Positions 1-64,000 of a DNA stretch of 64,000 nt are shown here, in pieces. This DNA comes from an uncultured Bacteroidota bacterium (GTDB lineage Bacteria; Bacteroidota; Bacteroidia; UKL13-3), in assembly GCA_903850915.1 (NCBI GenBank), contig CAINMV010000029.1:124001-188000 (forward strand), read 5' to 3'. How positions within the stretch are numbered: position 1 is the stretch's first letter; every line of letters begins with the position of its first letter. Below the pieces are notes generated by a model. That model did not search any database. It saw nothing but the letters and a program-made list of their open reading frames with translations, and was not told where the DNA came from. The position numbers and the translations under genes were made by a program.

Positions 1-1005
1 CGTCATACCAATTTGAAATGCACCGTAATATTCGGCGGTGTTGGACAAAAAGCACAAACGGATGCTTTGGACCGAGGTGTTGATATTCTGGTAGCCACTC
101 CAGGACGCTTGCTCGATTTGATGAATCAGGGCTTCATCACCTTAAAGGATATCGAGATTTTTGTCCTAGACGAAGCAGACCGTATGCTCGACATGGGCTT
201 TATCCATGATGTAAAAAAACTTGTGGCTGTGTTACCTCAAAAGCGCCAATCTTTATTCTTTTCGGCCACCATGCCATCTGAAATTGTTAAGTTGGCCAAC
301 ACCATTTTAAGAAACCCATTGAAAGTAGAAGTGACCCCTGTTTCATCAACGGCAGATACCATCAATCAGTTTGTGTATTTTGTTGACAAAGGAAATAAAA
401 ATGCCCTTTTGCTTGACATCCTTCAAGACAAAAACATAAAGACAGTATTGGTGTTTACGCGCACGAAACACGGTGCGGATAAGGTGGTTAAAGTGCTACA
501 AAAAGCAAATATAAAAGCAGAGGCGATACATGGAAACAAAGCCCAGAATGCTCGTCAGCGTGCCTTAACCAATTTTAAGGATCAAACAACACGTGTTCTT
601 GTGGCCACCGATATCGCAGCTCGTGGTATTGATGTGGATGACTTACAATATGTGATTAATTTCGAGATGCCTAATATTTCGGAGACGTATGTTCATCGTA
701 TTGGAAGAACAGGAAGAGCTGGTGCAAAAGGCACCGCATTCTCCTTCTGTCATGCAGAAGAAAAAGAGTATTTAAAAGATATAGAAAAACTAATTTCTAA
801 AAAGATACCTGTAATTGATGAGCACGCCTATCCATTAATTGATCATCATCCGGTAAAAGTTCCGAAACAACAGTTTCAGCGCAATCCAAATCACAACCGA
901 CCCAAACCAACCGCTGAAAAAAAAGAGATAAACCACAACTCGCCAACTCCATCGTCAAAACCATCATCTCCTAAGCCACAAAATAAGTGGTATGGGAAGC
1001 GATAG
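1..1005 (+). CDS. DEAD-box RNA helicase, RhlE-like (5' end cut by window)
   Basis: ATP-dependent RNA helicase of the DEAD-box family, likely acting in ribosome assembly or RNA turnover in the cytoplasm. The reading frame is open to base 1 (RHTN precedes the first listed residues), so the gene starts outside the window; the Q motif and Walker A (motif I) are missing for that reason. Visible in order: TPGRLLDL (motif Ib), [13 protein letters not shown] (motif II, DEAD), SATM (motif III), the second RecA domain with ARGIDV (motif V) and [10 protein letters not shown] (motif VI), then a basic, Pro/Lys-rich tail of about 60 residues ending in KWYGKR. Such tails are common in RhlE-type helicases and bind RNA. 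The 3' end runs into a hairpin shared with rimO. RhlE is the best subfamily guess; the exact paralogue cannot be fixed without the N-terminus. Confidence 0.93.
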
Positions 1006-1024
1006 AACTTAGAAAATTTTAAAA

Positions 1025-1050
1025 AAAACACCTTCTTTAAAGGGTGTTTT
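1025..1050. terminator. Bidirectional intrinsic terminator between helicase and rimO
   Basis: An 8-bp arm AAAACACC (1025-1032) is complementary to GGTGTTTT (1043-1050) around a 10-base loop. There are T-runs on the right for the + strand and an A-run on the left that reads as T on the - strand. It lies between two convergent genes, so it can serve both. Confidence 0.8.
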
Positions 1051-1067
1051 TTATTTTCTTGTAAACA

Positions 1068-2384
1068 TTACTTTACCACCTCTCCTATCAAATCGAATTC
1101 GGTTGCATCGGTAACTTTTACATTTACAAAATCGCCAAGACGAGCATAATTATTTTGAGTGTTTATTAGCACTTCATTATCTACCTCAGGCGAGTCGTAT
1201 TCTGTTCTTCCAACAAAATGTTCTCCATCAATTTTATCGATGAGCACTTTATAGGCATTACCAATTTTTGCGGCATTCAACGTCGAAGAAATTTCTTGTT
1301 GTAATTCCATTACTTGATCAGCCCGAAGCTGTTTTTCCTCTTGTGGAATATCGTCAGACATATCGTGCGCGGCGGTATTTTCTTCGTGCGAATAGGTAAA
1401 TACACCCAAACGATCGAACTTGTTTTTTTCTACAAAGGCTAGCAACTCCTCTTGGTCTTTTTGTGTTTCTCCTGGATGGCCCACTAAGAGCGTTGTTCGG
1501 AAACCAATTTCAGGAATTTTATTTCGAATATCATCAACCAATTTTTGCGTTCGCTCCTTGGTAATACCCCTTCGCATGGTCTTTAACATATTGTCGGTGA
1601 TATGTTGTAAAGGCATGTCAATGTAATTGCAAATATTTTTATATTCCCGCATCACATCCAATGTTTCGAGTGGAAACTGCGATGGATAGGCATAGTGCAA
1701 GCGTATCCATTCCAATCCTTCAATGTTTGCAAGACGCTTCAACAACTCTGGAAGTTTACGTTCGCCATACAAATCAATTCCATAGTAGGTGGTATCTTGC
1801 GCTATAAGCATAATCTCTTTGATGCCATTTTTCACAAGACCTTTTATTTCAAATTCCAGCTCCTCATACGATTTGCTTAAATGCTGCCCGCGCATTAGTG
1901 GAATAGCACAAAACGAACATGGACGATTGCATCCTTCAGATATTTTCACATACGCATAATGTTTAGGCGTGGTAAGAAGGCGTTCGCCAAGCAGCTCGCG
2001 CTTGTAATCAGCGTCCACACTTTTTAATATTTCCGGTAGGTGATGCGTTCCGAACCAGCCGTCTACATTTTTTATTTCAGCGCTGAGCTCATCTTGATAG
2101 CGTTCAATTAAACAGCCCATTACAATGAGCTTATCCAATTCTCCTTTTTTACGCTTCTCTGCAAACGATAAAATTGTATTTATGCTTTCTTCTTTAGCAT
2201 TATCTATAAAGCCACAAGTGTTAATAATAACTGTACCTCCAAGCTGATTGCTTTCGTGCATTACATTCTTACCATTGGCCAGCAGCTGCCCCATAAGCAT
2301 CTCGCTATCTACGGTATTTTTACTGCAACCAAGGGTAATTACATTAATATTCTCGTTTACCTTACTATTCGGTTTCGTTTTCAA
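1068..2384 (-). CDS. rimO: Ribosomal protein S12 methylthiotransferase RimO
   Basis: Radical-SAM methylthiotransferase that adds a methylthio group to the conserved Asp of ribosomal protein S12. Domains: N-terminal UPF0004 with the cluster-binding ITLGCSKNTVDSE near residue 17, radical SAM core with CNRPCSFC (CxxxCxxC) near residue 152, and a C-terminal TRAM domain. The 438-residue length is normal for the family. The GCSKN signature and the GxHHLPEIL region favour RimO over MiaB. The start is a TTG codon: no ATG occurs in frame before the conserved core, and a -7 box lies about 30 bp upstream. The substrate gene rpsL is also in this window, far away at 49.0-49.4 kb. Confidence 0.95.
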   Translation of the reverse strand: MKTKPNSKVNENINVITLGCSKNTVDSEMLMGQLLANGKNVMHESNQLGGTVIINTCGFIDNAKEESINTILSFAEKRKKGELDKLIVMGCLIERYQDELSAEIKNVDGWFGTHHLPEILKSVDADYKRELLGERLLTTPKHYAYVKISEGCNRPCSFCAIPLMRGQHLSKSYEELEFEIKGLVKNGIKEIMLIAQDTTYYGIDLYGERKLPELLKRLANIEGLEWIRLHYAYPSQFPLETLDVMREYKNICNYIDMPLQHITDNMLKTMRRGITKERTQKLVDDIRNKIPEIGFRTTLLVGHPGETQKDQEELLAFVEKNKFDRLGVFTYSHEENTAAHDMSDDIPQEEKQLRADQVMELQQEISSTLNAAKIGNAYKVLIDKIDGEHFVGRTEYDSPEVDNEVLINTQNNYARLGDFVNVKVTDATEFDLIGEVVK

Positions 2385-2412
2385 ATTAGGTTTCTTTAAA
2401 TTAATTGAAGTG

Positions 2413-2420
2413 CAAAGGTA
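2413..2420 (-). promoter_or_regulatory. -7 box TACCTTTG for rimO
   Basis: Reading the minus strand gives TACCTTTGCA, matching the Bacteroidota -7 consensus TAnnTTTG. It lies about 30 bp before the rimO TTG start. A TTG lies 16 bp further upstream (2437-2439) as a possible -33 element. Confidence 0.6.
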
Positions 2421-2512
2421 GAAGAATAATTATTATCAAGGCAGCACAAATAACGAGATGAGATTGACCGAATTAAAGTTTATTACTGATAATACGGCAC
2501 TAAAAAAAACAA

Positions 2513-2520
2513 TATCTTTG
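2513..2520 (+). promoter_or_regulatory. -7 box TATCTTTG for the permease/moeA operon
   Basis: TATCTTTG matches the Bacteroidota -7 consensus exactly and lies 53 bp before the first ATG of the operon. No clear -33 TTG at normal spacing is seen. It is the only good promoter candidate ahead of the tightly packed genes from 2574 to 7837. Confidence 0.6.
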
Positions 2521-2573
2521 GAGGCGAAATCGTTTTTCGCGTCATTGATTCTTATCAAACTTAACTTTACAAA

Positions 2574-3305
2574 ATGGAGCATGTACTCATTTTACTTGTT
2601 ATCTTAGTAATTGCATTTTTATATGCATCGGTAGGACATGGTGGCGCAAGCGGCTATCTCGGCATGATGGTTATACTAGGCATTAGCCCTACAATAATGC
2701 GTCCATCGGCTCTTATACTAAATATAGTGGTTTCTTCATTGGCAACCTATCAATTTTATAACGCTGGATATTTACACTTTAAAAAGCTACTTCCTTTTCT
2801 TCTATTGTCAGTGCCAATGGCATTTATTGGGGCACGTATCCCACTCTCCGATCCTGTATATAAAATTATACTTGGCATCTGCCTACTTGCATCTGTTGCC
2901 CGAATGCTCTTAATGCATAATGTGAAAATGAATACTACAAGAGAACATTTGCCACTTTTGCCTTCAATTGCCATTGGCGGCTTCATTGGCTTAATATCTG
3001 GAATGATTGGCATTGGAGGAGGCGTTTTACTATCGCCTATGTTGCTTCTCTTGAGATGGACCAACTGGAAAGAGACAGCGGCCATAACTGCACCATTCAT
3101 TTTGATTAACTCTTTGGCGGGTATTGCAGGACTTTGGGACACGACATTTACATTTACGCCTCAAATTACTATTTGGGCTGCCTCTGCTACCCTTGGTGGC
3201 TTTCTTGGCTCCTATTGGGGCTGTCATAAATTCAATTCAAGCACTCTCAAATTTGTGATGTCGATTGTTATGGTTATCGCTGCATTCAAATTATTTATAA
3301 GTTAA
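2574..3305 (+). CDS. TauE/SafE-family anion permease
   Basis: Integral membrane protein of the TauE/SafE family, which exports or imports small anions such as sulfite, sulfonates and organic acids. The 243 residues form about eight hydrophobic segments in two repeats. Each repeat carries the family's glycine-rich signature: ASVGHGGASGYLG near residue 18, and SGMIGIGGGVLLSPMLLL near residue 140. It is the first gene of the molybdopterin operon, three bases before moeA. That position suggests a substrate tied to the pathway (molybdate, sulfur species or formate), but this is inference from context only; the family does not reveal the substrate. Confidence 0.85.
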   Translation: MEHVLILLVILVIAFLYASVGHGGASGYLGMMVILGISPTIMRPSALILNIVVSSLATYQFYNAGYLHFKKLLPFLLLSVPMAFIGARIPLSDPVYKIILGICLLASVARMLLMHNVKMNTTREHLPLLPSIAIGGFIGLISGMIGIGGGVLLSPMLLLLRWTNWKETAAITAPFILINSLAGIAGLWDTTFTFTPQITIWAASATLGGFLGSYWGCHKFNSSTLKFVMSIVMVIAAFKLFIS

Positions 3306-3308
3306 AAA

Positions 3309-4502
3309 ATGATTACAATAAAAGAAGCGAAGGAGATCTTATCCAAGAACATCACTACCATGCCCTTCGAGGATATTGATCTTAAGAAATCACTCGGATT
3401 TGTTCTTGCCAAATCCGTTTACTCAAACTTAAATTTACCCCCTTTCAGTCAGTCGGCTATGGATGGCTATGCCGTTCGTTTTGATATTGCACAACACCGT
3501 GAAATGAACATCAGATTTGAGGTATTAGCTGAGATAAAAGCTGGAGATACGGCGAAGTTCAAGCTAAAACTAAACCAAGCTGCACGAATTTTCACGGGTG
3601 CTCCAATACCTGCAGAGACGATAGCAGTAATAATGCAGGAAAAAGTTAAACTAGAAAAAGGGCAGGTGGTGATTGCTGTAACCGATTTAAAACCAGGAAT
3701 AAATATTCGGAGTAAGGGGACTCAAATTAAAAAAGGAGCTTTGGCCTTGGAAAAGGGAGCTTATATTACTCCTGCGGCAATGGGCTATTTATTTGCATTG
3801 GGGGAATCTAAAATTAGAGTAATTAAGAAGCCTGTGGCATCAATTCTTTCTACGGGCAATGAGCTGCAATTAACTGGGAAGCTGCTCCTTCCTGGCAAAA
3901 TTTACGAATCGAACTCAGGAATGTTAAACGCCGCATTAGTACAAAACGGCTTTAAAGCATCTAAATTAAAGACATCAAAGGACAACGCTAAAACTATAAA
4001 AACAAATTTAGCAAAGATGTTAGAAGTATCGAACGTTATTATTATTACAGGAGGAATTTCTGTTGGAAAGTATGATTTAGTAAAGGATATACTATTGCAA
4101 CTTGGCGTAAAAGAGCTATTTTATAAAGTAGCTCAGAAGCCAGGAAAGCCTTTGTTTTTAGGGCGTTTGAAGGACAAACTTATCTTTGCCCTACCAGGAA
4201 ACCCTGCCGCCGCATTGGTTTGCTTTTATGAATATGTGCTTCCGGCCTTGCGCAAAATGAGTGGCATAATCCCATTCGATATAGAAAAGGTTTACCTTCC
4301 CTTGTTGGAAGCTTATGCCATGAAAGGTGACCGGGATGTTTTCTTAAAAGCACAAATAACAAACCAAACAGTAAAAATATTAGACGGTCAAGAGTCGAAC
4401 ATGCTGCATTCTTTTGCCATAGCGAACGCCATCGTTTATCTTCCAGCGGGTAATAACACCATTGAAAAAGGAACCTTAGTTGAGACGCATTTACTCTTTT
4501 AA
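3309..4502 (+). CDS. moeA: Molybdopterin molybdenumtransferase MoeA
   Basis: Inserts molybdate into adenylylated molybdopterin, the last step of Moco synthesis. Visible motifs: PPFSQSAMDGYAV near residue 45, ARIFTGAPIP near 97, STGNEL in the MogA-like domain, TGGISVGKYD near 248, KPGKPLFLG near 276, and ALPGNPAAALVCFYEY. The 397 residues cover all four MoeA domains. It follows the permease with a 3-bp gap and precedes mobA by 5 bp, so it is surely co-transcribed. ATG start. Confidence 0.95.
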   Translation: MITIKEAKEILSKNITTMPFEDIDLKKSLGFVLAKSVYSNLNLPPFSQSAMDGYAVRFDIAQHREMNIRFEVLAEIKAGDTAKFKLKLNQAARIFTGAPIPAETIAVIMQEKVKLEKGQVVIAVTDLKPGINIRSKGTQIKKGALALEKGAYITPAAMGYLFALGESKIRVIKKPVASILSTGNELQLTGKLLLPGKIYESNSGMLNAALVQNGFKASKLKTSKDNAKTIKTNLAKMLEVSNVIIITGGISVGKYDLVKDILLQLGVKELFYKVAQKPGKPLFLGRLKDKLIFALPGNPAAALVCFYEYVLPALRKMSGIIPFDIEKVYLPLLEAYAMKGDRDVFLKAQITNQTVKILDGQESNMLHSFAIANAIVYLPAGNNTIEKGTLVETHLLF

Positions 4503-4507
4503 AAGTA

Positions 4508-5098
4508 ATGACAACGATTAAAAACTTAACAACGATTATTCTTGCAGGTGGAAAAAGTTCACGTATGGGATACGATAAAGGTCTTGCCCTGATAAATAAT
4601 AGACCGATGATTTCCTATTTGTTAGAACAGTCCAAAAAATTTGCAAATACTACACTTATCATCACCAATCAAGAGGGGTATGGTAGTTTTGATTGTCTTT
4701 GCTTTACTGACGAATGGAAAGAAAAAGGACCTTTAGGTGGTATTCATGCCGGACTTTTACATTCATCAACAACTAAAAATTTAGTGTTAAGCTGCGACAC
4801 CCCTTTTATTAGCTCAGAAATAATAAATGAGCTGATCCGCAACTGTGGCAATGAAGATGTTTTGGTGGCAGAACATGGCGGATTTATGGAGCCTCTATGT
4901 GCAATTTACGACCAACGATGTTTGCCTTTTATCGAAAAGGCACTTACCGAAAACCGTTTAAAAATAACAGATGTGCTGAACGAAATGAATATGGTGAGAA
5001 TTAATTTCGATATCTTTGGAACCACCACCAAGAAGACCTTTGCGAACATAAATACCCCGGAAGAATTAAAAGAATACCAATCAACACATGAAAACTAA
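4508..5098 (+). CDS. mobA: Molybdenum cofactor guanylyltransferase MobA
   Basis: Transfers GMP from GTP to Mo-molybdopterin, giving the MGD form used by formate dehydrogenases of the DMSO-reductase family. Signature motif LAGGKSSRMGYDKG (residues about 13-26) binds the nucleotide; GPLGGIHAGL near residue 76 and SCDTPFIS near 95 (metal-binding Asp) are also present. The length of 196 residues is typical. Its presence fits the bis-MGD formate dehydrogenase encoded a few kilobases away. The last 11 bases overlap moaD. Confidence 0.94.
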   Translation: MTTIKNLTTIILAGGKSSRMGYDKGLALINNRPMISYLLEQSKKFANTTLIITNQEGYGSFDCLCFTDEWKEKGPLGGIHAGLLHSSTTKNLVLSCDTPFISSEIINELIRNCGNEDVLVAEHGGFMEPLCAIYDQRCLPFIEKALTENRLKITDVLNEMNMVRINFDIFGTTTKKTFANINTPEELKEYQSTHEN

Positions 5099-5321
5099 AC
5101 TTCTGCTTTTTGGAGTGCTTTCTGAAATTACTAAAACCTCTTCCATTACAGTTGATTTGGCCATGGATACAAATCAATTAAGGAAGTTACTTTCTGCTTC
5201 TTTCCCTGATTTTGATAACACCAATTACGTTATTGCCATCAACAAAAAAGTGACTGTGGGAAATCATGCGATAAATGATGGAGATGAAATAGCAATTCTA
5301 CCGCCATTTGCTGGGGGATAA
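5088..5321 (+). CDS. moaD: Molybdopterin synthase small subunit MoaD
   Basis: Ubiquitin-like sulfur carrier of 77 residues. The C-terminus is PPFAGG; the terminal Gly-Gly is adenylylated by MoeB, thiolated, and then donates sulfur to precursor Z in complex with MoaE. It starts inside the end of mobA and ends 3 bp before moeB. It could in principle serve another pathway, like ThiS, but its place between mobA and moeB/moaE makes MoaD the clear choice. Confidence 0.93.
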   Translation: MKTKLLLFGVLSEITKTSSITVDLAMDTNQLRKLLSASFPDFDNTNYVIAINKKVTVGNHAINDGDEIAILPPFAGG

Positions 5322-5324
5322 ATT

Positions 5325-6458
5325 ATGCTCAACAACAGAGAAATTACAAAATATAAAAGACATCTTTTACTACCCGAGATTGGAATGTCGGGGCAGCTAA
5401 AATTAAAGCAACAAAAAGTGCTTGTGATAGGTGCTGGGGGCCTAGGGTGCCCTGTTCTGCAGTACCTTACGGCAGCTGGAATTGGAGAAATTGGGATTGT
5501 AGATTTCGACTATGTGGACGCTTCGAATCTGCAAAGACAAGTGCTTTACACAGAAAACGACATCGGAAAAGCGAAAGCAATAGTAGCACAAGAAAAACTT
5601 CAGAGACAGAACACGTCAATTAATATAATATCTTACCCCATTAAACTGAACATTGAAAATGCAATCTCTTCAATACAAAATTATAACATCATCGTAGATT
5701 GCACGGATAATTATAGTTCACGATACCTTATTAATGATGTTTGTGTGCTTCTGAACAAAACAATGATTTATGGATCGATACATCGTTTTGAAGGTCAGGT
5801 AAGTGTTTTTAACTATTATTGGCAAGAAAAAAAAGGGCCAACATATCGTTGCTTGTTTCCAACTCCTCCAAAGTTAGAAGGATTTGCTAACTGCAATGAT
5901 AGCGGTGTTTTGGGTGTTTTGCCTGGAATTATTGGCACCATGCAAGCCAATGAAGTTATAAAAATAACAACAGGTGTTGGTCGAGTATTATGTGGTCGAT
6001 TATTATGCCTCAATGCACTCACAATGGAAGTGATGCATCTTGAAATTGAAAGGAATCTAAATATTGCGAACTTCATGCCGAATACTTCAGAGGAAATATT
6101 ACAATGGAATTATAGTTTAGGCGAAGATGTCAAATCGAAACAATATGAGATTGACCATATTCAACTTGAAAAAATGATGGACACTTGTGATGATATTTTG
6201 TTTATTGATGTTAGGGAGAGCAATGAAGTAATTGAACCAAGGCCATTCCGTGGGATTGAAATCCCGTTTTCGGAAATAAGAAATAACATCCATCAAATTA
6301 GAACCGAAAAAACCACCATCTTTTATTGTAAATCAGGGAAACGCAGTGCAGATGCTATAAAAATACTACTTGAATACGCGAATCCAAGCAATATATATAG
6401 CCTTAAAGGCGGCTTAGACGCTTGGAAAACAAGAAACCTAAATCAACAGTTATTATGA
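5325..6458 (+). CDS. moeB: MoaD-adenylyltransferase MoeB fused to a rhodanese domain
   Basis: E1-like enzyme that adenylates the MoaD C-terminus; the fused rhodanese can pass persulfide sulfur to it. Residues 1-245 are the ThiF/MoeB fold with the nucleotide loop GAGGLGCPV near 37-45, DNLQRQ-type contact SNLQRQ at 67-72, and the conserved Cys190 in ANCNDSGVLGVLPG. Residues about 275-375 are the rhodanese with FIDVRE and the active-site loop YCKSGKRS (Cys335). Oddly, the structural zinc site is lost: the usual first CxxC reads T173-Y-R-C176, and the second CxxC region, around 246-252, has no cysteine. The stop codon overlaps the moaE start as ATGA. Confidence 0.92.
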   Translation: MLNNREITKYKRHLLLPEIGMSGQLKLKQQKVLVIGAGGLGCPVLQYLTAAGIGEIGIVDFDYVDASNLQRQVLYTENDIGKAKAIVAQEKLQRQNTSINIISYPIKLNIENAISSIQNYNIIVDCTDNYSSRYLINDVCVLLNKTMIYGSIHRFEGQVSVFNYYWQEKKGPTYRCLFPTPPKLEGFANCNDSGVLGVLPGIIGTMQANEVIKITTGVGRVLCGRLLCLNALTMEVMHLEIERNLNIANFMPNTSEEILQWNYSLGEDVKSKQYEIDHIQLEKMMDTCDDILFIDVRESNEVIEPRPFRGIEIPFSEIRNNIHQIRTEKTTIFYCKSGKRSADAIKILLEYANPSNIYSLKGGLDAWKTRNLNQQLL

Positions 6459-6907
6459 TGTCCGAAGAGAAAAAAAAGCGAAAAAAAATATTTGTTGAAG
6501 GTGCAATTAGCTCTCAATTTATTGGCGAATCGATTGCCAAACACAGTACAAAAACTTCGATTGGAGCCCATCAAATTTTCCTTGGGCAGATTCGTGCTGA
6601 CATTATTGAAGGAAAAAAAACAAAAGCAATCGATTTTACCACTTACCAAGAGATGGCAGAAGAGGAATATTATCAATTAAGAGAAGAACTCTTTTCAAAA
6701 TACGATCTTACCTGTATGCATGTTTACCATAGTTTAGGTATGGTAAATGCTGGCGAGATAAATTTATTTATTTTCGTTTCTTCAAAACATCGTCGACAAT
6801 CCATAGATGCCTGTGCAGAACTGGTAGAGATGATAAAAAAGAGGCTGCCCATTTGGGGAAAAGAGATTTTTGATGATGAAAATTACAATTGGAAAACAAA
6901 CAACTAA
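6455..6907 (+). CDS. moaE: Molybdopterin synthase catalytic subunit MoaE
   Basis: Large subunit that, with MoaD thiocarboxylate, converts precursor Z into molybdopterin. Visible: GAHQIFLGQIRAD (typical Fxxx-V/I-R element) near residue 35, TTYQEMAEEEY, and the C-terminal catalytic stretch KKRLPIWGKEIF with the conserved Lys pair. The start at 6455 gives ATGA overlap with the moeB stop and a 150-residue protein, the usual size. An in-frame ATG at 6422 would add 11 residues inside moeB and is less likely; a second ATG follows at 6458. Confidence 0.92.
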   Translation: MMSEEKKKRKKIFVEGAISSQFIGESIAKHSTKTSIGAHQIFLGQIRADIIEGKKTKAIDFTTYQEMAEEEYYQLREELFSKYDLTCMHVYHSLGMVNAGEINLFIFVSSKHRRQSIDACAELVEMIKKRLPIWGKEIFDDENYNWKTNN

Positions 6908-6919
6908 TACAACAAATCT

Positions 6920-7837
6920 ATGGTAGACATTACGAATAAAATAAATACCCTTCGCTATGCTAAAGCACTGTCTATTGTAAAAGTAAGTGCACAAAATACA
7001 ATAGATGCCATAACCAAAAAACTAGTCCCAAAGGGAGATGTATTTGAAATGAGTAAAGTAGCCGCACTTTTGGCGATAAAAAACACGAGCAATGTAATTC
7101 CAGACTGTCACCCACTTCCAATTGAATATGCTGCCGTAAAATTTACGATTCACGAACTAGAAATTCACATTGAAGTAGAAGTGAAAACAATATACAAAAC
7201 GGGTGTCGAAGTAGAAGCGATGCATGGAGCTTCGGTGGCTGCACTTACAGCTTACGATATGCTGAAACCAATCGACAAAAAAATTGAAATAAGCACTATA
7301 AAACTACTCGAAAAAAAAGGCGGCAAAACAGATTTCGACCCTGCCTTTCTACAAAATCTAAACGCTGCTGTTGTGGTTTGTTCCGATTCGATTTCCGCTG
7401 GACAAAAAGAAGATTTTGCAGGCAAAGCGATAATAAACAAGCTAAATTCACTTCAAATAAACATCGCAGATTATTTGATTATACCTGATGAAATAAACGA
7501 TATACGAACCCTGGTTCAACGATTTGTAGATAAAAAAACGAACCTCTTGATTTTCACTGGAGGCACAGGACTTTCGCCTAGAGATATCACACCTGAGGCC
7601 ATTCGGCCCTTGCTTGATCGCGATATCCCTGGCATTGCAGAAGCCATTCGAAGTTATGGACAAGATAGAACGCCATATAGTATGTTATCAAGAAGTGTAA
7701 CTGGTTTAATTGGCGAAACTCTTGTCTTGGCTTTGCCTGGATCAACGAAAGGCGCCAAAGAAAGTATGGATGCTTTATTTCCTTATATTTTGCATGTTTT
7801 TCGTGTAATGGAAGCAACGCGTGAGCATGGATTTTAA
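6920..7837 (+). CDS. moaCB: Bifunctional MoaC-MoaB/MogA fusion
   Basis: One chain carrying two Moco enzymes. Residues 1 to about 140 are MoaC, the cyclic pyranopterin monophosphate synthase that acts after MoaA, with DITNK, PKGDVF, PDCHPLP (catalytic His region) and [14 protein letters not shown]. Residues about 148-305 are the MoaB/MogA fold, which adenylylates molybdopterin, with [26 protein letters not shown] and [14 protein letters not shown]. Fusions of this type are known in Bacteroidota. It ends 6 bp from the convergent moaA, so the first two enzymes of the pathway meet tail to tail with no visible terminator between them. Confidence 0.94.
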
Positions 7838-7843
7838 AATGGG

Positions 7844-8851
7844 TCATCCACCAATATTAATCATACTTCGATTTTTCTGATTTAAATCTTTATTGGAAAA
7901 CTCCTCAAAAGTTTCCATGCCACCTCGTGTAGATTTTTTGTTCCAGATACTTTCTCGAATACTTTCTTCTATCTCTTTTCCAGAGCGCAAGGCTGTTAAT
8001 AAATCAGTTTCATTGGCCGAGAAAAGACAGTTTTTTATTTTACCATCAGCCGTTAGACGAATACGATTACAGGTATCACAAAAAGGATTTGTGACCGTAG
8101 AAATCACAGCAAAAGTGCCTTTAAACCCTTCTACTTTATAGCTTTTCGACGTATCGTTTTTACAATCTTCTAGTTTAACAACGGTTGCTCCATAATGTGC
8201 ATTTATGTTATCCATCATTTCATGATAGGCAAACCCCTTGCTCCAATCCCACTGATTTCCATTGAAAGGCATGAATTCGATGAAACGAAAATGAACAGGG
8301 CGATTCCTTGTAAATTCAATAAAATCTATAAGCTCATCATCATTAAAACCCTTCATTAACACTGCATTTAATTTCAGATGAAAACCTTCTTCTATAAGCA
8401 ATTCCACATTATTAATAATAGCTTCAAAATATGTCCTCCTAGATATGAGATTAAATCGATCTTCTCTCAATGAATCCAAACTAATATTTATAGCTTTCAG
8501 ATTGCATTTTTTAAAGGTTTGAATAAACTGATTTACTAAAACACCATTGGTTGAAATTGCAAGTTTCACTGGCAACTTCGCCAAGTCCTCAATAACCGCT
8601 TCAACATCTTTTCTAACCAAAGGTTCTCCGCCGGTTAAGCGAATTTTTTTGACACCGAGTTTCACAAAAACAGATGCAATATGCACCAGCTCTTCCCGTG
8701 TCATAAAGTGAGATTGCGGCTGAAGAACTACGCCTTGTTCGGGCATACAATAAACACAACGCAAATTACAGCGCTCAGTAAGTGAAATTCGAAGGTAGTC
8801 GTGATGGCGACCGAAGGAATCGACGAGTACGTTTTGGTCGCTTTTATTCAC
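7844..8851 (-). CDS. moaA: GTP 3',8-cyclase MoaA
   Basis: Radical-SAM enzyme that, with MoaC, turns GTP into cyclic pyranopterin monophosphate. The N-terminal cluster motif CNLRCVYC (CxxxCxxC) lies near residue 28, GGEPLVRKD near 74, and the C-terminal second cluster near residue 263 (CDTCNRIRLTADGKIKNC). The chain ends in Gly-Gly, which is needed for activity in MoaA. The 335-residue length is standard. It is the last gene of the leftward fhs operon and its start overlaps the formate dehydrogenase stop by 8 bp, tying cofactor synthesis to expression of the enzyme that uses it. Confidence 0.95.
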   Translation of the reverse strand: MNKSDQNVLVDSFGRHHDYLRISLTERCNLRCVYCMPEQGVVLQPQSHFMTREELVHIASVFVKLGVKKIRLTGGEPLVRKDVEAVIEDLAKLPVKLAISTNGVLVNQFIQTFKKCNLKAINISLDSLREDRFNLISRRTYFEAIINNVELLIEEGFHLKLNAVLMKGFNDDELIDFIEFTRNRPVHFRFIEFMPFNGNQWDWSKGFAYHEMMDNINAHYGATVVKLEDCKNDTSKSYKVEGFKGTFAVISTVTNPFCDTCNRIRLTADGKIKNCLFSANETDLLTALRSGKEIEESIRESIWNKKSTRGGMETFEEFSNKDLNQKNRSMINIGG

Positions 8852-11564
8852 GCTTAAAGTGTCCTTTACTTTTTCTAATGTTTACAGCAACCACCTTATA
8901 CTCCGGACATAATGCCTCACTATCGTGTTCATCGCTTGTAATAATATTGAGCATCACCTCAGGAAAATGAAAGGTAGTACTTAAGACGCCTGACTTCACT
9001 TCGGTTGTTATTTTTGCTTTGATATCTACCTTCCCCCGAGGAGATTCGACGCATACCATATCGCCATCTTTAATTAAGTGATTTTGTGCATCTATTGGAT
9101 TAATTAATACAACATCTTCAGTCAGTATTTTTACATTTCCCGTTCTTCTGGTCATGGTACCAGAGTTATAATGTTCTAATTCGCGGTTGGTGGTAATGAT
9201 ATATGGATACTCCTTACCATTCTTAGTGACCTCTTGGCTCTCGTAGTAGTCGAAGTAATGGAATTTACCTTTACCTCTATTAAACTCCGTTAAATGCAAG
9301 ATTTCGGTATCCGATCCATCCTTTTTAACAGGCCATTGTTTCCCATTTTCTCCTAATTCGTCCCAAATTACCCCGGCAAAAAAAGGCACAATTTGAGAGA
9401 TTTCTTCGAGCATGGTATCGGGTTGGTAAGGCGCTTGCGCATAACCCATCTTATTCATTATATCAACGATTATTTCTCCATCCGACTTAGTTCCTAGCAA
9501 GGGCTCCACCACCTTCTGCACGCGCTGAATACGTCGTTCTGCATTGGTGAATGTTCCACTTTTTTCTAAAAATGAGGCACCTGGCAATACTACGGTAGCA
9601 TATTTTGCTGTTTCGGTCATAAAAATTTCCTGAACAACAAGTAAATCCAACTGCTCCATTGCCGCAATTACTTTATTGGTATTTGGATCGGTTTGAACCA
9701 CATCTTCACCCATAAGCCATAAAGCCTTTAAATTTCCTTCGATTGAGGCATCAAACATTTCAGGTATTTTTAATCCTTTCCCAAATGGGATTTTAGTTTT
9801 ATAAAATGCCTCATAGTGTTTATTAATTTCCGGATCGTAAGAGTTTAGGTAACCAGCACCTTGATGTGGTTGGCAGCCCATATCTGCAGCACCTTGTACG
9901 TTGTTTTGTCCACGTAATGGATTTACACCAACACCTGGACGCCCAACATTTCCAGTAATCATAGCTAAATCTGAAATTAGCATTACGGTGAAAGAACCTT
10001 GGGTATGTTCTGTTACTCCAAGTCCATGAAAAGACATGGCATTAGGTGCCTTTGCGTAAGCCACAGCTGCATTTTTCACTAATTCCTTTTCAACCCCAGT
10101 TATAACGGATAATTCATCCATGTTAAGTTTTAAAATTTCATCACAAAATTCTTGATATCCTTCTGTTCGTTCTTCGATAAACTCTTTGGCTTCTAGTTTT
10201 TCGGTGATGATATAATAAAGCATCATATTTAACAATGCTACATTTGTTCCGGGCTTTAATTGCAAATGATAGGTTGCATATTTCGCCATTTCCGTTCGGC
10301 GAGGATCGATAACAATGGTGGGTTTACCTTTAAGAGCAAACTGCTTAAGTTTAGCTCCAGTTACAGGATGGGCATCGGTTGGGTTAGCTCCGATAACCAT
10401 AATACAATCAGTAAATTTAATATCTTCAACAGAGTTAGTGGCAGCACCCGTTCCAAAGGCCCGTTGCATTCCAAGTGCTGTTGGTGAATGGCACACTCGT
10501 GCACAACAGTCAATATTATTAGTTCCAATCACCGCCCGAATAAATTTCTGCATCAGATAATTCTCTTCGTTGGTACAACGTGCTGAAGAGATACCAGCGA
10601 TCGCATCAGAGCCATATGTATTTTTTATTGATGTTAGCTTTTCGGCTATAAACGAATATGCTTCATCCCAAGAGGCAGATTCTAATACTCCATTCTTGCG
10701 GATTAGAGGTGTTCGAATTCGATCAGGGTGATTGTAAAAAGAGAACGCAAATCGCCCTTTCAAACAGGTATGCCCTTGATTAACTTCGGCATTATATGGC
10801 GCTTGTATTGATTTAACCTTACCATTTAATATTGCTACATCGAGGTTGCAACCAACACCGCAATAGGTGCAAATAGTGCGCACTTTTTTATCTGCAACAA
10901 TCGACTTCGACTCAAAAACATCAGAGATAGCAGAAGTTGGACACGCTTGAGCGCAAGCACCGCAACTCACACAATCGGAATCGAAGAAAGATTCGTTGTT
11001 GCTTTTTATTATATGACTATCAAAACCTCTTCCAGCCATACTAAGCACAAACTCACCTTGCACTTCATCACAAGCTCTAACACAACGAAAGCAATTTATA
11101 CATTTTGAAAAGTCAGAAGTCATGTACGGATGACTCAAATCTTTTTTACGATCGAGATGGTTTTTACCTTCCGGATAGCGCACATCACGAACTCCAACTT
11201 TGGCAGCAACACTTTGTAATTCGCAGTTATTGTTTACTTCACAGGTAAGACAATCCAAAGGGTGATCGGTGAGCACGAGTTCCACAATATTTTTGCGAAG
11301 TTTGGTAATGCGATCGCTATGAGTATAGATGAAAGAATTTGGAATTACCGGCGTGTGACAAGATGCTTGGGCCTTTGCAGGACCATTTGCAATTAATGCC
11401 ACATCTACACTGCAAACGCGGCATGAACCGAAAGGATCAAGATTTGGTGCGTCGCACAATGTTGGAACAAAATCTTGTCCTAAATGCCTCCTCACGAAAC
11501 TTAAAATAGTTTCACCGTTTATAATAGGATATACTTTATCGTTGATATAAGCTGTTAATTGCAT
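8844..11564 (-). CDS. NAD-linked formate dehydrogenase, molybdopterin catalytic subunit (Cys type)
   Basis: Oxidises formate to CO2 (or the reverse) at a bis-MGD molybdenum or tungsten site. Domain order: [2Fe-2S] ferredoxin (Cys37, 48, 51, 69), NuoG-type His-Cys [4Fe-4S] (His101, Cys105, 108, 114), two [4Fe-4S] clusters (Cys155/158/161/165 and Cys198/201/204/208), then the molybdopterin oxidoreductase with its own cluster (Cys232, 235, 239, 267). The active-site motif is CCARVCHSP; Cys358 is encoded TGC at 10491-10493, replacing the selenocysteine of E. coli FdhF, and is followed by His359. No transmembrane or Tat signal is seen, so the enzyme should be cytoplasmic. It is 6 bp after the NuoE/F-like subunit. 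Often named fdhA or fdsA. Confidence 0.93.
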   Translation of the reverse strand: MQLTAYINDKVYPIINGETILSFVRRHLGQDFVPTLCDAPNLDPFGSCRVCSVDVALIANGPAKAQASCHTPVIPNSFIYTHSDRITKLRKNIVELVLTDHPLDCLTCEVNNNCELQSVAAKVGVRDVRYPEGKNHLDRKKDLSHPYMTSDFSKCINCFRCVRACDEVQGEFVLSMAGRGFDSHIIKSNNESFFDSDCVSCGACAQACPTSAISDVFESKSIVADKKVRTICTYCGVGCNLDVAILNGKVKSIQAPYNAEVNQGHTCLKGRFAFSFYNHPDRIRTPLIRKNGVLESASWDEAYSFIAEKLTSIKNTYGSDAIAGISSARCTNEENYLMQKFIRAVIGTNNIDCCARVCHSPTALGMQRAFGTGAATNSVEDIKFTDCIMVIGANPTDAHPVTGAKLKQFALKGKPTIVIDPRRTEMAKYATYHLQLKPGTNVALLNMMLYYIITEKLEAKEFIEERTEGYQEFCDEILKLNMDELSVITGVEKELVKNAAVAYAKAPNAMSFHGLGVTEHTQGSFTVMLISDLAMITGNVGRPGVGVNPLRGQNNVQGAADMGCQPHQGAGYLNSYDPEINKHYEAFYKTKIPFGKGLKIPEMFDASIEGNLKALWLMGEDVVQTDPNTNKVIAAMEQLDLLVVQEIFMTETAKYATVVLPGASFLEKSGTFTNAERRIQRVQKVVEPLLGTKSDGEIIVDIMNKMGYAQAPYQPDTMLEEISQIVPFFAGVIWDELGENGKQWPVKKDGSDTEILHLTEFNRGKGKFHYFDYYESQEVTKNGKEYPYIITTNRELEHYNSGTMTRRTGNVKILTEDVVLINPIDAQNHLIKDGDMVCVESPRGKVDIKAKITTEVKSGVLSTTFHFPEVMLNIITSDEHDSEALCPEYKVVAVNIRKSKGHFKRE

Positions 11565-11570
11565 ATAGGA

Positions 11571-13223
11571 TTAATTATTAAAATAAGGAGCCAATTCAGG
11601 TTCAAAATATTTCATTGCATTTTTAATTGGAAGTGGGAGTCCTCCGCCTAAGGCGCATAACGAACCCGCCTCCATGGTATCGAGAAGATCGTTCATTAGC
11701 ATTTTATCCATCTTATAATAGGCCGTTTGCGCTTTCTCCACCATTTCATAGCCACGTGTAGAACCTAGTCGGCATGGAAAGCATTTACCACAACTTTCAT
11801 GGGCGGTAAATTTGAACAAATGTTCAATGTACTTTATTAATGGAAAATCCTCTGGGATACAAACAATAGAAGCATGCCCTAATAAAAATCCTTCTTTAGC
11901 AAACGAATCAAAGTCGATGGTTAAACTCTCAATCTTGCTTATTGGCACCAACCCACCTAAAGGACCACCAATATGCATGGCCTTAATAGGAATGCGAAAA
12001 CCACCACCTAATTCATTTATTACTTTATATAGCGAAGTACCCATATCAACTTCATAGATACCGGGACGATTGAAAAAACCATCCAAAGAAATCAACTTCG
12101 TTCCTGAAGATTTTTCCGTTCCAACGGCAGCAAATGCTTTACCACCATTTTTGAAGATATATGGTAGGTTGGCTAAAGTCTCCACATTATTTACAGCAGT
12201 AGGTTTGTTAAACAAGCCTTGTTGTGTTGGATACGGTGGTCGAATTCGAACCTCTGGTCGCTGGCCTTCAATAGAAGAAAGCAGAGCCGTTTCTTCACCA
12301 CAGATATAAGCACCTTGTGCCTTTATAATTTTAAAGTCAAAACTAAAATTAGACCCTTGTATGTTTTCACCAATATATTTTAAGCTTCTCAAATCTTCTA
12401 CTGCTTTAGAAACAATAGTTACCGACTCTGGATATTCACCTCGAATATACACCACGCCACAATCTGCCCCTGCAATATAACCGGCAATAAGCATTCCCAT
12501 AAGTAAGGCATGGGGGCGATTTTCCATAATATATCTATCGGAATATGCACCAGGATCACCCTCATCAGCATTACAAACAATGAATTTGGAATCGGAAAAT
12601 ACATTACGGCATGAATCAAGCTTAAATGCCATTGAGAACCCAGCGCCTCCTCTGCCTCTGAGTCCGGATTCCTTCAATTCATAAATTAACGCCTCCGGTG
12701 ATTTTTGAAGAATAGACAACCACGTGGAATAGTATTGAGAAACTTCACCATAATCCTGCGTAAGAATTGCAGCACCAATACTACCGACAAAATAAGATTC
12801 TGCCGTTGCAGTTTCACCTTGAGTAATCTTATCGATATGGTCGATGTCTGAGCCTGAAAAATTCCTGCCATCAATATGAAAAGCACTATTCTCGTGACAA
12901 CGGCCAAGGCAACACATCTCCCCTATTTCGACTTGCTTAAAATGGGCAGAAGCTTTTTTATGCACCTCATTTTGCGTTCCTGCTGTTAAACAGGCACTTC
13001 CGTTGCAAACATAAAGTTTTTTGCCTTTATTTTCAGGCCTTAAAAAATCATAAAAAGAAACAGTTCCGAAAACAGTGGATTTGCCTACCAGAAACTCTTG
13101 ACGTAATACCTCCAACTGCTCAGAACTAGGCGTTCCTGTTGATTCAGCGGCATCACCTAGAGCTTCAAATAAGCTCTTTACATGCCCTTCTCGACCTAAT
13201 AAATGGCTTAAATTATTCGACAT
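11571..13223 (-). CDS. Formate dehydrogenase diaphorase subunit, NuoE-NuoF fusion
   Basis: Passes electrons from the catalytic subunit to NAD(P)+. Residues 1 to about 130 are NuoE-like with VFGTVSFYDF and the four [2Fe-2S] cysteines (Cys73, Cys78, then CLGRC at 105-109). The rest is NuoF-like: GLRGRGGAGFSMAFK (NADH/FMN binding), ICGEETALLSSIEG, and the [4Fe-4S] motif CGKCFPCRLGSTR with a fourth Cys in SLCALGGGLP. I start it at the ATG at 13223 (MSNNLSHLL, 550 residues), which overlaps fdhD by 11 bp; a longer frame to 13280 would lie inside fdhD. This is the FdsB/FdhB-type partner with the gamma and beta subunits merged into one chain. Confidence 0.92.
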   Translation of the reverse strand: MSNNLSHLLGREGHVKSLFEALGDAAESTGTPSSEQLEVLRQEFLVGKSTVFGTVSFYDFLRPENKGKKLYVCNGSACLTAGTQNEVHKKASAHFKQVEIGEMCCLGRCHENSAFHIDGRNFSGSDIDHIDKITQGETATAESYFVGSIGAAILTQDYGEVSQYYSTWLSILQKSPEALIYELKESGLRGRGGAGFSMAFKLDSCRNVFSDSKFIVCNADEGDPGAYSDRYIMENRPHALLMGMLIAGYIAGADCGVVYIRGEYPESVTIVSKAVEDLRSLKYIGENIQGSNFSFDFKIIKAQGAYICGEETALLSSIEGQRPEVRIRPPYPTQQGLFNKPTAVNNVETLANLPYIFKNGGKAFAAVGTEKSSGTKLISLDGFFNRPGIYEVDMGTSLYKVINELGGGFRIPIKAMHIGGPLGGLVPISKIESLTIDFDSFAKEGFLLGHASIVCIPEDFPLIKYIEHLFKFTAHESCGKCFPCRLGSTRGYEMVEKAQTAYYKMDKMLMNDLLDTMEAGSLCALGGGLPLPIKNAMKYFEPELAPYFNN

Positions 13224-14058
13224 CTTGTAATTTTGTTTTAATTTTACCCGACACAAAACTTTCGTTGCCCATGGCAACATTTTGTGGGTTTGAATATATA
13301 GTAAATTTTGTGTTTCTGCAAAAAGCCATCAACGTAATGCCTGCTTCTTCAGCATTTTCAATAGCTAAAGAGGACGGTGCTGAAACAGCAGCAAGAAAAG
13401 GGATTCTAGCCAATCGTGTTTTATTCACAATCTCAAACGAAATGCGGCCACTCACCGTAATACATTTGGCCTCACTTAATAGCCTATTAATTATTAAATA
13501 ACCTATTACTTTATCCACGGCATTATGCCTACCTATATCCTCTTGCATAGTTAACATATGCCCATCAATATCAAAAGCACCTGCAGCATGCGTGCCGCCC
13601 GACTGCTTGAAATCCGATTGCCCTCGACTAATCTGTTCGAACATTTTAGGAATTAAATCAGCCTCTAGTTTTTCACTTACATTGATTTTAATTCCGTGAA
13701 ATTCATCAAGTTCTATTTTGCCACAAATGCCGCAAGAGGAAGCTGATATTACATTTCGAGTATTTGCAAAATCCTTAATAATATATCGAGAATCCACAAC
13801 CATGTTAAGCGCTGTAATGTACCCTTCTTGATTCCGAGAGACTATTTCGACTTCCGGAAATATTGACGGCTCGGTGAATATATTTTCAGTATACAGCAAT
13901 CCACGAGCCAACTCAATTTCGTTGCCCGGTGTTTGCATCGTCACTGTAAATGGGACACCATTCACAGCAATGCTAAGAGCCACCTCTATAGAAATTGCAT
14001 CCGCTACCTGTGAAAAGTTGCCACTATTATAAATAACCCCGTTATAAATATCAACCAT
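13213..14058 (-). CDS. fdhD: Formate dehydrogenase accessory sulfurtransferase FdhD
   Basis: Delivers sulfur to the molybdenum centre of formate dehydrogenase, which is needed for activity. The catalytic pair is visible in SASSCGICGKIELDE (CxxC) near residue 109, and there are the family's ARGLLYTE, SGGTHAAG and EDIGRHNAVDKV motifs. The 281-residue length is normal. It lies between fhs (2-bp gap) and the dehydrogenase subunits, as expected for a dedicated maturation factor. It supports the view that the neighbouring molybdoenzyme is truly a formate dehydrogenase and not another NuoG-like oxidoreductase. Confidence 0.95.
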   Translation of the reverse strand: MVDIYNGVIYNSGNFSQVADAISIEVALSIAVNGVPFTVTMQTPGNEIELARGLLYTENIFTEPSIFPEVEIVSRNQEGYITALNMVVDSRYIIKDFANTRNVISASSCGICGKIELDEFHGIKINVSEKLEADLIPKMFEQISRGQSDFKQSGGTHAAGAFDIDGHMLTMQEDIGRHNAVDKVIGYLIINRLLSEAKCITVSGRISFEIVNKTRLARIPFLAAVSAPSSLAIENAEEAGITLMAFCRNTKFTIYSNPQNVAMGNESFVSGKIKTKLQDVE

Positions 14059-14060
14059 AC

Positions 14061-15743
14061 TTAAGATAGCCCTGTGATGTTGCCATTATTATCGATATCC
14101 ATGCCTTCAGAAGCAGGAACAGCAGGTAATCCAGGCATACGCATCATATCTCCAACTACTGCCACAACGAAACCTGCTCCGGCCGCCAATTCAAACTCAC
14201 GAATGTTAATTTTAAAATCACGAGGGCGACCAACTTTTTTCTCATCATCAGAAAATGATTTTTGTGTTTTCGCCATACAAACAGGAAATCCATTCACACC
14301 AAGCTTATCAAATTCTTTCAATTGCAATTTTGCTTTTGCAGAATATGTTACATCGATTGCGCCATATATTTCGGTAGCGATTGTTTTAATTTTATCTTCG
14401 ATAGACAAACTCCAATCGTATAATTTTTTATAGTTGTTTGATTTACTATCGATAACTTCTACAACAGCCTTTGCTAAATCCATCGTGCCATTTCCTCCAT
14501 CGCCCCATCCTTTGGACACCACGGCCTTAACGCCTAATGTAGCACATTGCGCAATAACATAATTTATTTCCTCCTCCGAATCGGAAAAGAAGTTGTTGAT
14601 AGCCACAACTGGTGTCAAACCAAATTTCTTGCAGTTTTCGATATGCTTCTCCAAGTTTTGGAATCCCTTGATGATGTAATCCATGTTAGGCGTATTGTAC
14701 TCTGCACTTTTTGCACCGCCGTGATGGCGTAAGGCACGTATCGTAGCTACCAATACCAAGGCTTTTGGCTTTAATCCACCTACTGGGCATTTTATATTTA
14801 AGAATTTCTCAGCGCCTAAATCTGCACCAAAACCTGCCTCAGTAACAACATAATCACTCAACGACATCCCCATCTTAGTGGCTACTATTGAGTTGGTTCC
14901 TTGGGCAATATTGGCAAACGGACCACAATGAACGATGGCTGGATTCCCTTCTAAAGTCTGCACTAAATTTGGTTTAATCGCATCCTTTAGCAAAATAGCC
15001 ATAGCCCCCTCTGCCTTTAATTCTCTGGCGTAAACCGGGCGTTTATCGAAGGTAAACCCTATAAATATATTCCCTAATCGCTGTTTTAAATCTGCAAAAT
15101 CCTTCGATAAGCAAAGAATGGCCATCACTTCTGAAGCCGCGGTTATATTAAAGCCAGATTCACGAGGGATTCCGTTGGCTGTTCCTCCTAATCCAATTAC
15201 GATATCACGAAGTGCACGATCGTTCATATCCATCACCCGTTTCCAAACAATGGTACGAGAATCGATATTAAGATTATTTGCCTTGTTTTGTATGTTGTTA
15301 TCAATTAGTGCTGCTAATAAATTATTGGCTTTTTCGATGGCAGAAAAGTCACCAGTAAAATGCAAGTTGATATCGACCATTGGTATTACCTGTGAATAAC
15401 CGCCTCCAGCAGCGCCACCTTTCATTCCAAAAACTGGTCCAAGAGAAGGCTCACGAAGAACTACCATAGCCTTCTTCCCAATTTTATTCAAACCATCTGT
15501 GAGTCCGATAGAAACCGTGGTTTTACCCTCTCCAGCAGGAGTAGGATTTACTGCACTTACCAAAATCAAATTGCTTTGTTCAACTTTAGCCTCATCAATT
15601 AAACTTAATGGCAATTTTGATTTGTATTTCCCATAATATTCTAGATCGTCCTGACTAATACCAAGTTTAGTTGCGATATCATTAATGTGGCGGATTTTTG
15701 CACTTTGTGCAATATCCAAATCTGTTAGAGAAGCTGAACCCAT
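14061..15743 (-). CDS. fhs: Formate--tetrahydrofolate ligase
   Basis: ATP-dependent ligase joining formate to tetrahydrofolate to give 10-formyl-THF; it also runs backwards to make ATP. The motifs TPAGEGKTTVSIGL (P-loop) near residue 66, REPSLGPVFGMKGGAAGGGY near 97, and EAGFGADLGAEKF near 306 are diagnostic. At 560 residues it is full length. It is the first gene of the leftward operon fhs-fdhD-fdh-fdh-moaA. Together with the dehydrogenase it links formate, CO2/NADH and the folate C1 pool. Direction in vivo is not readable: it may use formate for biosynthesis, or dispose of C1 units as formate and then CO2. Confidence 0.96.
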   Translation of the reverse strand: MGSASLTDLDIAQSAKIRHINDIATKLGISQDDLEYYGKYKSKLPLSLIDEAKVEQSNLILVSAVNPTPAGEGKTTVSIGLTDGLNKIGKKAMVVLREPSLGPVFGMKGGAAGGGYSQVIPMVDINLHFTGDFSAIEKANNLLAALIDNNIQNKANNLNIDSRTIVWKRVMDMNDRALRDIVIGLGGTANGIPRESGFNITAASEVMAILCLSKDFADLKQRLGNIFIGFTFDKRPVYARELKAEGAMAILLKDAIKPNLVQTLEGNPAIVHCGPFANIAQGTNSIVATKMGMSLSDYVVTEAGFGADLGAEKFLNIKCPVGGLKPKALVLVATIRALRHHGGAKSAEYNTPNMDYIIKGFQNLEKHIENCKKFGLTPVVAINNFFSDSEEEINYVIAQCATLGVKAVVSKGWGDGGNGTMDLAKAVVEVIDSKSNNYKKLYDWSLSIEDKIKTIATEIYGAIDVTYSAKAKLQLKEFDKLGVNGFPVCMAKTQKSFSDDEKKVGRPRDFKINIREFELAAGAGFVVAVVGDMMRMPGLPAVPASEGMDIDNNGNITGLS

Positions 15744-15795
15744 GTTTGTAATTTGATAATTTGAATGAGGGAAAGTAAATAAATTATTTTGAAGG

Positions 15796-15803
15796 CAAAT
15801 ATA
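15796..15803 (-). promoter_or_regulatory. -7 box TATATTTG for the fhs-fdh operon
   Basis: The minus strand reads TATATTTGCC, an exact TAnnTTTG match, 52 bp before the fhs ATG. No convincing -33 element is seen. Confidence 0.55.
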
Positions 15804-15941
15804 TGTTTCTGGTAATTTATTTCTGTAACTAGATAACTAAGGTCATATTAACTGAAAGAAACTCCAGAATAGGAACCTTTTTATGTGTCTTCATAATGAA
15901 ACACGTTCAATTTAGGGATATACTATTCAAACATAAAAACC

Positions 15942-15949
15942 TATATTTG
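15942..15949 (+). promoter_or_regulatory. -7 box TATATTTG for the BNR-repeat gene
   Basis: Exact TAnnTTTG match 44 bp before the TTG start of the secreted BNR-repeat protein. Together with the divergent box at 15796-15803 it makes the 250-bp gap a two-way promoter region. Confidence 0.5.
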
Positions 15950-15993
15950 AATACAAATGAATACATGATGTTAAACTATTAAATCAATGCATT

Positions 15994-17550
15994 TTGAAAA
16001 CAACCATCATTTCAACCATTTTCGTGCTTTTCACATTGGCTTTAAGGGCTCAAAACATATTAATAAGCAACTTGAACAATCCCAATGAAGCATCAATAAC
16101 GATGGACCCCAAGAAGCCGGGAGTTCTTATTGCAGGAACAAATATCGACAATTACCACATCAGCATTGATACGGGAAGAACGTGGAAGAATAAAACACTA
16201 AATTCGAGCTATGGGGTTTGGGGAGATCCAACTTTGATTGTAGACACCAATGGCAATTTTTATTTTTTTCACCTTTCCAATCCGCCACTAGGTACATGGA
16301 TTGATCGAATCGTTTGTCAAAAATCAATTGACTCCGGAAAAACATGGAGTGACGGCTCCTTTACCGGCCTAAACAGCCTTAAAAAACAAGACAAACAATG
16401 GAGTGTTGTGGACCGTAAGACAAATATTATCTATGTAACATGGACCCAGTTTGATCGCTATGGAAATACAGGCCCGTTGGATAGTAGCATCATTTTATTT
16501 TCAAAATCAATAGATGGTGGAACAACATGGTCGAACCCAATGCGCATAAATACCGTTGCAGGCGATTGCCACGATGATGACAATACTGTGGAGGGCGCTA
16601 CGCCTGCCATTGGAGTAAATGGTGAAGTTTATGTAACCTGGGCCGGCCCCTCAGGTTTGGTTTTCAATAAATCGTTAAACAAAGGCATAACCTGGCTAAA
16701 CAAAGAAACATTTATAGACTCAATACCTGGCGGATGGGATTATCGAATCTCTGGAATTAACCGCAGTAATGGATTGCCAATCACCGCATGTGATTTAAGC
16801 AATGGCCCGAATAGAGGTGCCATATACATAAACTGGTCCGATCAGCGCAGCGGCAGCTCTAATACTGAGGTTTGGCTTAGAAAATCAATAGATGGTGGAG
16901 TAACTTGGTTACCACGAAAAAAGGTAAATAATGATATTGGTAACCACCAGCAATTTTGCACTTGGATGACCATCGATCAAACAAACGGATTTTTGTATTT
17001 TATCTTTTACGACAGAAGGCATCATAATGATGACTCGACAGACGTTTATATTGCAATATCTAAGGATGGTGGCAACTCATTTATCAATCAAAAAATAAGT
17101 GAAACTCCGTTTCTACCTGATAGTAACATTTTCTTTGGAGATTACATTAATATCGTAGCAAACAATGGGGTTATCCGCCCTATTTGGACTAGGCTTAATG
17201 GAGGTAATTTAAGCCTTTGGACGGCATTACTAAGCGAAAACAAACTAAATGGGGTTAATGAAATTGTATTAAAATCGAATATCGATTTAAGTTTCGAAAA
17301 TTATCCCAACCCATCCAATAAACGTATTTTTATTTCTTACAAATTACACACAAGGGCTGTTGTTGAGCTATTTATATATAATGATAAAGGCAAAATAACT
17401 TCGAAAATTATTGATAATGTAGAGACCGAATCCGGAAAATATATCGAACAAATCGACACTCAAGCATTAGGTTTATCCGCTGGAATTTACTATCTAACTC
17501 TAAAGGTTAATGGCGAGATACAAACACGAAGACAGATAATTTTAAATTAA
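15994..17550 (+). CDS. Secreted BNR/Asp-box repeat protein with T9SS sorting domain
   Basis: Probable extracellular beta-propeller protein. A signal peptide (residues 1 to about 19, ending ALRAQ) is followed by at least five Asp-box repeats of the form S-x-D-x-G-x-T-W: SIDTGRTWK, SIDSGKTWS, SIDGGTTWS, SLNKGITW, SIDGGVTW, and a weaker SKDGGNSF. The last 80 residues form a type A T9SS sorting domain (YPNPSNKRIFISY ... GIYYLTLKVNG ... RRQIILN). Asp-box propellers occur in sialidases and other glycosidases, but catalytic arginines of a sialidase cannot be assigned here, so the activity is unknown. The start is TTG; the only nearby ATG (15987) is out of frame. Confidence 0.85.
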   Translation: MKTTIISTIFVLFTLALRAQNILISNLNNPNEASITMDPKKPGVLIAGTNIDNYHISIDTGRTWKNKTLNSSYGVWGDPTLIVDTNGNFYFFHLSNPPLGTWIDRIVCQKSIDSGKTWSDGSFTGLNSLKKQDKQWSVVDRKTNIIYVTWTQFDRYGNTGPLDSSIILFSKSIDGGTTWSNPMRINTVAGDCHDDDNTVEGATPAIGVNGEVYVTWAGPSGLVFNKSLNKGITWLNKETFIDSIPGGWDYRISGINRSNGLPITACDLSNGPNRGAIYINWSDQRSGSSNTEVWLRKSIDGGVTWLPRKKVNNDIGNHQQFCTWMTIDQTNGFLYFIFYDRRHHNDDSTDVYIAISKDGGNSFINQKISETPFLPDSNIFFGDYINIVANNGVIRPIWTRLNGGNLSLWTALLSENKLNGVNEIVLKSNIDLSFENYPNPSNKRIFISYKLHTRAVVELFIYNDKGKITSKIIDNVETESGKYIEQIDTQALGLSAGIYYLTLKVNGEIQTRRQIILN

Positions 17551-17640
17551 CCGAAGTAAATTATTCCACTTCAATCGACTCCTAAAAATTTTACAATCGA
17601 TAGTATTAAAGGCGTCCAGTTTTTCTTTACAAAAAATACG

Positions 17641-17648
17641 TATTTTCG
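17641..17648 (+). promoter_or_regulatory. Candidate -7 box TATTTTCG for alaS
   Basis: TATTTTCGC, one base off the TAnnTTTG consensus, 14 bp before the alaS ATG. The same variant precedes the genes at 44733 (-), 55326 (+) and 62459 (-). It would give a very short leader. Confidence 0.4.
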
Positions 17649-17662
17649 CGTGCTATAACCCT

Positions 17663-20371
17663 ATGATAACGGCCAACGAAATACGAAAGACTTTTTTAGA
17701 TTTTTTTGCAAGTAAAGGCCACCATATTGTGCCTTCTGCACCTATTGTGGTAAAAAACGATCCCACACTGATGTTCATCAACAGCGGTATGGCGCCCTTC
17801 AAAGATATATTCTTAGGCAACTCCCCTATTAAATATCCACGCGTAGCCGATAGCCAAAAGTGCCTTCGCGTGAGTGGAAAGCATAATGATTTGGAAGAGG
17901 TAGGAATTGATACTTACCACCATACGATGTTTGAGATGCTCGGAAATTGGAGCTTTGGCGACTATTTCAAAAAGGAAGCTATCGGCTGGAGTTGGGAATT
18001 ACTAACAGAAGTATTTAAAATTCCTGTAGACCGATTATATGTAACTGTATTTGAAGGAGACGATAAAGAAGGTTTGCCATTGGATGAAGAGGCTTTCAAT
18101 TTTTGGAAACAATACATCGCTCCTGAGCGAATATTAAAAGGCAATAAAAAAGATAATTTCTGGGAAATGGGCGACCAAGGGCCCTGTGGACCATGTAGTG
18201 AAATACATGTGGATTGTAGACCGAATATCGAAAGACAGGAAATTGATGGCAGTAAATTAGTTAACAATGACCACCCTCAAGTTATTGAAATTTGGAATAA
18301 CGTTTTTATGCAATATAACCGTTTAGCCAATGGCAGTTTACAGCCTTTGCCTGCTAAACATGTAGACACGGGTATGGGCTTTGAAAGGTTGGTGCGTGTA
18401 TTACAAGAAAAAACCTCCAACTACGATACCGACATTTTCCAACCTACGATCCAGCAAGTTTCAAGTTGGAGTGGCATTCATTATGGAGGCAATCCAACCA
18501 TAACCAAAAATTCAGAAGATGAATACGTAATGAAGGAGGCTGGCGCTTCAATAGTTGTAAAAAAGGAAGCTTCAGAAATAAGCGACATAGCAATGCGTGT
18601 AATCGCAGATCATATTCGTACCATTAGCTTTGCCATCGCCGATGGCCAGTTACCTGGGAATGTAAAGGCGGGATATGTAATACGACGCATCTTGCGACGT
18701 GCGGTGCGCTATGGGTTTCAGTTTTTAGATTTCAAAAAGCCATTTTTAACCCATTTAGTTCCTATCCTAGCTGAGCAATTTAAGAATGTATTCCCTGAAT
18801 TAAAAAATCAGGAAGATTTTGTTGCAAAGGTAATTTTGGAAGAAGAAAATGCATTTCTAAAAACGCTTGAAATTGGATTGCGGAAATTAGATGACGTTAT
18901 TAAAAAAAGCCCTGAAGGACAAAAGGAAATTAGCGGAAACGTTGCGTTTGAACTTTACGACACTTTTGGATTTCCGCTTGACTTAACCCAACTCATATTA
19001 CGTGAGAAAGACCTGCATATTAATCAACTTGAATTTGATACCGCGATGGATGCTCAGAAAAATAGAGCACGCAATGCAACAGCTATAGATACTGAAGATT
19101 GGATTGTACTTCGAGAAATTGATTCCACAGAATTTGTTGGCTATGATCAACTATCCTGTGAAATTAAAATTACTAAATACCGTAAAGTAAAAACCAAAGC
19201 CAAGGAGTATTATCAGCTTGTATTTGATAAGACTCCATTTTATGCTGAGAGTGGCGGACAAGTAGGAGATACTGGAATTATTACCAGTGGCGACCAACAA
19301 ATTAAAATCACGGAAACAAAAAAAGAAAACAACCTTCCGGTTCATATAACTGATTCTCTGCCAGTGGACATCGAAGCTGTTTTTATCGCATCAGTAAATG
19401 AGACCAAACGGCAAGCCATTTCAGCCAATCACAGTGCCACACATCTTATTCATGCTGCCCTAAAAGACGTCTTAGGCGCTCATGTAAACCAAAAAGGGAG
19501 TTTGGTAAATGACGAATATCTGCGCTTTGACATTTCACACTTCCAAAAGGTAAGCGATGAGGAAATAGAAAAAGTAGAAAAAATTGTCAACCAAAAAATA
19601 TTTGAAAATATAGCTTTAGAAGAGCTACGAAATTTACCCATTGATGAAGCCAGGGCAATGGGCGCTATGGCTTTGTTTGGCGAGAAATATGGCGATCGGG
19701 TTCGCGTTATTGTTTTTGACAAAACCTACAGTATCGAACTTTGTGGAGGCACCCATGTTAGCAATACCGGACAGATTGGCTTTTGCAAAATAATAACAGA
19801 AAGTGCTGTAGCCGCTGGTGTGCGACGAATAGAGGCCATCACTTCCAACAAAGCAATTCAATATTTTGAAAACAAGGCAAGTGCGTTCGATGCCATCAAA
19901 TTATTATTAAACAACACCAAAGATGTGCAAAAAGCTATTATTGACTTAAAGGATGAGAATATTATTTTAAAGAAGAAAGTAGAAAAATATGAGAACGAAA
20001 AGGTAGCAACTCTTATAGATGAATTAAAGTCGACTTATACGAATCAAGGGGACTACAGCTATTTAATACATCATGTGATTGTGCCAAGTGCAGATGCCCT
20101 TAAAAACTTGACGTTGGGCTTAAAGCAAAGTACCGAAAAATCTATAACTGTATTGGTTGCATTAATTGACAATAAGCCAATGATAAATATCGGTGTTAGT
20201 GATGAATTGGTAGCAGCTAAATTATTTTCGGCTGGCAATATGGTAAAAGAGTTATCGACAATTATTAAAGGCGGTGGAGGTGGTCAGCCAGGATATGCGA
20301 GTGCCGGGGGCACAGATATAAATGGCATAGATGCTGTAGTAAAAAAGGCAATTGAGTTGTTGAAAAAATAA
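17663..20371 (+). CDS. alaS: Alanyl-tRNA synthetase
   Basis: Charges tRNA-Ala in the cytoplasm. The N-terminal class II catalytic core shows INSGMAPFKDIFLG, YHHTMFEMLGNWSFGDYFK and GDQGPCGPCSEIH. The editing domain has the zinc-type motifs NHSATHLIHAAL (near residue 592) and CGGTHVSNTG (near 694). The C-terminal DHHA1 domain ends with the glycine-rich GGGGGQPGYASAGG. At 902 residues all domains are present. An uncharged-tRNA-like or T-box leader is not visible upstream. Confidence 0.97.
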   Translation: MITANEIRKTFLDFFASKGHHIVPSAPIVVKNDPTLMFINSGMAPFKDIFLGNSPIKYPRVADSQKCLRVSGKHNDLEEVGIDTYHHTMFEMLGNWSFGDYFKKEAIGWSWELLTEVFKIPVDRLYVTVFEGDDKEGLPLDEEAFNFWKQYIAPERILKGNKKDNFWEMGDQGPCGPCSEIHVDCRPNIERQEIDGSKLVNNDHPQVIEIWNNVFMQYNRLANGSLQPLPAKHVDTGMGFERLVRVLQEKTSNYDTDIFQPTIQQVSSWSGIHYGGNPTITKNSEDEYVMKEAGASIVVKKEASEISDIAMRVIADHIRTISFAIADGQLPGNVKAGYVIRRILRRAVRYGFQFLDFKKPFLTHLVPILAEQFKNVFPELKNQEDFVAKVILEEENAFLKTLEIGLRKLDDVIKKSPEGQKEISGNVAFELYDTFGFPLDLTQLILREKDLHINQLEFDTAMDAQKNRARNATAIDTEDWIVLREIDSTEFVGYDQLSCEIKITKYRKVKTKAKEYYQLVFDKTPFYAESGGQVGDTGIITSGDQQIKITETKKENNLPVHITDSLPVDIEAVFIASVNETKRQAISANHSATHLIHAALKDVLGAHVNQKGSLVNDEYLRFDISHFQKVSDEEIEKVEKIVNQKIFENIALEELRNLPIDEARAMGAMALFGEKYGDRVRVIVFDKTYSIELCGGTHVSNTGQIGFCKIITESAVAAGVRRIEAITSNKAIQYFENKASAFDAIKLLLNNTKDVQKAIIDLKDENIILKKKVEKYENEKVATLIDELKSTYTNQGDYSYLIHHVIVPSADALKNLTLGLKQSTEKSITVLVALIDNKPMINIGVSDELVAAKLFSAGNMVKELSTIIKGGGGGQPGYASAGGTDINGIDAVVKKAIELLKK

Positions 20372-20404
20372 AATTATAATCCACAAAAAAAGTAATCTTT
20401 TAAA

Positions 20405-21541
20405 ATGCGAAAAATGAAAAGAGTATTAAGTATTATCGTACTAATTTTTAGTTTATATTCATGTAATCTCGGAAGAGAAAGCAGAGGTGCCGATGGTTAT
20501 CATATCTCAGGAAAAGTAACGAATTGCAGCGCCAAAATGGTATTGTTAGATCAACTCTCAACGCAAGGGTTTTCAACCATCGATACTGCAATAATTGACA
20601 ATAAAGGCAACTTTTTGTTTAAAGGCGTAATGAAAGACGCCTTGTTCTGTGCTTTACGATTTGACGCTAACTTACCTGCAGAAAAAAGGGTATTTATTGT
20701 TGTTGACTCCAATACCAATATAAAAATTGAAGCAGATTATACCTCCATCGACAACTATTCTGTAAAAGGCTCTAAAGATTGTGAATTAGTAAAGGAACTT
20801 TTAAACATCAACAAAAAGATGGAAGATAAACTTCGCGCTTTAGATACTAAATTTGCTGGGTACGACCCAAAAAACATTCCAGATAGCATTGGCAAAGCAG
20901 TTCGCCAAGAGTACGACATGATTGTGAAAGAACAAGAGACAAGTATCGAAAAATTTGTTACCGAAAACAATAGTATCACTATATATTTCGCTGGTTTGTT
21001 TATGATGCAGAGTCCTCCGGTGCCATTACTTCAGAAAATTGATGAAAAAGGAATGAAACTTTACAGCAAATCGACGTACGCGAAAACCATACACGAATTT
21101 GTTGAAAAGAAACAACACCTCGCTATAGGAACCTTAGCTCCAGAACTTAACTTTAAAGATGTTAACGACAACAATTTATCTTTAAGTAGTTTGCGTGGAC
21201 AATATGTTCTCATCGACTTCTGGGCATCATGGTGTGGCCCGTGCCGCAGAGAAAACCCAAATAATGTGGCATTGTACAACAAATACCATAGCAAAGGCTT
21301 TGAAATATATGGAGTTAGTCTTGATGATAATAAAGCCAAATGGAAAGCGGCTATTGATGCCGACAAATTAACTTGGAAGCATGTTAGCGACCTTGGTGGA
21401 TGGCAATCGGAAGCTGCTCACCTTTACGATGTATCTTCTATCCCACAAACTTTTCTCTTAGATAAAGCAGGAAAAATTATTGCCGTTGGCTTGCGAGGAG
21501 AACAATTAACTCAAAAACTAGAAGAGCTTTTTGGGAAGTAA
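20405..21541 (+). CDS. TlpA-like thioredoxin-fold lipoprotein with DUF4369-type N-domain
   Basis: Probable periplasmic, membrane-anchored thiol-disulfide reductase. An N-terminal hydrophobic segment ends in LYSC, a lipobox (Cys about residue 20). Residues about 30-130 resemble the DUF4369 beta-rich domain found before thioredoxin folds in Bacteroidota (HISGKVTNC ... NKGNFLFKG). A helical linker follows, then an AhpC/TSA-TlpA domain from about 240 with the redox motif WASWCGPCRRENP (CxxC) and the cis-Pro region SSIPQTFLLDKAGKI. The partner is unknown. The ATG at 20405 or the one at 20414 could be the start. Confidence 0.88.
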   Translation: MRKMKRVLSIIVLIFSLYSCNLGRESRGADGYHISGKVTNCSAKMVLLDQLSTQGFSTIDTAIIDNKGNFLFKGVMKDALFCALRFDANLPAEKRVFIVVDSNTNIKIEADYTSIDNYSVKGSKDCELVKELLNINKKMEDKLRALDTKFAGYDPKNIPDSIGKAVRQEYDMIVKEQETSIEKFVTENNSITIYFAGLFMMQSPPVPLLQKIDEKGMKLYSKSTYAKTIHEFVEKKQHLAIGTLAPELNFKDVNDNNLSLSSLRGQYVLIDFWASWCGPCRRENPNNVALYNKYHSKGFEIYGVSLDDNKAKWKAAIDADKLTWKHVSDLGGWQSEAAHLYDVSSIPQTFLLDKAGKIIAVGLRGEQLTQKLEELFGK

Positions 21542-21594
21542 ATCAAAATATTTGGTTCCGTATAGTAGTATAAATTAATTTTAACGCACAAATT

Positions 21595-24312
21595 TTGACA
21601 GCCACAAAAATAAAGATCGGAATACTTTTCGGAGGAAACTCACGGGAACGCGAAGTTGCCTTTGCTGGTGGTCGTACGGTTTATGATAATTTAGACAAGA
21701 ACTTCTTCGAGGCAATTCCTATATTTATTGATAGCTTTGGAAACCTTTGTCTTTTAAATTGGGAGAATATTTATAAAGGCAGTATTCGCGACTTTTATCC
21801 ACCTATACTTGGCATCCCATCATCAAAATATGGATTTCAAATTTATGCAGAAAGCCTCGGCGCCATATCAAGAGAACAGCAACTTGAATTATTGCGTGCC
21901 ATTGGAACACCTATTGCATTAGAAGAGCTAAGCAGTTTTATTGATTTTGCATTCTTATCGTTGCATGGAAAAAATGGAGAAGATGGCAGATTGCAAGGCA
22001 TCTTGGAGTATTTAAACATCCCTTACAGTGGATCAGGTATTCTTCCTGCCGCTATAGGCATGAATAAAGCGGTGCAACGCGAATGGATGGAAAAGTCGGG
22101 CTTTAGGACACCGAAAACATTTTCTTTAGATATAAAAACGTGGAATCAAACAACCGACATTTATAATTTATTTGAGAATGTAAAAAAAACTGTCGCACTG
22201 CCATTCGTCATAAAAAGTGCCAATCAAGGTTCTAGCATAGGCGTAAGCGTTTTAAACAACGACGATATAACTTTATTTGAACAATATATAAACGCATCTT
22301 TCTTCAGCATTAAAATAAAAGCAGAGGCTTGGATTTCACTCAACAGAGAAAGCAAACTTTTAAAGATTGTAACATTAAGCGACTTCAGAAGCGGGTTGGG
22401 ATTGCCGATGCTTGTGAAAACAAAAAAAGAAGTAAAATGGATTAATCATCCTGATGATTTGTTTGATTGTTTTGAAAAAGAATTCACAACACAAGATGAC
22501 TTTCTTGTTCTCAAAGCCTTGGATAGCGAACATGAAGTATTAATTGAAGAATTTATTGATGGCAAAGAATTTTCATGTATCGTTATTGAAGATCATGAAG
22601 GTAAACCAAGATCACTTCCTCCTACGCAGATTGTAAAAGGCAGCGCTATCTTTGATTACAGAAGCAAATATCTGCCGGGATTATCACATAAAATAACACC
22701 TATTCCTGTTGAAGAGCATTTGATAGATGCAATTAGAAATTCATGTGAAACATTATATTCCTATTTTAAATTTAATGTTTATGCACGAATTGATGGTTTC
22801 ATAAACTCGAAAAATGAAATTTTATTGAACGACCCTAACACCACTTCCGGAATGATGCCGAGTAGCTTCTTCTTTCATCAGGCAGCGGAAATTGGACTTA
22901 ACCCTTCGTCATTTCTAACTTACATCATCTCCACCTCATTGTTAAGTAGAAGTTATTCCTTATCGGATAACGTAAAGACAAACCTTTTGTTTGAAAGACT
23001 TCAGACACTTATTGAACAAAAGAACACCGCTACAGTAACAAAAACAAACGTTGCTGTATTGATGGGAGGGTATACGAGTGAAAGACATATTAGTATTGAA
23101 AGTGGTCGTAACATTTACGAGAAACTCGCTTCAAGCGAGAAATACGCTCCTATACCTGTGTTCCTTACGGGAAGCAATGATGGGCATGAGTTGTATGTGA
23201 TTCCAATAAATATTATGCTAAAAGATAATGCCGACGATATTGCTGAGAAGGCAAGGCATTATTTTAAAGATCCAATTCTTGAAAAGATTCGATTAGAATT
23301 TAAGCCAATTACCGACTCCTTTGGACAAGGAATAAGTGCTCCACAACAAATTACCTACAATGAACTTAAATCCATTGCAGAAATGGTTTTTATCGCTTTG
23401 CATGGCCGACCAGGTGAAGATGGAGAAGTACAAAAGCACCTAATTGAATTAGGATTGCCATTTAATGGATCAAGCATCGAATCATCAAAAATTACAATAA
23501 ACAAATTTAACACCAGTAATTTGCTTCGTGATAACGGCATTCTGGTTGCCAAAAACTATCTCCTATCCAAAGAAGCTTTTCAGTCAAATTCAAGCCAAGC
23601 ATTGGAGAAAGCCATCACACATCTCGGTTTTCCTATTATTGCCAAACCTGTGGATGATGGATGCAGCACTGGGGTGAAGAAAATAAAAGATCTAGACTCT
23701 TTAAAATGCTATTGCGAAACTGCATTTAGAAACGAGATTACTATTTCAGCAGAGGCAATGCTTGCATTAGATTTGAAGCAAAATGAAGAATTCCCGAAGA
23801 AAAATTACATACTGTTAGAGGAGTTAATTGATGCCAAAGGTGCTGATTTGTTTATGGAAACAACCACTGGATTGTTAACCCATTATAATGACGAAAAAAT
23901 ACTCCAGTATGAGATTTTTGAAACAAGCGAAAGTTTAGCCGAAAGCGGCATTCTTAGTTTAGAAGAAAAATTCCTTGCCGGTGAGGGTCAAAATATTACA
24001 CCAGCGAGATTTTCTTCTGACGAAACCATTAGAAAAGAAATCTCATATCGGATGCGAAAAGATATAGAGAAGGCTGCTCGTGTTTTAAAAATAGAAGGAT
24101 ATAGCCGTATAGATAATTTTGTTCGTATTTATTATCATCCTGAACTTCGCGTAGAAACAATTATCATCGAAGCTAATTCATTGCCAGGAATGACGCCCGC
24201 AACATGCATATTCCATCAATGCGCATTAAATGGTTACAAACCGTATGACTTTATCGATGCAATCTTAGAGTTTGGGAAAGAAAGAACAGCATTAAACTCA
24301 AAAACAAATTAA
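21595..24312 (+). CDS. Tandem fusion of two D-alanine--D-alanine ligase-like ATP-grasp units
   Basis: Two Ddl-like halves in one 905-residue chain. The first (about 1-465) shows GGNSREREVAFAGG, SLHGKNGEDGRLQG, KSANQGSSIGVS, DYRSKYLPG, ARIDGF and LNDPNTTSGMMP. The second (about 480-905) shows GGYTSERHISIESG, ALHGRPGEDGEVQ, KPVDDGCSTGV, SRIDNF and EANSLPGMTP. The family joins two D-Ala for peptidoglycan. In the first half the EAN metal motif is DPN; in the second the DYxxKY loop is replaced by LEEKFLAGEG after an insertion. Both may be active, or one may have changed substrate. TTG start. The menG gene follows 20 bp later. Confidence 0.85.
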   Translation: MTATKIKIGILFGGNSREREVAFAGGRTVYDNLDKNFFEAIPIFIDSFGNLCLLNWENIYKGSIRDFYPPILGIPSSKYGFQIYAESLGAISREQQLELLRAIGTPIALEELSSFIDFAFLSLHGKNGEDGRLQGILEYLNIPYSGSGILPAAIGMNKAVQREWMEKSGFRTPKTFSLDIKTWNQTTDIYNLFENVKKTVALPFVIKSANQGSSIGVSVLNNDDITLFEQYINASFFSIKIKAEAWISLNRESKLLKIVTLSDFRSGLGLPMLVKTKKEVKWINHPDDLFDCFEKEFTTQDDFLVLKALDSEHEVLIEEFIDGKEFSCIVIEDHEGKPRSLPPTQIVKGSAIFDYRSKYLPGLSHKITPIPVEEHLIDAIRNSCETLYSYFKFNVYARIDGFINSKNEILLNDPNTTSGMMPSSFFFHQAAEIGLNPSSFLTYIISTSLLSRSYSLSDNVKTNLLFERLQTLIEQKNTATVTKTNVAVLMGGYTSERHISIESGRNIYEKLASSEKYAPIPVFLTGSNDGHELYVIPINIMLKDNADDIAEKARHYFKDPILEKIRLEFKPITDSFGQGISAPQQITYNELKSIAEMVFIALHGRPGEDGEVQKHLIELGLPFNGSSIESSKITINKFNTSNLLRDNGILVAKNYLLSKEAFQSNSSQALEKAITHLGFPIIAKPVDDGCSTGVKKIKDLDSLKCYCETAFRNEITISAEAMLALDLKQNEEFPKKNYILLEELIDAKGADLFMETTTGLLTHYNDEKILQYEIFETSESLAESGILSLEEKFLAGEGQNITPARFSSDETIRKEISYRMRKDIEKAARVLKIEGYSRIDNFVRIYYHPELRVETIIIEANSLPGMTPATCIFHQCALNGYKPYDFIDAILEFGKERTALNSKTN

Positions 24313-24332
24313 TCTATTCGAACGTAAAATTA

Positions 24333-25061
24333 ATGGCAAAACCCATACTTCCTGACGAAGGTTCCTTAGAATCAAAAAGCGTTCAAGTAGAACAAATGTT
24401 CGATAGTATTTCACCAAAATATGATTTACTAAATCGTATTATGACTTTTGGCATCGATAAAGGATGGCGTAAAAAGGCAATTCAAATGCTTAAGCCAACA
24501 AACCCTAAGATAATTTTGGATATTGCTACAGGAACGGCCGATTTTGCTTTAGCTGCTTTAGCATTGAATCCAACAGAAGTAGTAGGCATCGACATTTCAA
24601 ATAAAATGCTAGAGGTGGGCAGAGCAAAGGTAAAAGCAGCCAAATCTGATTTAATTATCACTTTACTTACGGCGAGTAGTGAAGCTTTACCCTTTGCAAA
24701 CGACCATTTTGATGCAATAACCATAGGATATGGCGTACGGAATTTCGAAAACCTAGACATTGGTTTGAAAGAGATATATCGTGTTTTAAAACCTGGAGGA
24801 GCCCTAGTGATATTAGAAACTTCACAGCCATCTTCAACGTGGCAAAAATTATGTGTACGTTTGTACACCGATAAAATAGTTCCGCGTATAGGTCGTTTAA
24901 TTAGCAACAACGGAATCGCCTACAGTTACCTTATCCACTCCGCTAAAAATTTCCCTTACGGTGAAGCATTTGTACAAATATTAAAACAACAAAATTTTAA
25001 AACCACAACATGCACTCCATTGGCTTTCGGTGTAAGCAGTATTTATTTCGCTACAAAATAA
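24333..25061 (+). CDS. menG: Demethylmenaquinone methyltransferase MenG/UbiE
   Basis: SAM-dependent C-methyltransferase, last step of menaquinone synthesis. Visible: VEQMFDSISPKYDLLNRIMT, the SAM-binding LDIATGTADFAL near residue 63, GIDISNKML near 84, and GYGVRNFENLDIGLKEIYRV near 130, all diagnostic of UbiE/MenG. The 242-residue length is normal. Menaquinone is the expected quinone of Bacteroidota and would be the electron acceptor for the Complex I arm encoded further right. The gene's last 52 bases overlap porT. Confidence 0.94.
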   Translation: MAKPILPDEGSLESKSVQVEQMFDSISPKYDLLNRIMTFGIDKGWRKKAIQMLKPTNPKIILDIATGTADFALAALALNPTEVVGIDISNKMLEVGRAKVKAAKSDLIITLLTASSEALPFANDHFDAITIGYGVRNFENLDIGLKEIYRVLKPGGALVILETSQPSSTWQKLCVRLYTDKIVPRIGRLISNNGIAYSYLIHSAKNFPYGEAFVQILKQQNFKTTTCTPLAFGVSSIYFATK

Positions 25062-25738
25062 TACCTGCTTTTATTTTTATATTGCTTTCATTACAGATGA
25101 GAGCTCAATATATAAATGCGAACTTATATGATCTCAAAAAATACCACTTTGGTTACTTATTCGGTCCTGACGTTTGTAATTTAAAAATAATTAACACCCC
25201 TGAATTTATTCGAAACGACACCGTAAAAAGCATCAGCTATACCGGTGGATTGCAAGGATTTCATTTGGGCGCACTCACCGATTTACGCATGGGAAAATCA
25301 TTTAATGTGCGAGTGATGTTTACCATATCTTTCGCCTATAGAAGTATTGATTATGTATTTACCAATCCAAAAATACCGACAAGTGCAAAAATGGAATCTA
25401 CCTACATGAATTTACCGATTTTGTTGAAATACAAGAGCGATTTGCACGTTAATTGGCGCTTTTATATGTTAGGAGGGCTTCAGTATAGCTACGACCTTTC
25501 TTCGCAAAAGAACACACGCAGAAGCGTTTCTGAACCCATTGTAGCACTAAAACCAAATGGCTTGAATTATTCCTTAGGTTTTGGCTGGGATATTTACTAT
25601 CCCTATTTTAAATTCTCTCCTGAAATAAATTTAGTTCAGGCAGTAAACAACATGTTAGTGAAAGATAAGTACGTTTATTCGCAACAATTAAGTGCCGTTT
25701 ATCCCCGATTTATAGTTTTATCTTTCACATTCGAATAA
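25010..25738 (+). CDS. porT: PorT-family type IX secretion/outer-membrane protein
   Basis: Beta-barrel-like outer membrane protein of the PorT/SprT type, a T9SS component in Bacteroidota. A signal peptide (hydrophobic IIPAFIFILLSLQ, ending MRAQ about residue 33) is followed by alternating beta-type sequence (FNVRVMFTISFAYRSIDYVF, YMNLPILLKYKS, FYMLGGLQYSYDLS) and an aromatic C-terminus FIVLSFTFE. The call rests on these features and on the known adjacency of ubiE and porT in this phylum. It starts at an ATG 52 bp inside menG; no later ATG keeps the signal peptide. It would serve the three T9SS cargo proteins of this window. Confidence 0.75.
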   Translation: MHSIGFRCKQYLFRYKIIPAFIFILLSLQMRAQYINANLYDLKKYHFGYLFGPDVCNLKIINTPEFIRNDTVKSISYTGGLQGFHLGALTDLRMGKSFNVRVMFTISFAYRSIDYVFTNPKIPTSAKMESTYMNLPILLKYKSDLHVNWRFYMLGGLQYSYDLSSQKNTRRSVSEPIVALKPNGLNYSLGFGWDIYYPYFKFSPEINLVQAVNNMLVKDKYVYSQQLSAVYPRFIVLSFTFE

Positions 25739-25778
25739 AAAAATCCGACACAAAACAACTTTAACAACGAATAAAAAT

Positions 25779-26552
25779 ATGTGGATTAATATCACCCGAC
25801 CATTAGTATTTTTTGATTTGGAAACGACAGGTACCAGCCTTAGTGCCGATCGTATTGTAGAACTATTTTACATTAAACTTTTTCCTGATGAAACCACAGA
25901 AGAAAAACGTTTTTTGCTAAATCCAAAAATTCCAATAAACCCGCAGGCAACTGCTGTGCATGGCTACTCTGATGAAGACGTTAAGGACTGCCCTACCTTC
26001 TTAGATGTAGCCGATGAATTGGCTGAAACTTTTGCTAATTGTGACTTCGCTGGTTTTAATAGCAATAAATTTGACTTCCCTATTTTAGTAGAAGAATTTC
26101 TTCGCGTGGGAGTTGAATTTGAAGCTGATAAACGCAAATTTATCGATGCGATGAGAATCTTCCATTCTATGGAACCTAGAAACTTAACTGCAGCATATAA
26201 ATTTTACTGCGATAAAGATCTAGTAAATGCGCATAGTGCGAAAGCAGATGTTATAGCAACTTTTGAGATAATAAAAGCTCAACTCTCAAGATATTCTGAT
26301 AAACTAGAGAACACAATTGAAAAGTTGCATGAATTTAGTGGACAGTCCGACAGTGCTGACTTAGCAGGTAGAATTAAATTCAATAAGGACGGCAAAGAAA
26401 TTTTCGCTTTCGGAAAACACAAAGACAAAGTAGTAACAGAAGTATTTGAAAAAGAGCCAAGTTATTATGATTGGATTATGAACGCCGACTTCAGTATGGA
26501 TACCAAGCGTGTAGTTTCAAAAATTCGTTTAAGAAGCTTTGGAAATAAGTAG
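25779..26552 (+). CDS. DnaQ-like 3'-5' exonuclease with C-terminal DUF3820-like domain
   Basis: DEDD-type exonuclease. The N-terminal domain has FFDLETTG (first Asp and Glu) near residue 11, NSNKFDFPIL with the second Asp near 93, and the C-terminal HSAKADVIAT (DEDDh His/Asp) near 149. After a linker, residues about 200-255 (FNKDGKEIFAFGKHKDK ... YYDWIMNADF) match the small DUF3820 type of domain often found behind such exonucleases in Bacteroidota. Likely substrates are single-stranded DNA or RNA ends; a replicative epsilon role is not implied. It is followed by recQ after 89 bp, so a shared role in repair is possible. Confidence 0.88.
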   Translation: MWINITRPLVFFDLETTGTSLSADRIVELFYIKLFPDETTEEKRFLLNPKIPINPQATAVHGYSDEDVKDCPTFLDVADELAETFANCDFAGFNSNKFDFPILVEEFLRVGVEFEADKRKFIDAMRIFHSMEPRNLTAAYKFYCDKDLVNAHSAKADVIATFEIIKAQLSRYSDKLENTIEKLHEFSGQSDSADLAGRIKFNKDGKEIFAFGKHKDKVVTEVFEKEPSYYDWIMNADFSMDTKRVVSKIRLRSFGNK

Positions 26553-26641
26553 CATTTAATTGCATTCAATTGTTTGAATTCGCTTTCGGCTAATATTAAT
26601 TCACGAACACGAAGAGCAATCTTCAAATCACTTTGATCAAT

Positions 26642-28546
26642 ATGCTTTCACCAAACGACATTCTCAAGCAATATTGGGGACATGATGCATTCCGTGATTT
26701 ACAATTAGAAATTATCAATGCGACATTGAATAAGAACGATGTTCTCGCATTACTTCCTACTGGTGGAGGTAAATCTATTTGCTTTCAGGTACCAGCAATT
26801 TGCATGGAAGGGATTTGCTTAGTAATTAGCCCTTTAATTGCGTTGATGAAAGACCAGGTGGAGAACCTTCGCAATAAGAAAATCCCTGCAGCTGCCATTT
26901 ATAGTGGCATGAGCAAGCGGGAGATTGAGACTACTTTTAATAATGCAGTGAATGGTGCCTATAAATTTCTTTATCTGTCGCCAGAACGACTTCAAAACGA
27001 AGATGCGCAGTCCAAAATAGCGCAGATGAGCGTGAATTTGCTTGCCGTTGATGAAGCACATTGTGTTTCACAATGGGGCTATGATTTCCGACCAGAATAT
27101 CTGCTAATTGCCAACATCAGACAAATAATAAAAGAAGCCCCCATTTTAGCATTGACCGCCTCTGCTACAGCTGCTGTGGTTGAGGACATTCAACTGAAAT
27201 TAAACTTTAAAAAGAATTTAGTTTTCAGAAAAAGCTTCGAACGAAAAAATCTCCAATACGTTGTTCGTGGCACAGATGACAAATACAATAAAGTACTTGA
27301 AATATGTAATAAAATAAAAGGAAGTGGACTAATTTATGCCAACAATCGCAGGCAAACCCAAGAGCTAGCATCTTGGCTTAGAAACAATAAAATTGATAGC
27401 TTTCATTACCATGCTGGTTTAAATAATAAAGAACGGAATAAAATTCAAGAGGATTGGATTAAGAACAAAATTCGTGTAATTGTATGTACAAATGCCTTTG
27501 GTATGGGAATTGACAAACCTGATGTTCGTTTTGTAATTCATTATCAAATGCCTGTATCTTTAGAAGCTTACTATCAGGAGGCTGGACGAGCAGGTAGAGA
27601 TGGACAGCGGTCGTTTTGCGTAGTATTGCACCACCCAACCGACGAAAAGAATGCACGTAGTTTACTTGAATTAAAGTATACCCCAATAGCAGAAGTAAGA
27701 CGTGTTTACGAGTTAATCAGCAACTATTTGCATGTTCCATTAGAAGGTGGTTTCGACCAAAGTTATGACTTTGAACTTGCCGCATTTTGCAAAGCCACAC
27801 AACTTAATCCATTGATGGTGAATTCAGCATTAAAGACGCTCGAACAAAACCAACTTATGATGGCATCTCAATCCTTTTATTCACCCTCAAAATTACAGTT
27901 ACTTGCCGATTCAAATACACTATATCAGTATCAATTAAAAAACCAATTTCATGATGCAATAATAAAAACTATAGTACGCAGTTATGGAGGAATTTTTGAC
28001 TACTATATCAACATCAATGAAAAAGAGATTGCAGCGAGAACGCCCAATAGCACTGAAGCAAAAGTTATAGCATGTCTGCAACAATTGCACCAACTAAAAT
28101 TCGCTGACTATGTGGTGCAAACCGATTCACCGAAAATAATTTTTCTTACGGCTCGTCTTCCTTCAAAACACTTAGAAATTGATGAGAAATTGCAAGTTCA
28201 ATTAAAGCAAAACGATGTTGTAAAAATAAACAGTGCTTTTGAATATGCAAATCAAACTCAGAATTGCAGAAGCCAGAAAATCCTGATTTATTTTGATGAA
28301 ATTAAGACCTTGCCTTGTGGCGTTTGTGATGTTTGTTTGAATTATTTTAAAGATACCCTGCCCAAAGAAAAGTTCAATGCGATTCATTTTGCCATTAATG
28401 AAATAGTCCATAAGCAACCTTCAACGTTAACTTCACTTTTAGGGCAGCTTAAATTTCAAAAAAACGAAATAGAAATTGTATTAAAGTATCTGTTTTCTAA
28501 TGAGTTACTTAAATACAATAAAGATCAAAAAATAGCATTGACTTGA
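26642..28546 (+). CDS. recQ: ATP-dependent DNA helicase RecQ
   Basis: 3'-5' DNA helicase in recombination and repair. Motifs: Gln-motif region YWGHDAFRDLQLEII, Walker A LPTGGGKSICFQ, DEAH box VDEAHCVSQWGYDFRP (with the RecQ aromatic loop), ALTASATAAV, NAFGMGIDKPDVRFV and YYQEAGRAGRDG. A RecQ-Ct zinc site is visible further on (NCRSQ ... LPCGVCDVC). There is no obvious HRDC domain at the end, as in many shorter bacterial RecQ proteins. I start at the ATG at 26642 (MLSPNDILKQ, 634 residues); the frame can be extended three codons to a TTG at 26633, which is less likely. Confidence 0.94.
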   Translation: MLSPNDILKQYWGHDAFRDLQLEIINATLNKNDVLALLPTGGGKSICFQVPAICMEGICLVISPLIALMKDQVENLRNKKIPAAAIYSGMSKREIETTFNNAVNGAYKFLYLSPERLQNEDAQSKIAQMSVNLLAVDEAHCVSQWGYDFRPEYLLIANIRQIIKEAPILALTASATAAVVEDIQLKLNFKKNLVFRKSFERKNLQYVVRGTDDKYNKVLEICNKIKGSGLIYANNRRQTQELASWLRNNKIDSFHYHAGLNNKERNKIQEDWIKNKIRVIVCTNAFGMGIDKPDVRFVIHYQMPVSLEAYYQEAGRAGRDGQRSFCVVLHHPTDEKNARSLLELKYTPIAEVRRVYELISNYLHVPLEGGFDQSYDFELAAFCKATQLNPLMVNSALKTLEQNQLMMASQSFYSPSKLQLLADSNTLYQYQLKNQFHDAIIKTIVRSYGGIFDYYININEKEIAARTPNSTEAKVIACLQQLHQLKFADYVVQTDSPKIIFLTARLPSKHLEIDEKLQVQLKQNDVVKINSAFEYANQTQNCRSQKILIYFDEIKTLPCGVCDVCLNYFKDTLPKEKFNAIHFAINEIVHKQPSTLTSLLGQLKFQKNEIEIVLKYLFSNELLKYNKDQKIALT

Positions 28547-28571
28547 GGTGAGTCGATATCAGACAAAATAA

Positions 28572-28781
28572 TTATGCCTTCTTAAGAAATTCGGTTTTTA
28601 GTACCATCATGCTACCATCAATCTTGCATTCTACTTCAGCAGGATCGTCAGTTAAACGAATACTTTTAACCTTCACACCTCGTTTAAGGACCGTTGACGA
28701 TCCTTTCACTTTTAAGTCTTTTACTAAATGAACTGAATCACCGTTATTTAGTATATTTCCGTTGCTATCTTTAACTTCCAT
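28572..28781 (-). CDS. Small PhnA/YjdM C-terminal-domain protein
   Basis: 69-residue protein matching the C-terminal domain of PhnA/YjdM (VKDSNGN ... [14 protein letters not shown] ... [10 protein letters not shown] ... [18 protein letters not shown]). The N-terminal zinc-ribbon of the full-length family is absent; short stand-alone versions are frequent in Bacteroidota. Despite the historical name, a role in phosphonate use is not established for this family. It sits alone between convergent recQ and the NYN gene, with its own -7-like box upstream. Confidence 0.8.
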
Positions 28782-28802
28782 AATGTATTAGATTATAATA
28801 TG

Positions 28803-28810
28803 CGAAGGTA
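28803..28810 (-). promoter_or_regulatory. Candidate -7 box TACCTTCG for the PhnA-like gene
   Basis: The minus strand reads TACCTTCGCA, one base off TAnnTTTG, 22 bp before the ATG. The identical ten bases precede rpsL (49461-49470), and rimO has TACCTTTGCA. Confidence 0.5.
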
Positions 28811-28883
28811 AAAATATTTTGTTGGGTTTTTTGATAAAATTAAGGAGCCTTTAACTGAAGAAACATAATTTATTCATTAATTA

Positions 28884-29723
28884 CTATTTCTTAGAACGTG
28901 TATGATGTTTTACTTTGTTTAAAGCTTTTAAATTTGTTTTAAATTGGAGTATCGAATTTGATTCGAATTTGCGAATATAAATGTGCTTAATATTATTTTT
29001 ACCCGTATCGCGTTCGTCAATTTCGAATTTATTCATGCTTCTAATTAATGGAAGCATTTTAGAATAGCCGTAATTTCTAGAGTCAAAGTCCGGTTTCTTT
29101 TTCAACAATAAATTACCCAACTCTCCTAGAAAGGCATATCCATTTTCATCCGCTAAGTCAGAGATACTATCGGTAAATAACTTTATTATTTCAGGGTCAA
29201 TTTTACTTAATGGCTTATTACCGGAATTCGGAGTTTTCTTCGAAACCTCTCTACTATCATTCTCGGCTAAACTTGCGATTTCAGGTTTTAATATTTCAAT
29301 ATAAATAAACTTATCGCATGCCGTAATGAATGGATTTAACGTCTTCTTCTCACCAATGCCTATCACCTTCATTCCAGCCTCACGCAGCCTGGTTGCTAAG
29401 CGAGTAAAATCACTGTCGCTCGAAACAATACAAAACCCATCCACCTTACCTGTGTACAATATATCCATGGCGTCAATAATTAGCGCGCTATCGGATGCGT
29501 TTTTCCCAGTGGAATAACTATATTGTTGAATCGGAGTAATAGCATTTTCTAACAATACCTTTTTCCATCCAGAGACAGTGGGCTTTGTCCAATCGGCATA
29601 TATCCTTTTAAAAGTAGGGGTGCCATATTTAGCGATCTCTTCAAACATTTCTTTCACATTAGCATAAGGCACGTTATCAGCATCAATAAGCACAGCTAGT
29701 TTAAGGTCTTTTTTTAATTCCAT
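28884..29723 (-). CDS. NYN-domain (LabA/PIN-like) protein with C-terminal OST-HTH/LOTUS domain
   Basis: Predicted RNA-binding nuclease-like protein. Residues about 8-150 are a NYN/PIN fold with the acidic motifs VLIDADNVP near 11, DSALIIDAMD near 78 and SSDSDFTRLATRLREAG near 100; these aspartates form the metal site in active members. After a polar linker, residues about 190-265 resemble an OST-HTH/LOTUS domain (LGELGNLLLKKKPDFD ... GYSKMLPLIRS). The combination is widespread in bacteria and suggests action on structured RNA, but the target is unknown. It ends in a basic tail (KHHTRSKK). Confidence 0.87.
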   Translation of the reverse strand: MELKKDLKLAVLIDADNVPYANVKEMFEEIAKYGTPTFKRIYADWTKPTVSGWKKVLLENAITPIQQYSYSTGKNASDSALIIDAMDILYTGKVDGFCIVSSDSDFTRLATRLREAGMKVIGIGEKKTLNPFITACDKFIYIEILKPEIASLAENDSREVSKKTPNSGNKPLSKIDPEIIKLFTDSISDLADENGYAFLGELGNLLLKKKPDFDSRNYGYSKMLPLIRSMNKFEIDERDTGKNNIKHIYIRKFESNSILQFKTNLKALNKVKHHTRSKK

Positions 29724-29902
29724 TAATTTAAAATCGATTAGTGGTAAATATCATTCGTTAGGTTATTTCTGTAAAGTTACACAAACGTTTTCGATCAATT
29801 ACAATAAGAAACAGGCATCAATCATAATAATAGTTGACTTTCATCATAGTGCAGCTAAAAGCTAAGGCCGAAATTTGTATTTGATTTTAAACAACAAATA
29901 TC

Positions 29903-30298
29903 ATGACAAATTCAAATAAAACAACCCGCCACATTGATGAATTGCATTTCGAACATAAACTATGGAAAGCTGAGCTTAATTTTTATGCCGATGAATTAAG
30001 TGTTTATAGCAACCGATTAGCAGAAGTGGCACTTAAAAACAACAAAGATGAAATGCCATCAAAAATAGAACATTTCCAAAATCAATTTTTAATCCAGAAG
30101 GAACAATTAGACATCCTTAACCATGAACTTAACTTACATCAAGATGACCTCGTGAAATTTGCGAAAGAATTTCCAATTGCCATTGACCACCGCTTATTCC
30201 CTGACCAAGAGATTTTACATGACAAGATCGATATTTTTAGGAAAATTTATATGGATCTTAAAAAAGAGGTAAATTCTTTTTTTGCGACTTGGCTTTAA
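29903..30298 (+). CDS. Uncharacterised helical protein, 131 residues
   Basis: I do not recognise this gene. The predicted protein is rich in Leu, Glu, Lys and His and looks mostly alpha-helical, with heptad-like spacing in ELNFYADELSVYSNRLAEVA and IQKEQLDILNHELNLHQDD, so a coiled-coil or four-helix bundle is likely. No signal peptide, membrane segment or metal motif is evident. It stands alone between the divergent NYN gene and a convergent YHYH gene and ends just before a strong terminator, which supports it being real. A stress-related or regulatory role would be guesswork. Confidence 0.7.
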   Translation: MTNSNKTTRHIDELHFEHKLWKAELNFYADELSVYSNRLAEVALKNNKDEMPSKIEHFQNQFLIQKEQLDILNHELNLHQDDLVKFAKEFPIAIDHRLFPDQEILHDKIDIFRKIYMDLKKEVNSFFATWL

Positions 30299-30325
30299 TC
30301 TTTAATGCAACGTTAATTTCAAACG

Positions 30326-30359
30326 AAAAGCCCCTAAATGTTTAAATTTGGGTGCTTTT
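30326..30359. terminator. Bidirectional intrinsic terminator
   Basis: Arms AAAAGCCCCTAAAT (30326-30339) and ATTTGGGTGCTTTT (30346-30359) pair with one mismatch and one G-T pair, followed by T's on both strands. It lies between the convergent 131-residue gene and the YHYH gene. Confidence 0.8.
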
Positions 30360-30394
30360 TGTTTGTATTAAAAACTGAAAATAAAAGTTTGTTT

Positions 30395-31762
30395 TTAGTC
30401 TTTTAAAACGCTTACCTTTCTTGTTGTAACACCTTGACTTGTTTGAATTTCCACCAAGTAATCACCATTATAAAGCGACCTAGCATCAAAGTATGCTATT
30501 GTGCTGCCTTGGTATAGTACTACTTCATCAATTACCTTTCCCGCGATATCCATCAATTTCAAAAAGCAATTTTCTGAATTTAATTCACCTACTTGAATCG
30601 CGATAATGTCGGAAGCAGGATTAGGAAAGATAGAAACGTTAAACGCTTGGTTTTTTAATGATTTAACTCCATTAGCAGGTGGAACGTAAGTTGTCACAGT
30701 TTCCGCAATGGCAGGCACCTTGGCAGCTGTTTTAACACCATAAAATGTAGGACCAACAGCATATGGATATGATGAATTCCAGTTTTCGTTAACAGTACAA
30801 AAATAAGCGTACGTTCCTGCGGGATATTCTGGAGTAACACAGAAACGGCCATTATGTTCATCCAAATAGTCTGGTGTTAATGTAGATGTGGTATTATACT
30901 CATAATCTTCCCTGAAGTAGCCCAAAGGATAGGTATTGCTTACGGCTGGACCAGCAGTTACTGTAGCTCCTGTTGAATACGTAGTTCGTGTAGTTATATT
31001 TCGTTTACTAAAACTCGACTTCATACGAACAACACCCCCTGTTCCATCTAAATTTTTATAGGCATAAGCACCATAAATTGGGAAACCATCGTACGCATAA
31101 CCAATCAATGGTGAATGTTTGGTGCTATCTATTACATAAAGCCCATCAGCTGCATATAAATTACAAACATTAGAAATAACCAACTTATCTAAGTTAAATG
31201 CACTTGGATTTTGATGATGATGATAATTCCCCATAGCTGGGTGACCTTTTGAGCAATCAAAACCAATACGTTCGGCTACCACTGCATCTCGATTCCAAAC
31301 TTGGTCGCCCATTCCTCCGAATGGCCCACCTTTTAAAGAACTCGTGGAATTCTGCCATGAAACTGCATCGCGATAATCAAATAACGCTACACCGTTAATA
31401 AAGATCCCGATATTGCCTCCATTTGTATTAGTAGGAGTTCCCGTATTTTTGGTTGGGTTTAAAGGCATTTTAAAAATGGCATTCTGACTGGTAGCAAACG
31501 AAGTGTTACCATCCAAAAACGGACCTGTAGGATACGCTGGAATTCCATTAGTTGCAACATATACAAAGCTAGCAGAGTATTTCACCGACTGAATATTTAC
31601 TAATACCGCATCGTTAATTGGAGTAGAGTTACCTGAAACATAATGACGGCCAGTGATGTTCTTAGTATTCTGCATCCACGAAAGTATCGCCGGACTCAAT
31701 TGTGCTTTAACAAATAATGAATTTAACAATAAGAAATAAGCTAAAAAAAGTGATTTTCTCAT
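30395..31762 (-). CDS. Secreted YHYH-domain protein with T9SS sorting domain
   Basis: Exported protein of 455 residues. It has a signal peptide (MRKSLFLAYFLLL ... FVKAQ, about 20 residues) and a central YHYH domain recognised by GNYHHHQNP near 175 and GYAYDGFPIYGAYAY near 218. The conserved histidines could bind a metal, but no activity is established for this family. The C-terminal 75 residues are a type A T9SS sorting domain (SIFPNPASDIIAIQV ... YNGDYLVEIQTSQG). It is therefore expected on the cell surface or outside the cell. Its long stretches of Asn, Thr, Tyr and Gly fit an extracellular protein. Confidence 0.85.
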   Translation of the reverse strand: MRKSLFLAYFLLLNSLFVKAQLSPAILSWMQNTKNITGRHYVSGNSTPINDAVLVNIQSVKYSASFVYVATNGIPAYPTGPFLDGNTSFATSQNAIFKMPLNPTKNTGTPTNTNGGNIGIFINGVALFDYRDAVSWQNSTSSLKGGPFGGMGDQVWNRDAVVAERIGFDCSKGHPAMGNYHHHQNPSAFNLDKLVISNVCNLYAADGLYVIDSTKHSPLIGYAYDGFPIYGAYAYKNLDGTGGVVRMKSSFSKRNITTRTTYSTGATVTAGPAVSNTYPLGYFREDYEYNTTSTLTPDYLDEHNGRFCVTPEYPAGTYAYFCTVNENWNSSYPYAVGPTFYGVKTAAKVPAIAETVTTYVPPANGVKSLKNQAFNVSIFPNPASDIIAIQVGELNSENCFLKLMDIAGKVIDEVVLYQGSTIAYFDARSLYNGDYLVEIQTSQGVTTRKVSVLKD

Positions 31763-31849
31763 GAAACAAAAATGTTATTTAAAACTTAGACGATGATTTA
31801 AATACAAAACATTCGAAATAAATTAAAAAAAATAACCTGGTCAACATAT

Positions 31850-33109
31850 TTAACTCAACTTGGCTAGTGCGACCTCTAGCATAGCAAACATTTCATTGAT
31901 TTCCTCTTTTTTACATGTCCCTACACTAATGCGGTACCAAGGATTTTCGGCATCACCACCGAATGCAGCAAAGGGAACTACTGCTAATTTGGCCTCAGAT
32001 AATAGATAAGATGTGGTATCTTCTTGTGTCTTTAATTCACGACCATCAATCGTTTTTTTACCACGCAATTCAACCTTAATTGTTAAGTAAATAGCCGCTT
32101 TGGGGGAAATAGCTTCAACGGGATACCCTTTGGACTTTAAAGTTATAAAACCCTGATAAAGTTTAACCAGGCGAAATTCGACTTCCGCCTTGTAATTAAA
32201 AAGAAACGTATCAATGGCATTATTCATCGGCAAATATGAGGCAACAGCTTTCTGCTCAGCCATTGGAGCCCAGGCTCCAATATGACTTAAAAACGACTTC
32301 ATTTTTGCTATTACTGAAGCTGGTCCCATGGCCCACCCCACACGCACTCCAGTAGCACAGAAAGCTTTTGAGATACCATCAATAAAGATGGTGTAATATT
32401 TCATTTCAGGTATTAATGTCACCGGATTAAAGTGTTTTGTATCACCATAAGTTAAAGTCCAATACATTTGGTCGAACATTAAATATAACTTTTTTTCATT
32501 CTCCCCGCGACATGCATTTTCTTCTATAATCAAAGCACAAATCTCTTCTAACACATCTTTACATAAAGTTGTACCTGTTGGATTCTGTGGCGTACATAAG
32601 CAAATTAAAGACGCCCCTTTTATGTTTTTACGTATATCATTTGCTGTAGGCATAAAATCATTTTCAACATGACACTGAATTTCACAGTGTTCGCCACCGG
32701 TAAGATGTGTATAGTGATTATTATTCCAACTTGGAACAGCATAGATTACTTTGTCTTTTTCATCAACGATGGTTTTAAACAAAGCATAAATTAGCGGTCG
32801 GCCACCAGATGCGATTTGTATTTCGTTCACTCCATAGTCGAGATCTTCGCGCAACTTAATAAAATCGGATACCGCCATTCTAAGTTCCAAAATACCATCG
32901 GCGGCGGGATAGTTGGTGTGATGATTACGATAGGCATCAACAATTAAATCTTCAAGCTCTTGTGGAATAGGGAAAATAAGTGGATTAAAATCACCTATCG
33001 TGTAGTTGTAAATTTTTTCTCCTTGCTCAATTCGCTGACTAATTGCATTTCCTAACTTAACAATTTCGCTTCCAATTAATGTTGTTGCAAGGTGGCTAAA
33101 CTGACTCAT
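31850..33109 (-). CDS. PLP-dependent class I/II aminotransferase
   Basis: Fold-type I aminotransferase of 419 residues. Visible: SGGRPLIYALF (cofactor phosphate region) near residue 96, CTPQNPTGT near 172, LMFDQMYW (Asp binding the pyridine nitrogen) near 209, DGISKAFCATGVRVGWAMGP with the Schiff-base Lys near 247, and the substrate-binding Arg in PWYRISVG near the end. Substrate cannot be told from sequence; aspartate/aromatic aminotransferase-like enzymes of this type are common in Bacteroidota. It appears to be a single-gene transcript with a -7 box 20 bp upstream. Confidence 0.88.
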   Translation of the reverse strand: MSQFSHLATTLIGSEIVKLGNAISQRIEQGEKIYNYTIGDFNPLIFPIPQELEDLIVDAYRNHHTNYPAADGILELRMAVSDFIKLREDLDYGVNEIQIASGGRPLIYALFKTIVDEKDKVIYAVPSWNNNHYTHLTGGEHCEIQCHVENDFMPTANDIRKNIKGASLICLCTPQNPTGTTLCKDVLEEICALIIEENACRGENEKKLYLMFDQMYWTLTYGDTKHFNPVTLIPEMKYYTIFIDGISKAFCATGVRVGWAMGPASVIAKMKSFLSHIGAWAPMAEQKAVASYLPMNNAIDTFLFNYKAEVEFRLVKLYQGFITLKSKGYPVEAISPKAAIYLTIKVELRGKKTIDGRELKTQEDTTSYLLSEAKLAVVPFAAFGGDAENPWYRISVGTCKKEEINEMFAMLEVALAKLS

Positions 33110-33128
33110 ATCGAATAATATTTTGCAA

Positions 33129-33136
33129 CAAAATTA
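33129..33136 (-). promoter_or_regulatory. -7 box TAATTTTG for the aminotransferase
   Basis: The minus strand reads TAATTTTG, an exact TAnnTTTG match, 20 bp before the ATG at 33109. No -33 element is seen at the usual spacing. Confidence 0.45.
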
Positions 33137-33284
33137 ACATTTCAAAGCCTTAGTTACGAATATTAAAATATGACTTTTAACCACCTTTGACCTTTCATTT
33201 AGCATAATTTGAAAGTAAAAACCAATGGAATTAAAGAATTGAAAATCCGAAAATTCGTTTTAGTTGTTGATGAACTTTTCCAAT

Positions 33285-34196
33285 TTAAATTTCACCATAA
33301 ATTACGGTGTTTTTAAACGCATTGTATTCTTCTAACTGAAAATTATTCATAGGTGTTCTTTGTTTAAATATCTTACCTATATTAATTATTAAACCATACA
33401 ATGCGATAATGACAGACAGAATTACGCTAAAATCTTTATTCTTAACTTTAAACAATTGATGTTTAATGCTCGAAAAGAAATAACAAAATGCTTTATCCAT
33501 GGGATAGAACATAAATATATTATACCAACCTGTTCTTAAAGACATATATCTCCGTCTAAAGTTATCTTCCTTTAGTCTTCGGTGCTTTAAATTAACCCTA
33601 TGATGGACGACAATATCCGGAGTAAATAATGTTTTCTTCCCATTAATGAAAAGATGCAAGGATGCAAAATCCTCCTCACCATAAAAGCCATACCATATTG
33701 GATAGTCCGGAATCAATTCCTATGCCTCCTTTCTACAAGCACAACCGCACCCTACAAATCCTTTAACATAGCTAACATTTGCGCATGACTTTGGGATATC
33801 ATTAAAGTAATTTTCGCTCCAAAATATATTAAATGCGAGTAGCCCAACTTCAGGATATTTATTGAAATATTCCTCGATCAAATCCGTGAAGTTTGGTGTT
33901 ATGAAATTTGCATCGTCATCCAAATTTATGGAAAATCGGGAAGGGAAATAATTATTTAACAAATCATTTCTATTTCTTAAAACACCTTTTTTAGTCTGAT
34001 TTTGAATAACCTCAATAGAAAAATTATTCTTTAGGGCTTCGGCTTGGCTTACAGAATAAGAATTGTCGTCAATAACCACAATCGGAATCTCAGGATTTTT
34101 TTCACGTAAATCAACTAAAGTAATTCTCAACTCATTAAAACGTTCACACGAAGTAATATGTATAATGCAATTTAATGACCTTACAGTTTTATCCAA
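33285..34196 (-). pseudogene. Family 2-type glycosyltransferase interrupted by one in-frame TAG
   Basis: Two stretches of one reading frame (34196-33723 and 33719-33285) are separated by a single TAG at 33720-33722 on the minus strand. Upstream part: GT-A fold with IVVIDDNSY and INLDDDANF (metal-binding DxD region). Downstream part: GFYGEEDFASLHLF, the ED motif of family 2 enzymes, then HHRVNLKHRR and a hydrophobic segment near the C-terminus. The junction reads CACRKEA-stop-ELIPDYP, a natural continuous sequence, so a point nonsense mutation (for example TGG to TAG), an assembly error or readthrough explains it. Complete length would be about 303 residues. Start codon TTG. Codon use is more AT-rich than that of neighbours. 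Confidence 0.8.
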
Positions 34197-34630
34197 GTAT
34201 AGATAATTGATGTGTATTTATTAATGTTAGTAAAAGCTAATAATATCTGAAAGTCCCTCTTTAAAAAAGGAGTTAGTTTTCAAAAATCGCGTCACTTTTA
34301 CCTCGAGAATCAGATTTAAGAACTAACATTTCTGATCCTTAGAAAAACGAAGATAATGTAATTGATTTTATAAAGCCCTAATGACTTATTGAAATTGTTT
34401 TGTATTCACACTAAAGTTATAATACGAAAGGATTTTTCAAAAAATCGATTATACTTTCATGTTGCTTAAATTATCGAAATGGCTGTTAATGATACTTTAC
34501 AGTTATTAAACAAACTAAACAAATAATTTTATGTTGAAAAAGGAATTAGTAAAAAGCGGTTCAATCAGGGGATTATACCTAATTGAACCGCTTTTGTAAT
34601 TTTGAGTTAGTTTAAAAACAAATTGATTGA
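34197..34630. other. 434-bp AT-rich intergenic region
   Basis: No convincing reading frame, tRNA or repeat is seen. It holds the upstream end of the interrupted glycosyltransferase and, at its right edge, the terminator of the T9SS cargo gene at 34552-34595. Confidence 0.6.
34552..34595 (-). terminator. Strong intrinsic terminator of the T9SS cargo gene
   Basis: A perfect 14-bp stem: AAAAGCGGTTCAAT (34552-34565) with ATTGAACCGCTTTT (34582-34595). A T-run follows on the minus strand. It lies 36 bp after the stop of the gene at 34631-35704. Confidence 0.88.
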
Positions 34631-35704
34631 CTAATTGTTTTGTAATTTTACAACTTTGCTTACCACTACTTGTTGATCGAAGATAAAACGAAGGTAATAA
34701 ACACCAGCAGGTAATTTACTTGTTACATTTTCTAATGACCCAATATGTAAACCTTCCGATTGCATATCATTCTGTACAATTTGCTCGCTGTATTTTCCAG
34801 CTAAGTCAAATAAAGTGATTGATACGGGTAGTTTTGAGCGCAAAAAATAGTTGTATGTAATTTTATCGCTGAAAGGATTAGGAAAAAGAGAAACACTCAC
34901 ATCATTTTTTCCAGAAGCATTAAGTGAACCATTAAAGCTTGAGCCAACAGAACTATTTGAAACATTACTATTGTATTGACTTGTATTGGTTGAAGCAGTT
35001 TGAATTATCTCTGTCTTGCCATTTGAAAACTTGTTTTCTACAATAGTAATTATCATTACCGGGTAACGATATCCTGTGGCATACCATGCATATTTAGAAA
35101 TGTTTATTTTTACTGATCCACATGGGTTAACTTGAATACCCGTTTTCTGAGTTTTAACACGAAGAGCATCTTTAATTACCATATCTGGCAATATTAAAGT
35201 ACCTGTAGCATCAGCAGTTACTTTGTTTTCACCACTGAAATCAATGCGGTAGTTTTCGTTAAAATAAGCCACTGCTGTAAATGGATCAGTGAATTGATCT
35301 CCATAGGCAAATGGATACTTCATTTTCAAGACGGGATTAGAGTAAACCAAATTCATGTTCTTCTCTTTATTGATATATCCCATTTCCTCTATTTTAGAGT
35401 CAGTGGTATTTAAAAAGAAGTTGTAACCTCCTTCATTTAAGGTTAAATTATGATCACCAAGACCCGATAACTGCAAGTTGTCGTTAGATTTAATCTCACT
35501 AACCGGATTTTTATCAGAATAGTTAATTTTAGAATAATCCCAAATCTGATTTAACCCGTCAGAACCTGGCGTAACAAATTCGATTTCACGTATGGTGTAA
35601 GAATCGCCAGAAATTAAACCGTTGGTTGAACGTGTTAAAGTGGTTTGCGCAAATAATCCAAATGAAGTAAAGAGCAAAGCAGTTGTAGAAAGTAAATTTC
35701 TCAT
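34631..35704 (-). CDS. Secreted protein with T9SS sorting domain, function unknown
   Basis: 357-residue exported protein. The signal peptide is MRNLLSTTALLFTSFGLFAQ. The middle has no recognised catalytic motif and looks beta-rich, with many Asn, Ser and Thr. The last 75 residues form a type A T9SS sorting domain (SLFPNPFSDKITYNY ... LPAGVYYLRFIFDQQVVVSKVVKLQ). A Ser/Asn-rich linker (SNVSNSSVGSSFNGSLNAS) precedes the sorting domain. It is a single gene with its own strong terminator. The phylum has many such unknown cargo proteins. Confidence 0.82.
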   Translation of the reverse strand: MRNLLSTTALLFTSFGLFAQTTLTRSTNGLISGDSYTIREIEFVTPGSDGLNQIWDYSKINYSDKNPVSEIKSNDNLQLSGLGDHNLTLNEGGYNFFLNTTDSKIEEMGYINKEKNMNLVYSNPVLKMKYPFAYGDQFTDPFTAVAYFNENYRIDFSGENKVTADATGTLILPDMVIKDALRVKTQKTGIQVNPCGSVKINISKYAWYATGYRYPVMIITIVENKFSNGKTEIIQTASTNTSQYNSNVSNSSVGSSFNGSLNASGKNDVSVSLFPNPFSDKITYNYFLRSKLPVSITLFDLAGKYSEQIVQNDMQSEGLHIGSLENVTSKLPAGVYYLRFIFDQQVVVSKVVKLQNN

Positions 35705-36016
35705 TATTTAAACAATATTTTAAATTTGAATACAATGATAACTAATTTTGATCGATTTTATTGCATAACATTCTAAAAATATTTATTTTTAGTTTCTAAC
35801 AGCTGTTAGTTTGCTTGTCTAATTAATTGGTCTTTTTACACTTACGGCCTAATAAAATTAAGTGTTTCAAGATTTTTTATTCGAAACTAGAATAAACCGT
35901 TAGTCGGCAATTGCGAATTGTCAACGAATTGATTTGAGCTGGATGGATTATAAAAAAGTGCCCTCGAAATATTAGTTCGAAAGTGCTTAAATGATAATTG
36001 GCAGAAAGAAATTAAT
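35705..36016. other. 312-bp intergenic region between T9SS gene and nuoN
   Basis: AT-rich, no reading frame. It must contain the promoter of the T9SS gene and the end of the nuo transcript. A weak inverted repeat (TCGAA ... TTCGA near 35963-35980) is the only hairpin I see for nuo termination; it lacks a clear T-run. Confidence 0.5.
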
Positions 36017-37408
36017 TTAAATTAAATTAAAAACCCAACCATTCCAACCGATCGTAATGATTATTAGCATTAACAACACCAACAAGCTCTTTTGAAGTAA
36101 CGAAAGAGGAATTGCTGTTGAATCAGTTGAATTTCGCGTAAACATGGCTATTATTATTTTAAAGTAATAATAAACACCCACTAGAGATGCTAAAATAGCA
36201 ATGATTACCAACCATAGATATCCGTGATTTAATGCCATAAAGAGCATATTATACTTGGCAAAGAATCCACTTAATGGAGGAATACCAGCCATCGACAATA
36301 AAGCAATGGTCATTGTTCCAGCCAACAACGGATTTCGCTGTGCCAAGCCATTAAATACGCTAATATCATCGTCACCTGAAGCATTTTCAGAAACAATTTT
36401 TAGCACTAAAAAGGCGGCTAATGTTGTGAAAGAATAAGCTGTGGTATAAAAAAACAATGACTTTAAACTTGTTGCTTCCGAAAGGCATAATAATGCTAAA
36501 AGCATGAAACCGACATGAGAAATACTTGAATATGCTAAAAGTCGTTTTGCATTGGTTTGAAATACAGCTATGATATTGCCTATAAACAATGAAGCTATAA
36601 TTAAGATAAAGAATACGTTTTTATAGGATTCAATTGCGGTTGGAAATGCTGTGATGAACAAACGCATAAAAGCGGCTATCGCGGCCGTTTTAACAAAAGT
36701 AGCCATAAATGAGGTTACTGACGTTGGAGAGCCGCTATAAACATCAGGTGCCCAAAAATGGAAAGGAGCAGATGAAACTTTAAAGGCCATGGCTGCGATA
36801 AGCATTACAACACCGATTGTAAACATTGGAGTTATAGTAAAGTCCACCGAAGCAGTTTTCATGCGAACATCATATACATAAAAAGAACCTATAGACCCAT
36901 AAATAAGCGTGATTCCGAAAAGTAAAATGCCTGTTGCAAATGACCCCATCAAAAAGTATTTTAAGGTTGCCTCGTTGCTTCGCAAGCTCCTTTTGTTGCT
37001 TCCAGCCAAAACGTACATTGGAATAGATAAAATTTCGATTCCTAAAAACAACATCACAAAGTTAGTATAAGCAACCATACAGAAGCCTCCAACAATGGCA
37101 AATAAAATTAATGCCAAATGGTCTGTTTGATTGGTTTCATCCGAGAAGAAATTATAATTCACAAGCACCCAAACTAGTGCAATTATCGAAAGCAGCATCA
37201 TGAAGCATTTAGCATACAAATCAGATTCAATCATCCGTAGGGTGTCAGCATCATTATAATACGACGCGAGATCAAACTCCATAATGCCAACGACTATGTT
37301 GGCTGCCAAACCGGCAACTACTAAGGGAAGAATAAGCTTTTTGAAATTGAATATTTCAGCCAGAAGCGTTAATATCCCTAAACTTGCTACTATTATTATT
37401 TCGTTCAT
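36017..37408 (-). CDS. nuoN: NADH-quinone oxidoreductase subunit N
   Basis: Antiporter-like membrane subunit of Complex I in the inner membrane, part of proton pumping. About 14 hydrophobic helices in 463 residues. The conserved Proton_antipo_M signatures are visible: FLGIEILSIPMYVLAG near 120 and KVSSAPFHFWAPDVYSGSPT near 210 with the key Lys, and KRLLAYSSISHVGFMLLAL near 288. It is the last gene of nuoHIJKLMN, 32 bp after nuoM. Confidence 0.95.
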   Translation of the reverse strand: MNEIIIVASLGILTLLAEIFNFKKLILPLVVAGLAANIVVGIMEFDLASYYNDADTLRMIESDLYAKCFMMLLSIIALVWVLVNYNFFSDETNQTDHLALILFAIVGGFCMVAYTNFVMLFLGIEILSIPMYVLAGSNKRSLRSNEATLKYFLMGSFATGILLFGITLIYGSIGSFYVYDVRMKTASVDFTITPMFTIGVVMLIAAMAFKVSSAPFHFWAPDVYSGSPTSVTSFMATFVKTAAIAAFMRLFITAFPTAIESYKNVFFILIIASLFIGNIIAVFQTNAKRLLAYSSISHVGFMLLALLCLSEATSLKSLFFYTTAYSFTTLAAFLVLKIVSENASGDDDISVFNGLAQRNPLLAGTMTIALLSMAGIPPLSGFFAKYNMLFMALNHGYLWLVIIAILASLVGVYYYFKIIIAMFTRNSTDSTAIPLSLLQKSLLVLLMLIIITIGWNGWVFNLI

Positions 37409-37440
37409 TTTGAGTGTAATCGTATAACGTTCGTATTCCG

Positions 37441-38904
37441 TTAAAGTTTAGAATTCCATAGTGCATTCATCATTGTTTTCACCTCTAGCGCCGATAAATC
37501 AAGAATCAACTTAGGGAAAACGCCACACACTACAATTATAATTGCCACAATTCCGAGCAGTAAGGATTCTGATTTTGACAAAGCAGAAAATGCTTTTGTT
37601 TTTGATTTGGTTTCACCGAGCATAATAGCTTGATAACTTCGCAACATGTATACAGCCCCTAAAATAATGGTTAGCCCACCTATTGCAGCAAACCAGGCGT
37701 TATATTGAAAGATACCATTAAGTAACAAAAACTCTCCTACAAAACCATTCGTTAATGGCAGTGCCACACTACCCAACAAAATTATCAAATACCAAAAGGC
37801 AAATTTACTGTTGATGCTACGAATCCCGCCTAATTCAGTAATTGTATCCGTGCCTGTATTTCGTTGTAGAATATCGCAAATGAAGAACAATCCAACTACA
37901 TTTATACCATGTGCAAACATTTGAACTAAAGCTCCTTGTATGCTTTCCTCTTTATAGGCAAAAATACCGGCGCAGATTAGTCCAACATGAGCAATAGATG
38001 AATAGGCAATTAATCGCTTAAAATTAACCTGAACAATGGCAATTGCTGAAGCATATACTACACTTATCAGAGAAAGAATTATTACCGATGTAGAATAAGT
38101 AGAAACAGCATCCGGAACCATTGGAAGCAACCAACGAATTAATCCAAAGGTACCCATTTTAAGCATGATGCCTGACAGCAACATTGTTCCTTGTGTTGGT
38201 GCATTGGTATAGGTATCTGGTTGCCAGGTATGAAAAGGGAATATTGGCATTTTTATGGCAAACGCCAAAAACAAAAACCAGAACACCCAGGATTGTTGTA
38301 TAAAGGTCATACCCTCACCTGCCATATATAAATCCTGAAGTGCAAAAGAATGGTTTGGCGCATGCTGATAAAGAAAAATAAGCGCAACCAGCATAAACAA
38401 ACTACCCAAAAGTGTATAAATAAAAAACTTAAATGTGATGCGTTGGCGACCATCGCCACCCCAAACCAAACAAATAAAATATATTGGTATTAACGCTAGC
38501 TCCCAAAAAATATAGAACACCAACCCATCGGCAGCCATAAATACGCCCAATAGCGCAGACTGCATAAACAAAATTAACGCGAAATAGCCTTTAGGTTTAG
38601 AAACTTCACGATCGAACGTAGAAAAAACGATTAAAGGAAATAAGATATTGGTAAGCAATAACAATACCATGGCGATGCCATCAATTTTAAAGCTTAGGCT
38701 ACTTCCTAATGACGACAACCAAGGATGATTAAATGCCAATGTGCTACTCAAGCTATCGAGACGCAAGGTATTTAGCGACACCAGTATGGCAACTAAACTT
38801 AGTATAGAACTTGCAAAAGCAATATACTTACTTTGTTTACCAGGCATTGCAATAAGCAATAATGCCGAAACAAAAGGTAGGAATAAAAGGAGTAATGGAA
38901 ACAT
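37441..38904 (-). CDS. nuoM: NADH-quinone oxidoreductase subunit M
   Basis: Second antiporter-like subunit of the Complex I membrane arm, 487 residues with about 14 helices. Motifs: FYIFWELALIPIYFICLVWGG with the essential Glu near 135, FAIKMPIFPFHTWQPDTYTNAPTQ near 215, and FKRLIAYSSIAHVGLICAGI near 295. It starts 13 bp after the nuoL stop. Its core residues are all present, so the subunit should be functional. Confidence 0.96.
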   Translation of the reverse strand: MFPLLLLFLPFVSALLLIAMPGKQSKYIAFASSILSLVAILVSLNTLRLDSLSSTLAFNHPWLSSLGSSLSFKIDGIAMVLLLLTNILFPLIVFSTFDREVSKPKGYFALILFMQSALLGVFMAADGLVFYIFWELALIPIYFICLVWGGDGRQRITFKFFIYTLLGSLFMLVALIFLYQHAPNHSFALQDLYMAGEGMTFIQQSWVFWFLFLAFAIKMPIFPFHTWQPDTYTNAPTQGTMLLSGIMLKMGTFGLIRWLLPMVPDAVSTYSTSVIILSLISVVYASAIAIVQVNFKRLIAYSSIAHVGLICAGIFAYKEESIQGALVQMFAHGINVVGLFFICDILQRNTGTDTITELGGIRSINSKFAFWYLIILLGSVALPLTNGFVGEFLLLNGIFQYNAWFAAIGGLTIILGAVYMLRSYQAIMLGETKSKTKAFSALSKSESLLLGIVAIIIVVCGVFPKLILDLSALEVKTMMNALWNSKL

Positions 38905-38917
38905 TTCTATCTTCTTC

Positions 38918-40798
38918 TTATAATAAGTTAAACAGGCTAATAATTAAAAATGCAGCAATACTTAATACCATAGCAAATAAATAAAAGCCAGTGTATCCTG
39001 TTTGCAAGTAACGCAATTTGTCACCTCCCCAGTTTACCAACTTTCCAATGCCATCCACGCCACCGTCAATAACAAGTCGGTCGAATGCATTATAATATTG
39101 ACTAATAAAATTTAATGGCTTGGTAAAAAGTGTATTGTAGATTTCGTCGAAATAATAATTGTTTGCTAGCGTCTTTTTAAATCCAGTATAAACTCCTTCA
39201 AATTTATCATCCGCATAGAATTTTTTGGTTAGAAAATAAACAACAACAAGCCCTAAGCAAGTAACACCGAGCATTAGCCATTCTTTCATAGCTAAGCTCG
39301 CATCTTCATGCTTTAATGTTGGTGCGATTGAATTTAGAAACTCTTCAAATATAGGCTTCCCACCATAAATATGAGGCAATTGAACCAATCCACCCAGCAT
39401 ACTAAGTATTGCTAAAACAACTAATGGCATTGTCATTGAAGCTGGTGACTCATGAAGGTGATGCTCTTGCTCGTGAGTTCCTCTAAATGTTCCGAAAAAA
39501 GCAAGCATTAAAAGCCGCATCATATAAAATGCAGTTATAACAGCAACCGCAGCAGCGATATAAAAATACAATTTATTATGATAAAAAACACTCATTAATA
39601 TCTCATCTTTCGATACAAAACCAGATGTGAAAGGGAAGCCGGAAATGGCCAAAACACCGATTAAAAAAGTGATGAAGGTAAGTGGGATTTTTTTACGAAG
39701 ACCACCCATTTTTAACAGATCTTGCTCTCCACTCATAGCATGAATAACAGAACCTGCACCTAAGAATAATAATGCCTTAAAAAAAGCATGGGTCATCACA
39801 TGAAAAACGCCTGAGCTATACGCTCCGACACCAAGTGCCAAAAACATATATCCAAGTTGACTAAGCGTTGAATAGGCTAGAACTTTCTTTATGTCGTTTT
39901 GAAACAAGGCAATTGTGGCAGCTACAAAAGCGGTAATCAAACCAATAATGGCAATAAATTCGAGCGTAAAAGGCGCAAGGCTATAAATAAAATTACTTCT
40001 CACCACCATATATATACCCGCTGTAACCATTGTAGCAGCATGGATGAGCGCAGAAACGGGAGTTGGACCCGCCATAGCATCAGGCAACCAAGTATGAAGC
40101 GGAATTTGAGCACTTTTTCCCATTGCACCAATAAAAAGCAATAAGGTAGCCACTACTATAGTAGGATCTCCAACTTGAATTTCAGCTAGATGTGATTTGA
40201 TATCGATAAAGTTTAAAGTGCCAAATTTGGTATAAAGCAAAAATATTCCCAGCAATAAACCTAAATCACCGATACGATTCATGATAAAGGCCTTGTTCGC
40301 TGCTTTGTTATAAGCATCCACTTTATGCCAAAAACCAATGAGAAGGTAAGAACATAACCCTACTCCTTCCCATCCAATAAACATAACAAGATAGTTATTA
40401 CCCATTACAAGTAACAACATAAAAAAGATAAATAGGTTTAAATACGTGAAAAATCGATTATGTGCTATATCATCATGCATGTATCCTGAACTATAGATAT
40501 GAATTAACAATCCAACACCAGTTACTATAAGTAAAAAAATTGAGGTAAGGTGATCAACTAAAAACGCCAACTCAACTTTAAATGATCCTGCTTCAAACCA
40601 GTTAAACATTGTTACCGTGACGCTTTCCTCTGTTCCCAATTGAGCATTAAACACAAGGAGTGAAAAAACAAAAGAAACTGCAATTGCCGTGCAACCTATG
40701 ATTGCAGCCATTAGCTTCGATATATTATTTCCTGCTAATCCCAATACAGCAAAACCGATTAAGGGCATCAGGGGAATTAAAGGGATAAATTGTTCCAT
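38918..40798 (-). CDS. nuoL: NADH-quinone oxidoreductase subunit L
   Basis: Largest antiporter-like subunit, 626 residues, with the long lateral helix expected at the C-terminal end. Seen: FIGWEGVGLCSYLLIGFW near 143, KSAQIPLHTWLPDAMAGPTPVS near 230, KKVLAYSTLSQLGYMFLALGVG near 305, and a C-terminal amphipathic region before the last helix. A His-rich loop (HEQEHHLHES) lies near residue 445. Gene order and spacing follow the standard nuo operon. Confidence 0.96.
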   Translation of the reverse strand: MEQFIPLIPLMPLIGFAVLGLAGNNISKLMAAIIGCTAIAVSFVFSLLVFNAQLGTEESVTVTMFNWFEAGSFKVELAFLVDHLTSIFLLIVTGVGLLIHIYSSGYMHDDIAHNRFFTYLNLFIFFMLLLVMGNNYLVMFIGWEGVGLCSYLLIGFWHKVDAYNKAANKAFIMNRIGDLGLLLGIFLLYTKFGTLNFIDIKSHLAEIQVGDPTIVVATLLLFIGAMGKSAQIPLHTWLPDAMAGPTPVSALIHAATMVTAGIYMVVRSNFIYSLAPFTLEFIAIIGLITAFVAATIALFQNDIKKVLAYSTLSQLGYMFLALGVGAYSSGVFHVMTHAFFKALLFLGAGSVIHAMSGEQDLLKMGGLRKKIPLTFITFLIGVLAISGFPFTSGFVSKDEILMSVFYHNKLYFYIAAAVAVITAFYMMRLLMLAFFGTFRGTHEQEHHLHESPASMTMPLVVLAILSMLGGLVQLPHIYGGKPIFEEFLNSIAPTLKHEDASLAMKEWLMLGVTCLGLVVVYFLTKKFYADDKFEGVYTGFKKTLANNYYFDEIYNTLFTKPLNFISQYYNAFDRLVIDGGVDGIGKLVNWGGDKLRYLQTGYTGFYLFAMVLSIAAFLIISLFNLL

Positions 40799-40835
40799 CT
40801 TATTTTTTTATGATGAAGTATTCGCTGAGCGAATA

Positions 40836-41153
40836 CTAAAATTTAAGTTTATTTAAAGCGTCAATATCTGTAGTTTTGGTATTGCGATAAATCATCATCA
40901 GAATTGCCAATCCCACACTTACCTCTGCAGCTGCTACTGCCATAATAAAAAACACAAATACTTGAGCGTTGCTATCGCTATAATATCTTGAGAATGCAAC
41001 AAGCAATAAATTTACCGAATTGAGCATCAACTCAATACACATAAAAATAACCAAAGCGTTGCGACGGTATAAAACGCCAAGCACCCCAATACTGAAAAGC
41101 ATTGAGCAAAGCAGTATATAACTTGTTAGCGGAACTCCTTTTATTATTTCCAT
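40836..41153 (-). CDS. nuoK: NADH-quinone oxidoreductase subunit K
   Basis: Small three-helix membrane subunit, 105 residues, with the conserved Glu residues in FMCIELMLNSVNLLLVAF and VAAAEVSVGLAILMMIY that line the proton path. It lies between nuoJ and nuoL, 5 bp after nuoJ. Confidence 0.96.
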   Translation of the reverse strand: MEIIKGVPLTSYILLCSMLFSIGVLGVLYRRNALVIFMCIELMLNSVNLLLVAFSRYYSDSNAQVFVFFIMAVAAAEVSVGLAILMMIYRNTKTTDIDALNKLKF

Positions 41154-41158
41154 ACGTG

Positions 41159-41659
41159 TTAATGAATATTCTTTTTACTTAAAAATACGGCACCTACCAT
41201 TGCCGACAAAAACAAAACGGTCGAAATTTCGAATGGAACCATATAGGCTCCAAATAAAACATTGCCTAGCTTTTCAATCAATCCAATTCCATTATTACTG
41301 TACTCCGTTATTTCTCCTAATTCCGTTTCACGTAAAGCGGCAATTAATACCAAACCTAAAATGCCTCCACATACGGTAGCAGCAATTTTTATGATATTGC
41401 TTTTATGTGGTTCTACTTCCTTATTTAGATTTAGCATCATAATCACATAAATAAATAGCACCATAATTGCCCCTGCGTATACAATAACATGCACGGCACC
41501 AAGAAACTGAGCATTTAAAAGGAAATAGTGCCCTGCGGTTGCAAAAAAAGTGACAATCAGGTAGAGTGCACTATAAATTGGATTTTTACTAAACACCACA
41601 AGCAATGCGCAAAAAATGGCAGTGAAGGTGAGGAAGTAAAAAAGATATTGGGTTATCAT
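41159..41659 (-). CDS. nuoJ: NADH-quinone oxidoreductase subunit J
   Basis: Five-helix membrane subunit of 166 residues. The conserved helix with a pi-bulge is visible as VHVIVYAGAIMVLFIYVIMM near residue 57. It is followed by a less conserved soluble loop (NKEVEPHKSN) and two more helices (ending AMVGAVFLSKK). A 113-bp gap separates it from nuoI, longer than other gaps in this operon, in which I see no hairpin. Confidence 0.94.
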   Translation of the reverse strand: MITQYLFYFLTFTAIFCALLVVFSKNPIYSALYLIVTFFATAGHYFLLNAQFLGAVHVIVYAGAIMVLFIYVIMMLNLNKEVEPHKSNIIKIAATVCGGILGLVLIAALRETELGEITEYSNNGIGLIEKLGNVLFGAYMVPFEISTVLFLSAMVGAVFLSKKNIH

Positions 41660-41772
41660 GATTTAATCAGTTGCTAGTGAGTGGTTATCCCAAATTTAAA
41701 TTAATACTTTGAGTAGCCTATTGTCGAAGTTGAATTTCATTTTTAAAGTACTACTTAACATTCTGCACTAAA

Positions 41773-42345
41773 TTATATTGTTTTATTGTGAGCCTTCGAT
41801 GAATTATTTTTAAAATCTGCTAGGTTATTAGTCTGCCGTTTACTAACATCGACACGATGATCCATTTTCTCCACCAACCTATCTTTGCCATAAATGTAAT
41901 CTTCTCTTAAATAAGTCGTTGGTACAATTCTATCTGTAAGGAATATAGCTTCTTTCGGACACGCTTCTTCGCATAGACCGCAGAAGATACAGCGCAACAT
42001 ATTTATTTCATAGGTTGCTGCAAATTTCTCTTCACGATAAAGCTTTTCTTCACCTTGTTTGCGTTCTTCAGCCACCATGGTAATCGCTTCAGCCGGACAA
42101 GCAACGGCACATAAACCGCAAGCGGTACAACGTTCTGCACCCGCATCATCACGTTTTAAAACATGCTGACCTCGATAAACAGGCGCTATCGGACGTTGAA
42201 CTTCTGGATATTGAATAGTAGGCTTCTTTTTGAAAATATGACTAAACGTAATAATCATCCCTTTGATTATTCCAGGCAAATAAATACGTTCCATCCACGT
42301 CATTTTCGTGTCGGCTACTTGTTTACTTCTGTTGGTGAGTTGCAA
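41773..42345 (-). CDS. nuoI: NADH-quinone oxidoreductase subunit I
   Basis: Iron-sulfur subunit carrying clusters N6a and N6b, bound to the membrane arm. Two [4Fe-4S] motifs: CTACGLCAVACPAEAI and CIFCGLCEEACPKEAIF. The N-terminus is an amphipathic stretch with many basic residues. 190 residues is typical for Bacteroidota. It is the only peripheral-arm subunit in this cluster; the others (NuoB, C, D, E, F, G) and NuoA are not encoded in the window. Confidence 0.95.
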   Translation of the reverse strand: MQLTNRSKQVADTKMTWMERIYLPGIIKGMIITFSHIFKKKPTIQYPEVQRPIAPVYRGQHVLKRDDAGAERCTACGLCAVACPAEAITMVAEERKQGEEKLYREEKFAATYEINMLRCIFCGLCEEACPKEAIFLTDRIVPTTYLREDYIYGKDRLVEKMDHRVDVSKRQTNNLADFKNNSSKAHNKTI

Positions 42346-42394
42346 TTGAGTTAAGAATTACGATTTTAAACTTATGAATATTTATGTGGATTTA

Positions 42395-43432
42395 TTAGTT
42401 GAAAAATCCATTTTTAAAGCCAATAACGATTCCGGTAATAAACAAATTCAAAATCGCTAATGGGATTAGTGTTTTCCATCCAAGCTTCATTAACTGATCG
42501 TAGCGAAAACGAGGTATAGTCCAACGAACCCACATATAGAAGAAAATAAAGAAGAAAATCTTACCGAAAAACACAACAGTTTGAACTATTGATAAAGCAT
42601 TGCCTTCTATACCAAGACTATGTTGAAAAGGGAAGTTATATCCTCCAAAATACAACGTTGCAATTAGTGCTGAAGAAATGAACATATTAATATATTCAGA
42701 AAACAGATAAAAACCAAGTTTCATTGAAGAAAATTCAGTGTGATATCCTCCTACAAGTTCGCTTTCAGTTTCAGGCAAGTCAAATGGAGCACGATTAGTT
42801 TCTGCAAAGGCACAAACTAAAAAGATTAGAAACCCTAATGGCTGATAAACTATATTGGCCAAGCCTTCATCCTGCTGGCGAACAATCTCGCCGAGGCTAA
42901 GCGAACCTGTCATCATCACCAAAGCAATTAAGGCAAGTCCCATTGCTATTTCATAGCTTATCATTTGTGAGGAGGCACGCAAAGCGCCCAACAAAGAGTA
43001 TTTATTATTTGATGCCCAACCTCCAATCATAATGCCGTAGACACCAACAGAAACAACACCTAATAAATATAAAATACCAATATTAATATCCGTAACTTGT
43101 AATTTAAAAATGTAATCTCCAATTGTTAGATCGCCACCCCAAGGGATTACGGCTCCGGTCATTAAACACGTAAGCATAGCTATAGATGGGCCTAGAATAA
43201 AAAGTTGTTTATCCGCATTGCCTGGAATAAACTCTTCTTTAGTGAACATTTTTACACCATCAGCAAAGGGTTGGAACATCCCCAATGGCCCGGCGCGATT
43301 AGGACCATAACGGTCTTGCAAAACAGCAGCAACCTTTCGCTCAGCAAAAGTAGAATAAAGCGCAACGACTAACGTTACTGTAAAAACAGCGAGGATTAAA
43401 ATAATTTTATAAATGATCTCGGTACTCAGCAT
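42395..43432 (-). CDS. nuoH: NADH-quinone oxidoreductase subunit H
   Basis: Membrane subunit forming the quinone entry chamber, 345 residues, eight helices. Motifs: AERKVAAVLQDRYGPNRAGP near residue 30, FKLQVTDINIGILYLLGVVS, and AETNRAPFDLPETESELVGG near 210 with the acidic loop that contacts the quinone cavity. It is the first nuo gene here; normally it would follow nuoG, but here a glutathione peroxidase gene precedes it with a 59-bp gap. Confidence 0.96.
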   Translation of the reverse strand: MLSTEIIYKIILILAVFTVTLVVALYSTFAERKVAAVLQDRYGPNRAGPLGMFQPFADGVKMFTKEEFIPGNADKQLFILGPSIAMLTCLMTGAVIPWGGDLTIGDYIFKLQVTDINIGILYLLGVVSVGVYGIMIGGWASNNKYSLLGALRASSQMISYEIAMGLALIALVMMTGSLSLGEIVRQQDEGLANIVYQPLGFLIFLVCAFAETNRAPFDLPETESELVGGYHTEFSSMKLGFYLFSEYINMFISSALIATLYFGGYNFPFQHSLGIEGNALSIVQTVVFFGKIFFFIFFYMWVRWTIPRFRYDQLMKLGWKTLIPLAILNLFITGIVIGFKNGFFN

Positions 43433-43491
43433 GGCAATTTTATCTCTATATTTTAGTGCGAAATTTATAAACTATCATCAAACGCGAATGG

Positions 43492-44070
43492 TTAATTGTT
43501 TATCGCGGCAATAATTGCAGAATCCATTGGATCGGTCTTTGGTGAAAAGTACTGCACAAGTTCACCATTTTCGTTAATCAAATATTTCTGAAAATTCCAT
43601 TTTACTTCACTATCAATTTTCCCATTTACCGCCTTATGCGTTAACCACTCATACACATTATGTTGCTCATTACCTTTTACTTTAATCTTCTCAGTAAGTT
43701 GAAAAGTAACACCGTAGTTTTTGGTACAAAACTCTTGTATCTCTTGCGGAGAACCAGATTCTTGCATTGCAAACTGATTGCATGGAAAACCGATGATAAC
43801 TAATTTTGATTTATATTCTTGGGCTAGTTTCTCCAGATTGGCGTATTGTGGGGTATGTCCACAATGCGAAGCCACATTTACACATAGTACTTTTTTGCCT
43901 TTAAATTGGCTAAATAAAATTTCTTTGCCATCTAGTGAATTAATTTTTAGATCATAAAAAGACTTTAGATCCAAGAGCAACTCGCGCTCTCTTCTTTGCT
44001 GACGGCGAAGAAAAGTAAAGCTATATGTTATTGAGGCAAAGATTAAAATTATTACGAAATATTTGGTCAT
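43492..44070 (-). CDS. Glutathione peroxidase-family thiol peroxidase
   Basis: Peroxidase reducing hydroperoxides, most likely with thioredoxin as donor in Bacteroidota. An N-terminal hydrophobic segment (YFVIILIFASITYSFTF) acts as membrane anchor or signal. The catalytic Cys is in VASHCGHTPQYANL near residue 72, with FPCNQFAMQESG (Gln) near 107 and the Trp/Asn site in VKWNFQKYLI near 158. Cys replaces the selenocysteine of animal enzymes. It lies directly before nuoH in the same direction and may share transcripts with it, though a functional link is not established. Confidence 0.9.
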   Translation of the reverse strand: MTKYFVIILIFASITYSFTFLRRQQRRERELLLDLKSFYDLKINSLDGKEILFSQFKGKKVLCVNVASHCGHTPQYANLEKLAQEYKSKLVIIGFPCNQFAMQESGSPQEIQEFCTKNYGVTFQLTEKIKVKGNEQHNVYEWLTHKAVNGKIDSEVKWNFQKYLINENGELVQYFSPKTDPMDSAIIAAINN

Positions 44071-44164
44071 ATGCGGACTAAGTTTGGGTTATTATTTTAT
44101 GGTTTAAACGCAATAAAAAGTGGCTTTAATGAAGTATTTTGCCGGTTTTTCTTTAAATACTTCG

Positions 44165-44172
44165 CAAATATA
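44165..44172 (-). promoter_or_regulatory. -7 box TATATTTG upstream of the peroxidase gene
   Basis: The minus strand reads TATATTTGCG, an exact TAnnTTTG match, 95 bp before the ATG at 44070. The distance is larger than for other sites here. Confidence 0.45.
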
Positions 44173-44259
44173 GATTAAAGTTTATCTATTTTACATTGGG
44201 TATTCGTAATAAATATTCACAAATAGGTGGAGGTTAACCTTGTTATAGGTATAATACCT

Positions 44260-44733
44260 TTATTCTGTATGATGTGTAGGCTCTTTTAACATTTCGAGAT
44301 GTAAAAACTGATTTTCGTCATCACTTATTTTAAACAATCCTCCAATACCACCTGCAGCATTAGCGATGTGAATAGCATAGTTTTTCATACTACGATAATA
44401 ATGCAAACTAAAGTTATAAGGAAGCAAGAAAATCACGTCATTTAACTTGATTAAACGAGCCACGATAGCTTCATTTCTCTCCTTCTTAGCAATTGGTAAT
44501 ATCGACAACAGGTGATTGAAACGACGACTAAAATCGGGCTCTAATTCTTTATAAAACTCCTTTAAATCCGAATATTCACTGAATGTTTTCACATGAACTA
44601 CTTCCAAAGCGCGATCAATTTCAACCTTTTCGACATGGCCATCGGCACCGGCTATAAGCAATGCCACTAAGGCTGGACCATCAAATAGTTGTTCAACTTG
44701 CAAAACAGTTAGGTTCTCAAAATTAGGTATCAT
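44260..44733 (-). CDS. Uncharacterised helical protein, possibly TerB-like
   Basis: 157 residues, no signal peptide. Residues 20-50 (ALVALLIAGADGHVEKVEID) resemble the metal-binding start of TerB-like domains, with an ADGHVE stretch typical of that fold. The rest is helical and ends in an acidic segment (KISDDENQFLHLEML). The resemblance is by eye and not decisive. The gene is not in an obvious operon: the ribosomal terminator lies upstream and the peroxidase gene follows after 189 bp. A -7-like box lies 17 bp before its ATG. Confidence 0.6.
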   Translation of the reverse strand: MIPNFENLTVLQVEQLFDGPALVALLIAGADGHVEKVEIDRALEVVHVKTFSEYSDLKEFYKELEPDFSRRFNHLLSILPIAKKERNEAIVARLIKLNDVIFLLPYNFSLHYYRSMKNYAIHIANAAGGIGGLFKISDDENQFLHLEMLKEPTHHTE

Positions 44734-44749
44734 GGGTTTATTTTATTGG

Positions 44750-44757
44750 CGAAAATA
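44750..44757 (-). promoter_or_regulatory. Candidate -7 box TATTTTCG for the TerB-like gene
   Basis: The minus strand reads TATTTTCGCC, one base off TAnnTTTG, 17 bp before the ATG at 44733. Confidence 0.45.
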
Positions 44758-44926
44758 ATGAAATATAACAAACTGAAACTTGCTATTTATTATAATTCCA
44801 AAATCGTACTTTTATTAAACATGCATTAATTAAAGAGCTAATGCAAAAGATTGCAAGAAAGAAAAACAAAAATGTATAATTTGATGCAGGCAGTAATTTT
44901 GTTTAGCTATATTAAAATAGAGCATT

Positions 44927-44958
44927 AAAAAAGCCCAATCTTTAGATTGGGCTTTTTT
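44927..44958. terminator. Terminator ending the rpsL-rplC operon
   Basis: A perfect 14-bp stem with a 4-base loop: AAAAAAGCCCAATC (44927-44940), TTTA, GATTGGGCTTTTTT (44945-44958). T-runs occur on both strands. It begins 23 bp after the rplC stop and closes the ribosomal transcript before any further S10-cluster gene. Confidence 0.92.
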
Positions 44959-44980
44959 AATAATTCAACAACTTGAAATT

Positions 44981-45595
44981 TTATTTTTCTATGATTACAA
45001 AACTTCCTTTGTGTCCTGGAATTGCTCCCTTAATAACGATTAAATTGTGTTCTGTATTGATTTTAAGAATCTCCAAGTTTATTTTTTTGATACGATCACC
45101 ACCAGTACGACCTGCCATGCGCATTCCACGCATTACACGAGCTGGTTCTGATGATGCACCTAATGATCCTGGCGCACGCAAACGATCATGTTGACCGTGG
45201 GTTGTGCCTCCAACACCACCAAATCCGTGACGTTTTATAACACCTTGAAATCCTTTACCTTTTGAAGTACCAGTAACATCAACAAAATCTCCTTCAGCAA
45301 AAATATCGACTGAAATTGTATCTCCAGCATTGAATTTTTCTTCTGTTCTGAATTCTACAATTTTACGTTTTGGTGTTGTGTTTGCTTTAGCAAAATGTCC
45401 AACCATTGCTTTGGTTGTGTTTTTAACTTTCTTCTCTCCAAAAGCCAATTGGATAGCTTCGTATCCATCGTTCTCTTTTGTACGAACCTGTGAAATAACA
45501 CACGGTCCGGCTTGAATGATAGTGCACGGTAATGCTTTACCTGCTTCATTGTAGATAGTTGTCATTCCAACTTTAGTTCCAATAATTCCTGGCAT
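44981..45595 (-). CDS. rplC: 50S ribosomal protein L3
   Basis: Binds near the 3' end of 23S rRNA and helps start large-subunit assembly. Visible: [16 protein letters not shown] at the N-terminus, [17 protein letters not shown] near residue 112, and [11 protein letters not shown]-like [18 protein letters not shown] near 154. 204 residues is typical. It is the last gene of the operon; the next S10-cluster genes (rplD, rplW, rplB) are not adjacent. Confidence 0.96.
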
Positions 45596-45669
45596 AATTT
45601 AAAAATTTTAAAATGTAATTAATAGTATTAGGTTTTAATATCCGACATAGGTAACCTTATGCTGGGGGT

Positions 45670-45717
45670 ACTTATCGGTAAGTTAGGCAGCGAAACCCAT
45701 ACTTAAACGCTGTTAAC
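45670..45717 (-). promoter_or_regulatory. Structured leader between rpsJ and rplC
   Basis: The unusually long gap (177 bp) before rplC contains two adjoining inverted repeats: ACTTA/TAAGT with a 4-base loop at 45670-45683, and GTTA-CAGCG/CGCTG-TAAC with a small internal loop at 45682-45717. They may form an RNA leader for autoregulation, as known for several ribosomal operons, or processing sites. This is inference from base pairing only. Confidence 0.35.
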
Positions 45718-45772
45718 TTATTTTGAGAGAAAGAAAACAAGAATAGTAACGAAGAAATCGTATATACTAATC

Positions 45773-46090
45773 TTAGTTTAATACTTTAATTTCCACATCA
45801 ACACCACTAGGCAATTCTAACTTCATAAGTGCATCAACCGTTTTGCTTGTGCTGCTATAAATATCCATTAAGCGTTTGTAGCTGCATAATTGAAATTGCT
45901 CACGTGCTTTTTTGTTAACGTGTGGCGAGCGTAATACGGTATAGATTTTTTTGTCGGTAGGTAACGGAATAGGACCGCTAACTACAGCACCTGTACTCTT
46001 AACCGTTTTAACGATTTTGTCTGCCGATTTATCAACTAGGTTGTAATCGTAGGACTTTAATTTGATTCTGATTTTTTGACTGATGGCCAT
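45773..46090 (-). CDS. rpsJ: 30S ribosomal protein S10
   Basis: Small-subunit protein and NusE transcription factor. The sequence shows [47 protein letters not shown] and a C-terminal [12 protein letters not shown]. 105 residues. It lies downstream of fusA, as in many Bacteroidota. Confidence 0.97.
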
Positions 46091-46176
46091 TTGATTTGGA
46101 TTTATTTATTTACCTTTAAAATACAACCGGAAATTGACTACTTTAAGTAATTCGTAACCTCCCGGTATTTTTTATA

Positions 46177-46198
46177 TCCCAGGTTCTAAGACCTGGGA
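46177..46198 (-). other. Hairpin between fusA and rpsJ
   Basis: A perfect 8-bp inverted repeat, TCCCAGGT (46177-46184) and ACCTGGGA (46191-46198), with a 6-base spacer, starts 6 bp after the fusA stop. There is an A-run and no T-run after it on the minus strand, so it is not a classical terminator. It may be an mRNA stability or processing element. Confidence 0.5.
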
Positions 46199-46204
46199 AT
46201 TGAT

Positions 46205-48307
46205 TTAATTTGCTTTGTTACCTTTTAGTTTAGCTAAAATTGCTTCAGCTTGACTTCGTGGTACTTCTGAGTAGTGACTAAATTCCATAGTAGAAGAGGC
46301 ACGGCCAGATGTGATTGTACGCAATTGTGTAACGTATCCAAACATTTCGCTTAATGGAACTTTCGCTTTAATAACTTGTGAACCTGCTTTCGTATCTACA
46401 CCTTCTAATTGTCCACGACGACGATTAAGGTCACCCATAACGTCTCCCATGTTTTCTTCAGGAGTTAAAACTTCAATTTTCATGATAGGCTCCAATAAAA
46501 CTGGATCAGCTTTACGACAAGCCTCACGGTAAGCAATACGAGCTGCTAATTCGAACGATAAAGAATCTGAATCGACTGCGTGATAGCTACCATCATATAG
46601 ACGAACTTTTAATGAATCTACAGGATATCCGGCCAATACTCCATTGGACATGGCCGCTGCAAAACCTTTTTCTACAGAAGGGATGTATTCACGAGGAATT
46701 GATCCACCTACGATTTCATTAACAAACTCCAAACCTGGTTTGTTTGGATCACCTGGCATAATTTCCACGGTGATATCAGCAAACTTACCACGACCACCTG
46801 ATTGTTTTTTATATAATTCACGGTGATTTACTGTTGAAGTAATCGTTTCTTTATAAGCAACTTGAGGAGCTCCTTGATTACACTCTACTTTAAATTCACG
46901 ACGTAAACGGTCAACAATAATTTCTAAGTGTAACTCACCCATTCCTGAAATTACGGTTTGTCCTGTCTCTTCATCAGTTTTAACTTTGAATGTAGGATCT
47001 TCCTCTGCCAATTTACCAAGTGCAACTCCTAATTTATCTATGTCGGCTTGCGTTTTTGGTTCAATCGCCAATCCGATTACCGGCTCTGGGAAATTCATTG
47101 CTTCCAAAATAATTGGATTTTTTTCATCACAAAGAGTATCTCCTGTTTTGATTGATTTAAAACCTACTGCTGCTCCAATATCACCTGCTTCGATATAATC
47201 AATGGCATTTTGTTTGTTAGCGTGCATTTGAAAGATACGTGAAATACGTTCTTTGTTTCCGCTTCGTGTATTTAACACATAAGAACCTGCATCCAAACGG
47301 CCAGAATAAGCACGAAAGAACGCCAAACGGCCTACAAATGGATCGGTAGCAATTTTAAATGCTAAGGCAGTGAATGGTTCTTTTGGATCTGGACGACGAA
47401 TTACTTCTTCGCCAGTATCAGGATTTGTACCTACGATATTTTCTTTATCCAATGGAGAAGGCATTAATTCCATCACCAAATCCAACATTGTTTGAACACC
47501 TTTATTTTTAAAGGCGGTTCCACATAGCATTGGAACAATTTTGTTTGCGATACAAGCTCTACGCAATGCGGCCAATACTTCTGCTTCAGTAATAGTTTCT
47601 GGAGCTTCGAAGAACTTCTCCATAATTTTATCATCAAATTCAGAAACAGCTTCTAACATTTTCTCTCTCCACTCTAAAGCCTCTTCCATCATATCTGGAG
47701 GAATAGGAACAACTTTATAGGTCATCCCTTTATCTTCTTCATTCCAAACCATACCACGGAAGTTGATCAAATCAACTACACCTGTAAAGTTATCTTCTGC
47801 ACCGATAGGCAATTGCAATGGAACAGCGTTACCACCTAAAATGCTACGAACTTGCTTAACTACGTTTAAGAAATCGGCACCGGCACGGTCCATTTTGTTT
47901 ACAAAACCTAAACGCGTTACATTATAGTTATTTGCTAGGCGCCAATTAGTTTCTGATTGAGGCTCAACACCATCAACAGCCGAAAATAAGAATACCAATC
48001 CATCCAATACACGAAGCGAGCGATTTACCTCCACGGTAAAATCCACGTGGCCAGGTGTATCAATGATGTTTAATTTATAATCGTTACCTCTATATTTCCA
48101 GAAACATGTCGTAGCTGCTGAAGTAATTGTTATACCTCGTTCTTGCTCTTGAACCATCCAGTCCATAGTTGCTGCTCCATCATGTACCTCTCCGATTTTA
48201 TGATTTACACCGGTATAGTAAAGGATACGTTCTGTGGTTGTAGTCTTACCAGCATCGATATGTGCGGCAATACCTATATTTCTTGTGTATTGTAAGTCGA
48301 TTGACAT
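46205..48307 (-). CDS. fusA: Elongation factor G
   Basis: Translational GTPase moving tRNAs and mRNA through the ribosome. G1 [19 protein letters not shown] near residue 17, G2 [12 protein letters not shown]3 [11 protein letters not shown]4 [10 protein letters not shown], and domains II-V, including the conserved [19 protein letters not shown] start at the ATG at 48307 ([10 protein letters not shown], 700 residues); an upstream in-frame TTG at 48331 would add eight residues without known conservation. Third gene of the rpsL operon. Confidence 0.96.
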
Positions 48308-48447
48308 TTTTTGATATGGACCTTGATGCAATGCTGTATAGCAATTACAATAGAGTCACTATTTTTAATATTTATTTGTAATGATCCGCATTTCTTTGAA
48401 TTCGCAATCTATATGGATAAGATTACAAAAACGAATTAATGCTTAAA

Positions 48448-48915
48448 TTAGAATTTAAAGTGAGAGAACGCTTTATTTGCCTCAGCCATACGATGTGTGT
48501 CATCTCTTTTCTTAACAGATGCACCTTCACCTTTGCTTGCTGCTATGATTTCGTTGGCTAATTTCTCTGCCATCGATTTTTCATTACGATTACGAGCATA
48601 TCCTAACATCCATTTAATACCTAATGCAATTTTGCGATCAGGACGAACTTCGATAGGGATTTGGAAGTTGGCTCCACCTACTCGGCGACTTTTAACTTCC
48701 ACACTTGGCATAACATTACCTAATGCTTTTTTCCAAACGTCGATACCACGCTCAGATGTTTTCTTTTCTACAATCGCTAAAGACTCATAGAAAATATTAA
48801 ATGCTAGTGTTTTTTTACCGCTCCACATTAACATGTTTACGAAACGGGTAACCATTGGATCGTTATAAACTGGATCCGGCAATAAAATACGTTTTTTGGG
48901 TTTTGACTTTCTCAT
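48448..48915 (-). CDS. rpsG: 30S ribosomal protein S7
   Basis: Primary 16S rRNA-binding protein that organises the 3' domain of the small subunit. The sequence shows MRKSKPKKR, DPVYNDPMVTRFVNMLMWSGKK, RRVGGANFQIPIEVRP and the C-terminal KKRDDTHRMAEANKAFSHF. 155 residues. It lies 98 bp after rpsL and 140 bp before fusA. Confidence 0.97.
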   Translation of the reverse strand: MRKSKPKKRILLPDPVYNDPMVTRFVNMLMWSGKKTLAFNIFYESLAIVEKKTSERGIDVWKKALGNVMPSVEVKSRRVGGANFQIPIEVRPDRKIALGIKWMLGYARNRNEKSMAEKLANEIIAASKGEGASVKKRDDTHRMAEANKAFSHFKF

Positions 48916-49013
48916 GAATGAATGCCTTCTCGCTTACTTTTCTTCAGCTTTACAAAGGACTTGATTTACTTATTAAATATAAATATTGAAATCACCAGCA
49001 AACTTACGTGTGA

Positions 49014-49418
49014 TTATTTTTTCTTTGTTGGAGCAGCAACTGCGCCCGGTTTAGGGCGTTTTGCACCGTATTTACTTCGGCTTTGCTTGCGCTTGTCAAC
49101 ACCTGCAGTATCTAAGGCACCACGAACGATGTGATAACGTACTCCTGGAAGATCTTTTACCCTTCCGCCACGAACCAATACAATGGAGTGTTCTTGAAGG
49201 TTATGACCCTCTCCGCCTATGTATGCATTCACCTCTCTTCCGTTGGTTAAACGAACACGGGCAACCTTGCGTAAAGCTGAGTTTGGTTTTTTCGGCGTTG
49301 TGGTGTAAACACGAGTACATACTCCGCGGCGTTGCGGGCAATCAACTAAGGCAGGAGATTTACTCTTAAATGTAAGCTGCTCGCGGCCTTTGCGCACTAA
49401 TTGTTGGATTGATGGCAT
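49014..49418 (-). CDS. rpsL: 30S ribosomal protein S12
   Basis: Decoding-centre protein. [14 protein letters not shown] at the start, [31 protein letters not shown], and the loop [29 protein letters not shown], where Asp in RVKDLP is the RimO methylthiolation target. The streptomycin-contact lysine in TTPKKPNS is present, so no resistance-type change is seen at that site. First gene of the rpsL-rpsG-fusA-rpsJ-rplC operon. Confidence 0.97.
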
Positions 49419-49462
49419 AAATATTAAATACTAATTATAAGTGTATCCTTTTTAAAGGGGTG

Positions 49463-49470
49463 CGAAGGTA
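49463..49470 (-). promoter_or_regulatory. Candidate -7 box TACCTTCG for the rpsL operon
   Basis: The minus strand reads TACCTTCGCA, one base off TAnnTTTG, 45 bp before the rpsL ATG. The same ten bases precede the PhnA-like gene. Confidence 0.55.
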
Positions 49471-49622
49471 AATAAAATATTTTAATTTCGGGAACTATAA
49501 CGATAGATTTTTTGAAATTGAGCCTTTCTTAACTGCTGTACATTTTACTGTACACCTAGGTATTGGCTTAGTTTTTTAAGGTAAAATCATCATATTTAGG
49601 CTTACACTTTTAACGAAAAGGA

Positions 49623-49630
49623 TATCTTTG
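49623..49630 (+). promoter_or_regulatory. -7 box TATCTTTG for the CPBP-SDR pair
   Basis: TATCTTTGCG matches TAnnTTTG exactly and lies 33 bp before the ATG at 49664. Confidence 0.6.
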
Positions 49631-49663
49631 CGCGAATTTTAAAGAAATCTTAACGCAAAAATA

Positions 49664-50383
49664 ATGTCTCACTTTTACGACTGGAATCCGGCAAACACAA
49701 ATGCCTTTATTACGATACTTTCAATTTCAATTGGGTTTGCCACCTACTGGTTTTTGGCCATGAGCGAGAAAATAAAGGCACTTTTCTTTAATAGGTACCA
49801 AGGTGATGACGCTTGGATAAAGTTTGTGGTTTTTCAAAAGCTAACCGGTGCTCTTTTTATGGGTTTTATACCTGGTATAATTTTATTGTCTATTTCTGAC
49901 TATACTTTGGCAAGTCTTGGATTCGGACTTAAAAACTTCAGCGAATCGTTACTTTATATTGCTATAATTGGTACTTTGATTTTTGTGATTAACTTCTTTG
50001 TTTCAAAAAATCCATTCAACTTAAATATGTATCCGCAAATGCGAATCCCTGAATGGAACGCAAAGCGAATTATTATCAACTCGCTTTCTTGGGCCGCCTA
50101 CCTGCTGTCCTACGAATTCATGTATCGCGGCCTTTTGCTCGTAGTTTGCAATGACTCTTTTGGCTTTTGGCCTGCAGTGGCAATAAACCTATCTTTTTAT
50201 TCTGCTACCCATATTGCCAAAGGTTTGAATGAAACCATCGGTACTTTTCCTTATGGTTTATTACTTTGCCTTATTACCATTTCTACTGGAAGTATTTTTG
50301 TAGCATTCGCTACGCATTTAATTTTAGCTTTAACCAACGATTATTTCTCTGTTTATCATAGTAAAGAAATGAAATTTATATGA
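49664..50383 (+). CDS. CPBP-like integral membrane protein (divergent active site)
   Basis: 239-residue protein with about six to seven membrane segments resembling CPBP/Rce1 intramembrane proteases. The first motif, normally EExxxR, reads Y-E-F-M-Y-R, so the first Glu is Tyr. The second, normally FxxxH, reads YSATH. A third His is in FATHLILALTND but the Asn at the usual +4 is missing. Such divergence suggests a non-catalytic or altered member. It overlaps the following SDR gene by 4 bp (ATGA), so the two are translationally coupled, hinting at a shared lipid- or membrane-related role that I cannot specify. Confidence 0.7.
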   Translation: MSHFYDWNPANTNAFITILSISIGFATYWFLAMSEKIKALFFNRYQGDDAWIKFVVFQKLTGALFMGFIPGIILLSISDYTLASLGFGLKNFSESLLYIAIIGTLIFVINFFVSKNPFNLNMYPQMRIPEWNAKRIIINSLSWAAYLLSYEFMYRGLLLVVCNDSFGFWPAVAINLSFYSATHIAKGLNETIGTFPYGLLLCLITISTGSIFVAFATHLILALTNDYFSVYHSKEMKFI

Positions 50384-51195
50384 GCACCTACTTCCAAGAA
50401 AAAGTCGTAATTATTACCGGATCCTCAATGGGGATTGGGAAGTCGTTGGCCCTACTTTTAGGAAAGCAGCATGCCAAGGTGGTTTTGAATGGAAGAAACC
50501 AACAAAAACTTTTGGAAACCGAGACGGAGCTTAAGAATTTGGGATATGAAATATTCTCCATTGCTGGTGATGTAACATTGGAAGAAGATTGCAAACGACT
50601 CATTCAAACTACATTAAATCGCTTTGGCCGCATTGACATTTTGGTTAACAACGCAGGCGCTGGAATGCGTGGGAAAATTGCTGACCTATCTCCTGAAACT
50701 ATATCAACAATTTATAAAGTTAATGCCATAGCTCCAATAGTACTTTCGCAGATGGCCTTGCCTCATATTATTGAAACTAAAGGCAGTATTGTATTTACCT
50801 CTAGTTTGGCTGGATTACGCGGTTTGCCTTTACTTTCTGTATATAGCGCAGCTAAAATGTCGTTAACCGCTTTTGCACAAGCCTTGCGTGCTGAACAAGC
50901 TATTAGCAAAATTCATGTTGGCTTGGTATATGTAGGTATAACCCAACTTGAAATCGGCAAAACAGCCATTGGTCCTGATGGCAAGCCAGTGCCTCTCGCT
51001 GCACGGAAAGGATTGCTTGTTAAAACTATTGATGAAGTCGCATCTAAAATTGCTAGAAATATAAGCTCAAGAAAAAAGCAAACCGTAATAGGTCTTCCCG
51101 GTAAGATTTTTTTTCTACTTGTGCGTTACCTTCCTCGGCTTTTTGAATTTGCGCTATTACGCAGTCAAAAGAAAATTAATAAACTTTACAAATAA
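50380..51195 (+). CDS. Short-chain dehydrogenase/reductase
   Basis: Classical SDR of 271 residues with the NAD(P) loop TGSSMGIGKS (GxxxGxG) near residue 13, LVNNAGAGM near 87, and the catalytic Ser-Tyr-Lys in FTSSLAG and VYSAAKMS near 158. A basic C-terminal extension (LPRLFEFALLRSQKKINK) with a hydrophobic stretch (IFFLLVRYLPRLF) suggests membrane association. The substrate is unknown. Its end overlaps the convergent epimerase gene by 10 bp. Confidence 0.87.
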   Translation: MSTYFQEKVVIITGSSMGIGKSLALLLGKQHAKVVLNGRNQQKLLETETELKNLGYEIFSIAGDVTLEEDCKRLIQTTLNRFGRIDILVNNAGAGMRGKIADLSPETISTIYKVNAIAPIVLSQMALPHIIETKGSIVFTSSLAGLRGLPLLSVYSAAKMSLTAFAQALRAEQAISKIHVGLVYVGITQLEIGKTAIGPDGKPVPLAARKGLLVKTIDEVASKIARNISSRKKQTVIGLPGKIFFLLVRYLPRLFEFALLRSQKKINKLYK

Positions 51196-52175
51196 CCGTT
51201 TTCGTTAAACCATTGTTTAAGCTCTAAAACGGCTTCTTCAATTGGTGTTTGCGGCAGTTCTAATTCTTCTATTGCTTTTGCAGGACTAAAATAATGTCCA
51301 TCACACGCAATTAAAGCCATTGGATAGGAAAGCTTAGGGATTTTACCATTTATCAACGCTATTTTTTCACTTATCCAACCTAAACTTTTAATGATTGGAT
51401 TGGGCATTTCAATTTGAGGATAGTCCTTTTGACCCAGTGCCTTTGCAATGCGCGATACAGCAATTTTGAAGGACATATTTTCTCCTCCTAGAATATAGGA
51501 TTCTCCGATTCTGCCTTTATTTAAGGCATTGCAAATCCCAAATGCAACATCCTTAGCGGCTACCCAATTTTTACCACCACGTGTATTTGCTGGAAGCTTT
51601 TTCTTGGCAATGGCGATAACCATTGCGCCCGAACTTGGCTTAGTATCGTATGGTCCTATCATAAACGTTGGACAAACGACAATAGCTGGCAAATTTCTAT
51701 TTTTAACTGCATCAAGAACAGCATCTTGGCCAATCTTCTTGCTTTCTAAATAATCAAGTTTATAATGAGCCGACTTATACCTCGCTTTTTCATCGCCAGG
51801 CTTTTCTAATGTACCGAAGCCAAAAGAACTAGCACTGCCAACATGGATAAAACGTTTTACTTGATTGGCAATTGCGGCATCAATAGCATTTTTTGTACCT
51901 TCTACATTCACCTTAAAATAATGCGCACCTAAAGATGGCCACATGTCTGTTATTGCCGCAATATGGATGAAATATTCACATCCTTTCGACAATAATATGA
52001 TATCCTCTTTTAAAGTAATATCTCCGTATACTATTTCCAATGGTAAACCTTGCAGGGTGATAGGTACTCGACCTTTCATAACCATAGCAATCACTTCATG
52101 ACCTCTATTTATTAATTCTCTTACAACATTGCTTCCAAGCAAGCCATCGGGTCCAGTTACAAATACTTTTGCCAT
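51186..52175 (-). CDS. NAD-dependent epimerase/dehydratase-family (extended SDR) protein
   Basis: Extended SDR, 329 residues, of the dihydroflavonol-reductase-like group. NAD loop VTGPDGLLGSNVVRELINRG (GxxGxxG) at the N-terminus, FIHVGSASSFGFG near 110, and a YLESKK stretch supplying the YxxxK pair near 147. The C-terminal part holds the substrate pocket. Functions in this group range from sterol and ketide reduction to sugar-nucleotide conversion, so a product is not named. It runs toward the SDR and overlaps it tail to tail. Confidence 0.85.
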   Translation of the reverse strand: MAKVFVTGPDGLLGSNVVRELINRGHEVIAMVMKGRVPITLQGLPLEIVYGDITLKEDIILLSKGCEYFIHIAAITDMWPSLGAHYFKVNVEGTKNAIDAAIANQVKRFIHVGSASSFGFGTLEKPGDEKARYKSAHYKLDYLESKKIGQDAVLDAVKNRNLPAIVVCPTFMIGPYDTKPSSGAMVIAIAKKKLPANTRGGKNWVAAKDVAFGICNALNKGRIGESYILGGENMSFKIAVSRIAKALGQKDYPQIEMPNPIIKSLGWISEKIALINGKIPKLSYPMALIACDGHYFSPAKAIEELELPQTPIEEAVLELKQWFNENGYL

Positions 52176-52210
52176 ATTTTTTTTCAGGTCACGAAATTAT
52201 TAATAAATAG

Positions 52211-52218
52211 CAAAATTA
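52211..52218 (-). promoter_or_regulatory. -7 box TAATTTTG for the epimerase gene
   Basis: The minus strand reads TAATTTTGCT, an exact TAnnTTTG match, 35 bp before the ATG at 52175. Confidence 0.5.
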
Positions 52219-52315
52219 AATTCAATATTATTACTTATTAATCTAAATCAAATTTAACCGACTTCTTAAAACGACTGACGATGGTTCACAATTTAATTAC
52301 GATCATTCATTAAAC

Positions 52316-52349
52316 AAAAAAAGCCAACATAAATAGGTTGGCTTTTTTT
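52316..52349. terminator. Terminator of clpC
   Basis: A perfect 13-bp stem: AAAAAAAGCCAAC (52316-52328) with GTTGGCTTTTTTT (52337-52349), 8-base loop. T-runs occur on both strands. It lies 23 bp after the clpC stop. Confidence 0.9.
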
Positions 52350-52372
52350 GTTTAATTGAAAGAGAAATAATC

Positions 52373-54916
52373 TTATATTTCACCGACGTCTTCTTTCTTT
52401 TTACGTGCTTTTTTAATTTTGAGTTTCAGCTCCTCTGCCCCTTCTTCACAATCCACCTCAATTACGTCGCCTTCGTTGGTACCTGATTTTAAAATCTCTT
52501 CTGCTATAGGATCTTCCAAGTATTTCTGAATTGCCCGTCCGAGTGGCCTTGCGCCAAATTCAGGATCAAATCCTTTAGTACCTAAAAAATCTTTTGCAGC
52601 ATCCGAAAGCTTTAGTTTTATACCTAATTTTTCGATACGCGATAACATTTTCTCAATTGACAAATCAAGGATTTTAACTATGCTTTCTTTCTCTAACGAT
52701 TTGAATACAATAACATCATCAACGCGATTTAGGAACTCCGGACTAAAAAATTTCTTAAGAGCATTTTCAATTATTGATTTTGTGTCTTTGTCTGAATTTT
52801 CTTTCCTTGTTTGTGTAGAAAATCCAACACCTTGTCCAAAATCTTTAATTTGGCGAGAACCGATATTGCTCGTCATTATAATTATTGTATTTCTGAAGTC
52901 GATTTTACGACCTAGGCTATCTGTTAAAAAACCTTCGTCCAGCACTTGCAATAATATATTAAAAACCTCTGGATGGGCTTTCTCTATTTCATCCAATAAT
53001 ATAACTGCATATGGTTTACGACGAACCTTTTCTGTTAACTGACCTCCTTCTTCGTATCCAATATATCCTGGAGGCGCACCCACCAGTCGGCTTACCGCAA
53101 ATTTCTCCATATACTCGCTCATATCTATTCGAATCAAAGCATCTTTGCTATCGAAAAGATACTCACTTAATACCTTGCTCATTTCCGTTTTACCAACTCC
53201 TGTTGGACCTAAGAAAATAAACGACCCTATAGGTTTATTCGGGTCCTTTAAACCTGCTCGATTACGCTGTATGGCTTTGGCTAATTTCTTTACGGCATCC
53301 TCTTGTCCTATCACTTTAAGTTTCATGTCTTCGGCCATAGTAAGAAGCTTTGTTCCTTCTCCCTGAGAAATTCTTTTTACAGGAATGCCAGTCATCATTG
53401 CCATTACATCAGCCACCTCTTCTTCCGTTACTTTATATCTATTGGCTTTTGTTTCTTCCTCCCAATCACGCTTAGCAATCTCCAATTGCTCAATCATATT
53501 TTTTTCACGATCACGTAATTGAGCAGCCTCTTCATAACGTTGACTTTTAACCACTTTATTCTTTTCAACCTTAATATCTTCTACTTGCTTTTCGAGATCG
53601 ATAATATTTTGAGGAACATGAATATTCGTGATATGCACTCGAGCTCCAACTTCGTCCAACACATCAATTGCTTTATCTGGCAAATGACGATCGGTTAAAT
53701 ATCGAACACTTAAATTGACGCAGGCTTCAATAGCAGCATCAGTATATGTTACGTTGTGGTGTTCTTCGTATTTATCTTTTATATTATGAAGTATCTCGAT
53801 GCTTTCTGAAGGTGATGCCGCGTTTATTATCACCTGTTGAAAGCGTCGCTCTAAGGCTCCATCTTTCTCGATATATTGACGATATTCATTTAATGTTGTG
53901 GCTCCTATGCATTGAATCTCACCACGTGCCAACGCAGGTTTAAACATGTTGGAAGCATCAAGCGACCCACTTGCTCCACCTGCCCCAACCAAGGTATGTA
54001 TTTCGTCGATGAATACAATTACGTCAGGACTTTTTTCAAGCTCTTGCATCACAGCTTTCATACGTTCCTCAAATTGACCACGGTATTTTGTGCCCGCCAC
54101 CAAAGAGGCTAGGTCGAGCATTACAATTCGTTTATTAAACAATGTACGCGACACCTTTTTTTGAATGATGCGAAGTGCGAGACCTTCGGCAATGGCGGTT
54201 TTACCAACTCCGGGTTCTCCAATTAAAACTGGATTATTTTTCTTTCTACGTGAAAGAATCTGAGATACACGTTCGATTTCTTTTTCTCTTCCAACAATGG
54301 GGTCAAGTTTTCCATCTTCGGCTAATTTGGTAAGGTCTCTTCCAAAATTATCTAGTACTGGCGTTTTTGATTTCGTTGCACCGGCTTTACCTGAATCAAT
54401 ATTACGGCGCTCTTCACGAGGCGGCGGCATGTCATCGTCATCACCACCAAGAGGTGGCAATTCATCGCGTATTTCACCCGAACTTGGATTCTCGAGCTCC
54501 TCTTTAAAACGATTATAGTCCACATTAAATTGCGATAGAATTTGTGAAGCAGTATTAAATTCGTCACGCAAAATAGCAAGCATTAGGTGATCCGTTCCTA
54601 TTACATCTGCAGCATAGGAGCGTGCCTCAAGATAAGTTACCTTTAAAGCCTTTTCTGCGGCCTTGTTTAAGGGAATATTATTTACATTAGAAATGCCATT
54701 ACCTGCGTAGTTCCTGGCATTTTCTTCGATTGTACGCTTCAACTGTGTTAAATTTACGTCCAAAGAACGTAACGTGCGAATGGCCGAGCCTTGACCTTCT
54801 CGCAATAAACCCATCACAAAATGTTCAGGTCCAATTTGACTGTTTCCCATGCGAACAGCCTCCTCCTTCGCTAAGCTCATTACCTCGCGCACGCGGGGCG
54901 AAAATTTTGCATCCAT
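52373..54916 (-). CDS. clpC: ATP-dependent Clp protease ATP-binding subunit ClpC
   Basis: AAA+ unfoldase that feeds substrates to ClpP. The N-terminal Clp repeat domain ([18 protein letters not shown] ... [13 protein letters not shown]) is followed by an acidic, Pro-rich linker ([15 protein letters not shown]). AAA-1 has Walker [14 protein letters not shown], a UVR-type helical insert follows ([16 protein letters not shown]), and AAA-2 has [14 protein letters not shown] and [14 protein letters not shown]. 847 residues with the UVR motif favour ClpC over ClpA or ClpB. The IGF/P-type loop that contacts ClpP is not certain by eye. It is a single-gene transcript. Confidence 0.95.
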
Positions 54917-54968
54917 ATTATTTTTTGCTAACTATTATTTAATTAATCGATTGAGTTATGTAAAAGTT

Positions 54969-54976
54969 CAAATTTA
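54969..54976 (-). promoter_or_regulatory. -7 box TAAATTTG for clpC
   Basis: The minus strand reads TAAATTTG, an exact TAnnTTTG match, 53 bp before the clpC ATG. Confidence 0.5.
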
Positions 54977-55292
54977 GGATAAACACATACATTTATATCC
55001 ATTTTTGTTACACAAATATCGTGGAAAAGTTTATTTATAGACATAATGGCGGGAGAACAACTTGGCTTTAAACTAAAAAATGACAATAAGCCTTTTAGGA
55101 CGTTGATTTGTCAGGGAAAGGGAAACCTTAAATATTTTTAGCACTAAATCCTTTTAAATTCAAAAGTAAAGATGTTAAACCTTGAGCCTTAAGGATTAGG
55201 TGATGCCTTATGATATCAAAAAAGCAATTAAAAACACCACATTTTAACACCTTTTGAATGTTTTAGCCCATAAAAAATTCAATATTATGTAC

Positions 55293-55300
55293 TATTTTCG
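55293..55300 (+). promoter_or_regulatory. Candidate -7 box TATTTTCG for the parvulin operon
   Basis: TATTTTCGCC, one base off TAnnTTTG, 25 bp before the ATG chosen for the parvulin gene. It lies inside the longer open frame that starts at 55254, which supports the later start. Confidence 0.4.
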
Positions 55301-55325
55301 CCTTTTAAAAAAATATCCATTGTCT

Positions 55326-57269
55326 ATGAAAAAGCTTAGTCTGCTTATCTTTTGTATTTATTCCTTAAGTGCTCAAGCACAAACAATTTTCACTTATGGT
55401 TCTACACCGGTATCCAAAGAAGAATTCTTACGTGTATATCAAAAAAACAACCATACCATCAGCTATGACGATATTTCGGTACGCGAATATTTAGAGTTAT
55501 ATGAAAACTTCAAGCTAAAGGTTAAGGCTGCTGAAGATCTAGGTATGGATACTATTGATGCTTTCAAACAAGAGTTAGAAGGCTATCGTAAACAATTGGC
55601 ACAGCCGTATTTAACTAGTAAAAAAGTTACCGATTTATTAGTAAGAGAATCATATCAGAGAATGCAGTTTGAAATTAAGGCTTCGCATATTCTAATAAAC
55701 TGCGGACTTAACGATATGCCGAAAGACACCCTGGCTGCTTATAAAAAGGTAATGGATATTCGTGAGAAAATAATGAAAGGCGCGATGAGTTTTGATAGCG
55801 CTGCTTACAACTTCAGCGACGACCCATCGGCACAACGTAATTTGGGAAATTTAGGCTATTTCACTGCTTTCAACATGATTTATTCCTTTGAAAGCGGCGC
55901 TTACAATACAAAAATCGGGGATGTTTCATTGCCTATTCGCACACAATTTGGATATCATTTAATAAAAGTAACCGATAGAAGAGCAGCTCGTGGAGAGGTG
56001 AAAATTGCCCATATTATGGTAAATATTAATGACCCTAACAGAGAACGTATTTCAACAGACAATGATTCCACTACTTCTCGTGCGAGAATCCTTGCCATTT
56101 ATGCTAAATTGAAATCAGGTGAAAAATGGGATGAGCTTTGCAAACAATATAGCGAGGACCCTTACACCAACCAAAGTGGTGGTTTACTAAATTGGGTTTC
56201 AAGCACTAGCCGTTATCCTGAAGAAATAAAAAATGCTGCCTTCAGCTTAAATCAAGACAATGATTATTCTGCTCCCTTTAAAACTGAATTCGGTTGGCAT
56301 ATTGTAAAACGATTAGAAGTTAAAGCAACAAGTACTTTTGAAGAGATGAAAGAGAGTTTGTATCAAAAAATTCAACGTGATGGGAGAAGTGACTTGAACA
56401 AAGCTGTGATTATTGATAGTATTAAAGTGGCTAACAACTTTAATGAAAACGGATCTAGCTTAGCGGATTTTATGAAATATGTTGATACCACAATTTACAC
56501 TACGTCGTGGAAAATTGATAGTGCTAAATTACCATTAATGGAAAAACAATCCATGTTTGTGCTTGGAAGCAAAGGATACACACAAGCTGACTTTGGTGCT
56601 TATATTATGTCGTATCAAACGCAACAACGTAAAAGCAGTATTCCAGCTATCATTACAGGCATGTACAAAGACTTTGTAAATAATAGCGTTTATGAATATG
56701 CCGAAAACAACTTAACAGAAACTAACTTCGATTTTAAAAATATTTATAAAGAATACCGTGATGGGATTTTGTTGTTCGACCTTACCGATAAAAAAGTTTG
56801 GAGTAAGGCTGTGAGTGATACCCTTGGACTTCAGAAATTTTTTGAAAGCCACAAAGCTGAACATTTATGGAAAGAAAGAATTGATGTAATATTATATACT
56901 TGCGCAGATAAAGCTATTGCAAAAAAGGCGATGAAGATGGCAAACAAGGGCATTTCACCTGATAGTATAACAAATACACTAAACCAATTAAAACCTTTAA
57001 ATGTTGTGGTTAAAAAAGGCAAATTTGAACGTGGTGAAAGTTCTGTGATGGATTCATTAAAATGGATTAAAGGCACACAAAATTTATCTGATACAAAATT
57101 TGCAATTGTTAATGGCGTTTTAGCATCGCAACCGAAGCAATTAAGTGAGGCTAGGGGAACATACACATCAGAATATCAAAGTTTTCTTGAAAAACAATGG
57201 CTACTTGAACTTCGCGAGAAATATCCAATACGCGTTAATGATGAAGTGCTAAAATCGATTATTAAATAA
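55326..57269 (+). CDS. Periplasmic peptidyl-prolyl isomerase with two parvulin domains
   Basis: Probable periplasmic folding factor for outer-membrane or secreted proteins. The start is set at the ATG at 55326, which gives a clean signal peptide MKKLSLLIFCIYSLSAQAQ; the open frame extends 24 codons further up but without a signal. Two parvulin (PpiC) domains follow: about residues 105-225 (KASHILINC ... GNLGYFTAFNMIYSFE ... FGYHLIKV) and 225-335 (KIAHIMVNI ... GGLLNWVSS ... FGWHIVKR). The C-terminal 300 residues show no third active-site motif. First gene of a three-gene chaperone set and followed with a TAATG overlap by the next gene. Confidence 0.88.
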   Translation: MKKLSLLIFCIYSLSAQAQTIFTYGSTPVSKEEFLRVYQKNNHTISYDDISVREYLELYENFKLKVKAAEDLGMDTIDAFKQELEGYRKQLAQPYLTSKKVTDLLVRESYQRMQFEIKASHILINCGLNDMPKDTLAAYKKVMDIREKIMKGAMSFDSAAYNFSDDPSAQRNLGNLGYFTAFNMIYSFESGAYNTKIGDVSLPIRTQFGYHLIKVTDRRAARGEVKIAHIMVNINDPNRERISTDNDSTTSRARILAIYAKLKSGEKWDELCKQYSEDPYTNQSGGLLNWVSSTSRYPEEIKNAAFSLNQDNDYSAPFKTEFGWHIVKRLEVKATSTFEEMKESLYQKIQRDGRSDLNKAVIIDSIKVANNFNENGSSLADFMKYVDTTIYTTSWKIDSAKLPLMEKQSMFVLGSKGYTQADFGAYIMSYQTQQRKSSIPAIITGMYKDFVNNSVYEYAENNLTETNFDFKNIYKEYRDGILLFDLTDKKVWSKAVSDTLGLQKFFESHKAEHLWKERIDVILYTCADKAIAKKAMKMANKGISPDSITNTLNQLKPLNVVVKKGKFERGESSVMDSLKWIKGTQNLSDTKFAIVNGVLASQPKQLSEARGTYTSEYQSFLEKQWLLELREKYPIRVNDEVLKSIIK

Positions 57270-58168
57270 TGACACAAAATCGCAGCAATGCATGCATGAG
57301 ATGGGTGTTGCCATCCGTGGTAATATTGTTGCTCTTTGTTTTTGCTGAATGTAAGCAAGCGAAACGCCTTAATCCATTCGGTAAAAAAGATACCAAAGGC
57401 AGAGTCATTGCTAAAGTATACGACACACAGCTTTATGAAAGTGATCTTGAATTATTAAATACAAAAGACAAAAACAATCAAGACAGCACCTCGCTCATAA
57501 CCGAGTATATTAATAATTGGATTAAGCAACAGCTTTTATTAAAAAAAGCAAACGACAATCTAACTGACGAACAAAAAGATGTTCAACATCAGTTGGATGA
57601 ATATCGGAACAGCTTAATCATTTATTTATATGAAAAAGAGCTTGTTCGACAGAGACTAGATACAACAGTGTCTGAGAAAGAAATTCAAGAATTCTATAAT
57701 GCCAATAAAAACAATTTCGAGCAGAAAAGTAACATATTACGCCTTAACTACGTAAAATATGATAAAAAGCGAGTCGATAATAACCTTATTCGAAGTGTGA
57801 TGCAGAGCCCAAATATCGACAACAACTTCGCATTTATTGACTTTTGCCAGAAAAATGCAACGAATTACTTTTTTAAAAGTTCAGTTTGGTTAGAGTTTAA
57901 TGACCTACTAAAGGAAGTACCTATAAAAACCTACGATCAAGAACAATTTATACAAAACAATAAGTACATTGAAGTTTTTGACGATAATTATATTTACTTT
58001 GTAAAGATTTTAGATTTTAAAATTAAAAACAGTATTTCAGAATTACCCTTTGTTAGCGCAACTATAAAGGCCACTATTTTAAACAATAGAAAGGTAAAAC
58101 TAATGGAAGAGCTAGAACGGAAAATGATGGAAGAGGCCTTGAACACTAACGATATTAAAATAAACTAA
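57269..58168 (+). CDS. SurA N-domain-like periplasmic protein without a parvulin motif
   Basis: 299 residues with an N-terminal hydrophobic segment (WVLPSVVILLLFVFAEC) whose Cys could be lipidated, although Glu before the Cys is atypical for a lipobox. The following part resembles the chaperone domain of SurA-type proteins (VIAKVYDTQLYESDLELL, YINNWIKQQLLLKKA, VSEKEIQEFYNANKNNF). No GxLG or HILI core of a parvulin domain is visible. Its ATG overlaps the previous stop (TAATG) and the SurA gene follows 6 bp later, so it probably works with its two neighbours in outer-membrane protein folding. Confidence 0.78.
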   Translation: MTQNRSNACMRWVLPSVVILLLFVFAECKQAKRLNPFGKKDTKGRVIAKVYDTQLYESDLELLNTKDKNNQDSTSLITEYINNWIKQQLLLKKANDNLTDEQKDVQHQLDEYRNSLIIYLYEKELVRQRLDTTVSEKEIQEFYNANKNNFEQKSNILRLNYVKYDKKRVDNNLIRSVMQSPNIDNNFAFIDFCQKNATNYFFKSSVWLEFNDLLKEVPIKTYDQEQFIQNNKYIEVFDDNYIYFVKILDFKIKNSISELPFVSATIKATILNNRKVKLMEELERKMMEEALNTNDIKIN

Positions 58169-58174
58169 GCACCA

Positions 58175-59515
58175 TTGAAAACCATCACTAAAATATATCT
58201 TTGTATTACAATCCTTGTTTTGTTTTCTATTTCCGGATTAGCCCAACCTGTAATTGTAGATGAAATTGCTGCCGTAGTTGGAAATAAAATCCTTTTGCAC
58301 TCTGAAATTGACTTAGAAATGGAACAGCAGAAGAAACAAGCCTCGAATATTAATGATGCATTGTCAAAATGTGATGTTTTTAATCAACTCTTGGTTCGCA
58401 AGTTTATGCTAATGCGAGCCGACCTCGATAGTTTGCCTGTTCAAGAAGATCGTGTAGAGGCCGAATTAAACAAAAGAGTTGGTTATTTCATTTCTATGTA
58501 TGGAAGTGAAAAAAAGATGGAGCTTCAAATTGGAAAAACAACAGCCCAACTGAAAAACGAAAACCGAGACAAAATTCGTGATGAGTTACTTATAGAACAG
58601 CAAAAAGAAAAACTAGTGGGTGGACTGAAAATTTCCCCGAACGAAGTTGCTGCCTATTTCAACAAATTCCCCAAAGACAGTCTGCCAAATTTCGATGCAG
58701 AAATTGAAGTTGCACAGCTTCAGCGCAAGCCAAAGGTAACACTAGAAGAAAAACGATTAGCATATGAGAAAATAGCAGATATACGTAGCCAAATTATTGC
58801 TGGCACTTCTTTTCGTACAATGGCAGTGCTATACAGCGATGATAAAGGAAGTGCTCGTAATGGCGGTGAAATGGATGAATTTGGACGTGGAGTAATGGTT
58901 CCTGCATTTGAGGCAATGGCATTCAAATTAAAAACGGATACCATTTCGCCTATTATCGAAACCGAATATGGATATCATATTTTACAATTAATCTACCGTA
59001 AAGGTGATCACGTAAAAGTTCGTCATATACTAATTCGTCCGGTTATGACTGCTGCTGATTATTCCGATGCACGTCATTTTATTGACAGCTTGCGGAGTAG
59101 AATCCTAAAGGATAGCATTAAATTTGAAGATGCTTGTAAAAAACACAGCGACGATGAAAGATCTAGTTTCAATGGCGGATATTATCTTGATAGGAACACA
59201 GGAAGCACAAAATTGCCTGTTAGTCAACTCGATAAAGAAACCTATGAAACCATCGCAAAACTTAAGCCTGGACAAATAACCGAACCTATTCAGATGAATA
59301 TGGAAGATGGCTCGATAGTTTTTCAAATTATATATTTAAAAAGCGAATCGCCACCGCATGTGATGAATATGAAGGATGACTATCAAAAAATTCAAACGCA
59401 AGCACTTGAAGCCAAACAGTTTGAAGTTTTAAAGAAATGGGTTACCAAAGAAAAAAACAAAACCTATTATAACGTAAGAGACAACTATAAAGATTGTTTG
59501 AATATTATTAATTAA
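58175..59515 (+). CDS. surA: SurA-like periplasmic chaperone/peptidyl-prolyl isomerase
   Basis: 446-residue periplasmic chaperone for outer-membrane proteins. The signal peptide ends SISGLAQ. The N-terminal chaperone part shows VDEIAAVVGNKILLHSEIDL, the hallmark of SurA. Two parvulin domains follow: about 170-275 (IEVAQLQRKP ... GGEMDEFGRGVMVPAFE ... YGYHILQL) and 280-385 (VRHILIRPVM ... NGGYYLDRN ... GQITEPIQM). The start is TTG at 58175; no ATG fits the signal peptide. The MoxR gene follows after 3 bp, so co-transcription is likely. Confidence 0.9.
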   Translation: MKTITKIYLCITILVLFSISGLAQPVIVDEIAAVVGNKILLHSEIDLEMEQQKKQASNINDALSKCDVFNQLLVRKFMLMRADLDSLPVQEDRVEAELNKRVGYFISMYGSEKKMELQIGKTTAQLKNENRDKIRDELLIEQQKEKLVGGLKISPNEVAAYFNKFPKDSLPNFDAEIEVAQLQRKPKVTLEEKRLAYEKIADIRSQIIAGTSFRTMAVLYSDDKGSARNGGEMDEFGRGVMVPAFEAMAFKLKTDTISPIIETEYGYHILQLIYRKGDHVKVRHILIRPVMTAADYSDARHFIDSLRSRILKDSIKFEDACKKHSDDERSSFNGGYYLDRNTGSTKLPVSQLDKETYETIAKLKPGQITEPIQMNMEDGSIVFQIIYLKSESPPHVMNMKDDYQKIQTQALEAKQFEVLKKWVTKEKNKTYYNVRDNYKDCLNIIN

Positions 59516-59518
59516 ACC

Positions 59519-60472
59519 ATGAACGACGTTGAACGCGCGCAAGAACTCGCGATAAAATTTAAAATACTTCAAGAAGAAACCTCGAAAATCATTGTAGGTC
59601 AGACCGCTGTGGTTGAAGCGGTATTAACCGCTATTTTTTGCAATGGACATTGCCTTTTGGTTGGCGTACCCGGTTTAGCAAAAACTTTGTTGGTACAAAC
59701 AATCTCTAAAGTTCTGGATCTTAATTACAACCGAATTCAATTTACACCAGACCTAATGCCTGGTGACATTGTAGGAAGTGAGATTTTAGATGAAAACAGA
59801 AATTTCAAATTCATCAAAGGCGCTTTATTCGCAAATATTGTATTAGCCGATGAAATAAATCGAACACCTCCAAAAACACAGGCAGCATTGCTCGAAGCGA
59901 TGCAAGAAAGAACAGTAACAGTAAGCGGAAAACAATATATACTGCCAAATCCATTTTTTGTTTTAGCTACACAAAACCCAATTGAACAAGAAGGAACATA
60001 TCCCTTGCCAGAGGCGCAACTCGACCGTTTCATGTTTAATATAGTCCTCGACTATCCAACTTTTGCGGAAGAGGTACAGGTAGTAAAAAACACAACGGTA
60101 GATCGTGAAGTATCGCTCAAAAAAATATTGACTGCCGATGATATTATTGCCTATCAGGCATTGGTGCGTAAGGTTACAGTTCCTGATAATGTTATAGAAT
60201 ATGCCGTTCGGGTGGTAAATAAAACGCGAAACGTAAGTGAGTTTGCAAATGAAATTTCTCGCAAATATGTAAGCTATGGTGCTGGGCCACGTGCAAGTCA
60301 GTATTTAATTTTAGGAGCTAAATGCCATGCATTATTGCGTGGAAAATATTCTCCAGATATCGAAGATGTTCAGGCAGTAGCATATAATGTACTTCGTCAC
60401 CGAATTATAAAAAATTACAAAGCCGAAGCAGAAGGAATGAATGTTGAAACAATTATCAAAGCATTGCTTTAA
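59519..60472 (+). CDS. MoxR-family AAA+ ATPase
   Basis: AAA+ ATPase of the MoxR family, 317 residues, thought to act as a chaperone with a von Willebrand-domain partner. Walker A GVPGLAKTLLVQ near residue 44, DEINRTPPKTQAALLEAMQE (Walker B and sensor) near 108, and FVLATQNPIEQEGTYPLPEAQ near 150. Usual partners are DUF58 and VWA genes directly behind it. Here fmt follows instead, and a DUF58 gene lies about 1.1 kb away on the other strand. Confidence 0.93.
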   Translation: MNDVERAQELAIKFKILQEETSKIIVGQTAVVEAVLTAIFCNGHCLLVGVPGLAKTLLVQTISKVLDLNYNRIQFTPDLMPGDIVGSEILDENRNFKFIKGALFANIVLADEINRTPPKTQAALLEAMQERTVTVSGKQYILPNPFFVLATQNPIEQEGTYPLPEAQLDRFMFNIVLDYPTFAEEVQVVKNTTVDREVSLKKILTADDIIAYQALVRKVTVPDNVIEYAVRVVNKTRNVSEFANEISRKYVSYGAGPRASQYLILGAKCHALLRGKYSPDIEDVQAVAYNVLRHRIIKNYKAEAEGMNVETIIKALL

Positions 60473-60537
60473 TTTTTATAATTACATCTTTCAAAGGTTA
60501 AAAGTTAGCTTTCTGAGCAATATCAAATTAGCTTTTC

Positions 60538-60545
60538 TAGTTTCG
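60538..60545 (+). promoter_or_regulatory. Candidate -7 box TAGTTTCG for fmt
   Basis: TAGTTTCGC, one base off TAnnTTTG, 60 bp before the fmt ATG. No terminator is evident between moxR and fmt, so fmt may also be read from upstream. Confidence 0.35.
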
Positions 60546-60605
60546 CAATATTCAATACTACATTAGTGTAACCGAACAATAAAATCTTTAATAAACCTTA
60601 ATCGC

Positions 60606-61520
60606 ATGCGTATCTTATTTATGGGCAATCCCGAGTTTGCGGTGGCTTCGTTGAAGAAAATTCATGAGGCTGGATACAACATTGTGGCGGTAGTAACTGG
60701 AGCTGATAAACCTGCTGGTAGAGGATTAAAAATGCAATATTCACCTGTAAAAGAATATGCACTACTGCATGGATTGAAAGTATTACAACCCGAAAAATTA
60801 AAAGACCCTGCTTTTATTCAAGCCTTGATCCAATTGCAACCTGACCTTGGTGTGGTAATAGCTTTCCGAATGCTACCAGAGCTTGTGTGGCAATTACCTC
60901 GACTAGGAACTGTAAATCTGCACAGCTCATTATTGCCACAATATAGAGGCGCCGCACCAATTAATTGGGCCATCATTAACGGAGAAAAAGAAACAGGGCT
61001 GACAACTTTCTTTTTGAAACAAGAAATAGACACAGGCAACATTATTTTCAATGAAACTATCACAATAGATGATGATGAAACAGCAGGTTCACTTCACGAT
61101 AGAATGAAGAAAATTGGTGCAGACCTCATGCTAAAGACGTTAAATGCCATTAATGAAGGTGATTTCCCAGAGTTGCCACAACCACATTACAAAAGCTTAC
61201 GCTATGCTCCAAAAATCTATAAGCCCGATTGCAAACTGGATTTCAATCAAGATATTGATTTGGTATATAACAAAATAAGAGGCTTAAGCCCCTACCCTTC
61301 GGCATTTACATTAATTGATGGCAGAGTTTTTAAAATTTATATGGCATCAAAGGAAGCTATAGTTCACAATAATATTCCAGGCACTTTTATTAAAGAGAAA
61401 AATGCACTTAAAGTGGCAGTTATCAATGGCTATATCCACTTTCTAGAAGTACAAATCGAAGGCAAAAAAAGAATGGGAATAAATGAATTTCTTAATGGCC
61501 ACGGTGAATTATTTAAGTAA
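60606..61520 (+). CDS. fmt: Methionyl-tRNA formyltransferase
   Basis: Formylates initiator Met-tRNA with 10-formyl-THF, the product of the fhs enzyme also encoded in this window. Motifs: MRILFMGNPEFAVASLKKI, VTGADKPAGRGLKMQYSPV, and the catalytic HSSLLPQYRGAAPINWAI near residue 109 with Asn/His/Asp site residues. The C-terminal domain follows (IRGLSPYPSAFT). 304 residues, normal length. There is no def gene beside it. Confidence 0.96.
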   Translation: MRILFMGNPEFAVASLKKIHEAGYNIVAVVTGADKPAGRGLKMQYSPVKEYALLHGLKVLQPEKLKDPAFIQALIQLQPDLGVVIAFRMLPELVWQLPRLGTVNLHSSLLPQYRGAAPINWAIINGEKETGLTTFFLKQEIDTGNIIFNETITIDDDETAGSLHDRMKKIGADLMLKTLNAINEGDFPELPQPHYKSLRYAPKIYKPDCKLDFNQDIDLVYNKIRGLSPYPSAFTLIDGRVFKIYMASKEAIVHNNIPGTFIKEKNALKVAVINGYIHFLEVQIEGKKRMGINEFLNGHGELFK

Positions 61521-61550
61521 CTCCTTAATAACAAGCACCATTTATAACAA

Positions 61551-62459
61551 TTATTTAATCATCTTCTCACGTTTCACCAAATACGCCGTTAGTATCTGAT
61601 TAAAACCACGTGATATGTCTGCATCAATAAAGTCAATTTTATATTGTGCGCATTTATTTTGAAGTGCAACAGTATAGTCGATAACAGCCTTCTGATAGGC
61701 CTCTTTCACCGCATTGCTATGAACTTTAACATGCTGGCCTGTTTCCATATCAATAAATTCATAAGGCCGACTTTCAAAATCAAAATCCAACTCCTTGTTC
61801 TTATCCGTTACATGAAACAAAAGCACTTCATGTTTATTGTATTTAAGATGCTGTAATGCATTGAAGATATTCTCTGAATCATCCATACTACTCATCATAT
61901 CGCTGAATATTACAATCAAACTTCGTTTATGAACACTTTCTGCAATTTCATGTAAGGTAGAGGCTACATTGGTTTTTTCACTTTGTTTTGGCTTATTTAG
62001 CAACAACTCAAGCTGATGCCATAATAACTTTTGCTGCACAATACTACTGCGCGCTTCGGCATGAAATCGCACTTCATCATTAAAAATCGTCATACCAAAT
62101 GCATCACGCTGTTTCTTTAATAAATGAACTAAAGCTGCGGCAGAATAAACCGAAAATTTCATTTTATTATTCAGTCCTTCTGGAAAATACATCGAAGAAG
62201 AATTGTCAATGAGAATTTGGCATCGAAGATTCGTTTCTTCTTCAAAACGCTTTACAAAAAGCTTATCGGTACGACCATATAATTTCCAATCGATATAACG
62301 CGTACTTTCACCCGTATTATAAAGTCGATGTTCAGCGAACTCAACACTAAAACCATGAAATGGACTCTTATGTAACCCTGTAATAAAGCCTTCTACCACT
62401 TGCTTTGCAATGACTTCCAAATTACTATAGGCTTCTATTTCCTGTTGGTCGATGGGCAT
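61551..62459 (-). CDS. DUF58-family protein
   Basis: 302-residue soluble protein of the DUF58 family with the signature TRYIDWKLYGRTDKLFVKRFEEE near residue 51 and a von Willebrand A-like part (CQILIDNSSSMYFPEG with a DxSxS metal site; SLIVIFSDMMSS). These proteins act with MoxR ATPases in membrane or envelope processes. It is convergent with fmt and separated from moxR, unlike the usual moxR-DUF58 operon. Confidence 0.88.
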   Translation of the reverse strand: MPIDQQEIEAYSNLEVIAKQVVEGFITGLHKSPFHGFSVEFAEHRLYNTGESTRYIDWKLYGRTDKLFVKRFEEETNLRCQILIDNSSSMYFPEGLNNKMKFSVYSAAALVHLLKKQRDAFGMTIFNDEVRFHAEARSSIVQQKLLWHQLELLLNKPKQSEKTNVASTLHEIAESVHKRSLIVIFSDMMSSMDDSENIFNALQHLKYNKHEVLLFHVTDKNKELDFDFESRPYEFIDMETGQHVKVHSNAVKEAYQKAVIDYTVALQNKCAQYKIDFIDADISRGFNQILTAYLVKREKMIK

Positions 62460-62503
62460 GAAATTATAGGCTTTCGGAATATTTGAACCGATTACAATTA
62501 TAA

Positions 62504-62511
62504 CGAAAATA
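62504..62511 (-). promoter_or_regulatory. Candidate -7 box TATTTTCG for the DUF58 gene
   Basis: The minus strand reads TATTTTCGTT, one base off TAnnTTTG, 44 bp before the ATG at 62459. Confidence 0.4.
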
Positions 62512-62648
62512 ACGCATAAAATGGAATACTAGGGCTAGTTTACAATGCATAAATGTGAGTTGCCAATCAAGTATTATGGCTACCGCCATTTAATTATGCA
62601 TCGAAATGGAAGCTATTAATTATAATAAAGACAACGGATATTGGTTAA

Positions 62649-62674
62649 AAAAAGTGCAATATCTTGCGCTTTTT
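62649..62674 (-). terminator. Terminator of mrp
   Basis: An 11-bp stem with one G-T pair, AAAAAGTGCAA (62649-62659) and TTGCGCTTTTT (62664-62674), loop of four bases, T-run on the minus strand. It lies 25 bp after the mrp stop. Confidence 0.82.
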
Positions 62675-62699
62675 GATTTTAATTACGTTTTACCACGTG

Positions 62700-63776
62700 T
62701 TAAGCAGACACCTCAGTGTTGCTTTTAGAATTCATCATTGCCACTTGTTGTGCTACGCGTTGGGAAATTTGATGAAATGCATCTGATCCGGGGCCTTGGC
62801 TAAGTGCTGCTGGAAGGCCAGAATCGCCACCTTCTTGAATACTTTGATAGATGGGAATCTCACCTAGGAAATTTAAATTAAACTCTTCGGCAATCTTTTT
62901 ACCTCCATCTTTTCCAAACAAATAATATTTGTTATCTGGAAGTTCTGTTGGAGTAAAATAGGCCATATTTTCTACAACACCTAAAATTGGAATGTTTATT
63001 CCTTGCATGGCAAACATATTAACAGCCTTTCTACAGTCGTTTAAGCTCACCTCTTGTGGTGTTGTCACCATTACCACGCCGCTTACATTGGCCGTTTGCG
63101 CAATGGTGATATGAACATCCCCTGTTCCTGGAGGTAAATCAATAATCAAATAATCCAACTCACCCCATTTCACATCATTTACAAACTGGTTAATAGCACT
63201 TGAAACCATGGGCCCACGCCAAACGATAGCTTGTTTCTTCTCAACCAAAAATCCTATTGAAAGAATTTTTATTCCATATTTTTCAATTGGAACCATAAAA
63301 TTACGTCCATTGAAATCTTCTAGTAATGGCTTTTCATCTTCCAAGCCCAACATAAGTGGAATAGAAGGACCGTAAATATCGCCATCTAACAATCCGACCT
63401 TCGCGCCTAATTGCGCAAGACCAATCGCCAGGTTCACAGATACAGTAGATTTTCCAACACCACCTTTACCAGAAGCCACTGCAATAATATTTTTCACTCC
63501 GGGCAACACTTTGTTCTTATCGCGAAGAGATGTAACTTCACTGCTCATAGTAATATTCACAATCGCTTCCTTATCTACAAAAAACTTCACTGCATTTTCA
63601 CTAGCCCTTTGTATCATTTCCTTCATGGGACATGCTGGTGTTGTTAACACAATAGTGAAAGAGACATTTTTTCCTTCAACCACCACATTTCGAACCATTC
63701 CTAGCGTGACAATATCCTTTTTTAAATCAGGATCTTCAACATTCATTAGGGCCTTTAAAATCTCTTTTTCAGTCAT
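62700..63776 (-). CDS. mrp: Mrp/NBP35-type iron-sulfur cluster carrier ATPase
   Basis: P-loop ATPase that carries and delivers Fe-S clusters. An N-terminal MIP18/DUF59-like domain (EILKALMNVEDPDLKKDIVT, residues 4-90; TTPACPMKEMIQ) is fused to the ParA-type domain with the deviant Walker A ASGKGGVGKSTVSVNLA near residue 104 and DLPPGTGDVHITIAQ near 214. The typical CxxC of Mrp proteins is not obvious in the C-terminal part by eye, so the mode of cluster binding is uncertain. The window's Fe-S enzymes (RimO, MoaA, formate dehydrogenase, NuoI) are possible clients. 358 residues. Confidence 0.92.
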   Translation of the reverse strand: MTEKEILKALMNVEDPDLKKDIVTLGMVRNVVVEGKNVSFTIVLTTPACPMKEMIQRASENAVKFFVDKEAIVNITMSSEVTSLRDKNKVLPGVKNIIAVASGKGGVGKSTVSVNLAIGLAQLGAKVGLLDGDIYGPSIPLMLGLEDEKPLLEDFNGRNFMVPIEKYGIKILSIGFLVEKKQAIVWRGPMVSSAINQFVNDVKWGELDYLIIDLPPGTGDVHITIAQTANVSGVVMVTTPQEVSLNDCRKAVNMFAMQGINIPILGVVENMAYFTPTELPDNKYYLFGKDGGKKIAEEFNLNFLGEIPIYQSIQEGGDSGLPAALSQGPGSDAFHQISQRVAQQVAMMNSKSNTEVSA

Positions 63777-63843
63777 GACGATAGTTTTTTTAGTTATTCT
63801 AGACTATGCTTAATTCAATTAAAATGACAATAGTAACAAAAGT

Positions 63844-64000
63844 TTATTTGAACATAGGCATGTTTTTAAGACTTCTCCCCATACCTTGAAATTTGTTCAT
63901 GGTTTTCATCATTTTTCGCATCTCTTCAAATTGTTTTATTAAGTCGTTCACCTCTTGAATAGAAGTTCCACTTCCTTTGGCAACTCGGAGTCGTCGGGAT
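63844..64000 (-). CDS. ffh: Signal recognition particle protein Ffh, C-terminal end (cut by window)
   Basis: The minus strand from the window edge reads SRRLRVAKGSGTS, VNDLIKQFEEMRKMMK and ends in a Met-rich tail (MGRSLKNMPMFK) before TAA at 63844. This is the end of the M domain of Ffh, which binds 4.5S RNA and signal peptides. About 52 residues are visible; the NG GTPase domain lies outside the window. It precedes mrp in the same direction, 67 bp away. Confidence 0.88.
   Translation of the reverse strand, partial: SRRLRVAKGSGTSIQEVNDLIKQFEEMRKMMKTMNKFQGMGRSLKNMPMFK

Follow-up and report, generated by a model that had tools for sequence, protein, structure and literature searches.

The minus strand of the window (by which we mean the whole 64,000-nucleotide stretch of DNA that was analysed) carries at 33285..34196 a GT2-type glycosyltransferase gene, written in a single frame and interrupted by one in-frame TAG. 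The sequence-only reading gave this location correctly and named no strand; on the plus strand, 33285-34196 contains many stops. The frame opens with a TTG at 34196..34194 and closes with a TAA at 33287..33285. Its 303 codons contain no frameshift, and TAG 33722..33720, which is codon 159, is the sole stop ahead of the terminal TAA; no further decay, in the form of frameshifts or extra stops, was found in the frame. Taken as open reading frames, the two sides are 34196..33720 (158 aa, ending in the TAG) and 33716..33285 (143 aa, ending in the TAA), both on the minus strand and in the same frame. There is no ATG at the beginning of the gene. The first possible start is TTG 34196..34194, which lies 7 codons past the upstream in-frame stop and aligns with the Met start of the relatives.

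The N-terminal half (33723..34196, minus strand, 158 codons) is the nucleotide-sugar-binding part, with a DD at 34065-34070 and a DDD, the DxD motif, at 33912-33920. The C-terminal half (33285..33719, minus strand, 144 open codons and the TAA) holds YGEED, the EED of which is encoded at 33669-33677, as well as HHRV and the C-terminal helices. GT2 enzymes are characterized by a GT-A fold and by two motifs, a DxD and, further downstream, an acidic ED, and here the two motifs flank the TAG at residue 159: DDD occupies residues 93-95 before it and the acidic EED residues 174-176 after it. When read through, the frame (303 residues) scores 30.7 bits with the Pfam model Glycos_transf_2 (PF00535), against a gathering cut-off of 23.3. 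The N-terminal half alone scores 32.3 bits (cut-off 23.3), while the C-terminal half alone gives no Pfam match above the cut-off, yet is aligned throughout with the relatives. Thus, of the features expected of a GT2 family member, the model score, the DxD and the downstream acidic motif are present, and an uninterrupted frame is not. Because the Pfam score exceeds the cut-off and dozens of relatives align with almost the whole frame at 30-41% identity, the frame is not a chance one; both sides of the TAG are coding. The suggestion made from the sequence alone, that this is a near-complete family 2-type enzyme with a single in-frame TAG, is therefore borne out.

The gene belongs to a 2.9-kb stretch (33110..36016), reaching from an aminotransferase gene to nuoN, that was not seen in four congeners. 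In all four of them the gap between nuoN and the aminotransferase gene is short (159, 159, 161 and 177 bp) and holds no glycosyltransferase gene. The same lineage-specific stretch contains an intact neighbour gene with a type IX secretion sorting tail (34631..35704, minus strand). Outside this tail, the best matches of its protein within the genus are weak and come from two genomes, with 28% identity over residues 10-234 and 13-226.

Between the neighbour and the glycosyltransferase gene, ~35 nt past the stop of the former, lies a near-perfect hairpin with 18-nt arms and a T-run at its end (34552..34595, minus strand; -27.4 kcal/mol, z -9.7). A terminator pattern scan did not list it as terminator-like. 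The hairpin is possibly the terminator of the neighbour gene; in that case, transcription of the glycosyltransferase gene may depend on a separate promoter. The Bacteroidota-type promoter consensus has 5 matches in the window, compared with 6.1 expected, and none at the 5' side of the gene; sigma-70-like sites number 17, compared with 16.0 expected. A search for repeats at the borders of the 2.9-kb stretch returned only short imperfect pairs, which we took for chance.

Conservation and predicted fold around the TAG

The column of the alignment that corresponds to the TAG is occupied by Trp in all 26 relatives of a first, smaller set and in all 98 distinct full-length relatives of a wider one. 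The wider set derives from 106 relatives (26 + 80), from which 7 sequences identical to others and L132 were left out; the latter (302 aa), which is likewise intact, has Trp at the same column and is the 99th such case. It should be noted that the relatives were picked by similarity, and that the scan pattern, WFxFYGEE, is located near the TAG column and does not include the column itself. In the sister group the column is Tyr in 12 of the 12 members examined, and I, F, F, W and I occur in five enzymes that are more distant. TAG is one substitution away from the Trp codon and from the Tyr codons. Trp in the relatives, together with Tyr in the sister group, suggests that a conserved aromatic residue very probably stood at codon 159. 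A comparison of this codon in relatives had been proposed from the sequence alone, with TGG, TAT or CAG as the expected finding, and a sense residue is indeed what both groups carry. The finding that would have spoken against a lesion, namely relatives made as two separate proteins, was not seen: the 98 aligned relatives are single chains of 296-320 residues.

Outside the 98, a few short and weaker matches span stops, with E near 1e-4 (G165, G849, G803 and G490). In a distant relative (G667:C145:12772-13659; 28% identity over residues 3-292) we observed one in-frame TGA within a frame of 716 codons.

A threshold of at least 97% conservation among the 98 relatives selects 32 columns, the TAG column excluded. 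Of these, the query keeps 29, 15 of 17 before the TAG and 14 of 15 after it. At the other columns it matches the majority residue in 80 of 262 (36/133 before and 44/129 after the TAG; Fisher p 4e-11 overall). For the same 32 columns, each relative keeps at least 31, and members of the sister group keep 23 or 24. This retention, observed on both sides of the TAG, indicates that most of the divergence arose under constraint, and it agrees with the earlier view that both sides read as natural sequence with the DxD and ED motifs kept. In the smaller set, the query has lost 8 of the 39 columns that are invariant in the 26 relatives, which can be read as the mark of an early branch or of some relaxed constraint.

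A structural model of the protein, read through with Trp at position 159, forms one GT-A fold (mean pLDDT 92.1, pTM 0.90). Residue 159 closes a short helix (156-159) and precedes the helix that carries EED. The best structural matches of the model are GalNAc-transferases at Z about 21, among them GalNAc-T2 (4d11_A; Z 21.2, rmsd 3.3 Å over 260 residues, 15% identity), the alignment spanning residues 7-295 of the model; the fucosyltransferase WrtF (9omm_A) aligns with Z 18.2 over 223 residues at 11% identity. A sequence search of solved structures gave no match.

Relatives and origin of the gene

The glycosyltransferase gene is present in a single copy in its own genome. The four other genomes of the genus yield nothing at E <= 1e-3, and among the 63 other genomes of the family 2 have a match, weak and partial in both cases (27% and 23% identity); the search at the level of the order covered the same 64 genomes as the family search. 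Across the phylum, matches occur in 33 of 395 sampled genomes, a count that includes the own genome. The best five others are near full-length, with 34-38% identity, and all fall within one other family, where 64 of the 397 genomes searched have a match. Another 395 genomes sampled from the class provided none closer. An initial scan of genome contigs with a single protein as the query found nothing; when a collection of 84,980 species was scanned with the alignment, 186 loci were confirmed, of which the best 80 were kept. These 80 are mostly titled Flavobacterium and other Flavobacteriaceae. Among the matches listed, identity reaches 41% at most (best segment); the closest relatives found share ~40%, and no donor was found among the genomes searched.

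By title, the exceptions among the best 80 of the 186 loci include Limnohabitans, Rhizobium, Bdellovibrio and Saprospiraceae bins, which may represent contamination. The copies titled Limnohabitans, Rhizobium and Bdellovibrio (L099, L126 and L145, respectively) fall inside the flavobacterial tree, and they perhaps reflect bin contamination, mislabelled bins or transfer.

In a quick tree, which included 63 of 116 rows, the query is the first branch of the Trp set (SH-aLRT 99), and its end branch amounts to 1.5 changes per site. The length of this branch makes the exact place of the query in the tree unsure.

The composition of the gene was compared with that of 129 stop-to-stop segments of at least 300 codons, drawn from the window plus 14 other stretches of the contig. 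The overall G+C of the gene is 31.5%, compared with a mean of 37.7% (sd 2.5), and 2 of the 129 segments are lower; third-position G+C, however, is 29.4% compared with 32.5% (sd 3.6), which is within one standard deviation and not unusual. At -0.044, the C-terminal half has a codon score below the 1st percentile of the long segments (-0.004), and the N-terminal half, at 0.054, lies between their 5th and 25th percentiles, in a comparison in which lengths are unmatched. The sequence-only reading had called the gene AT-rich and possibly transferred. The first point holds for overall G+C, while the ordinary third-position value weakens the argument from composition. Since third-position G+C is ordinary and the codon score of the N-terminal half unremarkable, a lateral origin rests mainly on distribution, and here the suspicion of transfer gains support from the absence of the gene at the locus in four of four congeners, from the lack of a match at E <= 1e-3 in the four other genomes of the genus, from the scarcity of matches in the family (two, both weak, in 63 other genomes) and from the mostly flavobacterial relatives.

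A phage origin was considered and rejected: there was no match in a collection of 50,697 phage records and none in two scans of viral contigs. The PHROG glycosyltransferase matches of the gene are two (E 1.7e-5 and 0.039). A search of plasmids returned one weak match, to a Halobaculum plasmid (30% identity over 37% of the query), and no plasmid DNA matched the 2.9-kb stretch.

TAG as a stop codon and a possible restart

The use of stop codons was surveyed in 344 kb, made up of the window plus 14 stretches of its contig, from segments of at least 60 codons with a codon score of at least 0.08. TAG ends 46 of these 191 gene-like segments, TAA 140 and TGA 5; both halves of the glycosyltransferase gene score below 0.08 and are thus outside the 191. 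RF1 is present (476.8 bits, cut-off 423.25). A CUA anticodon occurs in none of the 31 tRNAs found, which came from the scoring of 150 out of 200 first-look candidates. PylS, for which the cut-off is 178.15 bits, scores no more than 22.3. Since TAG ends so many segments, RF1 is present and none of the tRNAs found reads TAG, we regard it as an ordinary stop in this genome; given its use as a segment end and the presence of RF1, we rejected a change of the genetic code.

The tRNA set itself is incomplete, as tRNA-Ile (GAU) and tRNA-Ala (UGC) are not among the 31 tRNA genes (L171-L201). Such gaps are common in drafts without an rRNA operon.

Ten adjacent same-frame pairs split by exactly one stop were found, with the first ATG of the second member at codon 2 to 21, and these resemble ordinary neighbouring genes. 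In the C-terminal half of the glycosyltransferase gene, the first ATG comes only at codon 59.

A Shine-Dalgarno-like AAGGAGG (33725..33731, minus strand) is located within codons 156-158, 8 nt ahead of a TTG at 33716..33714, which is itself 3 nt beyond the TAG. Among 124 start regions of the contig, starts being defined as the first ATG of long frames, none has AGGAG or GGAGG; truncated forms of the motif precede 2 of 124 starts, compared with 7 of 124 in the control stretch. AAGGAGG itself occurs 37 times in the 344 kb, both strands counted, where 25 occurrences are expected. Bacteroidia ribosomes have, moreover, been reported not to recognise Shine-Dalgarno sequences (PMC9976891). As no start of the contig shows such a motif, we read the heptamer before the TTG as probably a matter of chance, produced by Lys-Glu-Ala codons.

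Interpretation and comparison with known systems

In our opinion, the locus is best explained by a recent nonsense mutation in a laterally acquired orphan GT2-type gene, which would now be either a pseudogene of recent date or a broken allele that segregates within the population; we assign this reading a probability of roughly three in four. A gene for a GT2-type enzyme with a GT-A fold would have been gained laterally, probably from the surface-polysaccharide gene pool of Bacteroidota, and would have come to stand alone between nuoN and the aminotransferase gene. One recent nonsense change would then have hit the conserved aromatic position. Translation should end at codon 159 and yield a 158-residue fragment with the nucleotide-sugar-binding half; lacking the EED motif and the acceptor side, this fragment would most likely be inactive as an enzyme. 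The frame is disrupted while all 98 relatives are intact and have Trp, and this, together with the conserved residues on both sides of the TAG and the intact phase of the frame, supports the suggestion of a recent lesion made from the sequence alone. We infer the loss of function, the recency and the lateral origin with its direction from sequence comparison, and the recency in particular is a matter of inference because the nearest relatives found are only ~40% identical. The long end branch (1.5 changes per site) and the 8 lost columns of 39 could mask relaxed constraint.

The interruption may also belong to the record alone, through an error of base calling, of assembly or of the population consensus, with the gene of the organism (mostly) intact. 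The genome is a draft of 37 contigs, and the rest of the gene looks intact both in the model and at the conserved columns, as such an error would predict; the TAG, however, is situated in the middle of a 359-kb contig, and single-base substitution errors are rare at normal depth. We therefore consider an error unlikely and a nonsense mutation the more likely event. Functional readthrough, in which the TAG would be suppressed at a low rate and serve as a throttle that lets a little full-length enzyme be made, is consistent with the conserved residues retained on both sides, and a gene maintained in this way would look alike, with no frameshift and no second stop. In-frame stops are widespread in bacterial genes, many with dN/dS below 1, according to the accessible text of Belinky et al. 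2021 (PMC7918605), but the stops described there are common to orthologues of two or more species, unlike the present one, which is common to none of the 98 relatives (the nearest ~40% identical). TAG is, moreover, an ordinary stop here, with RF1 present, no suppressor tRNA among the 31 and PylS below the cut-off. Near-cognate readthrough needs neither a suppressor tRNA nor PylS, neither loss of RF1 nor reassignment of TAG. On balance, we find readthrough quite unlikely; the normal use of TAG, RF1 and the lack of a TAG-reading tRNA among those found leave the option, which the sequence-only reading had raised, unsupported.

The heptamer, perfect and well spaced, with a possible start 3 nt past the TAG, also invites the idea of a split enzyme, in which the N-terminal half would end at the TAG, the C-terminal half would restart at TTG 33716..33714 and the halves would assemble. 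The absence of AGGAG or GGAGG from all 124 contig starts, the reported failure of Bacteroidia ribosomes to recognise such sequences (PMC9976891), the frequency of AAGGAGG (37 occurrences, 25 expected, in 344 kb) and the single-chain form of all 98 aligned relatives (296-320 residues) argue against this, and we hold it to be extremely improbable. That the TAG acts either as a throttle with some readthrough or as the border between cistrons of a two-chain GT-A enzyme with a restart at TTG 33716 appears to us very unlikely, and neither readthrough nor a split enzyme has positive support. A GT2-type gene with one nonsense stop is most likely an ordinary case and not unusual biology.

A recent nonsense mutation in an acquired gene would mean little beyond its own genome: it provides a small, clear case of a gene, probably acquired and of polysaccharide type, whose frame was lost while the rest is well kept. 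It also serves as a warning that gene callers may report two hypothetical proteins here, or none. Were the frame still read, it would be of interest as a case of readthrough or of stop and restart in Bacteroidota, and a restart from AAGGAGG would then occur in a phylum in which ribosomes usually disregard motifs of this kind. Our literature search returned nothing on this gene among the matches listed, as judged by title and the start of the abstract.

The closest known counterparts are the single-chain GT2-type enzymes of Flavobacteriaceae (for instance L091, L092 and L094 of Flavobacterium and L093 of Meridianimaribacter), which align with almost the entire query and are 33-41% identical to it. 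They have the DDD, YGEE and HRV motifs in common with it and belong to the same tree group (SH-aLRT 99), but they are uninterrupted and have Trp at the column at which the query has TAG. The genomic setting also differs. Five loci of relatives were inspected, and in four of these (L034-L037) the scanned neighbours encode NeuB, a cytidylyltransferase, a methyltransferase or other glycosyltransferases; in the fifth (L038), the sole neighbour scanned has no Pfam match. Unlike L034-L037, the query gene adjoins nuoN and the aminotransferase gene, and polysaccharide-type neighbours are absent on both sides. The polypeptide GalNAc-transferases and WrtF have the same fold as the query; with identities of only 15% and 11%, no common specificity can be claimed.

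At the level of gene fate, the gain and loss of acquired genes are the subject of Van Passel et al. 2008 (PMC2275313), who dealt with Escherichia coli. According to Belinky et al. 2021 (PMC7918605), in-frame stops in bacteria are mostly short-lived, and the sequences that hold them have dN/dS below 1. That study deals with stops common to orthologues of at least two species, whereas the present one comes from one genome; its cases resemble ours in that a single in-frame stop interrupts a gene that is otherwise well preserved.
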